64,000 nt of DNA from Mycosarcoma maydis (Eukaryota; Basidiomycota; Ustilaginomycetes; Ustilaginales): the NCBI RefSeq assembly GCF_000328475.2, contig NC_026493.1:248001-312000 (forward strand). Reading direction: 5' to 3'. Made by a program: the position numbers and the translations under genes. Under the pieces are notes generated by a model. It worked only from the letters and a program-made list of their open reading frames with translations. It ran no database searches and had not been told where the DNA came from. Position 1 is the first letter of the stretch, and every line of letters starts with the position of its first letter. This document shows positions 1-64,000 of this stretch, one piece after another.

Positions 1-1456
1 CGAAGTGGAAGTCGATATGACGGCTTCGCTGCTGGTTGGTTCGTTTTCACGCGAAGACGATGACGAAGACAAAGACGATGACGATGACGCGGATGGCCGA
101 GGAGATGGTGGTGGATCNNNNNNNNNNNNNNNNNNNNNNNNNNNNNNNNNNNNNNNNNNNNNNNNNNNNNNNNNNNNNNNNNNNNNNNNNNNNNNNNNNN
201 NNNNNNNNNNNNNNNNNCGAGAAAGTCGGTGTAGTGATGACACACAACATAGCAGCAGCGTACACAAAGGACGGAAGTGATCAACATCACACGTCCCCTT
301 GACGAGGCGACGACCCCAAGCAGAACAGGAACTGGGAGGTGAGGTGAGAAAGCAGGAGAGGAGAAAGAGAGCGTGGGGGGAAGGAGGGATGTTGCGCATG
401 GATCTGTCTGCGATCGTGGATACGCCGAGCAAGTATGTGCCTGAGGTATGCAAGCGCGCTGCGACGAGGTGGAATGGAGCACAGAGGGACAGAGGATGTA
501 GAGAAAAAACTTACGTGGACGTAGGCGTTGTACTCGTGCTTGATGTGGTTGGCGTATTGCTAGTCGAAGTTGTGGTGGGAACGCTCGATGACGAGGTGAA
601 TGTTGTGCTCGAAGAAGTACTCGATGAGGTTGGGGTGGTGGAGGTCGAGCTTGTGGTGCTCGATGTCGAACTCGACGTTGTCGACGTTGTCGACGTCGAC
701 GACTGTTGAAAAGGGATCAAGTTCAAAGCAGAGTGCCAAGGTCAGCTGCATGATTGACCCAGGAGGCAGCCATGGTGGCTACGCAGGGGTGAGGAGCGCA
801 TCGCAGTGCCTGAAGCAGGCTCCAATTGTGATGTCAGAGCAAAGGCATGTGGCCCTGCCTCCCCTGAAAGCTGGTAGAGCACCGAGGCGATGGATGCTGT
901 TGGCAAGATCGGAGCTTGAAGCTTACAGTGGAGACGGGGGCAGATGTGCTCGAAGTTGTTGGTGCAGATGTTGAGGTCGAACTTACACTCGTCGAAGATG
1001 CCGAGGACGATCTAGGAGCATGAAAGAGAGACGAATGCATGTGGAACAGTTAGGTCAGTTTCGATGTTCGCGTGCAACTACTGTGTGAAAAGAAGAAAGA
1101 CCAAGAATACTTACGTCGATGATGTCGATGAGGAATCTGTGGAAGTGGAAGTGGCAACGGTCGTGGTTTCTGAGGAGCGCAAAGTGGATGTGGAAGCCGA
1201 GGTTGCAACCGAATTGGACGTGGAGGTGGGTACGTTGTCAGATGTTGGTGTCGTGTCAGCCATGGTTGTGGTGAACAGAGCGGTTGGCGAGACGGGAAAA
1301 AACGAAGATGCGGAAGAGCGGGTAAAAAGGGACGGGAGAGAAGGGGTAGAGGTGGGACTGGAAGACGGAGAAGACAAAGATGCCTGCCTCGAGATTGATT
1401 TTGACGCCGTGGAGGGCGACGAGGAGTCCTGAGACAGGCTTTCACTCGAAACGACG
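1..1456 (-). CDS. Ser/Thr-rich (mucin-like) protein, 3' part of a multi-exon gene, partial
   Basis: Three exons can be joined with consistent phases on the minus strand: 1456-1115, 1011-927 and 702-515. Donors are GTAAGT, GTAAGC and GTAAGT; acceptors end in TTCAG, CCTAG and AACAG. A further Ser-rich exon is open from about 117 to the window edge, beyond the N gap. Translations are almost pure Ser/Thr with some Pro, Val and Ala, for example SSTSTTSTTSSSTSSTT. Such tracts are typical of O-mannosylated secreted or cell-wall proteins, but no catalytic domain, signal peptide or GPI signal is visible. The 5' end is unresolved: the frame of the 1456 exon has no ATG before an upstream stop, so at least one more exon lies further right. 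A short ATG exon at 1997-1986 followed by GTAAGT was considered, but its phase does not fit. Exon structure fairly certain, function unknown. Confidence 0.5.
118..217. other. Assembly gap (100 N)
   Basis: Exactly 100 N, a usual placeholder length, inside the Ser/Thr-rich gene. The flanking minus-strand sequence encodes Ser-rich repeats, so the gap probably marks a repeat that did not assemble. Its true length is unknown. Confidence 0.98.
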
Positions 1457-1710
1457 TTCGAGCTCACTCTGAACGAAAATGACCGGCGTAGTGATCAACC
1501 ATGTACCTCGTTTGCAGACCAAGCTAGGCGCTGATCAGTTCAGCGACGACTGAGCCAGCCACCAAGACGGCGTCACGGATACGACGGCGTAATAAAGCGG
1601 AAGCAACGAGACGCGGACGGTCGAGCGCGCACAGAGTATGCCCTCGACGAAGAAGAGGTGTAAACAAGGTGATGGCGAGAGAAGAAGGGCGAGGTGACGA
1701 TGTGTGTGTG

Positions 1711-1714
<4 letters not shown>

Positions 1715-1756
<42 letters not shown>
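1715..1756. repeat. (GA)n microsatellite
   Basis: About 20 uninterrupted GA dinucleotides, preceded by a short TG run. It lies upstream of the first recognisable exon of the Ser/Thr-rich gene on the minus strand, either in an intron or in the 5' region. Confidence 0.95.
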
Positions 1757-1759
<3 letters not shown>

Positions 1760-1997
1760 GGTGGGATGAACGGTACAGTCCAAAGCCGTACAACGTCGGT
1801 GGGATAAAAATGGAAAAAGGTGACAAGGTGGAAAAGGGGAGTGGCGGAACGGTAGGGTGATTTTTTCTCATTTAAAAATGATAATAAAAATTGGGGGGCA
1901 AGGAACGAGAATCGCAACGAGCGGCGCGATCGAGGGTAATCAGGGCATCAAAGGCGAGGTGGTGGGCGGCATCGCGTATACTTACGGACAGAGCCAT

Positions 1998-4170
1998 CCG
2001 GAAGAAGGATGGTAGAAAGGATAGGAATGAGTTGAGTGACCAGGTCCGCTGCAGATCCAAGTCACAGCGCAGCAAAAAGGCAGACAGAAAAAGACAGCGT
2101 CGAGATCGGTGCCGCCGATTTGAACACACAATCCAACCAAACCCCATTCATTGGCGGTAAGATCGCAAGTTATGCCGAAGAATCCAGTTACCGACGAGCA
2201 GACAAGGAAGCGGAAAAGCCGTTCGCCGCCAGTTCCGAGAGAGCACGCAAGCGCAGACCCAAATTGGTAGCCAGAACAGCGACGAGGGCAGGGATCAGAG
2301 AGAGGCAACGGGCAAAGCGTCACGCAAAAAGAAAAGAATCCGTAGCGGCGTCTTTGTCAACATTTGCGTGATTTTGGGAAGGATTCTCAGAGACAAGAAC
2401 CTCCTTAGATAGCAGTCGAGCTCGAAGCAAGCCAAGTTGCTCTGAATCGACGCGATCTACGAGCTCTTTCTGCAGCCCAAAGCTGCAAAGTACCTTGGCG
2501 CTCCGATTCGATCAAGACGAGACACGAAAGCCGTCGAGAAACTCAAAGCGAAGAAAGAGCAAGATAAGGGGACCGCTCAACTCGACAAAGCATAACCTAG
2601 ACGCAACATCCTAAAGATCCAGCTGATGGGCCATGCAAAGTCTACGCGGCCAACCACTTGTACCGCAACATTCATGGCTACTAATGGTGGATAGACTGAT
2701 TGGCCCACTAATTGGAACCAATGCAAGGTCATGATGGTCACGAGGCTGCTTGGCAAGCTGGACCAACATTTAGACCAGAGGACAATATGGGTCGGTATAG
2801 GCAGCAAGCAGACGGAGACGACTGGTCGTCGTTAGATCGACCACGAGGATGTGGTGCAGACAATCTGTTGCCGTTGCCAATGGGCCGGGGAATGGGCATG
2901 GTGGGGATGTATGATTGCACTTACCCATCTTGTCAAGAAATGATACTCTGCGTGGTGTCAGGCAGGTGATTAGCGGACGGGAGACAGAGGAAGCAGGCTG
3001 GTCGTGGCTGAAAAAGCGTCGGAACCGGCAACCTTGTTTGTTGTTGAGCTAAGGCGTAAGGTTGAGGTTGTAGAATGAATGAGTGATGAATGTGCTGTCT
3101 GCAATCGTGAATATCGGCAGTTCGCAGACAGGGCGCCAATTTAGGACCGAAAGTCTAGTTGTTCCTGCGGGATGGACGGCGATGTTATGCAGCTTTTGGC
3201 AAGCTGGTCGAGGAAAAGCAAGCGAGTTACAGAAGGTGCAGAAGGGTCAGACAACAAGGACACGCGGAATGTGTGATGTTCAGTCGTGAGTGGGATGATG
3301 GAGTGTGGGAAAGCAAAGGAGGGTAACAGCTTTTTGCCGTAATTTGATAGGCTAAATCAGTGCGGATCATTCACGATTGGCAGCGCAAAACGAATCACGA
3401 ATTCTGCACGCTGTCTCTCGATTTGCTCGGAAAAATGAAATCAAGCATCGATCGCCTCGCCAGCCTCTGATTTATTGGAGCTGTGCTGTACACAACTCAC
3501 ATTCGTGATTTGTGATGCCCAAACACGAGACGGTCTGTGTAATCGTGAATGTTTCGTTACATTCTTCTGCACCGCTTTTACATATTAAAATTATAACTAA
3601 CTAGATGAGGGTGAGCAACTGCGTGTGGCTCGATAGGAAGATGCAAGCTCCACACACCATCCAGAAACCTGACCGGTTCGTTATGACCATAACTACACGA
3701 ATGCCAATGAGAGCAATTTGAACAAGCGAGCATGACGACCAAGTTCTCTCTGAACCTTGTGATTTGTTGGCTGTTGTGACGGAAGCGAGGATAACCCTAT
3801 TTTCTTGGTTACGATCCGTGACTGCATGCACAGCGTCGCAATCGAGCGTCTGTGCTCTCGCTTTGGGATTCACGATTTTCGAGAACGCACTGTGAACTCA
3901 CCACTACACAATTCTGGGTCACGATACTCGTGACTAAACATGCCTGGTTTCATCATTCGTGATTCGTAATTTGAGGGTCCTGACACGCGAGAAAAGAGGG
4001 CTTCAACCATCGGATTCCACTAACAGCTTCGTTCAGATCATCAAGGGTTTCCTCCGATCGCAAAAGCCAATCTCCCGATCGATTTGAGTTTGCTCAGACT
4101 GCCTGTTCCTCTCTGCTCCGTAACTCTGCAGATTGCATGCTAAACTATCATCTGGCATTGCCTGAACGGA
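1998..4170. other. Gene-poor region with a possible decayed gene
   Basis: No intact gene is recognisable. Between about 2172 and 2950 on the plus strand are coding-like stretches broken by stops: an ATG-initiated piece starting MPKNPVTDEQTRKRK at 2172, then in a single frame IYELFLQPKAAKYLGAP (about 2457-2510), continuing to about 2950 with only a few stops. I could not assign a family. The 2.95-4.17 kb part holds only scattered TCGTGA/TTCACGA words (for example 3370, 3503, 3956). Confidence 0.4.
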
Positions 4171-5217
4171 TCATGATCTGGCAACTCGATAGCTCGCTCT
4201 CAAACGAGCGCGCAAATGCTGACCGCCTGTCAGCTCAGCGACGTTCGAGACACCTTTAGCCACGCATCGCTTTTGGAATTCGTCTCTGTCCATCAAATTA
4301 CCTTGACACCTTTGCCGCACATTCTCCGAGATTTCCAGTGGTATCAGCCGAGCATCTTCGTCTGGCTGACAAAAGTATGCTACTGAGAAACGAGAACCAC
4401 TCTCGGACTCGCTGCGGGGCAGCACCACTCGATGCTGTGTCGAACGGAACATTCCGGCGCTCCAAAACTCCATCGCATCGCCCACGTTGACCACGATGCA
4501 TCCTTTTTGAGGCGGAATGTCAACCCACTGGCCCGGCTGCATTTCGACTTGCAGCCCACCAACGTCCTTTTGAAAGAGTAACGTGCAGGAGCCGTAGTCC
4601 GAGTGAGAACCAGCACGGATGCTTGTAGTTGCCGATGTGTCAGTAGATGAATCGCAAACGGCAGTCGGAGGATAGTGAATCAGCCGCAATCGATCATGCT
4701 GGCCATGATGTGAATCGGCAAAGTATCTCGTAGGCAGATCTATCGCCTCCGCAAAGCCTGCTAAAACTGTATCGCAGACACCCTTGCATTTTTCGATGAA
4801 GGTCGCAATCGCTTCTCGATGCTGTGACAGTGTTGGCGGTAGCGTCTGTGAAGGCGGTCGATACTGCTCCTCAACTGTCGACGATCCCCCTTCAGCTCGA
4901 GAGAGGCCAGCGAGGTAGAACGACTCTTTGAGATCGCCTTCAGCCTTGCTCTTTGGATCAAGACGCTCTTGCATCATCGATGTGTAGCCCGTATTGTTAT
5001 TCCGGTCCTGGTGGCTCTGGCGCTCAGCTTCCGACTCATTTAGGAAGAACTCGGCACTTTGACTGAAGAGCAGATCGATTTCGTCCTGGTTGATACCATG
5101 GTGGGTGAGGTAGAAGAAGCCGGTCTTGACGACGGCATCCAAGATCCGTGCACCGAGGGGTGCTCCAGCGTCGTCGCTATGGAGTGAAATGATAGGAATC
5201 GGAGTTGCTTCGGCCAT
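4171..5217 (-). CDS. 2-oxoglutarate/Fe(II)-dependent dioxygenase (isopenicillin-N-synthase-like)
   Basis: A 348-residue member of the non-haem iron, 2-oxoglutarate-dependent oxygenase superfamily. The N-terminal DIOX_N-type part begins IPIISL and includes TGFFYLTHHGI. The catalytic jelly-roll carries the facial triad H205-x-D207 (GSHSDYGSC) and H262 (STQHRVVLP), and the 2OG-binding R276-x-S278 (RFSVAYF). The ATG at 5217 starts directly before the conserved domain. The frame stays open upstream to 5334 with a hydrophobic stretch but a non-ATG start, so I chose 5217. No intron is needed. The substrate cannot be read from sequence; relatives act on small metabolites, plant-hormone-like compounds or secondary metabolites. 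It is divergent from the D-amino-acid oxidase at 5576 with 358 bp between starts, so co-regulation is possible but unproven. Confidence 0.88.
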   Translation of the reverse strand: MAEATPIPIISLHSDDAGAPLGARILDAVVKTGFFYLTHHGINQDEIDLLFSQSAEFFLNESEAERQSHQDRNNNTGYTSMMQERLDPKSKAEGDLKESFYLAGLSRAEGGSSTVEEQYRPPSQTLPPTLSQHREAIATFIEKCKGVCDTVLAGFAEAIDLPTRYFADSHHGQHDRLRLIHYPPTAVCDSSTDTSATTSIRAGSHSDYGSCTLLFQKDVGGLQVEMQPGQWVDIPPQKGCIVVNVGDAMEFWSAGMFRSTQHRVVLPRSESESGSRFSVAYFCQPDEDARLIPLEISENVRQRCQGNLMDRDEFQKRCVAKGVSNVAELTGGQHLRARLRASYRVARS

Positions 5218-5575
5218 TCTGATAGCAAATGGGTTAAACTTCAGCGGTCCGCTCGGCCTCGATCTTTGGAGAAAAGTAGAAGAGACAGTCACGAGTAACA
5301 CAGTGACAGCGATCAAGCAAGAAACGTTGAGCAAACAGAGGTAAGGTCCCTTGGAACTGCGCTTTGTTTTAGTTTTTCTGCCTCAACAAGCAACTGTGCG
5401 CCCACTGAATTTCCCGGTGGAAAAGCCGGCCTGATACGGCAGTTACCAAGCCAATGAGATCAATTCAGAAACCACATATCTCCTTGGAGCCAACGTCGCT
5501 CCCGACCATCGCCACGCCTACTACTCGCGTACCTCGCCACGCTACTACCTCTGATCAGCATTGCCATCTAGCGCG
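5218..5575. promoter_or_regulatory. Shared divergent promoter region (dioxygenase / D-amino-acid oxidase)
   Basis: 358 bp between two divergent ATGs. No TATA box stands out and no TCGTGA repeat is visible. It is called regulatory only because it must hold the promoters of both genes. Confidence 0.5.
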
Positions 5576-6673
5576 ATGACAAATCAACTTCACGTAGTGG
5601 TCCTCGGCGCTGGAGTGCTTGGACTGACCGATGCCTTTGAGCTGCGCGAACGCGGCTACAGAGTGACCATCCTCGCACGCGATCTACCTTTCGACTCTTT
5701 CTCCCAGACCTTCGCCAGTCCTTGGGCTGGAGCCAACTGGTGTTCCTTCGCTACTCTCGACGACAAGCCAGCACAGCGTCGAGACGAAATCACGTTTAAG
5801 AAATGGCTCAAGCTTCACACGCGTTTACCAGAGGAAGTAATGGCAATAATGGAGTTTACCGATATCGGCCTCACCAAGCGAGATACCAAGGATGTATGGT
5901 TCAGCAACCTGACTCCTGAATTCAGCGTCCTGCCAGACGCCGATGAAATGGGAGCGCATGCAATCAAGTACAAATCTTTTACTATTAGCGTACCGCTGTA
6001 CACGCGCTGGTTGGTGTCGGAGTTGACTTCGACCAAGCCCATTCTCCTTGATGCTACGCGAGCCGGTCCGCCAGTAGAAATCCGACGATGCTCCACGCTA
6101 ACCAGCTTATCCGCTGTACGATCACTCGTACCAGGCTGCGATTTGGTAGTCAATGCGACAGGCGTAGGAGCGGCAGACTTGGCCGACGTACGCGATCCCA
6201 ACGTCTACCCAATTCGTGGACAAACCGTTCTTATCAATGTACCATCCTTCGCCTCCCCCAATCGCGCTGCTCGCTGCGTTATGAAGCTCTCCAAGCCCAA
6301 CGCCTACTACGTCATTCCACGAGCAAGGTCTGGGCAAGTCATCCTCGGTGGAAGCTTTGAACTTCGGCAATCATCCACCACCCCTGATCGCAACTTGGCG
6401 GAAAGGATCATGGAAGAGTGCGCAAAGCTGGTGCCTGAAATTGTACCCGAGGGAAAGACATGGAAAGATATCGACGTTGTTTCTCACAATGTCGGCTTGA
6501 GACCTGCTAGGGAGAATGGGGCTAGGGTTGAGTTGGAGAGGTTGGGAGGAAATGGGTTGACGGTGGTTCATTCGTATGGAATCGGTCCGGCAGGCTATCA
6601 GGCTAGTTTTGGTATCGCAAAGGAGGTGGCTGATCTGGTGGATAAGCATGCTGGTCGCCAGTCGAGGCTGTAG
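5576..6673 (+). CDS. DAO: D-amino-acid oxidase, probably peroxisomal
   Basis: A 365-residue FAD enzyme that would oxidatively deaminate D-amino acids to 2-oxo acids, ammonia and hydrogen peroxide. The FAD-binding Rossmann motif is GAGVLG at residues 11-16. The family-typical SPWAGANW follows at about residue 46. NATGVGAADL then YPIRGQ, the substrate-binding GLRPAR segment and the C-terminal signature VVHSYGIGPAGYQ also match the family. The protein ends in SRL, an accepted PTS1 variant, which agrees with the peroxisomal location of fungal DAOs. The ATG at 5576 is preferred to the in-frame TTG at 5561 because it sits just before the Rossmann strand. Single exon, normal length. A D-aspartate oxidase specificity cannot be excluded. 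Confidence 0.92.
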   Translation: MTNQLHVVVLGAGVLGLTDAFELRERGYRVTILARDLPFDSFSQTFASPWAGANWCSFATLDDKPAQRRDEITFKKWLKLHTRLPEEVMAIMEFTDIGLTKRDTKDVWFSNLTPEFSVLPDADEMGAHAIKYKSFTISVPLYTRWLVSELTSTKPILLDATRAGPPVEIRRCSTLTSLSAVRSLVPGCDLVVNATGVGAADLADVRDPNVYPIRGQTVLINVPSFASPNRAARCVMKLSKPNAYYVIPRARSGQVILGGSFELRQSSTTPDRNLAERIMEECAKLVPEIVPEGKTWKDIDVVSHNVGLRPARENGARVELERLGGNGLTVVHSYGIGPAGYQASFGIAKEVADLVDKHAGRQSRL

Positions 6674-7292
6674 GTAGGTCACATACAATGGAGTGAAGAG
6701 TGAACCCCCTATTCTGTGGTACATTGAGTCTGTTCAGTTTCATCTAATCGAGTCAAGCTCAAGCTCGAGTACAGGACTGAAGTGAGGCAACGCGCATCAC
6801 ACCGTCTCGCGCACCCCTGAGCGCATACATACCGCCGGAGTGCGGCATAAGAAGGCTCGTCTTGGGCTACCTTACCTTGAGGAGCTTCTCCAAAGCACGC
6901 TGAGCCATTCAGCTTCGAGCTCTGGACCCTGCACGTTTTCCACGTGGTTTGCGCAATCTGAACTTCTTGCGCTGTGGCTTGGCTGCCAGTCGACAGCAAA
7001 ACTCACAACATAACATACGTGATATCTGTTTACGGTCGTGTGTACGTGGTAAAAAGAAGAGCACATCCGCAGATCAGGACATTGAATGTGAAAGAAGTGA
7101 GGACCGCTCTGCAGTCCCGCACTTTTTCGTTTCTAACGAACGCAAAGGAAGGAGACAGACATGCCCAACGGTACCAGACCGCAGCGTCGAGAGCACCAAC
7201 AAAGGAATGAAACAGAAGTGAGTGGGCGAAGAAGCCCTGAATGGGAGAATGAACTGCTACGAAGCGAGAGACGACAAGACTGAATCAGACTT
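6674..7292. other. Intergenic, convergent 3' regions
   Basis: Lies between the tail-to-tail DAO and GH128 genes. I see no gene, repeat array or RNA structure; only short chance frames. Confidence 0.6.
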
Positions 7293-8384
7293 CTAGTTTG
7301 CGTAGGCGTAAGATCTGAAAAGCGAAGTCGGGTTGTTGCCATTGCTCAGACGCTGCGTCTCGCTGACGCCCTGCAAGTTCTGAATAACTGCAAATGGAGC
7401 CCAACCTTTGATCCAATCTTGACCATTCATGTAGGTGGCCATTTCGTTCGCGAAGGCATCGGTCTTGCTTTTATCGCACTGGTTGGACTCGGACGAGAAA
7501 TCTTGGCAAGAGAACTCGGTAACCCAAATGTCTTTACCAAAGGTCTTGTACCAATCCTGAAGGTATTGTTTGAAGTCGTCGCTCGAAGTTCCGTAGTAGT
7601 GAATGGCGATCGAGTCAAGCTTGTTGAATGTGTCGGGGCAAGTTTTTTGGAAGTTCTGGTACCACGTTTTACCGTCGGGCGCGTTGGTGGTTGAAGGACC
7701 CATGAGGTACCATCCCTTCTCCTTGAGTGGCAAAAGGTATTCCTCGATCAGCTTGCATCCGTCCTGCGGGCTGATGTCGGATTGGCCCTTCTGATTCACC
7801 TCGTTCATCGCCATGGCACACTTGTGCTGGTTGAACTTGGAATCAGGATTGTTGAGAACATTCTTCTTGAACGATTCGACGTTCCTCTGACCCCAAAGCA
7901 TGGGGCAGTACATGAGCTTGTCCACAGGAGCGTTGTCCCAACCAGGGGTGGAATCCCAGGAGTAGAACCAAGAAACCGAGCCAAAGTCAAAATTGTTGAT
8001 GGGCATACCGTTAGAGTTGGCCCAGCAAAGACCCATCTTTCCACCCGAAGTCTTTCCGTGAGCCGAGCTGCTGCTCGACGACGAAGAAGAAGAAGATGAA
8101 GATGAAGATGAAGAAGCGGCAGAAGAGTCGTCGGATGAAGAATCAGACTGAGACTTGGAGCTGGATGTAGAGCTCGATCCAGAACTGGCAGGCGACTTCA
8201 AGTTTGTCTCGACCTGCTTGGCCTTATGATCTTTGGAGTGGTGAGACGAGGAGCAGGTACCGTGAGCGTGATGCTTGTGGATGTGTCGGCGAACGACATT
8301 GGAGCTCTCAAGGCTGGACGCCGACACCATCGTGGTGCTGACAACGAGCGCTGCAAGCGCGAGCGAAGTGGAGAAGTACCTCAT
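7293..8384 (-). CDS. Secreted GH128 (Asl1-like) beta-1,3-glucanase
   Basis: A 363-residue protein. Residues 1-22 are a signal peptide. A dibasic RR at 32-33 is a likely Kex2 site and opens a His/Lys-rich stretch (RRHIHKHHAHG, then SSSHHSKDHK). A Ser-rich linker with a run of 17 Ser follows (about 66-107), then the catalytic domain from about residue 117 (MGLCWANSNG). GH128 landmarks are present: WFYSWDSTPGW, E195 in AMNEVNQ as acid/base and E290 in WVTEFSC as nucleophile. The domain runs to the C-terminus, with no GPI signal. The family hydrolyses beta-1,3-glucan and is common in fungal cell-wall remodelling. Single exon; the ATG at 8384 directly precedes the signal peptide. The His-rich pro-region is unusual and may bind metal or wall polymers (inference). 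Confidence 0.92.
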   Translation of the reverse strand: MRYFSTSLALAALVVSTTMVSASSLESSNVVRRHIHKHHAHGTCSSSHHSKDHKAKQVETNLKSPASSGSSSTSSSKSQSDSSSDDSSAASSSSSSSSSSSSSSSSSAHGKTSGGKMGLCWANSNGMPINNFDFGSVSWFYSWDSTPGWDNAPVDKLMYCPMLWGQRNVESFKKNVLNNPDSKFNQHKCAMAMNEVNQKGQSDISPQDGCKLIEEYLLPLKEKGWYLMGPSTTNAPDGKTWYQNFQKTCPDTFNKLDSIAIHYYGTSSDDFKQYLQDWYKTFGKDIWVTEFSCQDFSSESNQCDKSKTDAFANEMATYMNGQDWIKGWAPFAVIQNLQGVSETQRLSNGNNPTSLFRSYAYAN

Positions 8385-11300
8385 CGTGTGTTGTAGAGAT
8401 GCAGATCACGAAACAAAGGGAACGGGCGTGGGGTCAAGGCGAGAAGAGGAGAAGACAATGCTGCAAAGATACACTTGCGAGGGTCGGAGGTGAAAAAAGA
8501 CAGAGGAAGGTGAGGTTGAGTTGATGGTGGTGACCGTGACGTAAAAGAGAGGAGCAGAAAGACTCGTCAACACAAAACCTGCTTGTGCTTTGAGACAGAA
8601 ATGTTTGCACAGCCGAGGGCTTGCTTGTGCGCAGACGGGGACAGAAGATGATAGAGGGGAGGCAGTGGGGACGGGGATGGAGAGGAAGGAGGAGAGGGAG
8701 GGAGGGAGGAGAGGATATGTATCAATCGACAGGGAGGCAGGCGGGCGGGAGAAACTGAAGCGGCGGCTTGTGAGCGGGCAGCGGCAACAGACAGCAGCGG
8801 TGCAAGGGGCTCACCATGCCGCATGGCGTCGATCCTTTCACAGAGACGCGAGACGGGCTTGAACTACAAACAGTGTCGATCTCGTGGGCGCAGGCAACAG
8901 GCTCAAGGTTGTGGTCTCGAGCAACAACTTTGAGTGCGCCGATCTTGATGCAATTTCTGAGGCTGGTCATTGACAAATTTGGGCGACAGGCGCAGACGAG
9001 GGCGGTGCAGCATCAAGACGTCGCCGACGTTGTGTGCGCAGAAGAGAGGCATTTCTTGCATACCAGCGTTAAAGAGGGCGGAACCAAGATGCAACGGAGC
9101 TTCTCAAAAAAGAGGTGTTGTACAAATCGTGAATGTGCACAGAAGGCTGAGCTGGCAGTCGCATCTGCACAGGACGCCGTGATGCTGCAGTTAGTTAGTG
9201 AGTGCGCTGGCTGAGCTTGATCAAACTCGCCCAGCAAGAAGAGGATCGTGCCGAGTGCCTGTCCCGCCTGCCGCTGTGTTGGCAATGTTTGCAGATGCCA
9301 TCCTGTGTTTGACAGCACCAAAACGCGTCTGCCTCTTTGGTTTTCAATTTGACATTCACGATTCGTGATTGAGCGTTTTGACCTTGCTCCTGGAAAGCTG
9401 ACTTAGTCTCGGCTGACACTGGCTCGTGTCTCTCGCTAAGTTATTTCGATTTCATGATAAGCACCATGTTCATGATGAACCAACACAAAAATGAGCCCGA
9501 CGTGTGACCACGAGGCCCTAGCATCGTTCACAGAGACCCTGAACATGTTTGACGCTGGGTCCAGTCGGTACCAGCATTAGTCTGACATGTCTAACTGCCG
9601 TGTCCAGATCCAGATCGTTAGTCAGCGCAGGGAAATTTACGGTTGTAGGTCTGTGGTCGTGGATGCGTGTCGTCCACGGTCCGCTGAATTGAAGTGTGCA
9701 CGGCAGCAAAGCATCTTGTGAGCTACCGGCATAATTTTCGCCGGCGGCAAAGGTCCAGTAGTCACATAGGGAAGAGGCGTATCGTCGTCATGCACGCAGG
9801 ACCACTGGACTGCCACTCCAAAGAGGTGCGGCACAATCAAGAACCGAGCGCCGTGAGGCTCTGGAAGGGATCGCAGACATGCTCGGCAGACCAAGTTAAC
9901 TAAACATGAGTGGCCAAAATGGGGTTCATCAAGAATCACGAATGCGACTTGCGTCTCTCAGTCAATCCGTGCATCTTACGTCCGATAGAAGTCACGAGCC
10001 TTGAAAGACGAGATGATCGCCGATGAGATCTTTCCTGCTGCAATCGATCTGAGTAAGTACTGCCCTGATTCCCACGTGGCGGTTACCTCGAAGGTGCAGT
10101 TCGCGTGGGTTGATTTTTGTCGATCGATGCCCTGATGTGACTGATACTGAGAGGCTGGACCGGGGTCAAGACTGGCCCGAGTCGCTTGTGTTAGCAGGCG
10201 GAGATCCATGTTGGTTCGCTGCACAACTGTGACAGCGGGAGTTGAACGTCTTGATGGTACCTTGACACATGTAAATTTTGCTTGCCTCCTGAAGAAACCC
10301 TTGCTGGTGAAGACATTGCGATGCTCATGTCTCGTCCGATCCCAATCCCTGCAAGCGAAGACGATTGAGCAGGATATAGAGGACGAGTTTGGGCATCAGC
10401 TCGACGGGATGCACGGAAACGCGGTGAGGCGCACGCCGTTGAATTTGAACCATGCTTTGTCTCCGTCTCGCTTGAAGATCGAAAGCGCCGCCGACGTTTT
10501 TCGGAGCCCGATCATCATGCGCGGTCTTCTCTAGGGTGAGAAACTTGCTACATTGCCTTGAAACCCAGGGAGGGCATTTGACATTATGCTCACATTGTTG
10601 TTACGCCAAAGTTCGAGCTACGAGCCTTGAACGGCATTGGCGAGGTGCGCCCTGAGCACGACACAGATGAGCAATCGACCCTGCTTCTGGAGACACCACG
10701 TGCGTCGACCCGGCTTGCTTTGATCTTCACAAACCATTTCGAGACTTGCGAGGTTTCACAGACTCGGCACGGACTCAGCGCCGTGCACAATGGCTGTTTG
10801 TTGCCCAAGACATTCATCCGCTCGTCGGAGAATAGAGGAGCAAGGGAGGCGCGTTCATCTGCTTTGTTTGCTACGCAGGGTGTCGCAGCCTCGGTCGTGG
10901 GTGCTTTCGTGGATTGACAGGTGCTGACACGCTTGCAGCACCATTCACGATTCATATTTGTTCCTCCTCGCTGTTGCCAGCTGTGAGTGTTACTCTCGGC
11001 TTGCGATGCAGCCTGTGAATCTACCTCTGGTCTGGTGAATGCATTTGTTCTGTTCACGTTGCGAGGCTCTAGGTGTGTGTCGATTAGGGTCGCTTTCTGT
11101 CCGCTGAAAATCGACTTGGTCAAAAGAGCCGAACGCCGGCTTTGAGCCGCTGTAAGCTACTCTGTCCAGGAACCTTTTCTTGATTGTGGCAGCCTCTGAC
11201 GCTTGGGCTTGACGGGCACTTAGACACGGCGGACGAAGTTTGAAAGATAATCACGAAATAGAAAATTCAAATTATGATTCTGATTCTGATTCTGATACTG

Positions 11301-12570
11301 ATTCATGATTGGCCAGACCTAGTTCGACTTGTTGACTGAGCCTTGCATGCTCTTGTTGATGTTTGAGATGTGTTTTGAACCAGGAACCTCCTTCCCCGCG
11401 AACGTTCAGGCAAATGGGTAATTCAAATGATCAGAAACCCAATACAAAAAAACCCCCTTTTGAATGACTACCCATGAACTAACGCCCTCGCTTTTGAAAG
11501 CCCACTCTAAGCGAGTATTCCCATGTCTCTTGGACCAGTATTTTCTGGTGAAATTGTTCCATCTCTGCGTCTAGTCCCCAATCACGAATCGTGAGACAGC
11601 AAATAGGACACAAAGGCCAACTTTTTTCTTTTTTCTTTGTCTTTGGTGCCGCGTCAGCTGGTAAGATACTGCTGGTCTTAAAAGGTGACTCGGTTGTCAG
11701 TCACATTGCAACCGTTTTCGCTTGGCCTGCTAATTGTGTTTCCGTGTAGCCGTGCAATGCCCCGTGCTCGCGTGGCGTGACGGGCGAATCTTGCTTCTGG
11801 TCCTATCTGCATGTGCACATTCGTGATTGACTCCTCCGACCACTTTGCTTTTCTCTTGGCATGGTCTGCGATCGTCGATACAGCGCTATACAGCGTCGAT
11901 GAGAGGAGTCGTTCCACGTTGGGCAAGGTGAGACATTGAGAATCTCAATAAGTTGAGCAGCTGGTAGCGCGGACGACAGCCAGCTGATGGGGTTTGTATC
12001 CTAGGCGAGACAGTAGTAGCAATACGGCCTAGTCTCAACAAGAGCTCGGCACGAGGCAAGAGCTTTTTTGTTTTGCCCCTTTGCATTCGATTGACCTTTG
12101 ATACTCCGCTCGCCTCTGGCCTCTCGTGGGTTTCGATACCTGCGACCTCGAATCAAATGTCTCTGCCTGGTCGCCCTTGCGCCTGTCGCCTGCCCCTTGG
12201 CAATATACCATCAACCGAGCTCTATCGTGTGGCAAAGTGCCAAGCCAATCTGTCAACGGCTTTCTGTTGCTCAAAGAGGTGTGGCACTGCTCATGCACTC
12301 GGCACTGCATCTCTTAGCGTTCTTGTCAACTCTTTTTCACAGCACTTGGTTGTATGGTCGTAGCCAAAGGTTGAACACTTGTTTGGATTAAGCACTCAAC
12401 ACCCCGCAAAACTATATACAACACGCGGTCGTTGATTGAGACTCACCCCGTCGTTCCCATCGCCATCTTTTCTCTCTTCCTCCTCCGCCTCCAGACTCGC
12501 TCGCACATCTTTTTCTGATCAACTAGAGAGTCGCTTCACCCCACCTAATCGCATTACTGCTCTTGTCAAG
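8385..12570. other. 4.2-kb gene-poor region
   Basis: No intact gene recognised. Coding-like fragments on the minus strand at 9.5-10.5 kb are listed separately. A (GATTCT)n-like run lies at about 11275-11305. TCGTGA/TTCACGA words occur near 9125, 9356, 10945, 11580 and 11820. A TATATA at 12413-12418 lies about 155 bp before the ATG of the next gene and may be its TATA element. Confidence 0.5.
9500..10530 (-). pseudogene. Possible decayed or spliced gene (coding-like fragments)
   Basis: Several minus-strand stretches read like protein but in different frames: KRDGDKAWFKFNGVRLTAF (about 10475-10420), IYMCQGTIKTFNSRC (about 10290-10240) and RSIAAGKISSAIISSFKARD (about 10040-9985). The last is followed at 9977 by a GTAAGA donor-like site. 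A further open stretch lies at about 9860-9730. Frame changes and stops suggest a decayed gene, or a multi-exon gene I cannot resolve. No family was recognised. The window sits in a gene-poor stretch like those that hold fast-evolving effectors, but that is only context. Confidence 0.22.
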
Positions 12571-13392
12571 ATGCAGGATAAGGAATTTGCCTTGGCCAAG
12601 TCGCTGCTGACGGCATTGTCTGGCCGTGCACACACCGAAAAGCACGCCGACTCCTCATCTTTCATCAAGGCCAAATACCAAAGCTCGAGCGCTGTCAAAG
12701 CCAGCAACAGCAGTCGTCGCCACCGATTCGACGACAAGTCAGGCCCGCCAGCTCCACGCGGCTCGCTCACTCAAGACAAGCTCTCCTACCTCGACTGGCG
12801 TCTGAAGCGTATCAACCAGGTCCGTCAAAAGTCGGAAGGCACCATGCATTGCTGGATCGACGGTCGTGATACGATCGGACGCAACTCGATCGATGTTGCC
12901 CCTTCGTGTCAGGTCGCAGTGCAGTGCCAACGAGAGGTAGGGTCGGAGCGATCATTGGCACCAGCATCAGCATCAGCGGCAGCAGCAAAGGCTGCGGCAT
13001 TGGCACCTAACACCATAGCCGCCGTGATCGCCTCGGAAAAGGCTGCAGGTCTTAAGGCACTCGAACATGGTCTTGCGGACGACAGCATGCTGGCATCGAT
13101 GCCTCGCCTATCGAAGCGCGACTCAAATTCCGGCTCCGAGATGTCTGGCTCATCGGACCAACACGCCTTGGAAGCGCCAGCAGCCGGACTTGATGCAAGT
13201 TCGGATAGGGACGTTGGCGGAATGTACTTCACGCGGCCTCGAAAGTCGTTTCTTGCCAGCGTTGGCTCTCGCTTGAGCAAGAGCAGCAAGAAGTACGACG
13301 GAGCCTCTGGACTCGCATCCAAGGTCGAAGCCACTTCTCATTCGACGACGGCGCGTAGGCATCGCTCTATCGCTCGCATCTGGAACCGTTAG
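12571..13392 (+). CDS. Hypothetical basic, disordered protein
   Basis: A 273-residue single-exon protein starting MQDKEFALAKSLLTAL. The middle contains DKLSYLDWRLKRINQVRQ, a likely amphipathic helix, then an Ala-rich stretch (about 130-160). The C-terminal third is basic and Ser-rich and ends RRHRSIARIWNR. There is no signal peptide or membrane segment. The frame extends upstream through a TTG but the first ATG is 12571, in a good context (CAAGATGC). A TATATA lies about 155 bp upstream. No known domain is recognised; length and codon usage support a real gene. The Ser/Arg-rich tail with RPRKSF could be a kinase target, but that is speculation. Confidence 0.65.
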   Translation: MQDKEFALAKSLLTALSGRAHTEKHADSSSFIKAKYQSSSAVKASNSSRRHRFDDKSGPPAPRGSLTQDKLSYLDWRLKRINQVRQKSEGTMHCWIDGRDTIGRNSIDVAPSCQVAVQCQREVGSERSLAPASASAAAAKAAALAPNTIAAVIASEKAAGLKALEHGLADDSMLASMPRLSKRDSNSGSEMSGSSDQHALEAPAAGLDASSDRDVGGMYFTRPRKSFLASVGSRLSKSSKKYDGASGLASKVEATSHSTTARRHRSIARIWNR

Positions 13393-14146
13393 GGCAGCAT
13401 CATTGCTGACTTCCTCTCAAGCATAGCACTTTTTCGACCTACTTGCAGTGCGGAAACAAACACACCACCTCTCGTCGTCCTTACTATGATACCCCAAATT
13501 TTATGTGGAGTCTTGTCTTCTCCACTTGTAACCTCAGCCCTCCTTGGCTTGACCCTTGCTTTGGCGAGAGGCAGGATTGAAATCCTGTCCCGCTGACGCA
13601 GAAGAGGCTGCCAAAGTTCGCTCATGCACATTCGTGATTGTATTTATATCTGATAATAATTATCGCAACAGAATCGAGTGGGTATTGAAACGAGCTACAG
13701 TGGTCAAGTTGTTCGTAACGACCTTGAATAGAGTCTGCCACTAAGTCCATGTACTTGGTGAGCTCCAGCTCGAGCATCGAGCATCGCGCAGAGTCGCGAG
13801 TTCGAAGCGAAGGCAGCCAGCGCTCGACCGTAAGTCACAAAGAGTTGGTTCGGAAGAAGCCGGGGTCTCGTTGTAACCTGAGCAACCCGACACCCGACAC
13901 AAACTCGCCAGACTCGTGAACCGTGAGTTGAAGATTACAACCCGAGTCTAATTGGTTGTCTAGACCTCCTTTTGGTACAGTCGCGAGTGGTTAAGCTTCA
14001 TGTCCGTGACTCGTGACTCGTGAACCGTGACTTTTCATGAAGTGCAACGCGCAACGTGCAAATTTTGGCTCTGTGTAAGATTATCTCGATGTTCAACATA
14101 ATCACGAACAAACGAAAGTATGAAGAAGAACCGTGACCGTGAACCC

Positions 14147-14180
14147 ATTCGTGATTCGTGATTCACGATTCACGATTGTG
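14147..14180. repeat. Tandem/inverted TTCACGA array
   Basis: Two TCGTGAT units followed directly by inverted ATTCACG units, so the array is a near-palindrome able to form a hairpin. It is one of the densest local copies of the dispersed intergenic word. Confidence 0.85.
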
Positions 14181-14833
14181 ATATATTTTGGGTAGGTGCT
14201 GGCAGGAGCGATTCATGATTCCGGCTCTCCCCACAAATCGTGAATCGTGAATGCCAAAATGATCAACAGTGCTTGCTGCGTTCAAATTATGCAGCACACA
14301 AAGGAGCACGCAAGCGAGAAGCCTTTCGATTTCAGCTTCAACTTCTCCGCGTCATCTCGAGTCACAGTCGTGAGCGCTTTTGGTTTTGGTTTTGGATATT
14401 TTCGTGATTCGTGATTACAGTAACTTAATGATCCTTTCACGATTTCGTACACGAACGGGCGTACCAACCAAAATGTCAAGTCAACGTCACTCGGCAGCTG
14501 AATCCTGCCGCTGCATCTGGAATTAAATCCGAATCCGTTTGGCGGCACAAATCAAGATCTCCTTGACTTACAACTGTACTGTACTAGTCTCTTTGCGAGA
14601 GGTAAATCTGGGCCTATCGATCGCAACGAGCACACGAGCGACGGCTCACAGATGGGAGTGTTTGCCCAAAGGGCAAACGAGGAATGAGGATCAACGAACG
14701 CATCGTTGGACGATCGATCTTAAACGCCTCGAGAGACACTAGTTGGTTGATCAAAGGGTCTTTCTCTGCTCGCTTAGAGTGGGCCGATCCGATCGAGCTT
14801 GCGAACTTTGAAAAAGTGCGTTTCCCATGTACA

Positions 14834-14865
14834 CTACTGTACTGTACTGTACTGTACTGCACTGC
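14834..14865. repeat. (TACTG)n pentanucleotide array
   Basis: About six units of ACTGT/TACTG in tandem, intergenic. The same pentamer, in reverse complement, recurs at 59332-59357. Confidence 0.9.
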
Positions 14866-15999
14866 ATGTGCTGTACACCTGTCACAAGTCATGAGAGGGT
14901 GTCTTGCTACCCTCTCAGTCAAACTGTGAAAGCTTACACACTGGCTGCAGACCATGATACGGACAACAGGGGCGCCTTTGGGATAGCATACATCAAATAC
15001 AAGTCTTCGCATAGAGGTATGTGGAAACGATGTACACAAGTAGACAGTATGCGGAAGCACGCCCCGCGCTCACTTTGGCGCAGCAAATCAAGCATGCAAG
15101 CGTTTCAACTCGGCACGTTTCGCGGCAGTCCGCTCAATACGAAGCGACAACTTTCTTACCCTGCTGCTGCTCTTCTGCGCCAGTCAGTGGGTGGCGGACG
15201 GGTGGTACAAACATATTCTGCACATCAGAGGGAATTCCGCATTTGAAACTGTCAACGATCCGTCAGTCCACCTGGCCAATGTCGATGGTTCTTTTAAAGC
15301 TGACCTCTTCATTCTGCGGTGTATATCATCCGAAGAGACGGTTAAGCACCACGCACGATTCTGTCCTTGACAGCTGCTCTCTCGTTCGATCCACAGATTT
15401 TGCGATCCTGTCATCTCGTGCTGCTTTTTTATTTTTCTTTCGAATTTTCCGGCCTAGGCACAAGGGCAGAGCACAGCAGCAAATCCTCATCCTCGTCCTT
15501 TCCCATCGATCCAGGACAACGGTCGAAGCTCCGGAATTGGACATCTCGCACAGATCCTTTTTACACCGCCTGCCTGCCTGCCTGCCCGCCCGCCCGCGTT
15601 CCTCGTCGTGTCGTGCTTCCGTCCATTGGTGATTCATCCAGCCAACCTGACCTCCTGACTAGATGAATTCAAGGCTGGCTTCGAATCCGCTTGCAGTCCA
15701 AGTCCGTAACTGAGAGTAGGCCTTTCTTCCTGTCGTCCATCTTGCCTTCCATCGTCCCTCCTGCCCTCTTGTGACGTTCAGCAACCCTTTTCTGACAAAC
15801 ATTCGCGATTGCTGTCGGCGTCGCAGACCAGCGCGATACATCACTACCAATACCACTTCACTTAAATTTCGACCCTCGAACAGATCGAACGACGCTGAAA
15901 GCAGCTCGTGAAACAAACCAGCAAATCCATCGCGAGTAAGCAACCTCGTCTTGGCGAGCTCACTGACTTCTCCCTCGGCGAGCAACTCCGCATATCACA

Positions 16000-18900
16000 A
16001 TGCGCCGACCTTACGTGGAGCCTGGCCACCGCTCTGCTCGTCCAGGTATTCGCCATAGATTCCGTGACCAGGGTCCCGACCGAAAGGGCCGCGACCCACA
16101 CACACTCACTTCCAATCGCGAAGGAGGTCGTCCCGCACGTCTTGCCAGTGAGGGCGAAACCGACCAAGACGATTTCTACAGTGACAATGACGAACAAGGC
16201 TTTGTCACACAGACCGACGAAAACGCCGTCACCGCCAACGAGGATGTTGACAGTGAGGAGGAAGACGACGATCTCGACGACGATGATCTTCTAGACGACC
16301 GAGAAGAGGAACAAGAAGAAGCCCGTTCGGCTCGCTCCGTCACTCGAGCTCGACCGGCACCTGCTATCCGTGGTGCTTACGTCAATGAGCAAGATGATGA
16401 AGACGATGGCGATGACGATGACGATGACGACGAAGACGAAGACGAAGACGACAATGACCGCGACGTCGCAACGCCGCGGAACCACAGTCGAAGCAACCTT
16501 GCTGCTACGCCCCATGGCCGACCACGAGCTTACTCGCGCTCCAACAAGCTTGCTCCCGAAGAAGAGGACTGGGCGCTCAAGGGCGAGGCCAAGCGCCGCA
16601 AGGGAGGTGTCTTTGGAAGACTGAAGCGTCTTGGGCGCAAGTCCAAGGGCACAGACGAAGCAACCGTTCAATCACGTCAAGGCGCAAATGCCGATGTTGT
16701 GCTCGGACGTTCCTATGGAGCCGTTCGTGAACTTCGCAGCCGAAAAAGCCACCTTGGACAAAGGCTTGATCCGATTGCCCCCAATAGAACCCACGATCGA
16801 GCCTCCTCCCGAAGAGGCGCCGCAGCCGCCGCCATCTCTTCTGGTGTAGCAGCAGGCACCGCACAATCTACTCGTCTTGGCGGTAGCAGTCGCAGCACTT
16901 CCGACTTTGACAGTGAGCTCGGCACCGCTCGTCCGGGCTCCCACATTCGCGCACGCCAGCCTCCATCGGTCATCGCCAGTGACGACGGCACGGATCTGGC
17001 CCGCACGGACGGGATGCCACTTGAGTCGTCGGATGTTCCGCCCCGAACCCCCACTCCGATCGCTCTACGTGATACCGAGAACGCCCGCTCTCCTCAGCTC
17101 GTAGATCCTTACGCCGCTCCGGTTGTGGCCACGGAGGCGCACGGGCGTTCCAAGTCGATGACTGAGAGCGTTCAGCCCAGCGTTCTTGACGTCAGCGACG
17201 CCGCTTCTGTTATTCCGCCCTCATCGCCGTTGATTCCCGTCTCGGGTCCGCTCAGCCACAACGACGCCGTCGTCCCCAGCCAGCGTGCCTCGATGCAGTC
17301 CGTCAGAGACAATGAGATTGACGAGGAGACCATGTCGCGCTCCCGCAAGCCAAGCATGGACCTTCGCGCCGCCGCTGGTGGAGCCCTCGGTGGTCTCGCC
17401 GCCATGATCGGCTTCGACGCGCTTCGTGAGAAAAAGAACGGCCTCCCCCCCAAAGACGAGCCCATCTCAATCGCATTGGGCCTCACTGCACCTGACGAGA
17501 CTGTTGCACCAAATGCAGCTGCAACATCTACAGCCGCTGCCGAAACGGCTATCCCAGCAGCCTCTCTCGAACCTGGCACCACTGCCTCTGACGTCACCAT
17601 GCTGCCAAGGAGAAATCGTCGGAAGAGCAGTAAGGCCTCCGTGTTACCCGGTGTTGCTGATGAAGAGCTTGCTCCTGTAGCTGCAGGAGGTCGCGTCGAC
17701 GCGGAGGACCCCTCCGAGCTGCCATACGTTGTCGACGACCAAGCTGCAGAAGATAAACCCGCACCAGCACCTGCACCTGCCATCGCTGCTCCACTGGCAG
17801 TCGGGGCTGGCCTCGGCAGTCTCGCTGCTGCAACTGGTATCGCGACTGGCTCCGCCCGAGATGGCGAAGACGCCAAAGACAAAGGCAAGAAGAAGAAGAG
17901 CAAGAAGAACAAAAAGAAGAAGACACAAGCTCTCGCTGATGAGGAGCCCGTCCTCGCTGTGGCTAATGCTGCCCCTGCTAGTGGGCATTCTGAAACGGTT
18001 GTGGTTGACTCGGCCCCGGCGACGAGAGCGGCCATCGTACCTGCCGTCAACAGCGAGGCTACTAAAGCTCGGGACTATGGTGTGCAACCCTCCGTGACCG
18101 ATGGCTCTGAGTTCGCAATGACCGACGACCAAGTTGAACCTCCTTCTGTCATCGAGCCGCTCGGCGAGAAGCGCGGATACACGCAGCGCGACCTCCCTGC
18201 TGCTGCCGTACCCGTCGCCGGCGCTGGTGCTGCTTCTCGAAGGTCCAAATCTCAGAAGCTGGCTAAGGGCAGTCGTGGCGTCGAGAAGCTCGCCGCTGTC
18301 AACGAAGACAGCTTCGTCTACCGTCGCGACATTCCTGCTCCACAAAAGGGACGATATCTCCTCACCCCTAGCGTCGCTCCCAGCGTTGCTGATCCACTGG
18401 ATGCCGGGCGTATCCGCACGGCCAACTCCAAGGGTTACTGGCTCACCCAGGACCTCTCGCCGCAGCAGACGCACTACTTCCTGCGCGAACTCTCCCTACG
18501 CGAGCTTCGCTGGGAGCTTGACCGCGCTTGGCTGCTGACCAGCTTCGAGAAGCCACACCGCCCCACTCGACGTGCTCCCAAGAACTTTTCCGAGGTCGAA
18601 GACGATTCACGCATAAACGATTTTGACGAGTCGTCCGATGAGGATCTGCTTGCAATCGACGAGGACGAGGACGAGGAAGCCGTCTTCCGTCGCGGTACTC
18701 AGCTTGGCATGCTCTATAGCCAGCCTACCATTCCGGACCTGCCGCTGCTGCGCTTCCTCTTCAAGAACGCCTTTTGCACGTTCCCGCTCTTTGTCGCGCC
18801 CGAAGACAAGGTGAATCAGTACCTCGGTGGTCCGCCCGACAAGGCCACGCTGGCACGCGATTACTTCTTACACGGCATCTTGCCACTACTCCGTGCTTTC

Positions 18901-21639
18901 CAGTCGCGATCTTTGAGCGCCCGAGTCGATCGCCACGGTGAAGGTGACGGAACGCCTTTCAGTGCAGTTTCGACTACCGGCTCGCTGAGACACCTGTTGA
19001 CCAAGTGGGCATCTCGCTACATCACTGCCATTCTCCGTGTCGGACCTGGCGATCCATACTTTGACGATGACGAACCGGTCCAAAAGGAATCTTGGCCTTG
19101 GCCAGCGTCCAACCTCTTACCCCCCGAAGCCTACCACGCCTTCCGCAAGCCGCTGGATCGACTCAAGTACGGTGGCTACGAAGTCGATCTCGTTGGCGTC
19201 CGAAGGCAGAGCCCCACCGAACGCGACTACATCATACGTCTTCGACGCCCCAATGCGCCCGATCAGTACGTAGTACGCAACGATAATGACTTTGAAGAGT
19301 ACCGACGCAACCTTGTCCAGGATCTGAGTCCGTTCGCCTTTGTCAAGCCTCTGCCCCGTACACACGGTTTTCCAGACGAAGGTGAGAGCGATGTTGAGGA
19401 CATCAGTCCTTACGGCTCCGGCTCGGAGCGCTCTGCCAGGTTCAATGCAGCTGGTCTGGGCTCTGCTGCGCTGTTCAAGGCGCCAGCCGGACGCAGTTCG
19501 CCAGAAGGAAGAGGCTTGCGTGGAGGTGGACGCGATGGCCGAAGACGCTACAGCTCTGCCAAACAAAACGGACGACGTGTCTTGGGCCGCGACGCGGGTC
19601 GCGATGCTCCCTCGGAGTACGAAAGCGATGTGTTCGAAGACACCGCAGATGAGCGCTATGTGGATGAAGACGATGATCGGTCCGAAGCTACGCTGCAGCC
19701 GAGGCGTGGTCTTCCGCGCACCGGAGGTCGCGGCGACCAAGATGGAGGTACGCGTAAAAGCCGAACCCCTCTGCTCGACAAGGGTAAAGGCTCCTTGCGC
19801 CGTCTTACAGGCAAGGATTCTCAGCCCAACTCGCGCAACAGTTCTCTCCGACGAAAGGATGGGTCCAAAGGATCACAGCGCCGACCTTACGCTGGTCGCG
19901 TTCCGCTTGCTCCCGCGGCTGCCGCTGGCAAGCTCGAGCGCGCCAACGGCTCGTTGCGTCGGCCTCCCGCTGCCGGCGCGATGGACTTTGATGCTAGACG
20001 CAACAAGCTGCGAAGCTGGTTGCGCGACACGCTCGCTGTTCGTGAATCGGGCCACGCTAACGAAACGCAAAATTTCCTCATCATCGGTGGCTTCACCGAA
20101 CGCCACCTGCGGCGCAGCGACTATGAAGACATTCAAGAGCGACACAGAGAGGACAGGCTTCGTCGACGGGAGCATGAGCGAGATGCGGCCGAAGCGGGCG
20201 ATGACGTCCACGACCTCCGCGAGGTGCGCGACGAGATCTGGTTCGACTGCGTCGAAGGGGATGGCTTCCTCAAGATGTACGATGCGCTTCGCGAGACGCC
20301 AGACTACGCACGCTTGCCGCTGGGATACCAGAAGATGGTCTCGTGGGGCAATTTGCAGGTTGCACGCTGGTTGTACGGCGTCTTTGTTGCAGGTGACGAG
20401 TCTCGCGCCAATCTGGCAAGGATGCAGGACGTCTACGAGTCGGTGCCCTGGAAAAAACTCGCATTTGCGATGAAGTCGCCTGTGGGCCAGATGTTGCGTA
20501 CTTGGAGGGACCAGTTCCTGCGACGAAGCTTCCTGCAGTCGATGCTCCACATCATGCTCGAAGACGAACCCGAGACGATCGAAGAGGACTTGTCCGAGCT
20601 GCGTCGATTGATCGGGTCGGAAGTTATGTTTCAAAAGCTACGTGTGTTTGTTAACTCGCCGGACGACCTCAAGCGTCTCATCCGACAGCACGCGGAGAAG
20701 GAGGAGGTTCCGCTTGTCGCTGCCATCGTTCGTGGTTCGGAGCAGCCCAAGCTGAACAAGGTCGAAGTACAGCGTGTTATGGATGCTACGCAGTCTTACC
20801 AGGCATTCATGAAGACGCTTCCTTCGATTACCAAGAAGAACAATTACACGGACCCGGGCTACCGTCTTATCGTTGACCTTCAGCGGACGTTGCGTTTGCT
20901 CTCTCTTCAGCGCGATGGTGCGCAAGTTCGGGGTATGCTGCAGGATCCTGTCATCGCCGACGCGCTTTCCATCGCGTTTGAGCCGCTGATGGAAGAGGTG
21001 AGGCGTCTGCACAAGGTCACAGGGGTGGGGAATGCCGTGATGGACCTTCAAGCCTTCCTTGGACGACTGCTGGATCACCTGACTGGCCTGCGTGCTCGCG
21101 TGATGGATCCTCTGCACGCCGTCAACGGCATCGCCGAAATCCTCGATGATGCCGCACCTTCGTGGTATAAATTCCTTCGTTCGGCAGCCGATTCTACGCC
21201 TACTGTGTTCAGCTTCTTCGCCTGGTTCCGTCATTTGGCTATGACAATTGGAGCGGGCACGGATGATCTTTCCCGTATCTGGACCAACCCTCCCGCGTCT
21301 GGCGCTGAAGACGATGCTGGAACGGAAGGCGGTCAATCGATGGATCCGAATCGCGTGCCTGATTACGAGGGCGCTCTGGACGCTGATACGATGCGCGATA
21401 TCAACTCGCTCGCCGAGCACGGCCGTAGGAAGCGTAATCGACAGATGGAAGTGGCGTGTAGGTGGGCGGCAGGCGACACGGAGGAGCACCATCCGATTCA
21501 GATCCAGGGCGACGGCAAAGGTAGAACAAGGACGGAACCTTACTTGCCGAGAGAGACGAGGCCGCCGAGGAGGGCGCCCGGTCTGGACAGATTCAGAAAG
21601 TCGTTCCGCGAAGCTGTGTCGAGTGCTCTTGCTCGTTGA
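16000..21639 (+). CDS. Giant PX-domain protein with PX-associated (PXB/PXC, DUF3818-type) domains
   Basis: A single 1879-residue frame starting at the ATG at 16000. Residues 1-810 are largely disordered: a strongly acidic stretch (about 75-160), basic patches, an Ala/Gly-rich segment (AAGGALGGLAAMIGF, about 455) and a Lys-rich run (about 630-645). A PX-associated B-type domain starts near 817 (LSPQQTHYFLRELSLREL) and runs to about 990. A PX-like domain spans about 1042-1110 (YEVDLVGVRRQ, IIRLRRP). After another charged linker comes a C-terminal helical domain at about 1327-1766 (FLIIGGFTERHLRR, WFRHLAMTIGAG). This layout matches fungal proteins related to yeast YPR097W, a phosphoinositide-binding PX protein linked to lipid traffic. 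The much longer N-terminus is the main difference. Domain names rest on remembered motifs, not a search. Confidence 0.8.
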   Translation: MRRPYVEPGHRSARPGIRHRFRDQGPDRKGRDPHTLTSNREGGRPARLASEGETDQDDFYSDNDEQGFVTQTDENAVTANEDVDSEEEDDDLDDDDLLDDREEEQEEARSARSVTRARPAPAIRGAYVNEQDDEDDGDDDDDDDEDEDEDDNDRDVATPRNHSRSNLAATPHGRPRAYSRSNKLAPEEEDWALKGEAKRRKGGVFGRLKRLGRKSKGTDEATVQSRQGANADVVLGRSYGAVRELRSRKSHLGQRLDPIAPNRTHDRASSRRGAAAAAISSGVAAGTAQSTRLGGSSRSTSDFDSELGTARPGSHIRARQPPSVIASDDGTDLARTDGMPLESSDVPPRTPTPIALRDTENARSPQLVDPYAAPVVATEAHGRSKSMTESVQPSVLDVSDAASVIPPSSPLIPVSGPLSHNDAVVPSQRASMQSVRDNEIDEETMSRSRKPSMDLRAAAGGALGGLAAMIGFDALREKKNGLPPKDEPISIALGLTAPDETVAPNAAATSTAAAETAIPAASLEPGTTASDVTMLPRRNRRKSSKASVLPGVADEELAPVAAGGRVDAEDPSELPYVVDDQAAEDKPAPAPAPAIAAPLAVGAGLGSLAAATGIATGSARDGEDAKDKGKKKKSKKNKKKKTQALADEEPVLAVANAAPASGHSETVVVDSAPATRAAIVPAVNSEATKARDYGVQPSVTDGSEFAMTDDQVEPPSVIEPLGEKRGYTQRDLPAAAVPVAGAGAASRRSKSQKLAKGSRGVEKLAAVNEDSFVYRRDIPAPQKGRYLLTPSVAPSVADPLDAGRIRTANSKGYWLTQDLSPQQTHYFLRELSLRELRWELDRAWLLTSFEKPHRPTRRAPKNFSEVEDDSRINDFDESSDEDLLAIDEDEDEEAVFRRGTQLGMLYSQPTIPDLPLLRFLFKNAFCTFPLFVAPEDKVNQYLGGPPDKATLARDYFLHGILPLLRAFQSRSLSARVDRHGEGDGTPFSAVSTTGSLRHLLTKWASRYITAILRVGPGDPYFDDDEPVQKESWPWPASNLLPPEAYHAFRKPLDRLKYGGYEVDLVGVRRQSPTERDYIIRLRRPNAPDQYVVRNDNDFEEYRRNLVQDLSPFAFVKPLPRTHGFPDEGESDVEDISPYGSGSERSARFNAAGLGSAALFKAPAGRSSPEGRGLRGGGRDGRRRYSSAKQNGRRVLGRDAGRDAPSEYESDVFEDTADERYVDEDDDRSEATLQPRRGLPRTGGRGDQDGGTRKSRTPLLDKGKGSLRRLTGKDSQPNSRNSSLRRKDGSKGSQRRPYAGRVPLAPAAAAGKLERANGSLRRPPAAGAMDFDARRNKLRSWLRDTLAVRESGHANETQNFLIIGGFTERHLRRSDYEDIQERHREDRLRRREHERDAAEAGDDVHDLREVRDEIWFDCVEGDGFLKMYDALRETPDYARLPLGYQKMVSWGNLQVARWLYGVFVAGDESRANLARMQDVYESVPWKKLAFAMKSPVGQMLRTWRDQFLRRSFLQSMLHIMLEDEPETIEEDLSELRRLIGSEVMFQKLRVFVNSPDDLKRLIRQHAEKEEVPLVAAIVRGSEQPKLNKVEVQRVMDATQSYQAFMKTLPSITKKNNYTDPGYRLIVDLQRTLRLLSLQRDGAQVRGMLQDPVIADALSIAFEPLMEEVRRLHKVTGVGNAVMDLQAFLGRLLDHLTGLRARVMDPLHAVNGIAEILDDAAPSWYKFLRSAADSTPTVFSFFAWFRHLAMTIGAGTDDLSRIWTNPPASGAEDDAGTEGGQSMDPNRVPDYEGALDADTMRDINSLAEHGRRKRNRQMEVACRWAAGDTEEHHPIQIQGDGKGRTRTEPYLPRETRPPRRAPGLDRFRKSFREAVSSALAR

Positions 21640-24600
21640 CGCTCGTGACTGCTGCTGCGGCCGTAGATACAGTTATGGACACTGCTTTCAAGCCCAACCT
21701 TAAATTTACATGGACAGTTTACAGAACAACACTTTACTCTCTTTTTCTCCCACTACTTTCTTTTGACTTGACGCTCTTGGCCATGTATATACTCGTGCTC
21801 CATGTTTCGTGTGAATAGGTAGGATTTGCAATGCTCGTTTCGGATTATCTAGTAAAGGGTTTTTTGTGAGCATGATTCGTGGTGGCGATGGCAGTCACGT
21901 TTGGATCAAGTATGGTGGGTACATAGCCGTGAAATCGCAGAACGTGGCGGAGGCGTGGAGGTGGGTTGGTTGTGTTAGGCCGCGTTGTTGCACATGCACC
22001 CCCGCACTGATACGCACGCCATGCACATGTGGCATATGTTACGGCAAGTGAGAGTTGCTTAAATGACCCGCTTTTTTGCTTCTAATAAATTCGTGATTCA
22101 CGATGTATGTGCATATCGAAGCACGAAGTCAAGAGTTTGATAAATCGGGAATACTTCAGCTCACTCGTGACTCCGACCTGAAACTGTCCTCGCTCAATAT
22201 GTGGTGAGTCGGACGAGAAAGACCCGACGAAGCATGACGTACGAGACCTTATCACGAAGAATTTCAGGCCATAAGGTCTCGGCGTAGAGAGTACATTCCA
22301 GATTTGGTGCCACTGTTGACTCACAGACGAGTTGTGTCTAGCGCGGGATTCAGGGTTTGCACATGTGGAGATGGGGTGTTCGGTGAAACATGCACTGGCA
22401 TGTCAGGTCACATCGAACATTTTGATTTGGGAACACGGTCGTGGGTCACATGATTCGTGATTGTGTTGAAATGCTTGTAAAGGGAAGGCTCTGACGGCAA
22501 AGCCAAAGTCTGCGAATAGCGGTAGAGGATGTCAGGGCTGAAACGCAGCGATGTGCTCCTTGGGTGAATCGACTAAAGAACGCTGCAATGTAGATGGAAA
22601 CAACAAACTGAGGATGCTGCATCCATGATCGTGCAAAGTCTGTAACAAAACCTGTGCAGAGTCCACCGAGGTCAATGGAGGCACTGAGCCTAAACTTTCA
22701 ACGTAGCGCAAGGGAGGCAATCAATCACGAATACTTCTGCATTTATCGACCGACTTGTTCAGGCTAGCACGGCCGAATGACGAATTGCGAATCGCGATGC
22801 TGAGGCTGTAGTTGCTGCGCTCTGAAGCTCGACATTCACGATTGGAGAACTTCCATGGGCAAGTCGATTCCATTTAGCTCAAGCTACCACCTGGTCGATC
22901 ATGGTCAAGACAACCTCGATCGACTCTCACTTAAGCTTCAAGATGTGCTGATATTTCAACACCATGTTCGTCACCAACGACGGACGAGTTGGATCTAAGC
23001 GCATTGCGCAAGTTGCACGACAATCACGAGCTGCAACAGCACAGCAACATTTGCACGCAACGACAAGCCTGACTCGACCAACGAAATGAATGTGGGGCGA
23101 ACCAAACAGTGATCTTCAGAATCGTGGATGGGTTCTGCGCATTTCAAGTTCGCTAATCGTGTGCCAGAAGATGTGTGTTGCGGAATCCAAAGATGTCAAG
23201 GTTCGCGCTCCACTTTCCTCCTTCAGAGCAGTCTTGAGTGCACAATCATGAATCGTGAATTCACCGATGCACCGATTCTCCGATTCTCCGATGTGGCGAT
23301 GAAATGACGTCTCTCGGGCGTCTTCAGAATCATGAACAGGTTGGTTATCAAGAAGTTCTCACGCTTAAGGCTTCGCTCCTTTCCGGCGTTGCAACGGGTT
23401 CGAGCAATCACGAATAAAGAATCACGAATCTGGCGTCATTTCGAATCCTGGCCAAGACACGGGGCAAGGTACGAGCCGAAGGATACAAGGTCGCTGAGAA
23501 ATTGGCCGCTGGAAACTCGCGTTCCTCGCCGAGTGCGCTAGTTACTTTGCTCAGTGACACCACGCTAATGATACAAAGGAACGCCGCATAATTTATTGCG
23601 TGAATTATCAGCTCGCTTCGGCAACAAGAGGAGATGGGTATGATTCTGGCATAATAGAGTCAATGATCGAAGGCAACCGAGCCGAAAACGGCAACGATTT
23701 CTGTGCTTGAACCCTGCAACCTGTTGGCGATGCAGGTCCAAGCGTTCTTTTGTTCCTTACACACGCTAGACACTCAGCACGTTGGTGCCGAACAGAGAGC
23801 CTTTCCTTTGCCTGTCCGAATACTCGTGAATATGCTGCACAGTTCTACATAGAGTGTCATCGAGGCTGACCTCCATAGATCCGGTCACGAGCTTGACGGC
23901 TCGCAGAAGCCGCTTACTCCCAAGCAGCACGACTTGTTGGCATCACGACAGCATCCGCGCTACGCTTTCAAGCGCCGAAGAGCACGCTGCACAAGAAGCG
24001 GGTCATCCGACCCAGTGGCGTTCCAGGCTGGCTGAACACTTGCAGACGAGTTGGGTCGATGATGAGAGAAAACGAGCGCACGCTGCACTCACGCCTTGCG
24101 TCCGATGAAACACTGTTGCTCGAAAAAAACGTGTGCGGTATTCTAACTTTAATGGACATGGACCAGAGCAATACACGATTTGCCAAGCGCTCCTCCAGTG
24201 ATGATCCGGCCGTCGATAGCTTCAGTCATCAACCCCAGATGCGGTGTTGCCTTTCCGACTACTGTGCCAGACTGCTTCGGAGGAGCGACATGGCAACCAC
24301 GGGGGCCGAGTCTGTGTCAAATGGGCTCTACCACCCTATGCTGAAAACTAACTATAACTTATCGTAATTCGTGATTCGGCAACGACACTTTTCCCAAGCC
24401 CGTTGAAAGTCCGCTTGCTGTAGCGTTGCCATTTCTCTGCAGTTTCGAATTCCTACATTCGTGATTCTTGATTGATCCAGACCCAAACAGGCTTCCATGG
24501 ATAGCAAAGGCTTGAGGTTGCTGGCATTCACCAAGGGGGCAAGGGAAAAAGCAGCCTCCTTGCCTGACGATCATCCAGCCTTGATCAGCAGCCGCCGCTG

Positions 24601-26524
24601 ACCTTTTCCCCTTGCCACTCCGCCTTTGTGTGCTGCAATACAAGAAGGCTTCTTTCGATTGATCGACTCAACCCCTGTATTTACTCCTTTGTCGAGTATA
24701 AAGTTTGATCCGCTTTGCCGCCACTGCCAAGTCTCTTGAGTACCACTTTCAGATCAAGGGGGCTGAATGGGTGCTCGCCTGCGTTCAACCTTGTGGTTGA
24801 TCTTGAGCCTTTCTTTCTCCACCACAACGATTTGCCTGTACTCAGTTATCCTGATCATACTGTAGAAGCTTACATACATACAGGCTTGTGCGGCAGCAGA
24901 CCAACGGAGTCTTGAACAGCCATGGAACATACAAGTCAAGGGTGAACGAGATGTATCGAGTTCGAAGCCCTGACTAAGTTAGTCAAGCTACGCACTTGCA
25001 TAGCAAATGCAGCTTTGCGTGGATTTCAAAATTCCCCCCCTCCCCCCCAGCCAAGACAAAAAACGCCCGGCTTTCTCACGGTGGCTGTCACGCTGCTAAA
25101 TTCACGATTATATTTAATTTAATCCGTCGGATGGAGTGTGGCAAAATAAAAATAAAAACCCAAGTCACACAGGTTCCTCGGCCATGCCCCAGCTACTATC
25201 CCTCCTGTGCGGCGTTTTCAATATTTTTTCAGTCTGTATTCCTATGATGTCTCATTATTAAATTGGATGAGAGTTAAGTTTGTCAGGCGGAGGATGACGG
25301 GTTAACACAGCCTGTTTCACACCGTGAACCGCTAGTAAAACGACAAGTACAGTATGGCGCTCATGCCTCTTGCATGCCTCCGTGCCGTTCTCCCACACTA
25401 ACCTGAATGAGAGCAAGTCAAGGTGAGCTTCAGTTTGTAATTGATTTGTATCTGCGCCTCTGCCTTGAAACCTTGCTTGGATCTCGCTTTGCCTTCCCCT
25501 TTTTGACTTGGTTCGTCCCTCTGTCTGCCTTGTTTGACGACGAACACCTGGTGCATACATCCTGTGGATCGTCACACCTTGACTGCGCAATTCGATTAGT
25601 CAACAAGCTCTTCCATTGTGCCCTTGTCCTGTGCTTTGTCGCCTTGCTTTCGCATCCATCCTGTATTTTAAAACAAAACAAAAACTAAATCTTATAATTC
25701 TTATTTGTTTCGAATGGCAAGCAACCGACTTGGAGCGATCGTCAGCAGACATTCGCGATTGCCCTTACTGCTATTCTATTGCGCCGCACATCGAACACAC
25801 CGACACGGCCACTCTACCCGGCACATTCACGATTGCTTACAGACGGCGCCGGGAATGCAAGGGCTGGTGGCCCCCTATGGTTTCTCTTGTTTTGTGCGTG
25901 CGCTACGCCCTCGGTCACGATAGATTATGTTGACATGCCGTTCGTTGCCTCCTCTCGCGCGTCTTGCGCAATCGCTCGAATTCGTCATCATGTTCAGCTT
26001 CATGCTTCGTTTCTAGCTGCTCTACCAACATATCTTATAGCTCTCTCCCGGCACTGTGTGAGCCGATAGAATCCACACACAATCCTAAATGCTCTCTTCC
26101 CCTGCCTGAATGGCGCTGCCGCACCAGTGACCGCGTTTATTCTCAACTTCCCGCTCCCTTGGCGCTCGTCCCCCTTGCCTCACCTTGGGCTGGCTGGCGT
26201 GCCTACCTCGGTGATGCACCTCGCTTCTCTCGCTTCTCCGGGCTGGCTTCTATTTGCTCCTGTGAGGAACGGCATCTCGTTGCACTGAATGGCATTGCAT
26301 CGCATGCCAGTTGACCTCGGCTGTGTTTCAGCTTATAAGCAAGCCTGATTCTCAGGCACCGTTCTATGTTGTTCACGTCGATCCAGCCTATCTCTATCCT
26401 TTTAACCACCATCGTCACCAACCTCTTATATCTTTCTCTCCCTCTTAGTCTACCAGATCGGCTTTGCTGTTGTGATCACTAGTTCAACCGTCGACTCCCC
26501 CGACATTGTCACCTGGACTACATA
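21640..26524. other. 4.9-kb gene desert upstream of the repeat-peptide gene
   Basis: No intact gene recognised on either strand; all frames are short and mostly lack ATG starts. TCGTGA/TTCACGA words are scattered (22090, 22450, 23250, 23408, 24368, 25102, 25824). A TATAAA at about 24698 has no obvious gene behind it. A C-rich run lies near 25037-25050. The frame starting VIEADLHRSGHELDG near 23858 reads protein-like for about 60 residues but could be chance. Long unmarked DNA beside a secreted repeat protein is common in effector-type regions. Confidence 0.5.
26334..26339 (+). promoter_or_regulatory. TATA-like element of the repeat-peptide gene
   Basis: TATAAG, 186 bp before the ATG at 26525. 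A second candidate (CTTATATC) lies at about 26425. A CT-rich leader follows, as in highly transcribed fungal genes. Assignment is inferred from position. Confidence 0.4.
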
Positions 26525-27418
26525 ATGCAGTTCAAAGCTTCTGTGTTGTTGATGGGTCTGGCCGCTGCTGGCCTCGCCGCCGCTGCCCCGGCGACCGTCG
26601 CCGACACTCCCGCCGCCCCCGCCGCTGTAGAGCGCGACAACGGTGCTCCCGCTGCCGATTGGGGCAACCAACCTATTAAGCAATGGTCGTACAAGCGCGA
26701 CAACACCGACCCGGCTGCTGTTGAGCGCGACAATGGCGCTCCCGCTGGTGACTGGGGCAACCAGCCTATTAAGCAGTGGTCTTACAAGCGCGACAATGGC
26801 GCCCCCGCTGGTGACTGGGGCAACCAGCCTATTAAGCAGTGGTCTTACAAGCGCGACAATGGCGCCCCCGCTGGTGACTGGGGCAACCAGCCTATTAAGC
26901 AGTGGTCTTACAAGCGCGACAATGGCGCCCCCGCTGGTGACTGGGGCAACCAGCCTATTAAGCAGTGGTCTTACAAGCGCGACAATGGCGCCCCCGCTGG
27001 TGACTGGGGCAACCAGCCTATTAAGCAGTGGTCTTACAAGCGCGACAATGGCGCCCCCGCTGGTGACTGGGGCAACCAGCCTATTAAGCAGTGGTCTTAC
27101 AAGCGCGACAATGGCGCCCCCGCTGGTGACTGGGGCAACCAGCCTATTAAGCAGTGGTCTTACAAGCGCGACAATGGCGCCCCTGCTGGCGACTGGGGCA
27201 ACCAGCCCAACAAGCAATGGTCGTACAAGCGCGACAACGGCGCCCCTGCTGGCGACTGGGGCAACCAGCCCAACAAGCAGTGGTCGTACAAGCGCGACAA
27301 CGGCGCCCCTGCTGGCGACTGGGGCAACCAGCCCAACAAGCAATGGTCGTACAAGCGCGACAACGGCGCCCCTGCTGGCGACTGGGGCAACCAGCCCGAC
27401 AAGCAGTGGTCCTACTAG
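26525..27418 (+). CDS. Secreted Kex2-processed tandem-repeat peptide precursor (KEP)
   Basis: A 297-residue precursor. Residues 1 to about 20 are a signal peptide (MQFKASVLLMGLAAAGLAAA). A short leader ending AVER precedes twelve copies of a 19-residue unit, DNGAPAGDWGNQPIKQWSY, most followed by KR. Unit 1 has AAD for AGD and is followed by a 10-residue spacer (DNTDPAAVER). Units 2-8 read PIK, 9-11 PNK and 12 PDK. The last unit ends at WSY then stop, so no KR is needed there. KR is the Kex2 site, so the likely products are about twelve near-identical secreted 19-mers. U. maydis Rep1 (repellent) and the repetitive secreted proteins Hum3/Rsp1 share this design; RiPP precursors such as UstA also do. 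I cannot assign orthology. No UstYa-like (DUF3328) modifying gene is seen in the window. Confidence 0.9.
   Translation: MQFKASVLLMGLAAAGLAAAAPATVADTPAAPAAVERDNGAPAADWGNQPIKQWSYKRDNTDPAAVERDNGAPAGDWGNQPIKQWSYKRDNGAPAGDWGNQPIKQWSYKRDNGAPAGDWGNQPIKQWSYKRDNGAPAGDWGNQPIKQWSYKRDNGAPAGDWGNQPIKQWSYKRDNGAPAGDWGNQPIKQWSYKRDNGAPAGDWGNQPIKQWSYKRDNGAPAGDWGNQPNKQWSYKRDNGAPAGDWGNQPNKQWSYKRDNGAPAGDWGNQPNKQWSYKRDNGAPAGDWGNQPDKQWSY
26636..27415 (+). repeat. 63-bp tandem repeat array encoding the KR-separated peptides
   Basis: Unit 1 is 26636-26698, a 30-bp spacer is 26699-26728, units 2-11 are 26729-27358 and the truncated unit 12 (57 bp, no KR codons) is 27359-27415. Units 2-8 are near-identical at the DNA level (GCCCCCGCTGGTGAC type). 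Units 9-12 form a second subfamily (GCCCCTGCTGGCGAC type, AAC/GAC for ATT). This indicates recent unequal exchange or gene conversion within two blocks. Confidence 0.95.
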
Positions 27419-28114
27419 ATTTGACGAACAAACGAAAGAATAAAGCTGGTTGTGCTTCGTTTTAGTTTGCATTTGACTTTCCTGTTTGCAGCGTCATAGC
27501 TTGGTTTCCTTGGTACCTGCCGCCCGCATACCACCATGCTTCCTTGTTTGTAGATCTTGTCACGGGCTTTCCTTATCACAGAGTTAGCCCGACCGCGTGG
27601 AGGCTGGACCCTTCCCATCAGGCGGCTCGGTCGATTCAAAGTCGCTCCTCCGTTGCTGCTCTCTTTCCTCACTCTCTTTTTGTACTCTGCAGTTAGTCGG
27701 GTCGAAATCCTAACACGTTTTGATCCCTCTCCCGCTTTCATTGCTTGGTCGATTCGCGCGGCGCAAGCCGTCATCAACGCAGACCCAATCGCTGCGCAAA
27801 GCGTGAATCTGTTTCGACAGGGTCTAAAGCCGGTGAGATGAAGATGAATAGAAGGGTTGAGACGTGAGGCCGATGATGCGAGAGTCTTGCGAGTTGATCG
27901 TGATAGATGAGGGAATGAGCTGGTGAGCCAAGTCTTGCGTGTGGCGCCGATACTGGGTACGCAATTGCGAATTTTGTGTCAAGAGCGATATGCGGGACTC
28001 GGCGGCTTACTCCACCAAGAAAAAGTCGCATTCGCTCTGTGCGCTGGACGGTTATGTGTTGCTTTGACTGTTGTCGCGTTCAAGTGGCCTGCAACGAGTT
28101 GGTGACAGCTGAAG
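27419..28114. other. Intergenic
   Basis: Holds the 3' region of the repeat-peptide gene and the promoter of GPI8. No further gene, TTCACGA word or repeat array was seen. Confidence 0.55.
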
Positions 28115-29326
28115 ATGACAGCCGTCGACTTTCCGGTAACTGCTGCTGCGCTAGACCAGCAGCGGATGCAGCCAAAGCAGCGCGATCCGAGAGTAAGTGA
28201 TGCGAAACCATCCTCGAGCGGTTTGCGAGCACGCTTGACGCGACGAGCAGCACTACGCTCGATCGTGCTCAGCCTGCTCGTAGCAGCACTAGCTAGTGTG
28301 GCGATACCGTTCGCGTTTCCCGAACTTGTCTTGTCTTCGGAGAAAGTGGCCATAGTGACGCAGTTCTTCGAGCGCTCAGGGCTGCACGATGCGCTACAAA
28401 CCATCGATTTGTATGGACCAGATTCTGCTTCCGAATCGCACCTTGAGTCAACGCCATCCTCACCCACGCTTCGAGGAGGTCACACGAACAACTGGGCGGT
28501 GCTGGTGTGCACCTCCAAGTTCTGGTTCAACTACCGTCATATCGCCAACACGCTCGGCATGTACCGCACCGTGAAGCGGCTCGGCATTCCAGACAGCAAC
28601 ATCATCCTCATGTTGGCCGACGATGCGGCGTGCAACCCACGCAACAAATTCCCCGGTAACGTGTGGGCTTCGACAGCGAACCGCCTAGACCTGTACGGGC
28701 ACAACATTGAAGTCGACTACCGCGGCTACGAGGTGTCAGTGGAAAATCTGATACGCCTGCTGACCGGTCGGCTACCACCCACGACGCCCAAATCCAAACG
28801 CCTCGAAAGCAACGCTCGCTCCAACGTCTTTCTCTACATGACCGGCCATGGCGGCGACGAATTCCTCAAATTCCAAGACTACGAAGAAATCTCGGCCGTC
28901 GATATCGCAGACGCCATCGAACAGATGTGGCAGAAAAAACGCTACCACCAACTCTTCTTCATGATCGACACCTGCCAGGCTAACACAATGTACAGCAAAA
29001 TCTACTCTCCCAACGTCCTCGCCACAGGTTCCAGCGAAAAAGGCCAGAACAGCTACAGTCACAACGCTGACGATGACCTCGGCGTAGCCATGATCGACCG
29101 ATTCACCAACTTTGTCCTCGAATGGATGGAAACCAAAGACAAATCCTCCAACGCCACCATGAAGGATCTCTTCAACGCATACGATCCAGGCGTCATCGAA
29201 AGCGATCCCGGTGTAAGAACAGATCTCTTTGCGAGAGATCTGAGCCAGGTCAAGCTTACCGATTTCTTCGGCGGCGTGAGTCAGATCGATCTGATTGATA
29301 GAAACAGCGAGCTGACGCTCATGTGA
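28115..29326 (+). CDS. GPI8: GPI-anchor transamidase catalytic subunit
   Basis: A 403-residue C13-family cysteine protease-like protein, the catalytic subunit of the ER GPI transamidase, which swaps the C-terminal signal of proteins for a GPI anchor. The domain opens NNWAVLVCTSKFWFNYRH (about 125). The catalytic dyad is H245 (MTGHGGDEF) and C287 (MIDTCQANTMY), both in their family contexts. A hydrophobic helix at about 48-68 (SIVLSLLVAALASVAIPFAF) would act as a signal anchor. The C-terminus (DRNSELTLM) lacks the membrane helix that yeast and human orthologues carry. An internal GTAAGT at 28193 could be a donor, but the frame is open without splicing and I kept one exon. The first 45 residues are poorly constrained and the true start may be a later Met (18). 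Confidence 0.93.
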   Translation: MTAVDFPVTAAALDQQRMQPKQRDPRVSDAKPSSSGLRARLTRRAALRSIVLSLLVAALASVAIPFAFPELVLSSEKVAIVTQFFERSGLHDALQTIDLYGPDSASESHLESTPSSPTLRGGHTNNWAVLVCTSKFWFNYRHIANTLGMYRTVKRLGIPDSNIILMLADDAACNPRNKFPGNVWASTANRLDLYGHNIEVDYRGYEVSVENLIRLLTGRLPPTTPKSKRLESNARSNVFLYMTGHGGDEFLKFQDYEEISAVDIADAIEQMWQKKRYHQLFFMIDTCQANTMYSKIYSPNVLATGSSEKGQNSYSHNADDDLGVAMIDRFTNFVLEWMETKDKSSNATMKDLFNAYDPGVIESDPGVRTDLFARDLSQVKLTDFFGGVSQIDLIDRNSELTLM

Positions 29327-30776
29327 TCAATTACAAATGTTTATCGACAATTCGTGATTGCGAAAAACTTCAGACACTCTCAGCGTGATGCGCAGCAAGG
29401 CAACAGTGTGACTTGAACTGCTGGCAAGATGGCACCTTGATTAAGAACAGCGGCACAGATAGACATGCATTTGCATAGGCTCATGTAGAAATCAGGCCGA
29501 CAGAACAAGGCGAGAAGGAGAGAGAGGCAGGCAAAGCCAACTAACCGAGGCATTGTACTCGTTCTGCAGACAGCGAGGCGGATGCGGCGCACCTGGCCGA
29601 TCTCCAGCTGCGACCAGCACGCAAGGGTTGGAGCATCAACGCGAAAAGACTCACCTTGGCCGAGTTGACATGCACGTGTTAACTTTGTGCTCCAAATCCT
29701 TGGCCCATTGCGAGAGTTGCGGGTGAGACCGTTCCAGCTAGCACTTGGCTCATCGAGAGATTGAGACGGCAACGCAAGATCTCATTGGGTTGCCTTGGTA
29801 GAAGGTCGGCGTTGCGCCTGACCGATGGTCTTTCACGGGCAAGCGGATGAGCCCCGATACAGTCGATTGCTTCTGGCCGGCCTGTGAAGGTATCGGCAGA
29901 TTTGTCTAGAGAGACTGCACGTCAACACGCACTCGAGCCAGTGCCGGAAGCTGAGAGAAGCACATCTCGACCAGTCGAGATCCTGTGAGGCGAAACCACA
30001 GTGAAGCTAGGCGGATGCCAAAGCGGAACAAGAGCAACAGGGGGCTTCAGACAAACACTGTCAGGCTGCAGGGACGACTTTGCAAACAGCCAAACGGCTA
30101 TGCAATGCCACAACCCAAAAGCTCTGTGCAACACTGCAACAAGAAACTGCGAGACACGTCAACATCACCTTTTAGGCCACTGGTAGGATTGCCTTTGGGT
30201 CGATCCATTGCAAAAGACGACCAATCGACCGACCGAAGTTTCACGATATTTTTTGCTCAGAGACCTAGGATCCAAGGCGCGTGTGGTCGTACGAGCCAGA
30301 ATAAGCCGACATTGGAGGGCTGGGGAAGCGACGTCATTGTGGATGGGTAGACGGTGGACCGAACCAGGAGATGCCTTTTCCACTTTCACGCGGGAACTTG
30401 CTGGTCGGAAGGAGCTTGTTTTTCGGCGATGGAAGAGCGATTCGTGGAATGCAGCCAGTAAGAGCCGTTTGGACCGTCAATGATAGAAGACACAGATGGC
30501 GTGGGAACTAAAATTGCTTGCAAAGAGCTGGAAACCGTCGTCATCATCGTAATACGCGGTGAGGGTTGGGCCAGGAGAGCCAAAGACGTGCGATGAATCT
30601 TGCGCAAGAGACCCGATGGGGCTAGTCGAAAGAAAACGGGAAGCAGCTGAAGAGCCAGAATGACGAAAACATGGTACACGAAACAAAGAATACATGGAAA
30701 AGGTTGACGATCAAAAGAGGTAGCCCTCTGCCTGGATGGCGTGCAGTTTCGGAGAAATGAACACCTATTGAAACGA
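29327..30776. other. Intergenic between GPI8 and the SR protein (convergent)
   Basis: 1.45 kb without a recognised gene. One small minus-strand frame with a signal-like N-terminus (29553-29380) is listed as a candidate. A TCGTGAT word lies at 29352. Confidence 0.5.
29380..29553 (-). CDS. Candidate small Cys-containing secreted peptide (doubtful)
   Basis: A 57-residue frame from ATG 29553, beginning MPRLVGFACLSLLLALF, which looks like a signal peptide, followed by a short tail with several Cys (CKC, CAA, CCAS). No Kozak, TATA or homology evidence is available, and it overlaps what should be the 3' flank of GPI8 in antisense. It is listed only because a hydrophobic start plus Cys is the usual form of small effectors. 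It could equally be chance. Confidence 0.15.
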   Translation of the reverse strand: MPRLVGFACLSLLLALFCRPDFYMSLCKCMSICAAVLNQGAILPAVQVTLLPCCASR

Positions 30777-31801
30777 TCAGTTGTCACGAGGACGAGGGAC
30801 GTCGTCATCGTCACGATGAGGAACGGGGCTTCGGCTGTCATAGCGGCCGTTGCGCTCGGGGACAGGCTCGCGACTGTCTTGGCGGTCGCGGGGCTCATGG
30901 CTGTCATCACGTCGACGAGGAGGGGGGCTGTCATCGCGACGACGAGGAGGAGGGCTGCGCTCGCGGAATNNNNNNNNNNNNNNNNNNNNNNNNNNNNNNN
31001 NNNNNNNNNNNNNNNNNNNNNNNNNNNNNNNNNNNNNNNNNNNNNNNNNNNNNNNNNNNNNNNNNNNNNCAGGAGGAGGGCTGCGCTCGCGATCATCGCG
31101 AGATGGACGAGCAGGGTCAATGCGGAGCTTGTAGCCACGGAGCTCGATGCCTTCGATCTTGTCGAGGGCACGCTCGTAGTCGTCACGGTTGTCGTACTCA
31201 ATGACGCCCTCTTCGGGACGGGAAGCGTCGACGTCGGCGAACGAGACGGCACCGTGCTCACGGCCGATGTCCTTGAGATCCTGCCAGCTCGTGTTGGGAG
31301 GCAGGTTGGAAACGATGCAACGGAATTGGCCGCGGCGGACCCTCGGCTCACGTCGAGGCGCAGGAGGAGCGCCGTAGCGGGAGGAGGGAGCGTCCCTACC
31401 GTAGCTGCTACCACCGCCGGCTCGACGATCGTAGGGGTCGGAGGCATAGCCAGCAGGCTCACGACGACGCTCTGCGCTCTTTGCTTGCTGAACTATGATT
31501 CGCTCGCCCATAAAGTTTTTGCCATCAAAGTCCTTGATGGCATCTTCAGCGTCACGGGGGTGCTCGAACTCGACAAAGCCAAACGTGCCCATGATGCGAA
31601 CATCGTAGAGGCGCTGTAGGAAGAGGGGGAGAGGGGGAGAGAGGAAAGAGAGGTGCCTAGGCGTGAATGAGTCAGAAAGACGCGCATCAATCTGGTTCGT
31701 AAAAAGGGAGGGAGACTTACGCCATAGTCGCGGAAGAGGTCTTCGATGTCAGCACGACGGACATCGGGGGAAAGTTTGCCTACGTAGACTCGAGTGGACA
31801 T
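30777..31801 (-). CDS. SR-type splicing factor, two RRMs plus RS/RD tail (SRSF1/Srp2-like)
   Basis: Two exons: 31801-31721 and 31613-30777, with a 107-bp intron (GTAAGT ... CTACAG, phase 0). Joined, they give RRM1: RVYVGKLSPD (RNP2), then RLYDVRIMGTFGFVEF (RNP1) and a C-terminal IIVQQAK. A Gly/Arg/Tyr linker leads to RRM2 starting FRCIVSNLPPNTSWQDLKD. The SWQDLKD heptad is the hallmark of the SRSF1-type pseudo-RRM. The tail is rich in RERSPPP, RRRDDS and RD repeats, as in SR proteins that bind exonic enhancers and recruit the spliceosome. A 100-N gap lies inside the tail, so its length is unknown. S. pombe Srp2 and yeast Npl3 are the nearest named models. Confidence 0.92.
30970..31069. other. 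Assembly gap (100 N) in the RS-repeat coding region
   Basis: Placeholder-sized gap in the part encoding repeated RERSPPP/RRRDDS units. Both flanks encode the same repeat in the same frame if the gap is exactly 100 bases, but the real number of repeats is unknown. Confidence 0.98.
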
Positions 31802-32084
31802 GATGTGCTGCTGTTGGTAGGGAGATGTGGAATAGGAATAAGTAGGCAGACAAGAAGTGGATAAAGTGATGGAAGGAAGCGAAGCCAGAAGGAGGTAAAG
31901 CACCAGTCGTGAGTCGTGAGTGACGGTGACAGACGCGACAGGGTAAAGTGATTTTAATTCACGTTTATCCCATCGACCCAGCCAGCTCAGCTGCTGCTGC
32001 CTCTGACGCCAAAAGACGTTTGTTGTCAAGACAAAGCCGTTTGCGGGGGGGGTTCACCGTTACGTTTTAGCTTGCGAATCGTGA

Positions 32085-32138
32085 ATTCACAATCACGAAT
32101 TCGGATCACGATTCACGATTCACGATTCACGATTCACC
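32085..32138. repeat. TTCACGA heptamer array with inverted copies
   Basis: Contains GAATCGTGAATTCACAATCACG followed by at least four tandem ATTCACG heptamers. Adjacent inverted copies could form a hairpin. It lies upstream of the SR-protein gene. Confidence 0.9.
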
Positions 32139-33225
32139 CAATTTTTCGGTGCTGTACGTATCACACGGTCTCACATTATCTTTGGAGCGGCTAGGCGCAA
32201 GGGGAATCACGAATCAGAATCGTGAATCATGAATCACGAACCGTCAACGTCACGTGCGGTGGGCGGTTAAAAAACAAGCGAACAAGCGTTTTTACGTTGA
32301 ACGCTCGAGTCGGGTTGGATGCGACGATGAGATGGTGTATGTAACCAATCGATGGCAGCGTCGTCGCCTGATCGAGGAATAGAATAGGAACCGCGGCTGA
32401 AAATGACTACAGAGTCGACCATGTTGCAGCTGTTCTGATGGCAGAGGGTACGGGGACGCGATTGATGGATATCGTGGCGAGCGGCAAGAGTCACGAGTGC
32501 AAGAGGGAACATCTACGTTGCGTGGATGTGTGTGTGATTTTATTATTTTTTATTTTTTGTGTGTGTGTTTTTTAAAAGCGGGCCCTCAGTCACGAGTATC
32601 ACGAATCGTGAATCGCGAGAGCTGCTGCATCAACGCCTGTTGACTGCTCACGAGTTGTGACTTGACACTTGTTGCAAGAGGAAAACAAATCTCGGCTCAA
32701 TCTGAGCTGAGTCTGTGCAGATGCAAAGCAGATGGAAGCGAGCGCTTGAATGCATTCGAGATACAGTAAGTAGATCAGCGGATCCAAACCATTCAATGCC
32801 GATCTCGCTTATGCCAGCTACAAGCACACTCAGATGCACACACGCACAGATACGCCTGCATCAGACTTGCGCATCGTCAGTCGCAATGCAATCTCAACTT
32901 CTATCTGACGAGATCTCGTTCGATGCTGTTCATGATTGCTGCAGCTGTTGCCTTTGACCAAAAGCGGCAGTGATATCGGCTGGCAAGACTCGAAACCGCA
33001 TCCTACTGGATGGCCGATGCAGATCGACGCCTGCGACAAAGAGGGTATCCGCGCCCAGCCAGAGAGACAGCAGCGTGATAGGCGCTTCGATCCAACCGTC
33101 AACGTTCACGATCCCCGATTCACGGTTCGTGGTGGGTGATTCATGATTGTGAACCACGAACAAATCACGAATTGGCCTCGTGTTTGGCGGTCCCTTTCGT
33201 GTTTCGATGCGGTATTCGTGATTGA

Positions 33226-33260
33226 TTTTGGATTTGGATTTGGATTTGGATTTGGGTTTG
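33226..33260. repeat. (GGATTT)n microsatellite
   Basis: About five GGATTT hexamers grading into GGGTTT and T-rich DNA. Not a telomeric TTAGGG array. Confidence 0.9.
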
Positions 33261-33840
33261 GGATTGAGTTTGGGTTTTGTTTTTGTTTCTGTTTTTGATT
33301 TGGGATTTTTTTAGCGCCTTTTTCCGTTTTTGTTTTTGTTTCATAAGTAACGAGTTACTCGCGACTAGAACCGAAGCTGTCTGCCGTGCTTGACCGCCGT
33401 CGTGTCGCGGTTAATCAGTCACGAGTCAATTTGACTTGACCACGCTTCGACTTGCTTGACGTTTCCCGTCCAGCTCGTCTGCCTTGCGAGACAATCGTGA
33501 ATCTTGGACGGATCAACTCTTCGATTCTCTCCGCCATCTTGTTCTGCCTTCGATCCTCTCGGCTCTTCTTTGGCTCTCGTACACATTGGCTCGGACGCCG
33601 TCATCATCCCATCCACTCGCGCACCTATCTCTCACACGCACACAACCGGCATCGGCGCCAACTCGGTTCCTGCGCACGCTTGCACGCTTCTCTTGACGAC
33701 AATCACGATCTCCTAACGAAGCTTCTCTGCCAGGCGTCTCTAATCTCCATCCATCTGCGTACTCGCCATCATCGCTGCAGCTTGATCCGCCGTCGCAACA
33801 CCACAGCCGCATTGACGCACATTACCGCGATTGGCCCATC

Positions 33841-35982
33841 ATGAAGGGTCTCAAAGATTTTCGCAGGTCCCTCAACAAGGACCGCCATTCTGGTGGCAAG
33901 CCTTCCACATCCAGCGCCAGTCCAGCCACTTTTGCTAGCGTCAAGGGAGCCGTTGCTATTCAGCCACCTAAGCTCGTCATTCGCGCTATCCGCGACTACA
34001 GATCCGCATCGCCTCACGAGCTCAGTTTCCACAAGGGCGACTTCTTTCACGTCATTTCCGACCCTACTCCCAACGCAGAATGGTTCGAGGCCAGCAACCC
34101 CATGACCAACGCCCGTGGTCTCGTACCATCTAGCCACTTTGATGTGCTTTCCAAGAGCAATCGTGCCAATCCTGCCACCGTAGCCGGTCCAGGCGCCACC
34201 TCACCTACTATTGGCAGCATGTCACCTCCCTCGACCTCTTTGGCCTCCGCAGCAGTTTCCTCCTCATCGTCCCAGGCTTACGGCGGCCGTGCTGCAGGTG
34301 CCGCAATGACTGCCAAAGGCGGTGGTGGTCTCTACGCCGTGGTCAAGTACGACTTTCTTGCCGAACGCGCCGACGAGCTCCAAGCAAAGGCGGGCGAGTC
34401 CATCATCGTCATCGCCCAATCCAACTTTGAATGGTTTGTCGCAAAGCCCATTGGCAGGCTTGGCGGTCCCGGTCTCATCCCTGTTGCCTTTGTCGAGATC
34501 CGTGATCTTGTCACCGGAAGACCCATCGAAGATGTGCAAGAACTCATCGAGAGCGGCATCGTCCCCAAGGTCGAAGAATGGAAAAAAATGACGGCCGAGT
34601 ACAAGAAGAACACCATTCCCCTCGGTCGCTTCGACTTTCCGCAATCAGCGCAACCAGCCGTCGCCTCGCCTTACACTCACATGGCCGCTGCCGCCTCGAC
34701 AAGCAGCGGCAACCACGTCGGCTACCCACAAAGCGGTCTACATGCTCAGCAATCCTCCATCTCATCGCTACCCGTTCCTACTCCACCACCCAAGGATGAT
34801 CTCTATCACCAATCAGGCGGGTCTCTGGCCGGTGCTATGCAGTCCTTTGACGACAACGCCGTTGATCCGCTCACGGAGCTTCCACCAGGCATGTCACCAG
34901 GCGAGCCGCTACCCACAGGCATCATCACTTCAGCCACCGTCGATTCTTTCCACTACGAGCAGGGCGACTACTGGTTCCGCATCCAAGCCACTCACGTTGC
35001 CGGTCCCTCAGCATCTGCGCCTTCAAATGCGCCCGCAGCACCCGAAGGCGAAGAGCGCGACCTCATCCTCTATCGCCTCTACGAAGACTTTTACGAGTTC
35101 CAAATCGCATTGCTTGACCACTTCCCCGCCGAAGCTGGTCGCGAGACGGATGCAAATGGCCATGCGAGCGAACGCATCCTTCCACTCATGCCCGGTCCGC
35201 TCGATGTCGTTGACGATCTCATCACATCCCAGCGTCGCGTCGACCTTGATCAGTACATCATCGAGCTCTGTTCGCTTCCCGAATACATCATGCGCTCCGA
35301 GCTCGTGCGTCTCTTCTTCGAGCCTCGTCCAGGTGACCACTGCACCTCGCATCCTCCACGAGGGCCAACGGATGAACAGGATAGCAGCCTACAGTACAAG
35401 GAGTACGCCTATCTTGCAGGAGGGCTAGATATCAGCAACCAGAGAACCAGTCAGCAGTTGCGAAGCAATGGCGTCGACAAGTATGCCGAGGATCAACCTG
35501 TAGCTCACAGCAGTTCATCATCCAAGCAAGAGGATGAGCTGAGTGCAAAGATGCGCAACGCCTCGCTGGTTTCCGGCTCTGCGGGCGCTTCGTCAGGGCA
35601 ACGTGATTCGACCAGGAGCAGTGCCGTATTTGGTGGCACAGGCGGAGCAGCGAGCACGGGACGCACATCACAAGCGTCCAGTGGTCATCGCAAACAGAAC
35701 TCGTCGGGTCAAGGCGTGACTTCGGGCTCATCGGCAAACGTCGCCTACCACCGAATCAAGGTGGCGCGTCGCAACGATTTAGATAGCGTCATCGCGCTCC
35801 GCATGCCGCCCAGCCCGACGTTTGCTCAGCTGCTCGAAAAGACGCGAGAGAGGCTCGGCGCCGACGTTGCTACGTTCCAGTGCAACGAAAAGTCTGATCC
35901 GATCGTAGACGATGCTTCGCTCACCGCCTGGCTGGACGAGGCGACGGACAGAGGGTGGAAGTTCATGCTCCATGCTTCCTAG
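33841..35982 (+). CDS. BEM1: Bem1/Scd2-type polarity scaffold (SH3-SH3-PX-PB1)
   Basis: A 713-residue single-exon protein with the full Bem1 layout. SH3-1 is about 44-104 (LVIRAIRDYRSASPHELSF, ending RGLVPSSHF). SH3-2 is about 163-221 (YAVVKYDFLAERADELQ, ending GLIPVAFVEI) followed by a conserved flank (VTGRPI). PX is about 360-497 (YRLYEDFYEFQ, RRVDLDQYIIELCSLP) and PB1 about 632-712 (YHRIKVARRND, FQCNEKSDPIVDDASLTAWL). In yeasts this scaffold joins the Cdc42 exchange factor, PAK kinase and phosphoinositides at sites of polar growth. In smuts it would serve budding and hyphal tips (inference). The ATG at 33841 opens MKGLKDFRRS, the typical start of this family. It is tail-to-tail with the AP-3 gene. 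Confidence 0.95.
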   Translation: MKGLKDFRRSLNKDRHSGGKPSTSSASPATFASVKGAVAIQPPKLVIRAIRDYRSASPHELSFHKGDFFHVISDPTPNAEWFEASNPMTNARGLVPSSHFDVLSKSNRANPATVAGPGATSPTIGSMSPPSTSLASAAVSSSSSQAYGGRAAGAAMTAKGGGGLYAVVKYDFLAERADELQAKAGESIIVIAQSNFEWFVAKPIGRLGGPGLIPVAFVEIRDLVTGRPIEDVQELIESGIVPKVEEWKKMTAEYKKNTIPLGRFDFPQSAQPAVASPYTHMAAAASTSSGNHVGYPQSGLHAQQSSISSLPVPTPPPKDDLYHQSGGSLAGAMQSFDDNAVDPLTELPPGMSPGEPLPTGIITSATVDSFHYEQGDYWFRIQATHVAGPSASAPSNAPAAPEGEERDLILYRLYEDFYEFQIALLDHFPAEAGRETDANGHASERILPLMPGPLDVVDDLITSQRRVDLDQYIIELCSLPEYIMRSELVRLFFEPRPGDHCTSHPPRGPTDEQDSSLQYKEYAYLAGGLDISNQRTSQQLRSNGVDKYAEDQPVAHSSSSSKQEDELSAKMRNASLVSGSAGASSGQRDSTRSSAVFGGTGGAASTGRTSQASSGHRKQNSSGQGVTSGSSANVAYHRIKVARRNDLDSVIALRMPPSPTFAQLLEKTRERLGADVATFQCNEKSDPIVDDASLTAWLDEATDRGWKFMLHAS

Positions 35983-36156
35983 CGTTGATACGTGATATTC
36001 TGCTGCGTCTGTTTCATTTTTGGTCTTTCACCCCTGTCCATCGGGCTCCTCTATGTCACCTGATACCTCACGTCGTTTGGTTGTAATCTCTTTTCTGGTG
36101 CGATAATGGTATGCATCCGAGTCATTGTATCCGTACGTGTGCTTTGCTGGTTGCGA

Positions 36157-38100
36157 CTAGACTCTGTAAACTAGTTTTCCCTTGGAAAACGAACGGACGC
36201 CCTTGAACGGTCGGTACGCGTGCGTGTTGGTGTTGGTCAGGTTGACAGAATCCACCTTGAGATGACTCAAGCCTTGCGTGGGGTTCGTCCAGCCGACTGT
36301 GATGCCACTCGAGTGGGTGGGGAGGCTACGAGCGTCTCCGGTTGTCCAGGTGAGTTTCAAGAGGCAAGGCCGCTGCGAGGTGGAAGGTAGCAATTTGGGT
36401 ATGGTCCATCGGAGGATTTTGGTGGAGGGGTCGTAGATGTAGTTGCCGTAGCCGTCGCCCGTTGATGGAACTATGGAGCGGGTCAAAGTGGTAGCGGGTA
36501 GTGGCGCACCGCCGACAGATGCGTCTAACGATACGACGCCTGGTCCGAGACCGAAGGTGACGACAACGTCTTCCAGCGTCCCCGCTGGATCGGCACCTCT
36601 AGGGCTACGAGGTTTCGGGTGCGAGGAAACCGATGAACAAGATAGGGTTGACGCACTGGTCCGAGGCGATGCTTGCACCTGTATCAGCGCCGTCGCCGAG
36701 CCCTTGTCCATTTCGATACAATGTGACAGCTGGATCGGTATCACTTTGGACAAACCATTTGTAGGGCCCTTGCTGCCAGATGTATCCGCATCGGCCGTCG
36801 CAAGATATGGCTGACCAACGCGAAACGACACCAGCTCAAAGTTTCCATCCGGTGGAACGAACGACAACCTCTTTTCCTTCCTCCACACCCTCCACCTCAC
36901 GCAGGGATGGAAACTTTCATCCTGCACCAGATTCGGCGCGTTGAATGTCAAAGATAGATCCGGACTCCCCGACAACCTCGCATTGCACTGCACCGCTGCC
37001 CAAATGTCCAAAGCCACCGGTTTCCCGTTTCTGGAGACGACGCCTTCCAAGCTCTCCACCAGGTCGACATACAGTTCGTTATTCGTGTACTTGGAGTTGG
37101 GCCGTCTCCACGGGATCGTCGAGATCAACGGTGGTGGAGCAGCAGATGCCAATCCCGACACTCCTACCGCTTTCACCAGCTTGCCTACCCAGTTGGGCGG
37201 AAGAACAAGGCTCTTGAGCATGTTGACTTCGGTAGTGAGGATGTTCCCATCGGTGTCGAGAATCTCCTCAAAGAGTTGATAGACGATATCGAAGTTGTCG
37301 CGCAAGGTGTCTTCGGTGAGCAAAGTGGGGTCGGTAGATTGGCTAAGGTACTCTTGTAGGATAGCAATGAAAGAGCGTAAGAACGATAAAGGTACCAGAG
37401 GATCAACTTCGCGAGAGACGGGACAGAGAAAGCGAAGCGGTCCGGAAGCGACCTGGATGAGTGCCGCCCCTTGCTCGGCGAGGGCTTCGGCAACCTGCTG
37501 AACGACGTGATCACCTCGCTGTTCAGCTGCAGTTGCAATGGAGGATGATGGTAGGCAAGGCGCATTCGTGGTTGTTTCTTCTGCTATCGATAATGTTGTT
37601 CCTGGAGGATCGGACGTTGATGGATGCGAAGGCTCGGCTTCGTCCCAAACATTGACATCTTCCGACACTGCGTTGGAAGCAGCGGTACGGCTGGCGGTGA
37701 TACGCGCACTCAGCTGACTAGCTAAGGACAGTTCTCCCAGATTCGCAGACACTTCTGCCGTGTCGTCGACATTTTCCTCGTCGTCTCCCTCGGACTCGGT
37801 TTGCAGATCCAACGGGCTGACATCCGGCACGCCAGGAACCCAAATGACAGGTTTGATATCCTTGGTAAAGTAGATGCGATTCGAACAAGGCGCAGCCACC
37901 GCCGATACACCCGCTGTCGTTGAAGCAGCTGTCGTCGAGGCAGAAATGTGCGCATTGGCCGAATTGATTCCCGCCAAAAGGGTCGCAAAGTAGTCCGAAT
38001 AAAGAAGAGGATAGGTCGGGATCCGATTGGCAAAATGAGAGTGGACCACGGGTCGACCATCGGCACTGAGCACTATGATACCCTCAAGTTGGCCTAACAT
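36157..38100 (-). CDS. APM3: AP-3 adaptor complex mu subunit
   Basis: 647 residues. The N-terminal longin-like part (EGIIVLSADGRPVVHSHFANR) is interrupted by disordered, acidic insertions (about 90-205). Its helical end reads LRDNFDIVYQLFEEILD-type, as in mu chains. The C-terminal mu-homology domain starts near residue 345 (NNELYVDLVESLEGVV) with FHPCVRWRVWRKEKRLSFVPP and FELVSFRVG, typical of AP-3 mu. AP-3 sorts cargo from the trans-Golgi to the vacuole. The frame is open to a TTG at 38136; the first ATG is 38100, giving MLGQLEG, which aligns well with the usual mu start, so I chose it. It shares a 317-bp divergent promoter with RPB12. Confidence 0.9.
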   Translation of the reverse strand: MLGQLEGIIVLSADGRPVVHSHFANRIPTYPLLYSDYFATLLAGINSANAHISASTTAASTTAGVSAVAAPCSNRIYFTKDIKPVIWVPGVPDVSPLDLQTESEGDDEENVDDTAEVSANLGELSLASQLSARITASRTAASNAVSEDVNVWDEAEPSHPSTSDPPGTTLSIAEETTTNAPCLPSSSIATAAEQRGDHVVQQVAEALAEQGAALIQVASGPLRFLCPVSREVDPLVPLSFLRSFIAILQEYLSQSTDPTLLTEDTLRDNFDIVYQLFEEILDTDGNILTTEVNMLKSLVLPPNWVGKLVKAVGVSGLASAAPPPLISTIPWRRPNSKYTNNELYVDLVESLEGVVSRNGKPVALDIWAAVQCNARLSGSPDLSLTFNAPNLVQDESFHPCVRWRVWRKEKRLSFVPPDGNFELVSFRVGQPYLATADADTSGSKGPTNGLSKVIPIQLSHCIEMDKGSATALIQVQASPRTSASTLSCSSVSSHPKPRSPRGADPAGTLEDVVVTFGLGPGVVSLDASVGGAPLPATTLTRSIVPSTGDGYGNYIYDPSTKILRWTIPKLLPSTSQRPCLLKLTWTTGDARSLPTHSSGITVGWTNPTQGLSHLKVDSVNLTNTNTHAYRPFKGVRSFSKGKLVYRV

Positions 38101-38417
38101 GTCCTCAACGTTGACCGCAGTGATCGACGATGCCAACTGGCCGCAATGGTGTAGGAAAAGAGCGCAGGTGGCATACCCTCAACGCGAGAAATCGAGAAGA
38201 TTCATGATTGCGGGATAGTGGTGAATGTCACGTGACTCGACCTGTGCAAGGGTCCGTTCGAGATGAAAAATTCGCAGCATTCGTGATTCACGATTCACGA
38301 TTTCTCCACTTTAGACTCGCTTTCTTCTTTCACATCTTTCTACCTCGCCTCCTTCACATGTTCCGTCGGTCAATCCCTTACCTTTGTCAAACGATCCCAT
38401 CGAGGCATACATAAACC
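38101..38417. promoter_or_regulatory. Divergent promoter APM3/RPB12 with TTCACGA array
   Basis: 317 bp between two divergent ATGs. It holds TTCGTGATTCACGATTCACG at 38280-38299, the dispersed intergenic word in tandem and inverted form. The 100 bp before RPB12 is CT-rich. Confidence 0.5.
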
Positions 38418-38749
38418 ATGTCGTACCAAACAAGACCGGCAGGATCAGCACCGAGCGGTGGTGCAGGCTTGGGTGGGATGGCGTCTCGCAATCCGGTCAT
38501 GGAGTACATTTGCGCCGACTGCGCCGCCACCAACGAGATTCGACCCCGAGAACCCATCCGTTGCAGAGAATGCGGTCACCGTGTTATGTACAAGAAGAGG
38601 ACCAAGCGCATGGTACGTAATCGGTTCTCCAATATGCAACGTCGCACGTATGCACTAAGTTGACGTTTGTTGAGACAAGCTTGATGAATACTGACTTTGC
38701 CCCTGATCTCTGCTCGCCATGATGACAGTTGCACTTCGAAGCTCGCTAG
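38418..38749 (+). CDS. RPB12: RNA polymerase I/II/III common subunit Rpb12 (RPABC4)
   Basis: Two exons, 38418-38612 and 38729-38749, with a 116-bp intron (GTACGT ... GACAG). The joined protein has 71 residues. After a Gly/Ser-rich start comes the zinc ribbon [12 protein letters not shown] (C-x2-C) and [19 protein letters not shown] (second C-x2-C). The tiny second exon adds LHFEAR, matching the invariant basic tail of this subunit (RTKR..FxAR). Without splicing, the frame would run into unrelated sequence, so the intron is well supported. The protein is an essential shared subunit of the three nuclear RNA polymerases. It is also called Rpc10. Confidence 0.96.
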
Positions 38750-39919
38750 ATGAAGCTTTGACGGACCAGGCTCGTATATCAGAGATGTTGGCCCAGACGT
38801 TTGCCTGCGGAAGTCAGAGAACAAAGGACTTTGGACGAGTTGCAGACAAAAGGCTCTGGTCAACTTAGCGCCTGCGTACTGTCAGGCGCCGGTAATCATG
38901 GTTCAGCCAACAACATATGAACCACATACACTTGGCTATGGCGGGTTAGTCGCTGGGCTACACCGCCATTATTGTTTGCCCACAAAATCCGTTCCTCGTT
39001 ATTCGCCTTCCAACCACGTCAGCTTCTTGATACTTCTGCCGATGTTATCCGCTCTAACCGGGCAAAAGTTCTTCATCAACATGCTTCCGCCCTTCGCTTC
39101 GCGTTGTCTCACCATCCCATGGCTGTCATTCCGCGACGAAACTTTCTCGCTGTTTCGCGCTTCACTCTTTTCTCGTTGTATTGTCCTTCTCACTCTGTAC
39201 TCTTAGCATGCTCTCCAGAATCGATCACACATCAAACTCAAAAATGGGCCGTAGTAGAGTGTTTGTGCCGTTCGGAATGCTCTTGAGGGGTGAAAAGTGG
39301 CTGTGCCAGCATGGAACAAGAGGCAGAGGTCCTGAAAAGACCCCGTTACGACCACGTCAAGCAAGTACGCATTTCAAGCACTGTCGTGTGACCGTCCAGA
39401 TGAGGTTGCGACGTTTGAAGTGGTGCTTGGGGGCAAAGAGATGAGAGTGACGTCAATTGGGCGCCGTCGACGTCTTCTCCTGTTCGGCAAGCAGTTGAGA
39501 TCGGCTCGAAGGAGGCTGAGATTCGCGCTTGTGAGGATGGCAAAGACCGTTGCAAATCACGACGTTCACGATTCGTGATTCAATCTATCATTAATGATTC
39601 CAAGACGTGAGGCTGAGAAAATCACAATCGCGTTGACCTCCAGCGCCAATGCGAGATACGTAGGGTAGCAGTCACGAGTGTGCTATTCGTGATTCACGAT
39701 TGCATCGTGATTTGCGGGTGCTGCTTGCTGCGTGCGTGCGTGCGTGCGTGCGTGTGTTGGTGTGGAGAAAGCCAAAAAAAAAAAAAAAAGTACTGCGCGA
39801 TGCTGTCACTCACGACTGATTCGTGATTATTATCGTGATGCCCTCAAACCCCTTATCACCCACAGTCACATCGTCCCTCTCTCCCTCATCACCAAACTCA
39901 AACGACGACTGCAAAAAGT
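38750..39919. other. Intergenic with simple repeats
   Basis: No gene recognised. TCGTGATTCACGAT-like words lie at 39565-39580 and 39688-39703. A (GCGT)n run (39729-39754) and a 16-bp poly-A (39774-39789) lie upstream of GPC1. Confidence 0.6.
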
Positions 39920-41755
39920 ATGGAAACAGATACACTCGACGTTCCCGACTCTTCCTTCAGCCATGCTGACAGCGACGTCGCGTTCGGAGGAGCTGCGATG
40001 CGACGCGCCTCTTCGACATCTTCCACTTACTCTCACGTCTCGGATGTCTCTTCCTCTGGTGATGCTCTCAGACCCACCTTGTCTCGCGCGTCCAGTACAG
40101 CATGCTCGGACGATGGCTCGCTATCTACACCGTCCTTCCGCACTCATCACTCGAGTGCATCCGCATCCATGGAGGGCATCGATCTGCTTGGTTCTTCCGC
40201 TTCCGCCGCCGCGTTGCCTCTGAGTGGTAAGCGCTTACCCCTGCTTTCTTGCCAAGGCTTCCAGCTGACCTTTACTCTTCATTCACATCTAAACCCCCCA
40301 ACGCTTTAGACTTGTTCGAGACCTATTTTTCACCGCGCATCGACCTCGCCGGGCGCAAGTGGTCCGCCTTTTCCGGCGACATGCGTTCGCGCGCACGTCG
40401 GAGGCGCGAAGAGCTCGTCCGCAAAGCGCGTTCCAAACGAGAGTTGCAGCAGATGGACGATGAACTCACCAAGATGCGCTTACGCGTCTCTAAACGTATC
40501 GAAAACCTGCAACAGAAATGGATGGATGCTAAGGTGGTCCGTTTGCGCGACAAGATCTCGTTCGTCGTGGGCGTATGCAACCTCGTGGTTAGCTCATTGG
40601 TCTTTGCGCTCAGACCCGAGCTGATACCGACATTGTACTCGCTTCTGGCGCTGTACTTCTTACCACTGAGGGTGTGGTCGTATACCAGCAAAAAGTGGCA
40701 TTACTTTTTGTTTGACTTCTGCTATTTCTTGAACGTCGCCAATTTGCTCTTCATTTGGGTGTTTCCCAGCTCGGAATTCTTATTCACTGTGTAAGTGTTT
40801 CGTCCTATTCTGGTCGCCCTCCATGTGCAGTCGATACTAATGCATTCCTGTCTGCTGGGGTTACCACATGAACAGGTGCTACTGTGCTGCACACGGCCCG
40901 CTGGCGTTCAGTGTCGCCACATGGCGTAATAGTCTGGTCTTCCACTCGCTCGAAAAAATGACTTCGCTCTTCATCCACCTCTACCCACCTTTCGTCTTCA
41001 CCACCATGGTCCACTTTATGCCGCACGATGAGGCGGTCTCGAGGTTCCCAGCTTTGAAGAATCTGATCACATTGAACGGATACACGAGTTTCTGGTTTGT
41101 AAGTCGCCGCTTGCCTTGGTTGTTTTCTTCTTGTTAGCCGACTCAGTTTCTGCTCAGAGCCAGCTGAACTCACCATTTGGCTCTTTCTGCCGAGGGCACA
41201 CAGAACGTGACGATCTACCTAATCTGGCAACTGGTCTATTACGAACTCATCGTGATCCGCAAGAAAAGCAAGATCGAAACAGGAGAACGGATCAATTCAT
41301 ACTCGACCATGAGCAAAGGCAAAGGCCCAGTTGCCAACTTGCTCGGGAAAGCACCACCCAAAAGAAGGGAACCAGCATTCATGCTGCTGCAATTCGTCTA
41401 TACCATCATCACCACCTTGCCGGCACCGTTGCTGCTCTATCCGAACAGAACGGCTTCCGCAGTCTTCTTTGCCGGCATTTTCGTTATCAGTGTATGGAAC
41501 GGTGCTTCGTACTACGTCGAAGTGTTTGGAAGGAGGTTTGAAAAGGAGTTGTTGCAGTTGAGGAGCGAGTTGGAGCTCATCCGTACCGCCGAGAAGGTGG
41601 TAGCTGATGCCGGCAAGAAGCACAAGTCTGGAATGGAACAGGAAGGGCATGTGGAAGAGGATCGAGACGAGGATAAGGAGCAACAGGCTGCGGCTGCGGC
41701 TGCGGCTGCGGCTAGTGGTTTGCCGCAAGCTGGAGAGAATAAGAAGGATCAGTAA
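39920..41755 (+). CDS. GPC1: Glycerophosphocholine acyltransferase Gpc1 (DUF2838)
   Basis: Four exons: 39920-40226, 40310-40790, 40876-41098, 41204-41755 (phases 1, 2, 0; donors GTAAGC, GTAAGT, GTAAGT). The joined protein has 520 residues. A disordered Ser-rich N-terminus (about 1-100) precedes DLFETYFSPRIDLAGRKW, a basic coiled-coil stretch (QQMDDELTKMRLRVSKRIEN) and several membrane helices. Family signatures are WHYFLFDFCYFLNVANL, CAAHGPLAFSVATWRNSLVFH and SLEKMTSLFIHLYPP. The C-terminus is a charged coil ending in an Ala run and KKDQ. The yeast enzyme (YGR149W) acylates glycerophosphocholine to lyso-PC in a phosphatidylcholine remodelling pathway at the ER. Exon 4 could instead start at 41195 (GAG acceptor), adding GTQ in frame. 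It is convergent with ERB1, 198 bp apart. Confidence 0.92.
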
Positions 41756-41953
41756 GCCGACAGCCGCGACTCGTTGAACCAGTCAACAGCCTCACTAACC
41801 TTGAATGGCACACGGTCAAATTCACGCACACATGCAGTCCACACACCGCACGCACAAAAACTCAAGAACAATCGCGAGATGATCAGGCTTTTTGTGGCTA
41901 CATGTCCAAAAATGGAGAATGACTCAAAGGAACAAGCACCTCGCATTGCGTCT

Positions 41954-44752
41954 CTACGTTGTCCACAGAAGTGCGTTACCGTCAGCACCCGCAGAGAACA
42001 ACCACGGCTGATTGGGGTGCCACTTGACGTCCAACACGCCAAGGCCATTCTTGACCTCGTGGCCCCTGAGCACTTTCAACGGAACCAGGGTGAGGTTCTC
42101 TCCATAATCGGCACCAACCTTGGCGTAGAAGAGCTGCAGCGTTCCATCGTCACTTGCATCAGCGACGAGGTTCCAGCTGGTACTAAAGTGAACCGACCTG
42201 ATCGCCCTAGCGTGGTACTTCAACACCTTGTACGGTCGCGCCGAGAGGTCGAGATCGAACCAGGCAAGTTTCTTATCGTAGCTTCCTACCATGAGATGAT
42301 CACCCGAGGGGTGGACGTCGAGTGTCGAGATCCATTTGAAGCCCGACTGCAGCGTCTTGATGAGCGACTGCGCCATAAGATCGTAGATGCGGATGTAGCG
42401 TTGGGTGGCGACAAAGATCCATGGTTTGGTCGGGTGGAAGACGAGTTTCTGAATCGACGATCCCTTTGACGCCTTTCGGAACGGAGACTGAGATCGGTGT
42501 TTCGAGAGTTGGTGGATGAGCAAACCCGCCGAGCCCGCAGCCGAGTCAGGACAGACGGTGGCAAAGTAGTCGCCCTTGTTGTGCCAGACCACCGTCTTGA
42601 GGTTGGCGGCGGAGGGAGAGGTGATGTTGAGATGCATGGCGACACCGGTACGACGTTCCGCTTCCGAAGGACGAGTCCAAGCGACGGGCGAGCGCGCGTC
42701 CGGTTTGCTGGGCATCGAGGTCGCCGCTGCCGAGGTGGCGTAGAGGAACGATGCGGTTGAGGTGGCCGTAGCACCGCTGGAGGAAGAGGCCGATTTCGAA
42801 GATATGGCATTGGCTGATGTCTTTGCGTAGTTCTGCGTCTGCGGTGGTGCGATCACGGCGACCCGACCGTGGACAACAGCGGTGAAGAGCGAGTAGTTCT
42901 TGGTCGGACACCAGGCGATCGAATGTACGGCGGAACGTTCGGCCTTGGGCATACCTTCGCACACATCCCATGAGGCGGTACATCTTCCGATCGCTACATC
43001 CCACAATCTCGCGCGTCCATCATCGCCACCCGTCACGAGCCAATTACCCGTCGGGTCGACCGACAAACAGCGCACGCGCCCGCCGTCCGGATGGACATAC
43101 ACCACGCTCGTCGTGATGGGGAACGGCCTGAGCTCCTTCGGTGATGGCAGCTTGGGCAACAGGTTTTCCGGATTGTGAATATCCAACTTCTTGCGCATCA
43201 TCCTAGGCGCCAAATACAGATCCAGGCATCGCTCGAAGCGTTCCTGGACAAAGTTTTGATAGGCACCGACGCGACGCAACGAATCGTGTTTGGTAGGCAG
43301 GAAGTTTTGCTTGCGGTCCTCGGCTTCGGCCTCTTGCCATTCCTTTTGCTCCTGCTCGTTGAACAGGTACTCTGCCGGTGGGTTGTACGACTCGGCGTGA
43401 CCGGGGAGCGCAAGCTTGGGCGCCGCCATGACTGCCCACGGGCTACGCGTGTCGTTCTCGTGAGCGTCAGCCCAGATGTTGTAAAACTTGGGTTTGGCGT
43501 CCTTGTTGGCAGCTGCACCGGGCACGATGCGACCCTCGCGGATGGCACGAACGATCTTCATGACCTTCTTGTGCTCCCATTTACTGGGTACAAAGCGTGA
43601 CTTGGGTTCCGGTCGACCGCTCAATGCTGTCTGCATGACCTTGTCTTCGCCGGTAAACCAATCGACGTAGTCTTCATACGGGTCGTAAGCGTCATCTGGG
43701 ATCTCGGCGTTCTGGAGCTTGCGAATAATGGCCAGTTCCTCGTCGCTCAACCGAACGTCTTTGCCGGTAGACTTGTCACGCGCAGAGAACCATGCCTCGC
43801 CATCGCCGTCTACCGTGTCGAGGAACTTGTCCAGCTCGTCCTTGGTGGCTGGCTTCATCACCTTGCGTCCGTTGATGTCATAGCCAATGTGCGGCAGGTC
43901 GTCGTACCATTCGAGCGGAACGTTGCCGATCCTGTTTTCTGGATCCTCTGTGCTGCTGTCCGAGTCATAGGCTGCATCGATCTCGGGGTAGACACGCTTC
44001 ATCTCGCCGGTTATCTCGCTGCGCTTGAAGACACCCTTGGCCGAGCCGTCTGGGTTGCGAACACGCAGATCAAACGCCTGTGCTGCTTGAGAACGCGGGA
44101 TGCCGAGCTTGTTGGTGGCCGAGAGCGAGCCCGAGTGCTCATCCGGCTTGGAAGAGTAGCGCGACATCATACGTGATAACTCCTCGTCGATGCTGGTCTG
44201 CGAAGCGTCGCTGCGAGCAGCAAAAGCGGAAGCACGCTCGTCTTCGTCAGCCGAATCGTAGGCCAGATCACCTTCGTCGGCATCGTCGTCAAAGTCAGAA
44301 TTATCAATGTCGGAAGAGTTGTAGCCTTCTTCTGAGGAGTCGTCTTCTTCTACTTGAATGTCATGCACTTGTGTGGATGCTTGTTTGTTATTGTCACTGT
44401 CTACCTCCTCCTGAGCTCCTGGCTCGTCTTCATCTTCCACATCTTGATCATCGTCGCTGTCTTCGAGATCGATCTCGGGGAAATCGTCCTGTTCGTTGTC
44501 GTTGTCGTCGTCGTCGTTGGCATCATCGTCGCCACTGTCGGACTCCAGATCAAGCTCGCCATCCTCTTCACCGTCATCTGAAACAACAAGATCAAGCTCG
44601 AGCGCTTTTGTCTTGCCCTTGCCCTTGACGTTGGCGGCGACTGACGCTCTTGTGGTGGGGTTCGTGGCTGTGGGCAGGTTGCGCTTCCTCTTTGCAGCGC
44701 CGCTGCGCGCAGCAGAGGCTGACGCTGAGCTGGAAGAGGACGGTCGCACCAT
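41954..44752 (-). CDS. ERB1: Ribosome biogenesis protein Erb1 (BOP1 homologue)
   Basis: 932 residues, single exon. A long acidic N-terminus (about 50-190, many D/E runs) follows a basic start (AAKRKRNLP). The BOP1NT domain runs from about 240 (KRVYPEIDAAYDSDSS, GNVPLEWYDDLPHIGYDING, DPYEDYVDWFTGE, FVPSKWEHKKVMKIVRAI). It is followed by a WD40 propeller (CLSVDPTGNWLVTGGDDG, RLWDV, WISTLDVHPSGDHLMVGSYD, ending QPWLFSAGADGNALLWTT). Erb1 with Nop7 and Ytm1 forms the PeBoW complex for 27S pre-rRNA processing and 60S assembly in the nucleolus. The frame is open to 44842 but with a TTG; the first ATG is 44752 (MVRPSSSS). It is divergent from ARP4. Confidence 0.96.
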   Translation of the reverse strand: MVRPSSSSSASASAARSGAAKRKRNLPTATNPTTRASVAANVKGKGKTKALELDLVVSDDGEEDGELDLESDSGDDDANDDDDNDNEQDDFPEIDLEDSDDDQDVEDEDEPGAQEEVDSDNNKQASTQVHDIQVEEDDSSEEGYNSSDIDNSDFDDDADEGDLAYDSADEDERASAFAARSDASQTSIDEELSRMMSRYSSKPDEHSGSLSATNKLGIPRSQAAQAFDLRVRNPDGSAKGVFKRSEITGEMKRVYPEIDAAYDSDSSTEDPENRIGNVPLEWYDDLPHIGYDINGRKVMKPATKDELDKFLDTVDGDGEAWFSARDKSTGKDVRLSDEELAIIRKLQNAEIPDDAYDPYEDYVDWFTGEDKVMQTALSGRPEPKSRFVPSKWEHKKVMKIVRAIREGRIVPGAAANKDAKPKFYNIWADAHENDTRSPWAVMAAPKLALPGHAESYNPPAEYLFNEQEQKEWQEAEAEDRKQNFLPTKHDSLRRVGAYQNFVQERFERCLDLYLAPRMMRKKLDIHNPENLLPKLPSPKELRPFPITTSVVYVHPDGGRVRCLSVDPTGNWLVTGGDDGRARLWDVAIGRCTASWDVCEGMPKAERSAVHSIAWCPTKNYSLFTAVVHGRVAVIAPPQTQNYAKTSANAISSKSASSSSGATATSTASFLYATSAAATSMPSKPDARSPVAWTRPSEAERRTGVAMHLNITSPSAANLKTVVWHNKGDYFATVCPDSAAGSAGLLIHQLSKHRSQSPFRKASKGSSIQKLVFHPTKPWIFVATQRYIRIYDLMAQSLIKTLQSGFKWISTLDVHPSGDHLMVGSYDKKLAWFDLDLSARPYKVLKYHARAIRSVHFSTSWNLVADASDDGTLQLFYAKVGADYGENLTLVPLKVLRGHEVKNGLGVLDVKWHPNQPWLFSAGADGNALLWTT

Positions 44753-45231
44753 ATTTGAGGATACGTTAGCCTTGGTCGTGATCGAAGCCAGTATCAATAG
44801 AGGATACGGTACGATAGGTGGTTGGGATACGGTCGAGATCAAGTGGTAAGAGAGCCGTGCTGAGTGCTTCTGTAAATCAGTAAGGGTTCACAATTTTTGA
44901 GAAGAAACAGCGTTTTTTCCATTGATTTTTTTTCGGTCGAAATTTTGCCGTTGCAGCAGCAGCAGCAGTCACAAGTTGTGAGTGTGAGTTGTGGAGTCGA
45001 AGTCATTACGATTCTCGGCCGGATGGAAGAAGATCGCGTCGCGAGGCAGAGAGTCGTGAGTGCGAATGGGCAGATGAACGAGCTTGAGCCATCTCGATCG
45101 CGCTTCAGCATAATACACCTTGTGGACCACATCTTCAGCCCCACTGCTTCAGCTTCGATAGGCAGTGCTAATCGTAACACGACCAACAAACAGCATTCCT
45201 ACCACATCCCAGTGAAGCGGTCCATATCACA
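44753..45231. promoter_or_regulatory. Divergent promoter ERB1/ARP4
   Basis: 479 bp between divergent ATGs, with a GCA-rich run (about 44955-44967) and related GTCGTGAG/GTGAGT words rather than full TTCACGA arrays. No TATA box, as is common for housekeeping genes. Confidence 0.5.
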
Positions 45232-46836
45232 ATGCCTGGCGTATACGGAGGCGACGAGATCAACGCGCTTGTCATCGATGCTGGTCACTCTTCCAGCCGG
45301 GTCGGTTGGGCCGGCGAAGATGCACCCCGTGTAGTGCTTCCGTCTTACTACGGCCACACATCCATCACCGATGATGCTATTGCCGAACTCGAGTCCCAAG
45401 CCGCTTTCGCTACATCATCCTCGTCCACCGTCGAACCCACCGAACGCGCGGAACCCGTGGATGGTGACGAGACCATGGCCGACGGCCAAGCACTCTCCAC
45501 GTCCAACGGCAACGGCGGAGCGGCTGCAACCCAAGAAGCGTCCGACCACCGACTCAGGCAAGCACGCGCCAAATCCGCCAGCAAGACGCTGCGCTTTTCG
45601 GTCGATCGCGAAAAGAAGCGTCGGCGCTTCGTCGGCGACAATGAGCTGAACCTGTACCGGACCAACCTCGAGATTGCGCCCATCTTTGACGACGACGGCA
45701 TGCTCGCCGATGCATCTGCATTTGCACAGCTGTGTTCGTTTGGTCTGGATTCGTTGTCGTGCGATGCAAGCGAGCATCCGTTGCTGCTGACCGAGCCAGC
45801 GTGGAACTCACGCGAGTCGAGGGAGAAGCTCACCGAGCTGGCGTTTGAGACGCTTGGTAGTCCTGCGTTCTACTTGGCCAACCGATCTGTGCTCAGCAGT
45901 TTCGCTGCAGGCAAGCCGAGCAGCTTGGTGATCGATGTCGGCAGCACCAACGTGTCGACGATCCCGATCGTCGACGGGTTTATTCTTCGAAAAGGCATTT
46001 ACAGGCACAACAACGGCGGCGAAGCGATCAACCGTGCACTGCTGTACAGTCTGCACCATGGACGCGGAGCGACGTTTGCGGGCGTGACGCCGCAGTACGT
46101 CATCAAGAGTCGAAGCTCGGTTGACCCTGGAACGCCGGCCAATGTGGTCCTGAGGCAGGAGCGCGTGCAAGGTGCCAGCTCTTCCTTCCGCAGCTACCAC
46201 ATCAATCGCGTTGTCAACGACTTCAAGGAGAGCGTAGCACAGGTGTTGGAGGTGCCGTGGGATGATCAGCAGGCGCAATTCCGAAGTGGACGAATGTACG
46301 AGTTCCCAGACGGCTACAATGACGCGTTTGGCGTAGAGCGACTTCGGGCTGCCGAGGTGCTCTTCACGCCTGCGCTGTGGAATGGTGTTTCATCGAGCGA
46401 GAGCTTCGGTGCTGTGCTGCATGCATCGTCTCAGCCGTCGTCCGAGGCTGGGGCTGTCAACGGCGGATCGGTAAGCGCAGCTGGTGCGACGAGCGTTGCA
46501 GGCGGAAAAGCGGCTATTGGATTGGCGGATATGGTGCTCTCCTCGATCAACGCCGTCGATGTCGACTCGCGACCGTCACTCTACGGTAACATTGTGCTCG
46601 TCGGCGGCAGCTCGCTCATCCAAGGTCTCTCTGATCGACTCAGCTACGAACTCGGCGTCAAAGCTCCCAACCAGAAAATCAAAATCCACTCGCCCGGCAA
46701 TACCACCGAACGAAGACACTCGTCTTGGCTCGGCGCAAGCATCTTGGCCAGTCTCGGCACCTTCCATCAACTCTGGATCTCCAAACAAGAGTACGAAGAG
46801 CATGGCGCTGCCATCGTTCATGCTCGATGCAAATGA
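45232..46836 (+). CDS. ARP4: Actin-related protein Arp4 (NuA4/SWR1/INO80 subunit)
   Basis: 534 residues, single exon. The start MPGVYGGDEINALVIDAG followed by GWAGEDAPRVVLPS is diagnostic for Arp4. An acidic, low-complexity insert (about 60-105) separates it from the actin fold. Later landmarks are LLLTEPAWNSRESREKLTEL, LVIDVGSTNVSTIPIVDG and the C-terminal VLVGGSSLIQGLSDRL with SWLGASILASLGTF. It is nuclear; in yeast it is a shared subunit of the NuA4 acetyltransferase and the SWR1 and INO80 remodellers, and binds chromatin. Slightly longer than yeast Arp4 because of Ser/Ala inserts. It is tail-to-tail with the dehydrogenase gene. Confidence 0.96.
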   Translation: MPGVYGGDEINALVIDAGHSSSRVGWAGEDAPRVVLPSYYGHTSITDDAIAELESQAAFATSSSSTVEPTERAEPVDGDETMADGQALSTSNGNGGAAATQEASDHRLRQARAKSASKTLRFSVDREKKRRRFVGDNELNLYRTNLEIAPIFDDDGMLADASAFAQLCSFGLDSLSCDASEHPLLLTEPAWNSRESREKLTELAFETLGSPAFYLANRSVLSSFAAGKPSSLVIDVGSTNVSTIPIVDGFILRKGIYRHNNGGEAINRALLYSLHHGRGATFAGVTPQYVIKSRSSVDPGTPANVVLRQERVQGASSSFRSYHINRVVNDFKESVAQVLEVPWDDQQAQFRSGRMYEFPDGYNDAFGVERLRAAEVLFTPALWNGVSSSESFGAVLHASSQPSSEAGAVNGGSVSAAGATSVAGGKAAIGLADMVLSSINAVDVDSRPSLYGNIVLVGGSSLIQGLSDRLSYELGVKAPNQKIKIHSPGNTTERRHSSWLGASILASLGTFHQLWISKQEYEEHGAAIVHARCK

Positions 46837-47146
46837 TTTGGCCTTCGTTCCTTATGTGTGTTGCATCCTCTTGGTCACGCTCGACTCGAATTTGATCCTT
46901 TCATATCTTGGCCCTCTGTGACCCATGTCTGCTCTTGGCTTGGTGCTGTGACATCAAAAGTGAGAATCTCGGCTTAGGTTCGCGGTTGCTGCATTTATCG
47001 TCGTTGCACTATCCAGCCCGTCACTCTCATCAAAGTCTTGGTCTGGCACCGCTTCACTCAGACCACAAATCACACACACTACCCGTCTTGACAATACACC
47101 AGATGCTATTTCACAACAAGACTGCGGTGAAAGTTTTTTCTTTCTT
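46837..47146. other. Convergent 3' intergenic region
   Basis: 310 bp between the stops of ARP4 and the short-chain dehydrogenase. I see no repeat or gene in it. Confidence 0.6.
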
Positions 47147-48223
<1,077 letters not shown>

Positions 48224-50796
48224 TTTGTTTAAGAATGTAGAAACGTTAGTGGAAAGAGGACGGGTGAACAGAAGACCGAGACGTTCGAGACGATGGTGAT
48301 GGAGAGAGGGAGAGAGGGAGAGGCAGCGAAGAGGCAGATGCCAGTGGTCAAGGCACAGCCAAAGGACTATATAGGACAGCGCGAATTGTTCCAGGCTCTT
48401 CCTGACAGGGTCGAGTGAGCGTCAGCGATTGAAGAGGTGGGGCGAGGCTTGGGCGCGTGGGAAAGCAGCTCACAGGAACGGAGCAAGCTACCGAAGCGAG
48501 CACCACTCACGACTCGAAAGTTCGGAACGATTCATCTGAGCTTCATTCGTGATTCACGATTGGCTTCCAGCTGCGCTGCGAGATTGCAACACAGTACAGC
48601 ACTGTACGCGCCGAGAGACGTTTGCGGTTCAGTGAGATCATGAATCGTGCAAGTTGGGCTTGGCCTGAGCGTAGGTTTCAAGGTGGAGTTTCTCATTCTG
48701 GCGCACAGAGAGCACAGAGAGCACAGAGCACAGAGAAGGAGGACCAAGGCTGCTGATTCACCAGCAAGGGGTCCAATCGTGAATACGCGATGCAGCGTCA
48801 CAAGCTTGGCTTGTTTTGGTCGCTTGAGCTGGTGCTGGTGCTGGAGCTGCAGCTGCAACTCGAGCCTGGCCTAGCCTCCACACTGTGCGCTTTGGTGAAT
48901 GCGATGGCACGCGCCACCTCGTACAATCTGCAATTGTGCTCCGCTTCCAGCCTGCTAAGGCAAGCAGGTCAACACAGCCATCTGGAAGACTGATCAACAA
49001 CAAAAGACAACCTCAGATTCGTCACTCGAGCTTGTTTACCCCAATCTTACAATGCCAATCGTCAACGACCTGTGACTGTTGGGCCTGCATCTCCTACAGA
49101 GAGCCAGAAGATGGTCAAAGGTGCACTATGGCAGGCTGTGGAATGATCTAGTTCGAGAGGCGCTAGAGGCTCGTTTCGGTCTACACTGCAATTCACGATT
49201 GTGGGGCGATACAATGGGCACAGAAGTTAATCATGACGCGCGCACGGGGCAGCAGACACGCCCACGATCGCTGATCAGATGGAAAGAAATCCAAGTCGAT
49301 CCACAACCCTAGGTCAACTCAAGATCGCGAAGCGCATCATAGTCATGAGTGGGTTCCATGTGGCTGACCAAGCCAGATGATCCAGCGCCAACTGTCTTCT
49401 TGTGCCTCCTCCCAAGGGTCATGTTTCGAGAAGCTTCGCTGCACGCTGGATCCGATCGGGACAATCGGTATCTCTGATGCTTCATCACGTGGACGCGTAA
49501 GATCGGGCCACGACATCGCTCAGCATGGCTGAGCTTGGCTTGCACTCATTCGCTCCAACAGCTCACAACCTCGATCTCGGCGACTTTCCCCTCTTCCTTT
49601 ATCACTCAGGGTGCATAGAGCGACAGCAGAACTCGACCCTGGGCCAAATTGGCTGACGAATCTTGCCCTGACCCGAGTGGAACCGATCGGGGTCTTTCCT
49701 CTCGGTAGCTGTAGCGCCAGCTTGAACGTCGATGTGGCCTCGCATCATCGCTAGTTACCACTATTGGCTGTGATCCACGGCGATTTTATAGATGATCTAA
49801 GCGAGTCTTCTTGAGCCTCTGGAATCCAGGAGAGCGAGTGAGAGAAACTGGCAATCAGCACGTCTTGGCTACCATGTTGGAAGGGTCAGTCAGCCTTGAA
49901 ACGCTTCCACTCACGACTCTGTCACTCGAGACTGGGCGCCAAGTCGTAAGTGCAATCTGCCAACCCTATCTTGGCCACAGCCGTCATAATCAAATCGCGC
50001 GCGCTAGTTATCATAGCCAGTCGGGAATTTTGCACAGGGCGCACGACTTCGGTGTTGGTCAGTGACGGGTCGTGTTAACTTAACTTAGCGAGGGCTGTGC
50101 CGTTTGTTGTAGTTTTGTGCATTAAGCGTAAGTTGACGATTGGAGCGCGCGAAGAAAATGCTGATTCGATCCTCTTGCTGTGTTGCCACCGTTGCTCCTC
50201 ATTCGTGATTTGCTGAATCGTGAGTCTCCGTAAAGATGGTCGATGCTAGTCGAGTCCTGCCTGGCCCGTCATAGCAAGGGTCCTCGTCGATGAGGACCAA
50301 GATGCTTGGCATCCAGCAACGCACTCTCCTCTCCTCTCGCTACCATCGCCCATCTTCCATCCGCCGTTTGGCTTAGCCTTGCTTTTGGCCAAGACAAGCT
50401 TTGCAACGAGCTCCTTCTCCGCTTACATTTCTTGAGGTTTTGCAGATCACCATCTGCAACAAGACTCTGTGCACCGTTTGCTTGATAGTGAGACTGCACA
50501 CGACGGCTTCGCACCTATTTCAGACCAATCTTGTTGCTTATCGTCAACGATTCCTTTCTGGCTCTTCCGTCTTGCAAGCATTGTCGGCACCACAAACGAC
50601 TCAGCCACACGTACCTGTGCACCCAGCATCACGTCATCAACCACGACCTTGCCCGACTGGTATCTTGTAGCTTTCTTTTGCACTTCTCAGTGACACGAGC
50701 GCACGCCAACCACCATCACCGAGATCCACTCGTATCTTGGCAGCTCATCTTCAACTCGATTCCCAGTCTCACTGTCGTCACGGTCTCACTGTCGTC
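48224..50796. other. 2.6-kb intergenic region
   Basis: Between the divergent dehydrogenase and the type II membrane protein. TCGTGATTCACGAT lies at 48547-48560. A GAGCACAGA tandem run lies at about 48702-48735 and a GCTGGTGCTGG run near 48830. No gene recognised. Confidence 0.6.
48367..48372 (-). promoter_or_regulatory. TATA box of the short-chain dehydrogenase
   Basis: TATATA, about 145 bp before the ATG at 48223, in an otherwise GA-rich leader (GAGAGAGGGAGAG runs at 48300-48325). Confidence 0.5.
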
Positions 50797-51486
50797 ATGG
50801 GGTACGAGAGAGACTCGATCTCGACGTCGACGCGCGGCTTCTCGGATGAACCGCTGGTGAGGTTGCCCGAGAAACGTTTTTATCGCAAAGGAGGATTCTG
50901 GTGTCTGGTCGTATTTCTGTGCATCTGCGCTGCCGTGATCCCTCCTCTGGTAGTCTTCCGAGATCGACTAGGTCTACAGTCGAAACCGAAATCACCGTTT
51001 GCTGATCCACCGTTCTGGAATGGCACCGGTCCAAACAACAACCCTTTCGGCACATGCTTCACCATCGAGGCGACCGCTTTCCAGCCTTACTGGAAGGAGC
51101 AACAGACGACGACGTGGTGTGGTGCGCAGTTTAACAAGTCGAGTCCAATCTTTTCATTGCCATTGCTGAACATGTCGGAGGCTGTGGGATCGGAACAGCG
51201 AGTGGTTCACGATACGGACATGGGGCTCTGGCGCAACATGACGCGCAACTGGTGTGGTGCCGAAGCCAGGATCCGCGGCCCAGCCGGAGAGTTTACGGCG
51301 TACTTTGGAGATGCCAACATATGGAGAAGTGTCGACCTGAACATGCATCTTTACGAGACGATCAAGGGCGTTCCCGTAGGCACGTACAAGGATCCTGACC
51401 AGGCGGGATGGATGGATGCGGTGAGGGTGTGCTTTACTGGCAACCGGATCGACATTGGAGATGGCCTGTATCCGTTTGGTTACTGA
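50797..51486 (+). CDS. Type II membrane protein of unknown function
   Basis: 229 residues from ATG 50797. A short cytosolic N-terminus (1-32, RFYRKGG just before the membrane) precedes one membrane helix at about 34-54 (FWCLVVFLCICAAVIPPLVVF). The rest would be luminal or extracellular, with N-glycosylation sites (NGT, NKS, NMS, NMT) and paired Cys in two similar motifs, TTTWCGAQF and TRNWCGAEA. It ends GDGLYPFGY. Topology resembles Golgi or wall enzymes, but I recognise no catalytic domain. The HxxHC motifs of UstYa oxidases are absent. It is convergent with ROT1, 79 bp between stops. Some basidiomycete proteins of this type are annotated only as hypothetical. Confidence 0.75.
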   Translation: MGYERDSISTSTRGFSDEPLVRLPEKRFYRKGGFWCLVVFLCICAAVIPPLVVFRDRLGLQSKPKSPFADPPFWNGTGPNNNPFGTCFTIEATAFQPYWKEQQTTTWCGAQFNKSSPIFSLPLLNMSEAVGSEQRVVHDTDMGLWRNMTRNWCGAEARIRGPAGEFTAYFGDANIWRSVDLNMHLYETIKGVPVGTYKDPDQAGWMDAVRVCFTGNRIDIGDGLYPFGY

Positions 51487-51565
51487 GCAGCGATTTTGAA
51501 CATGGAATGTATTCTAGATGGTCGTTGTCAAGTGCATGGTTGTTGCTGAACAAGTGAGGGTGGTA

Positions 51566-52477
51566 TCATTCTAGGCCGTATCTCTTGATGTGGAGCACGT
51601 CGGTAGGCAGCATTGATGGTGGGTTGAGCACCTTCCACATGGGGTTGAGCAGCTCGCCGCTCAACTGGGCCATTTCGAGCTTCCAACTTGAAACGCCAAA
51701 GTGCGCGTCGGTGGACACTGCTGGCGTCTGGTAGAGGTACACCCTGTTGCAGCGAAAGGAATGAGGGTCAGTATGAACGAGGGTGTGACGAGAGGGTTGA
51801 GACGGCGAGCTTACTGGTTGTAGGAGGCTACGGGGGCCAACGTATTGTTGCTGGTTGCTGATGAGGTGGTATCGCATCCTGTCCATTGGGATTGGAAGCC
51901 ATCGCCCCAGAAGGGATCCATGCGGAGCGTGCCGTTATTTGCGTTGAGCGAAAAGTTGCCGTGTTGCCAGAGGAGGAGGGCGGAGACGCAGTGCGGATAT
52001 GTTGCTGCGAACAAGAAAAAGAAAAAGGCAAGCAGAGGGAGGCGGGAGGCGGGAGGTGAGCTGGTGGCCTGTATGCATGAGTTGCGCCAAGCGTCTAGCG
52101 ACGGTAAAACACTTACGATCGTTGGACCACTGGAAGAGCGCCTCTTCCCAGAAGCCATCCTTGGTGAAACTGAAAGAGTGTCCAGCGGATGGTGGAACGT
52201 TGAACTGCTGCGTGCGTGGGTTCCAGAAGTTCTATAAAGCATTCATATTGAGAAGAGGAAACATGTGATCAAAGTGAGTTGAAGCTCTGTCCTTTGAGCA
52301 AGTCGAGTACTTTGCAAGCTGGATACATACGGGACCGGTGCGTACAGCGCCACTGCCGGTACTCCAAGTACCAGCAAGGTCGTCCAAGAGGTCGTCGAAG
52401 CGGCTAGTCGACTGTGCAGCTGCTAAGGTGGCAAGCGCCGCGACAAAGATGAGCATTGGTGTGAGATGCGATAGCAT
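51566..52477 (-). CDS. ROT1: ER chaperone-like protein Rot1
   Basis: Four exons: 52477-52331, 52231-52117, 52004-51815, 51743-51566 (phases 0, 1, 2; donors GTATGT, GTAAGT, GTAAGC). The joined protein has 209 residues. A signal peptide (MLSHLTPMLIFVAALATLAA) is followed by LAGTWSTGSGAVRTGP, NFWNP, the family core HSFSFTKDGFWEEALFQW and YPHCVSALLLWQHGNFSLNANNG. Rot1 family landmarks (GTWSSG, F(S/T)xDGxxEEA, WQHG) all match. In yeast Rot1 is an essential ER protein-folding factor needed for beta-1,6-glucan synthesis and for stability of Kre6. The C-terminus ends in a soluble segment (HIKRYGLE) without the membrane tail of the yeast protein. It is divergent from KRE6. Confidence 0.94.
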
Positions 52478-53943
52478 GCTGAGTGAGTTCCAGAAGCGGA
52501 CAAGTAGGGTATCTGAGAGGGAACAAGCAGTTGGATCGTGGAGGATGATGACGACGTCGGTGAAGAGGGCAAAGACAGGAAGCCTACACAACAAGCAACA
52601 CACAACCCGCCAGAACAGGAAGGGAAGGCCGTCACGGGCCCGATAGCGATCCGATGGTGTCTGGCGACGTTTTGCGCACCGAGACAGGCTGACTGCCAAT
52701 CACGTTGAGAACATCCGAGGAAATCCAATCGCCATGCACGAGTCGCAGCCACGCTTGGTTTGGATGCGCGACTCGCCTGGGTTGGCCGTTAGCGTCTCGG
52801 AAAAGAGCAGCAACCAGCGTTGATCCTGCGATCCTGGCTCAGGCATGCAAGCACACACAACAAAAGGCTTTGACCGGTGGCATTCGTGGCGTGCGCGCAG
52901 AGCGACCCTGCGGTGATTCACGACGAGTCGTCGGAATGGCGAGTCACTTGGGAGTTGGACGGAACCAAAGCGAACGTGGATTGATGGCAGTCCGAGGGTC
53001 AAAAGTTTCACATTCACAAATCACCGAATCGTGAGTGTGATTCGTGGTTCACGCTTCCTGCGGGAGAGACGGCAAGTTTCGCGCTTGCCGCTGGCAAAGC
53101 ACCAACGGTATTCGTGATTCGCTTCGAACTGGCACCCGTGTTGCAGATCATTCATCACACTAGAAAATTTCTTGGCGTGCATATACACAACATACTCTCG
53201 CATGTCAAACCAACTAAGCACGAAGCCAGCGAAAAGTTGCGAGTTGGTTTCGCTCTGTTCAGCTGCCGTGCCCGTGTCTCGAATGCAGAATACAAGCCCG
53301 AGCCCGCAGTGGGAACCAAAAAGAAGAAATTAAAAAAAAGGAATGTTGCAGCCTCGGGCCTGTCCGCTCAACCACTGCTACTGGACCGCACCGAGAACCC
53401 TGCTCGTCCCTGCGGCTAGGCTTTGAACCGTCACTGCACTGCTGTGCAAGGAGATGAGCCACTCGTGACTGTGTCGCCTTTACTCTGATCATGACTGATC
53501 GCACTGATACAGATCCTTGATTCACGACTGGCGAGGGACTTGATCGAAACAACGTCGGTTCTGCCGATCATGCTTGACAGCACCAAAACAGCCTAGCAAT
53601 CAAGCAGTCAAGCAGTCAAGCAGTCAAGCAGTCAAGCATTCAAGCAGCCAGCACAGCCAGCACAGCGACCGGCTTGCATTCGTGATCCATGGTTCGTGTC
53701 GGCCAATTGATTCAATTCGTGATTCATGATTCACGATTGGGACTGGAGCAGTGTCGCAGAGATGAGCGCAACCGGTTCCGTCGGTGATGCGCCGTGAGAC
53801 CAATTTGGTTGTCTTGTCGGACTGACTCCGTCCAAGTTGAACACTCACAGACTTTGCCTTTATACGTTGGTCGTTATCCCTTTGTGCCACCATCATAGCC
53901 TCACTCTGGACATCCCTACCGTCCTTCAACGCTGCATCACCCC
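52478..53943. promoter_or_regulatory. Divergent region ROT1/KRE6
   Basis: 1.47 kb between the two ATGs. TCGTGA/TTCACG words lie at 53025-53055, 53110-53120 and 53717-53738; a tandem CAAGCAGT run at about 53600-53640. No gene recognised. It must hold both promoters, but no shared element is proven. Confidence 0.45.
53600..53640. repeat. (CAAGCAGT)n tandem repeat
   Basis: Four to five octamers (TCAAGCAG), followed by two CCAGCACAG units, about 300 bp before the KRE6 ATG. Confidence 0.9.
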
Positions 53944-55983
53944 ATGAGCGCTTCATCAGCTGCGGCTGCTGCCCGCTATCAACCCATCTCGACACAAACC
54001 CCAAATCTGTCCCAGCCTAGAACCCAACCTCGAGGCTCGAGCAGAATCATGAACCGAGATCAAGACGCCAACGATAGGGCGGGTCTGCTAGGCCAGGATC
54101 CAGATCACGACGTTGCTAGTTACTCGAGACCATTCCGCACAGATCCTTCTCCCAACGTTTCGCATTCCAACATTGTTCAACCCGGCAGGGGCACCAGCAC
54201 GATCCACTCTTACTCGACAGGCTCACAGTCGACCAACAACGGCACCGCCATGCCTCGCTTCATGGGCGCATATCGCGCTACGGCACCCAACTCCGAGTCG
54301 GACCTCAGCGTCCACTCTTCGTCCCAATTCAGTTATGCTACCAATGCCGAAAAGGCCGCGTACGCCTCCAAGGCGGGCGCTGCTGGAATCGCTTCCAGTT
54401 TTCAAGACGAGGACGACGATTGGCTTCACGATCCCAAAGCAAAGAGCACAGTCGGCACTGCCGAATCCCTCACTTCAATGCGAGGCCTTCTCAACGTCGG
54501 CACGCTCCTTCTCATCGGCTTGTGTCTTCTCATGCTCTTCCTCGGCTACCCCGTCCTCATCGAGATTCGCAAAAAGTATGCCGATGGCACCGCTTCAGCC
54601 TCGCTCTCCACCACAACCACCTTCACCACTTTCCCCGTCAACATGAAGCGCGGCTTGGTCGATCAAGAGACACCGCAGTCGGCATACAAGCGTACCTCGC
54701 CCGTTGACAATTCGGCATGGCATCTGGTCTTTAGCGATGAGTTCAACACGCCTGGTCGAACCTTTTGGCCCGGCGATGATCCCTTCTGGGAAGCCTACAA
54801 CGGATGGTACTCGGGTACCAACGACTACGAGTACTACTCGCCCGAAGCCATCAACACCACCGACGACGGCTACCTGCAGATCTCGTTCGAGGAGAGGGAG
54901 ACCAACAACCTCAACTTCCGTTCGGGCATGCTTCAAAGCTGGAACAAGGCCTGCTTTACCGGCGGTTACCTCGAAATCAATGCGCAGCTCCCGGGAACCC
55001 CCGACGCTGCCGGTTTCTGGCCTGGTCTTTGGCTCATGGGTAACTTGGGCCGACCAGGCTACAACGGCGTCAACGAAGGTATCTGGCCGTATTCGTATGC
55101 TGGATGTGATACCGGTGCGCTGCCCAACCAGACGTGGATCAACGGCACCGGTCCACACCACGCCATTGTCGCCAACGGTCAATTTTCCTACCAGGTCAAC
55201 CACAAACTCTCGTACCTGCCAGGTCTGCGCTTTCCGGCGTGCACCTGTCCCGGCGAAGACCATCCGGGTCCCAACAACAACGTGGCGCGTAGCAGTCCGG
55301 AGCTCGACATGCTCGAAGCCACGATCGGTGCCAACGGTGGTCAGTCGTCTCAGTCGCTCCAAGTGGCTCCGTTTGACATTGATTACTTTTACAACAACGT
55401 GAGTGGCACCGACTACATCATCCATGATAGAGACACCACCAAGATCAACGGATACCATGGCAACGAGCTGCAAGAGTCGGTCTCTGCGCTTGCCGCGATC
55501 CCCGATCGAGCGTACCAGAGACACGCGAATGCTGGGTTTGTCAACTTTGGCGTCGAGTGGGAGCCGGACATGAACGGCGATGGTAAAGGCTTGGATGGCG
55601 AGACGGACGCCTACATTACGTGGTACATTGATGACAAGCCCACGTGGACATTGAAGGCGAGCGCACTGACGGGGGTGCCCGAACTGGACATCAGCAGGCG
55701 CTTGATTCCGAGAGAAGCCATGTCGATGATCGTCAACCTGGGCATGGCGTACAACTTTCAGCCTCCGGTATGGAGGCAGTTGCAATTCCCCGGAACACTC
55801 AAGATTGACTACATACGCATGTACCAGCGAGACGGCAGGGACGATCGCGTTTCGTGCGATCCAAACGAGCTGCCTACGCGCAAGTACATCGAGAGGCACA
55901 GCGACATCTACCAGAACAAGAACATTTCGCGCTTCCCCAAGGATCGCATTCCTAAAAATAGGTTGACGCATCCTGGCTGCTGA
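53944..55983 (+). CDS. KRE6: Kre6/Skn1-type beta-glucan synthesis protein (GH16 fold)
   Basis: 679 residues, single exon. A cytosolic Ser/Gln-rich N-terminus (1-178) is followed by one membrane helix (about 181-207, GLLNVGTLLLIGLCLLMLFLG), so type II. The luminal GH16-like domain starts at WHLVFSDEFNTPGRTFWPGDD (about 259). It carries SGMLQSWNKACFTGGYLEI, GFWPGLWLMGNLGRPGY, IWPYSYAGCD and the catalytic motif E453-L-D-x-x-E458 (SPELDMLEAT). It ends with YIRMYQRDGRDD. Kre6/Skn1 proteins are required for beta-1,6-glucan in the fungal wall. Length and layout fit. Which of the two yeast paralogues is closer cannot be told. Its neighbour ROT1 is a known functional partner in yeast. Confidence 0.96.
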   Translation: MSASSAAAAARYQPISTQTPNLSQPRTQPRGSSRIMNRDQDANDRAGLLGQDPDHDVASYSRPFRTDPSPNVSHSNIVQPGRGTSTIHSYSTGSQSTNNGTAMPRFMGAYRATAPNSESDLSVHSSSQFSYATNAEKAAYASKAGAAGIASSFQDEDDDWLHDPKAKSTVGTAESLTSMRGLLNVGTLLLIGLCLLMLFLGYPVLIEIRKKYADGTASASLSTTTTFTTFPVNMKRGLVDQETPQSAYKRTSPVDNSAWHLVFSDEFNTPGRTFWPGDDPFWEAYNGWYSGTNDYEYYSPEAINTTDDGYLQISFEERETNNLNFRSGMLQSWNKACFTGGYLEINAQLPGTPDAAGFWPGLWLMGNLGRPGYNGVNEGIWPYSYAGCDTGALPNQTWINGTGPHHAIVANGQFSYQVNHKLSYLPGLRFPACTCPGEDHPGPNNNVARSSPELDMLEATIGANGGQSSQSLQVAPFDIDYFYNNVSGTDYIIHDRDTTKINGYHGNELQESVSALAAIPDRAYQRHANAGFVNFGVEWEPDMNGDGKGLDGETDAYITWYIDDKPTWTLKASALTGVPELDISRRLIPREAMSMIVNLGMAYNFQPPVWRQLQFPGTLKIDYIRMYQRDGRDDRVSCDPNELPTRKYIERHSDIYQNKNISRFPKDRIPKNRLTHPGC

Positions 55984-56361
55984 TCTGTCGGCAAGCGCCG
56001 CCTCCACGCATAGCCATCATCCAGTCCTCGCACACCGCTCAAGCTCCCGTAATCGCATCCACATGTACTATCAACTTTGCACAACTTAGCTCTACCGTGA
56101 CTGTCGTGAGTGTATGTATGAAGATGAATCCATCTCTCGCGAGTACCAAGCATCGCCACTCAGCTAGCAACACACAGCCCTGGCATGAGCACCCGACGCC
56201 AGCACGCACCGTCCCCCCACGTGGCTGATCCACGCAAGCTGCACACACGCATGCCGAATGAAAAGCCAAAAGCAGATGCAAAACCAACGAAACTGAATAC
56301 GATTACGAACAGCCCATGAAAAGAAAGCGAACAACCAGGGTCCATGAAGGGGTGTAGGCGC
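55984..56361. other. Convergent 3' intergenic region
   Basis: 378 bp between the stops of KRE6 and the unknown disordered protein. No repeat or gene seen. Confidence 0.6.
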
Positions 56362-58644
56362 TTAGGCAGCTTTGCGAATGTTTGGTTGGTGCGTGGTAGA
56401 TGAAGCGAGATTCAAGCTGTCTAGACGATTTGTGAGCGCTTTGTTCTCGAGCAAATCGCGACGACCACGCGCGGGAGTATAGGCGCCAGAGACGGTGCTG
56501 ATATTTGAAGTGGCTGCACCGCTAGATCTCGGGCCAGCCGCAATTGAACCGATACGCGGACTTGCGGCTGCACTCGTACTCACGGAGCGCGCCATACCTG
56601 CACCACCCAGCTGCTGCATAATCGACGGCTGCGACGTAAACGGCTCGTATGTACCCGCATCTACACCGTAAGCATGCTGTGACTGCGATTGCGATTGCGA
56701 TTGCGATTGCGGTTGCGCGTGAAACAATCCATGCTGCTGCTCATCCCGTTCCGCCGCATGCCGAACCACACCTTGCAAGTCCATCACCTCACCCTTGTTC
56801 TCGTTGAGAATATCCGCATACGAGAAAAACGACAGTCGCCGCTTATCCGCTGAAGGCGACGGCGAACCAGACGCAAGCGCCTGGAAGAGCGACTCGCCCG
56901 TGTTGAACACGCCCAATCCACTCGCACTTGCAGTCAGCCCGAGCGTGCCCGGAGGCGGAGCTCGGTTGGCGTTGGCTGCAGCGCCCATGCCCGGGTGCTG
57001 CTGAGGCTGTCGGATCATCGAACCGCCGACGTTTCGGCTCTTTTCCACGAGCGGACTGCTGGTACCGGACACAGCCGGTGGCGCGGGCGATCGTGGCACG
57101 TATGGACTGGCTGCTTGCTCGGCATCGTGCGCCGCGAGCACATCGGCAATCGTGTCTAGGCTGTGATCGAGTGTAGCCACCTCGGTGCCAGAGATGATGG
57201 CACCATCGATGCTGACACTTGAAGTAGCCGGACGACCTGCGTCGGCGCCCGTGGTGAGCGATGGGATCGCCATGGCCGAGAGGTTGGGAGAGCTCGAGCG
57301 GAACGGGTTGGGCAGCGGAAGTGATGGGAACGCGGTGGCGGTAGGCATACCAGAGCTGGCCGCAGCGGGAGCCGGAAGCGGCGTGGTAGTGTGCGTTTGC
57401 GAGACAGCAGCTACCAGCGAGACTGGCGGCAAGCCGGGTGCGACTGGCGAGGCAGAGCCATGCGATCGCACAGGACTGCCACCATCGGCAAGATCGCGTG
57501 GCGAACGCGATCGCATCGAGTGGGCTGCGCTGTCGGCATCTGAGCCAGGACGACGAGCAGCAACTGCCACAGAGCGTCGAGGCGTAGTGTTGGCGTCATC
57601 GAGCGTAGTGGCACGAGGTGCGAGCTTTTCCGCAATCTGCGCTGCCATGGTGCCAGGCGGAGCGGTATCGAGAGCGCCAGAGGCAGAGAGTGGAGGTGAA
57701 GGTGACGACGCGAGGCCGAACGAAGAGGGGCTTGTACTACTGTGGACCGAGAGCGCGGCCGAACTGAGCGCGAGTGGCGGGGCAGGGTTTTGTGGTGTGA
57801 CGACTTCGATTTGGGCATGATCTTCGATGATGGCTTCGGCAGCGTCGTCAAGCACGCTGGGGATGGCGACGTCCATGGCCTCTTGCTTGGTCATAATATG
57901 GCTGGCGTCGCGATGTTCAATGTCCCTCTCAAAGATGCTGGGGCTGTGGGGCGTGCTGGTAGCGTGCAGGTCGGTGTGCTGCCATGGCACAGCATGCGCT
58001 GCGCTCAAGCCGGGCGGAGAAGTGCCAGTGGTGCCGACGGGCGAAGCGGCGCCGTGCTGTCGAACACGAACAGGAGAGCGCAAGCCGGTAGTGCTAGAGT
58101 GAGTCTGGACTGGCAAAGCGTCAGACGAGGCAAAGAGATGGTGGTGGTGATGCTGGTGGTGGTGGAGGCTGTGCACCAGCTGGGCAGGATGCACGCCGGC
58201 ATGTGACATTGGATTGGCGCGCTCGGATGCGGGCGAGGCCAGAAGCGAGGAAGGCGAAGCGGCGGAGCGCATGCTGAGAGGAGCAGCCGGAGTGCGCGGC
58301 GGCGAAGTTGGATGCGGCGATACAGGAACAGAGTCGGAGGCGGAGGTGGCTGTGAAAGGCGCCGGTGTCGAGGATGACGTGGAATCCGGAGCGGGCGGAT
58401 GAGGAAAGAGGCGCGAGACGGTGGAGGCTTGGATGGGATCGTCCGGAAGGCCGTTGGCGGCGGGAAGCGTGCCCATGGCAGCAGCGGTGGTGACGGCGTC
58501 CATCCTGGCGCTGTGCGAGTGAGCAGCGGTAGGATGACGAGCGGCTGCGGAGGGGGAGGGGGAGGAGGCCGAAGCGGGCTGAGTGGGAGTGGAAGCGGGC
58601 TTGGTGACGGTGATGGGGTGTAAGGGGGTAGCTGGAGCGGTCAT
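56362..58644 (-). CDS. Large disordered Ser/Pro/Ala-rich protein with a conserved SYADILNE motif
   Basis: 760 residues, single exon from ATG 58644. Nearly the whole chain is low complexity: Ser/Pro/Ala/Thr, a His run (HHHQHHHHH-like, about 165-175) and a QSQSQSQSQS run. Two short stretches look conserved: KRRLSFFSYADILNENKGEV (about 607-626), and near the end RGRRDLLENKALTNRLDSL. RRLSF is a basophilic-kinase-like phosphosite. There is no signal peptide, membrane helix or known domain. SP and TP dipeptides are many, suggesting regulation by proline-directed kinases (inference). It could be a fungal-specific signalling or cell-cycle regulator, but I cannot name it. Confidence 0.75.
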   Translation of the reverse strand: MTAPATPLHPITVTKPASTPTQPASASSPSPSAAARHPTAAHSHSARMDAVTTAAAMGTLPAANGLPDDPIQASTVSRLFPHPPAPDSTSSSTPAPFTATSASDSVPVSPHPTSPPRTPAAPLSMRSAASPSSLLASPASERANPMSHAGVHPAQLVHSLHHHQHHHHHLFASSDALPVQTHSSTTGLRSPVRVRQHGAASPVGTTGTSPPGLSAAHAVPWQHTDLHATSTPHSPSIFERDIEHRDASHIMTKQEAMDVAIPSVLDDAAEAIIEDHAQIEVVTPQNPAPPLALSSAALSVHSSTSPSSFGLASSPSPPLSASGALDTAPPGTMAAQIAEKLAPRATTLDDANTTPRRSVAVAARRPGSDADSAAHSMRSRSPRDLADGGSPVRSHGSASPVAPGLPPVSLVAAVSQTHTTTPLPAPAAASSGMPTATAFPSLPLPNPFRSSSPNLSAMAIPSLTTGADAGRPATSSVSIDGAIISGTEVATLDHSLDTIADVLAAHDAEQAASPYVPRSPAPPAVSGTSSPLVEKSRNVGGSMIRQPQQHPGMGAAANANRAPPPGTLGLTASASGLGVFNTGESLFQALASGSPSPSADKRRLSFFSYADILNENKGEVMDLQGVVRHAAERDEQQHGLFHAQPQSQSQSQSQSQHAYGVDAGTYEPFTSQPSIMQQLGGAGMARSVSTSAAASPRIGSIAAGPRSSGAATSNISTVSGAYTPARGRRDLLENKALTNRLDSLNLASSTTHQPNIRKAA

Positions 58645-59331
58645 GCTTGTGGATCAAGAGGAATGAACGAGCAGGAGTTGGGACCGAACAGGGCAACGCT
58701 GTGCGTCGGAATGGATCTAGGGGAGCAGCGACGATGTTAGCATTGGTTTGAGGTAGAATAGTCGAGCGACTGTGACGGATGGGAAGCGAGTGTATGCGGC
58801 GTTGCTTGGCTGGTGTTGACTCTCGATGTAAGCGCAGCGGCGTTTGGCGTTTGGAACAGCGCACCGAGGTGGAAGCGAGGAAGAGGGAGTCAACAGCGAG
58901 AGGCGAGGACGGTTGAGCCTCGGGGTGTGTTGTGTGAATATGGGCTAGGAACCGAGGCAGAGGATGTTTTGGCAGCTAATATACACGGTAGCCGAAGGTA
59001 AGAAAGACGGAGGAAGGGACGAGAACAGATAAAGAGGAGGACGAAGAGAAAAAGAGTCGTGAGTTGGAAAGGATGGTGAAAGTAGGAGGTGAGCAGAGGT
59101 GAGGTGACGAATCGAGCCGATGAGGATGAGCATGGATGGTCGAGTGCCAAGTAGCAACCACGAATCGTGAATCACACCAACTCACGACTTGTGACTGCTT
59201 GTGCAACACCTCGTGCCTTGAATTTGAGGGTCGTGAGTCGTGAGTGTTGGCGTTTCGAGGTTCTGGCTCGTGACACAGACTCACCTCTCAAAATGCGCAA
59301 GCGCCGAGAGAGATACAGGATTGTACTATGT

Positions 59332-59357
59332 AGTACAGTACAGTACAGTACAGTACA
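59332..59357. repeat. (GTACA)n pentanucleotide array
   Basis: Five tandem AGTAC/GTACA units, the reverse complement of the (TACTG)n array at 14834. Each lies in an intergenic region. Confidence 0.9.
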
Positions 59358-59736
59358 GAGTAGGATCACAGAATACAGCTTGAGCGCTTCGGCTCGTGGC
59401 TTGGACTTGGCTATATTCACGATTTTCGAGCCATGTGCCTTGCCGTGCGCCATGCCGTGTTGCCGCACCGTTTACCGCGCCGTGTGCCGACATAACTACT
59501 GTAAGTTAGTCAAGAGTGATGACTGCCTGCCGTATGCTGTGCTGTGTCAACCGAAAGTGGCGAGTCTGACTGTGAAACGCCCTCACCTTTCAGTTTCTTT
59601 TGGGCGCGTTCCGTGTTGTTCTTGGTCAGGTGTGCAGCAACGAACAGCCTAACATGCCCCTTCCTCGACGCAATCGTGAATCACGAATCACGAGTCGTGA
59701 GTCTGTCAAGTCACGAGTGTGAGGTGGGTGGACACG

Positions 59737-59867
59737 TATTCACGATTCACGATTCACGATTCATGATTTACGATTCACAATTGTGGCATTGACTGTTACG
59801 CCATCGTTGGTTCTTGTCTTCCACACTTTTTCTTGAATCGGATTCACGATTCACGATTCACGATTCG
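59737..59867. repeat. TTCACGA heptamer arrays
   Basis: Two tight tandem arrays of ATTCACG (59737-59785 and 59842-59867, four to six units each) separated by about 55 bp of unrelated sequence, with inverted TCGTGAA copies just upstream (59672-59700). Confidence 0.9.
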
Positions 59868-60348
59868 CAGATCTCGTGACTGTTCAGGATTATTTTTTTT
59901 TTTAATCGCGATTCTTGATAATCGTGAATATTCATAAATATTAGTACTTGGATTGGCAACTAAACTCGTGACTGTGAACCTCGATGCCAGCCAGTCAGCG
60001 CCAGAAAGCGTGAGTGAGCGAGCATGGAGAGAGACAGACAGGCTCGTGTTGCATCTCGCCTGGCATCCTACCTGCCCTCTCGCTTGAACGTGTTCAGACG
60101 CGAAAGAACAGCCGATTTCGATTTGATTCATAACGTATATTATTCCATATTATTTCGCGCTTCTCAACTCGTTAGTCGCGAGTAGTCGTGAGTCAGTCGT
60201 GCGTTGGGACAGACTGGCTCACTGGCTCGGCTCCAACGAGTCTCGAGTCGTCAGTTGTCCTACGTCGTTGCGTGTTTTGTGTTTTGGATGTGGGCTCACG
60301 CTCCGTGCCTATTCGTGATTCGCGTTGCCTCTTTGGTTGAACCCCCCT

Positions 60349-60408
60349 TTGACTCTTTGACTCTTTGGCTCTTTGGCTCTTTGACTCTTTGACTCTTTGG
60401 CTCTTTGC
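60349..60408. repeat. (GACTCTTTG)n / (GGCTCTTTG)n nonamer array
   Basis: About seven nonamer units alternating GACTCTTTG and GGCTCTTTG. Intergenic. Confidence 0.9.
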
Positions 60409-61168
60409 TCACTTTGCTTTTGGCCATTTGTGATTGACCTCTTCTCCGCCTTGCCCCTTGGACCTGCCTTTTCCTTGAGACCATCACCACTCCTTCTTGC
60501 AGCTCCTCGGCTCCTCGACAACGCTCGTTCAACCTTTCACAGCATTCGCATTCGCATTCGCATTCGCATTCGCTCGCGCTCGCACACCTCTCGTGGAAAC
60601 CCCAGCTAGACTGCATTCATTTTCAGAGGATACCACTATCAAGCATCGCAACACCGGCGCTCCTTTTACTCGCGCTTGCTCTCGATCTCGCCTTTCAATC
60701 ACGCCCGCCTGCGTCTCAGCATCTCTCACGCACAAACATCCCCGAGCTAGCTAGCCCATAGCCACAGCCACGGCCACGTTCACGTTCGTGTTCACGTTCA
60801 CATTCACGTTGACTCGATCCGTCGGTCCACAGACTCGAGCAAACCGCGTCCGTCTCACGCTTCCACGACTTCCAAACATCCTGCGTCCTTCTCGTCCCAC
60901 TTCGACGCTCTTACTCATCCAAGCTGGCACTGCTTGCAGCCCGCAGCGCCGCCAGTGCTTGGTCGTGCAAGCCAGTACCAACCTCATCAACAGCATCGCT
61001 GCTTTCCCAGTCATTGCACCCGCACCCAGTCGATCCAGCATCCCGCTTGCCCTCGCAACACCAACAGCCTACCGCTCCACCTCGCACCCTCGCACCCTTT
61101 TTACCACACTCTTGGAATCCTCATCCCCGGAATCCTTCTCCTCATCCTAATCCTCCCGACAAGACAAC

Positions 61169-63064
61169 ATGTCTTCTCCCATCACCAGCGTCCCGGACCC
61201 ATCCGAATCATCCGCGTTGGCATCCATCATCACACAAGTTCAACCCGGACAAGTACCCGTGGTCGCTCGAGCTGCTCGACCCGCCCAACTCGCGTCGAAA
61301 ACTGCTGTCGATGCTTCTGCAAAGAAAAAGAAGAAGAAAAAGAAGAAAAAGGGCGCTGCGGCAGCTACCACTGCACAAGTAGAACAAGCTGCCCATCTCA
61401 GGTCGCAGGATCAAGCCGTCGCCGCGGCAGCACGCCTCGGTTCCGAAGCCGCACACTCACAAGCTCGCGCCAACTCGAGCGTCGCCACCTCAGCACCCGC
61501 TCCCGCCATTTCGTCGGCTGTCGTCGCATCTTCAACAGACACGCAAGAAGATTCGGAAACGCACCATTCACACCAAGCTTCCTCTACCTTGATCGGCACT
61601 TCCACCGCCGGAAACACACTCACACACGCTAGCGTGCTTCCTGCGTCCGATGCGACCCACTCATCCGCAGCTGCAGAACAGCAAGAGGTTACCCAAGCCT
61701 CTCGTGTACCAACGGCCGCCGAAAGCAGCGAGAAAACTGTCGAGAAGCACGGCCTGATCGATGTACCTCGACGCACACATGCATCCAGCCTGCCAGCGGC
61801 GCCATCACCCGTCGGCGTTGCAAACGCGAATACTTCCACAGCCAAGACCGCCAAACCGGCAGCCAACACAGCAAACGCAGCAAACGCCGCACCGGCCTCG
61901 TCACCCTCTACCAAATCCACTTTGACGTCGAGAGCGGCGACAAAGACATCCAAGTCAAGCAAGCCAAGCTTCGCACAGCGATTCGTCGCATTCCTCACCT
62001 GTTCCTCTGCGACCTCTGCTGCAGTGCAACACGAAGAGATGCAGGAAAAGAGCCGTGCAAGCAGCACGCGGAACGCTGCAACTGCGGCGGGTACAATCAA
62101 ACCTGGCGTCATACCTGGACGAACAGCCAACTCGAACGAGAAATGTGCAGCGAAACCTGCCGGTGCGGACTACCCAACCACCGCGGGTGGAGGCACCAAG
62201 TTGCCGCGCGCAGAGACGGGTGATGTCATGTCCGGCGCGGTGGTGCCTCCCGGTGCGTCGTTCGTTACCGCCGACGAAGCACGCAAGTCTCGAGCCTCGA
62301 GTGTCAACGGTGGCGCGAATCGATCTTCGCTATCCGCCTCGTCTGACCAAGACCAAGATGAGGATGATTCCGACGACAACGAGGACGAGGACGATGACGA
62401 TGACGACGAGATGGATCTGGACGACGAAGATTACCTGACCGACGATCAGACGGAAGAGCAGCGGTTGATCATGCAAGGCGGCATGGGAATCCCGTTGGAC
62501 GAGTTCGGACAAGCGTGTCCTCTGTTGCCCAGCATCGGCGCGCTCGACACGGGACGCAAATGTCTCGTTCTTGATCTGGACGAGACGCTGGTGCATTCGA
62601 GCTTCAAGATGATTCAAAATGCAGACTTTATTGTGCCAGTCGAGATCGACGGTACGGTGCACAATGTGTATGTGATCAAGCGACCTGGAGTAGACGAATT
62701 CATGCGTCAGATGGGCCTGATCTATGAAGTGGTCGTCTTCACCGCTTCGCTCTCCAAGTATGCGGATCCTGTGCTGGATATGTTGGACATTCACCATGCT
62801 GTTCGACATAGGTTGTTTAGGGAGAGCTGTTACAACCACAAGGGCAACTATGTGAAGGATCTAAGTCAACTAGGAAGGCGCATTGGCGAGACGATCATCA
62901 TCGACAATTCACCTGCCAGCTACATCTTCCATCCGAACAACGCGGTGCCTATCAGCAGCTGGTTCAACGACCCTCATGACACCGAACTGACCGACCTGTG
63001 TCCGTTCCTCGCCGACCTCGCGCATGTCGACGACGTCCGCGCCGTCCTAGACGGCGCTCTCTAG
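61169..63064 (+). CDS. SCP/PSR-type HAD phosphatase (FCP1-like domain)
   Basis: 631 residues, single exon from ATG 61169. Residues 1-450 are disordered, with a Lys-rich block at about 52-62, long Ala/Ser/Thr stretches and a strongly acidic run (about 392-425). The C-terminal FCP1-like domain has the catalytic D469-x-D471-x-T473 ([14 protein letters not shown]). It goes on with [55 protein letters not shown] and [10 protein letters not shown], and ends in [10 protein letters not shown]. This is close to yeast Psr1/Psr2 and animal SCP phosphatases, which act on Ser-phosphoproteins in stress signalling. Nem1 is less likely because there is no membrane helix. The phosphatase domain is certain, the orthologue less so. 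Confidence 0.92.
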
Positions 63065-63348
63065 CTTCCTTATACCCCCCGCCCTCCTTGTCTACTCAAA
63101 TACCCCCCTCCTCCCCCTCCCCCGCACTCTCCGAGCTGAAAACTCCCACTACACCCCCTCACATCCCTCGCGTATCGCTCTTGTTTGCTTATATCACTCA
63201 CACTCGTTTCACAAAACCTAGATAGTCACCTCCACAAAAACACGAGCACGCACAATGCGGAGGACGCTTTTTTCGCAATCACGAATCAGATTCCAGGCAC
63301 GAGTAGCCAAGAGTGCAAGTGTGCGCACCATACACGACACGCTCCAGA

Positions 63349-64000
63349 TCAGAGTTCGATTCCGGAGTCTGTGTCGTCGTTGCAAGTGTCGAGCAGCAGT
63401 TTGAGAGGCTCATCGTGAGGGATACGAGGGAGGCGGTTGAGACGGCGCGCCAGGGCGGTGCAGAGGTCAGTGACCAGGTCGAGACACGTATCGAGATGGG
63501 CCGAGAGGTGCGAGGTCGAGTGTGTAGTGACGCCTGAGACGAGCATTCGAATCTGACGTGTAGCGGCGTACAAGTGTGTCGGGTGTGTACGAGCGTCAGT
63601 GAGGGTGCGCAGGAATTGGATCCATGCCAAGAACAGGGTTGCCTTGGCGTCAAGCTGATCGTACGTTGCAAGCGAGCCAGTGTCGCATTCGACGTCCATA
63701 GCGACAAATGCATCCAGCATGGATACGCTCGACAGCTGCACACGCCCCTCGACGCCAAATGGATGATCGCGCAGCATCGAGCCCACGTGTCGTGCCAGTC
63801 CAAGATTGCCTAGCACCGCAGACCAGCTTGCGAGCGTCACCTGCGCCATCTGCCAGGCGCGCGCAGTCGGTGGCGCCGTGCGCGCAAGCGTCGTGATCTC
63901 GCGATGCAGCTCCTTGCGCTTGCCCTGATCGAGTACAATGCTAAGCTCGAGCTTCTGCTTAGCCTGCAGCGAGATAAAGTCGCGCACCAACGAGCAAGGA
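63349..64000 (-). CDS. Unknown helical protein, 5' partial
   Basis: The frame is open from the window edge (64000) to the stop at 63349, so about 217 C-terminal residues are visible. It looks alpha-helical throughout (QAKQKLELSIVLDQGKRKEL, WQMAQVTLASWSAVLGNLGL, LDTCLDLVTDLCTALARRL) and ends CNDDTDSGIEL. I recognise no motif. The helical-repeat character could fit a TPR- or HEAT-like scaffold, but that is weak. It is convergent with the phosphatase gene (284 bp). A TTCACGA-type word (AATCACGAATC, 63278) lies between them. Confidence 0.7.
   Translation of the reverse strand, partial: PCSLVRDFISLQAKQKLELSIVLDQGKRKELHREITTLARTAPPTARAWQMAQVTLASWSAVLGNLGLARHVGSMLRDHPFGVEGRVQLSSVSMLDAFVAMDVECDTGSLATYDQLDAKATLFLAWIQFLRTLTDARTHPTHLYAATRQIRMLVSGVTTHSTSHLSAHLDTCLDLVTDLCTALARRLNRLPRIPHDEPLKLLLDTCNDDTDSGIEL

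Follow-up and report, generated by a model that had tools for sequence, protein, structure and literature searches.

A conserved Kex2-type repeat precursor gene of Mycosarcoma maydis encoding twelve 19-residue units

The gene at positions 26525..27418 (+ strand) of the stretch of 64,000 nucleotides analysed here (the window) is a conserved Kex2-type repeat precursor of the fungal KEP class, and its sequence makes it likely that its product is a peptide. We put at roughly 60% the probability that the protein is secreted and Kex2-processed, and that its peptides act outside the cell by recognition. By this scheme the signal peptide would bring the precursor into the secretory pathway, a late-Golgi kexin would cut after each KR, a Kex1-type carboxypeptidase would then trim the KR, and a linear, hydrophilic peptide of 19 residues (DNGAPAGDWGNQP[I/N/D]KQWSY) would be exported from the cell in approximately 10-12 copies. 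We infer cleavage, trimming and secretion by analogy with established Kex2/Kex1 and KEP biology. Once exported, the peptides would function by being recognised, whether as fungal signals or as peptides directed towards the surface of the host, and would not serve as wall material.

The reading frame, called as an ORF and supported by the parse into units and by two relatives (P0001 and P0002), is open over 297 amino acids up to a TAG stop, and an intron is not required. All features below lie on the + strand unless stated. Residues 1-21 (MQFKASVLLMGLAAAGLAAAA; 26525..26587) resemble a signal peptide, with a mean hydropathy of 2.5 at residues 7-15; this assignment was made by inspection, the region is kept in both relatives, and the position of the cut is approximate. 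Residues 22-37 (26588..26635) form a short leader ending in AAVER, a single-Arg junction, and VER or VQR also stands before the first unit of P0002 and P0001. Twelve units of 19 residues occupy 26636-27415: unit 1 (DNGAPAADWGNQPIKQWSY; 26636..26692); then, after a spacer that repeats part of the end of the leader (KRDNTDPAAVER; 26693..26728; 93-base period, 2.0 copies in Tandem Repeats Finder), units 2-8, each of them DNGAPAGDWGNQPIKQWSY, with KR at the joints (26729..27163); units 9-11, also KR-joined (DNGAPAGDWGNQPNKQWSY; 27170..27352); and unit 12 (DNGAPAGDWGNQPDKQWSY; 27359..27415), which runs up to the stop codon. Tandem Repeats Finder reports the array as a 63-base period with 11.0 copies, 97% matches and a score of 1167, the runner-up score within the window (284) belonging to another, overlapping entry for this array. 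By motif match alone, a TATA-like TATAAG lies about 190 bases 5′ of the ATG (26334..26339) and an AATAAA about 20 bases 3′ of the stop (27439..27444). An AlphaFold2 model of the full-length precursor, built from a two-row alignment, has a mean pLDDT of 44.7 and is uninformative on fold. There is also an antisense ORF of 340 amino acids through the array (26450-27472, − strand). It probably arises from the 63-base period, which leaves any stop-free frame open, so that several long frames span the array; we set it aside because signal peptide, relatives and the pattern of synonymous changes all belong to the sense frame.

Amino-acid differences among the units are confined to unit positions 7 and 14, with G7A in unit 1, I14N in units 9-11 and I14D in unit 12. 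KR follows 11 of the 12 units, is encoded every time by AAGCGC, and is followed by DN at all eleven sites. Nine units (3-11) have KR on both sides. The initial annotation had described about twelve copies of one acidic, hydrophilic 19-mer, cut by KR, and this description is confirmed, with a correction. There are indeed twelve units and eleven KR sites, but AAVER, with its single Arg, stands before units 1 and 2 in place of the KR that precedes units 3-12, and unit 12 is bounded by KR and the stop; the first two units may therefore be released in an extended form, or not at all. Similarly, 7/12 units (2-8) are exactly DNGAPAGDWGNQPIKQWSY, but the other five differ from it at one residue. The peptide is hydrophilic (GRAVY -1.32) and its acidity is mild, with a computed charge of -1.2 at pH 7; its computed monoisotopic mass is 2102.945.

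The unit peptide appears to be constrained at the level of codons. Relative to the DNA of the majority unit, unit 1 differs at eight codons, seven of them synonymously, and units 9-12 at six to seven codons, with five to six synonymous changes and one nonsynonymous change each; unit 2 differs by a single synonymous codon and units 3-8 show zero differences. Among the 21 pairs formed by the seven distinct unit sequences, NG86 estimates of dN are 0-0.068, and dS is >1 in ten pairs and undefined in one; with only 57 bases per unit dS is saturated, so that its direction alone is usable. That units 3-8 are identical in DNA points to copying or conversion in the recent past. The synonymous differences of units 1 and 9-12 speak against gene conversion as the cause of the apparent constraint there, an argument that does not apply to units 3-8.

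A search for relatives, as the initial annotation had proposed, found at least two in three rounds of protein searching (approximately 8000 candidates scored per round), the precursor's own protein being absent among the matches listed in all three rounds. P0001, a protein of 177 amino acids on a contig of 1275 bases, matches with 51% identity over 53% of the query (E 1.2e-19). P0002 is a protein of 110 amino acids named 'hypothetical protein NDA13_006417 [Ustilago tritici]' (E 8.7e-22 in a profile search). Both start MQ[FL]K[AS]SILLMG, and both retain the signal peptide, leader, dibasic sites and two-block unit; their leader element is AVERSEP, and the leader in the window has AVER without SEP. 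P0002 has three 18-residue units, DN[GD]APAADYGYDPRQW[AV]Y, and P0001 has four units of varied length, with KR or KKR after every unit in either protein. Just past the start of a fifth unit, residues 133-177 of P0001 depart from the repeat pattern, which may be a genuine tail or the result of a frame change or of an error in the contig. The pattern xP[AS][AG]D[WYF]G-3 to 7-[WY][SAV][YW]K[KR] occurs four times in P0001, three times in P0002 and eleven times in the window precursor, where it misses unit 12 for want of the required KR, and it has zero occurrences in 1000 shuffles of each of the three precursors; having been composed after the sequences were seen, it describes the family and does not test it. 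Across the three precursors the unit has fixed ends, GxPA[AG]D-aromatic-G and aromatic-x-aromatic, and a middle that varies in both sequence and length. Viral contigs contained no relatives. Two queries of the genome gave no second copy, returning the gene itself and one out-of-frame match on contig C21.

These features (a signal-peptide-like start, a leader, twelve units and eleven KR sites, with two relatives built alike) place the gene in the KEP class as defined in PMC6339444 and PMC9769878, in agreement with the plan that the initial annotation had recognised. Like the KEPs of Le Marquer 2019, Umemura 2020 and Vogt 2022, as far as those accounts were available to us, the precursor combines an N-terminal secretion signal (by inspection) with repeats flanked and separated by dibasic sites; its unit sequence is unlike the conserved motifs named in the accessible text of PMC6339444. 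The genome also has a kexin-like gene, an ORF on contig C7 (L008:607-3021) with Peptidase_S8 and P_proprotein domains, the latter the one P_proprotein match in the genome. UMAG_02843 is named as the KEX2 homologue in the part of PMC9767968 that we consulted, a name given apart from the C7 ORF found here.

The gene is not that of Rsp1, whose orthology would have removed its novelty in the terms of the initial annotation. According to the available text of PMC4617103, Rsp1 is a protein of 260 amino acids with putative Kex2 motifs, in which a hydrophilic sequence of 18 or 21 residues is imperfectly repeated eleven times, versus 297 amino acids and twelve units here. An ORF on C21 (L002:1388-2170, about 384913-385695) fits that description, with 260 amino acids and eleven repeats that end in KKR or RKR, except for the last; its units are of the type YDGDIIDETNAALKDLGLKKR, the last three being clearly unlike the first eight. 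The out-of-frame match of the genome search (24% identity, eight stops) falls inside this Rsp1-like ORF, which likewise has a 63-base period. The precursor resembles Rsp1 of the Hum3/Rsp1 pair in its hydrophilic tandem repeats, Kex2-type sites and period, and differs from it in unit sequence and location. In frame, a single BLASTP comparison of the two gave 19% identity and E 4e-04, a value inflated by repetition, since the same four matching residues are counted anew in copy after copy. When single units are compared, four positions are identical in the best circular register (p 0.11 with free shuffling, 0.14 with KR kept), and the cut sites of the two are offset by one residue. The two are different genes, which may still share a very old common origin; judged from these alignments, any kinship is unproven and, at the level of the unit, not significant. 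Because the precursor is distinct from Rsp1, the hum3/rsp1 double-mutant phenotype, as reported in the portion of PMC4617103 at hand, should not be assigned to it.

Given a secreted and processed precursor, a key question is whether the peptides are recognised or instead coat the hypha and assemble as a surface material in the manner of Rep1. Rep1 of U. maydis is a Kex2-cut repeat precursor of the same plan, with amphipathic repeats of 34-55 residues that form amyloid-like fibrils (PMC4617103, in part). A high copy number would suit a bulk product, and the low-confidence structural model places short strands around IKQWSYKR. However, the unit is of 19 residues rather than 34-55, and its GRAVY value of -1.32 bears out the earlier remark that it is unlike the amphipathic Rep1 repeats; we therefore do not count the gene among the Rep1 repellents. 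Conserved ends around a variable middle also speak against a surface material, and we regard this role as unlikely. A recognition role is most likely on the sequence pattern, and is favoured over wall material because two fixed ends bracket a variable middle in all three precursors. A more specific form of this idea, possible but held tentatively, is that the gene belongs to a smut-specific family of secreted ligands, with fixed ends and a fast-changing middle, which would be read by an as yet undiscovered fungal or host receptor. If so, a twelve-copy precursor would supply the smut-plant interface with a second peptide signal, distinct from the pheromones.

It could alternatively be supposed that the repeat protein works uncut, for example in the wall or apoplast in a manner comparable to Rsp3. 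In the sections of PMC5923269 that we consulted, 7/15 U. maydis repeat effectors are not predicted to be Kex2-processed, and the absence of KR before the first two units here would agree with such a role. Against it are the single codon pair at all eleven KR sites, the dibasic sites after every unit in both relatives and the want of a confident fold, the last a weak point given the two-row alignment. A protein that functions whole is thus quite improbable, and release of the peptides remains the preferred reading.

There is little chance that the precursor is a dikaritin-type RiPP precursor with a cyclised core. Dikaritin precursors share the KEP plan (PMC9769878, in part), there are aromatic residues in the unit and DYGIG in P0001 units, and oxidoreductase-type ORFs occur in the window (2OG-Fe(II) oxygenase, FAD oxidoreductase and short-chain dehydrogenase). 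However, these three ORFs lie about 20 kb off on either side with other genes between, and so form no cluster with the precursor; the EDYXI-type core, which PMC6339444 in its accessible part associates with ustiloxins and phomopsins, is absent from all 12 window units; and the genome has no UstYa match, a search for which the control genomes gave no match either.

Least probable of all, and already disfavoured, is a pheromone precursor of alpha-factor type whose product is read by a Ste2-type receptor. Ascomycete alpha-pheromone precursors share the multi-copy Kex2 plan and a short peptide that bears aromatic residues and ends in Tyr, Ste13 signatures do occur in basidiomycete KEPs (PMC6339444, in part), and one P0001 unit reaches p 0.054 against S. 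cerevisiae alpha-factor, the one pheromone compared. Against this, DN rather than the XA or XP of a Ste13 signature follows all 11 KR sites here, the shuffle p is 0.79 for the window unit and 0.48-0.80 for the three remaining units tested, and the genome has a Ste3-type receptor gene (three exon-like pieces on C5) and no Ste2 match, with the control genomes likewise giving none for Ste2.

Two further peptide types were considered and set aside. Qsp1 of Cryptococcus is, like the product proposed here, a secreted basidiomycete signal peptide, with GAP-x-G and an aromatic residue in common; its sequence is given in PMC5959062, and the accounts consulted have it matured by Pqp1 from a secreted precursor, with no mention of a KR repeat array. 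Likeness to the Qsp1 11-mer is not significant (shuffle p 0.06-0.29 over five units), in a comparison in which peptides so short leave little power. Mimicry of plant DYG-type sulfated peptides was also set aside, as the position of the Tyr is taken by Trp in the window and by Phe in 2/4 P0001 units.

The surroundings of the gene offer no recognisable partner adjoining it, and the initial suggestion of an undescribed system gives way to a single gene of a recognised class. A Pfam scan took in 19 of the 31 window ORFs of ≥150 codons, of which 13 match at E 0.001 or better and six have no match; no cluster of modifying enzymes beside the precursor was seen among the ORFs scanned. Matches include a Peptidase_C13 directly downstream of the precursor and, elsewhere, actin, an adaptor subunit, BOP1, SKN1/KRE6 and a glycosyl hydrolase. 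Near the precursor, 23897-24364, 30389-31492 and 31496-32053 have no Pfam match, and the window contains no tRNA or Rfam match. Pfam matches to DUF834, SepRS_C, CoV_NSP15_M and Mfa1 were dismissed as artefacts of repetition or composition: the last three are all below their cut-offs, and DUF834 is above it in the window protein (97.7 bits vs 23), below it in P0002 (16.3 vs 23) and absent in P0001.

The precursor thus belongs to a recognised fungal gene class, and to a family with relatives in other smuts for which no function was found in the literature searched, a search made without the gene's systematic name; four peptide strings likewise had no match there. The functions of KEP-derived peptides are described in PMC9769878, as far as available, as largely unknown, and C. 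cinerea kep knockouts are reported there to have no detectable phenotype. U. maydis KEPs have been catalogued, with 4/5 differentially expressed in a time course of plant infection (PMC6339444, in part). The present gene may be among them, and may already appear in published KEP or secretome lists. The gene is the only copy found in the genome, clear relatives occur in other fungi (one of them a named smut), the peptide is constrained and the host fungus is tractable; together these make it a directly testable KEP family.

Finally, we note two features outside the precursor. Upstream of the precursor is a gap of about 4.9 kb (21637-26524), which may be a long regulatory region; its longest open frame, of 156 codons, has no Pfam match, and no ATG ORF in it is clearly secreted in look. 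The motif ACAAAGGGA, which we take to be the pheromone response element, has no exact match near the precursor and two in the whole window (8413-8421 and 53877-53885), with 0.42 expected and at least two found in 8/100 shuffles. Each of the two sites lies just 5′ of an ORF of cell-wall type, Glyco_hydro_cc for the first and SKN1/KRE6 for the second.
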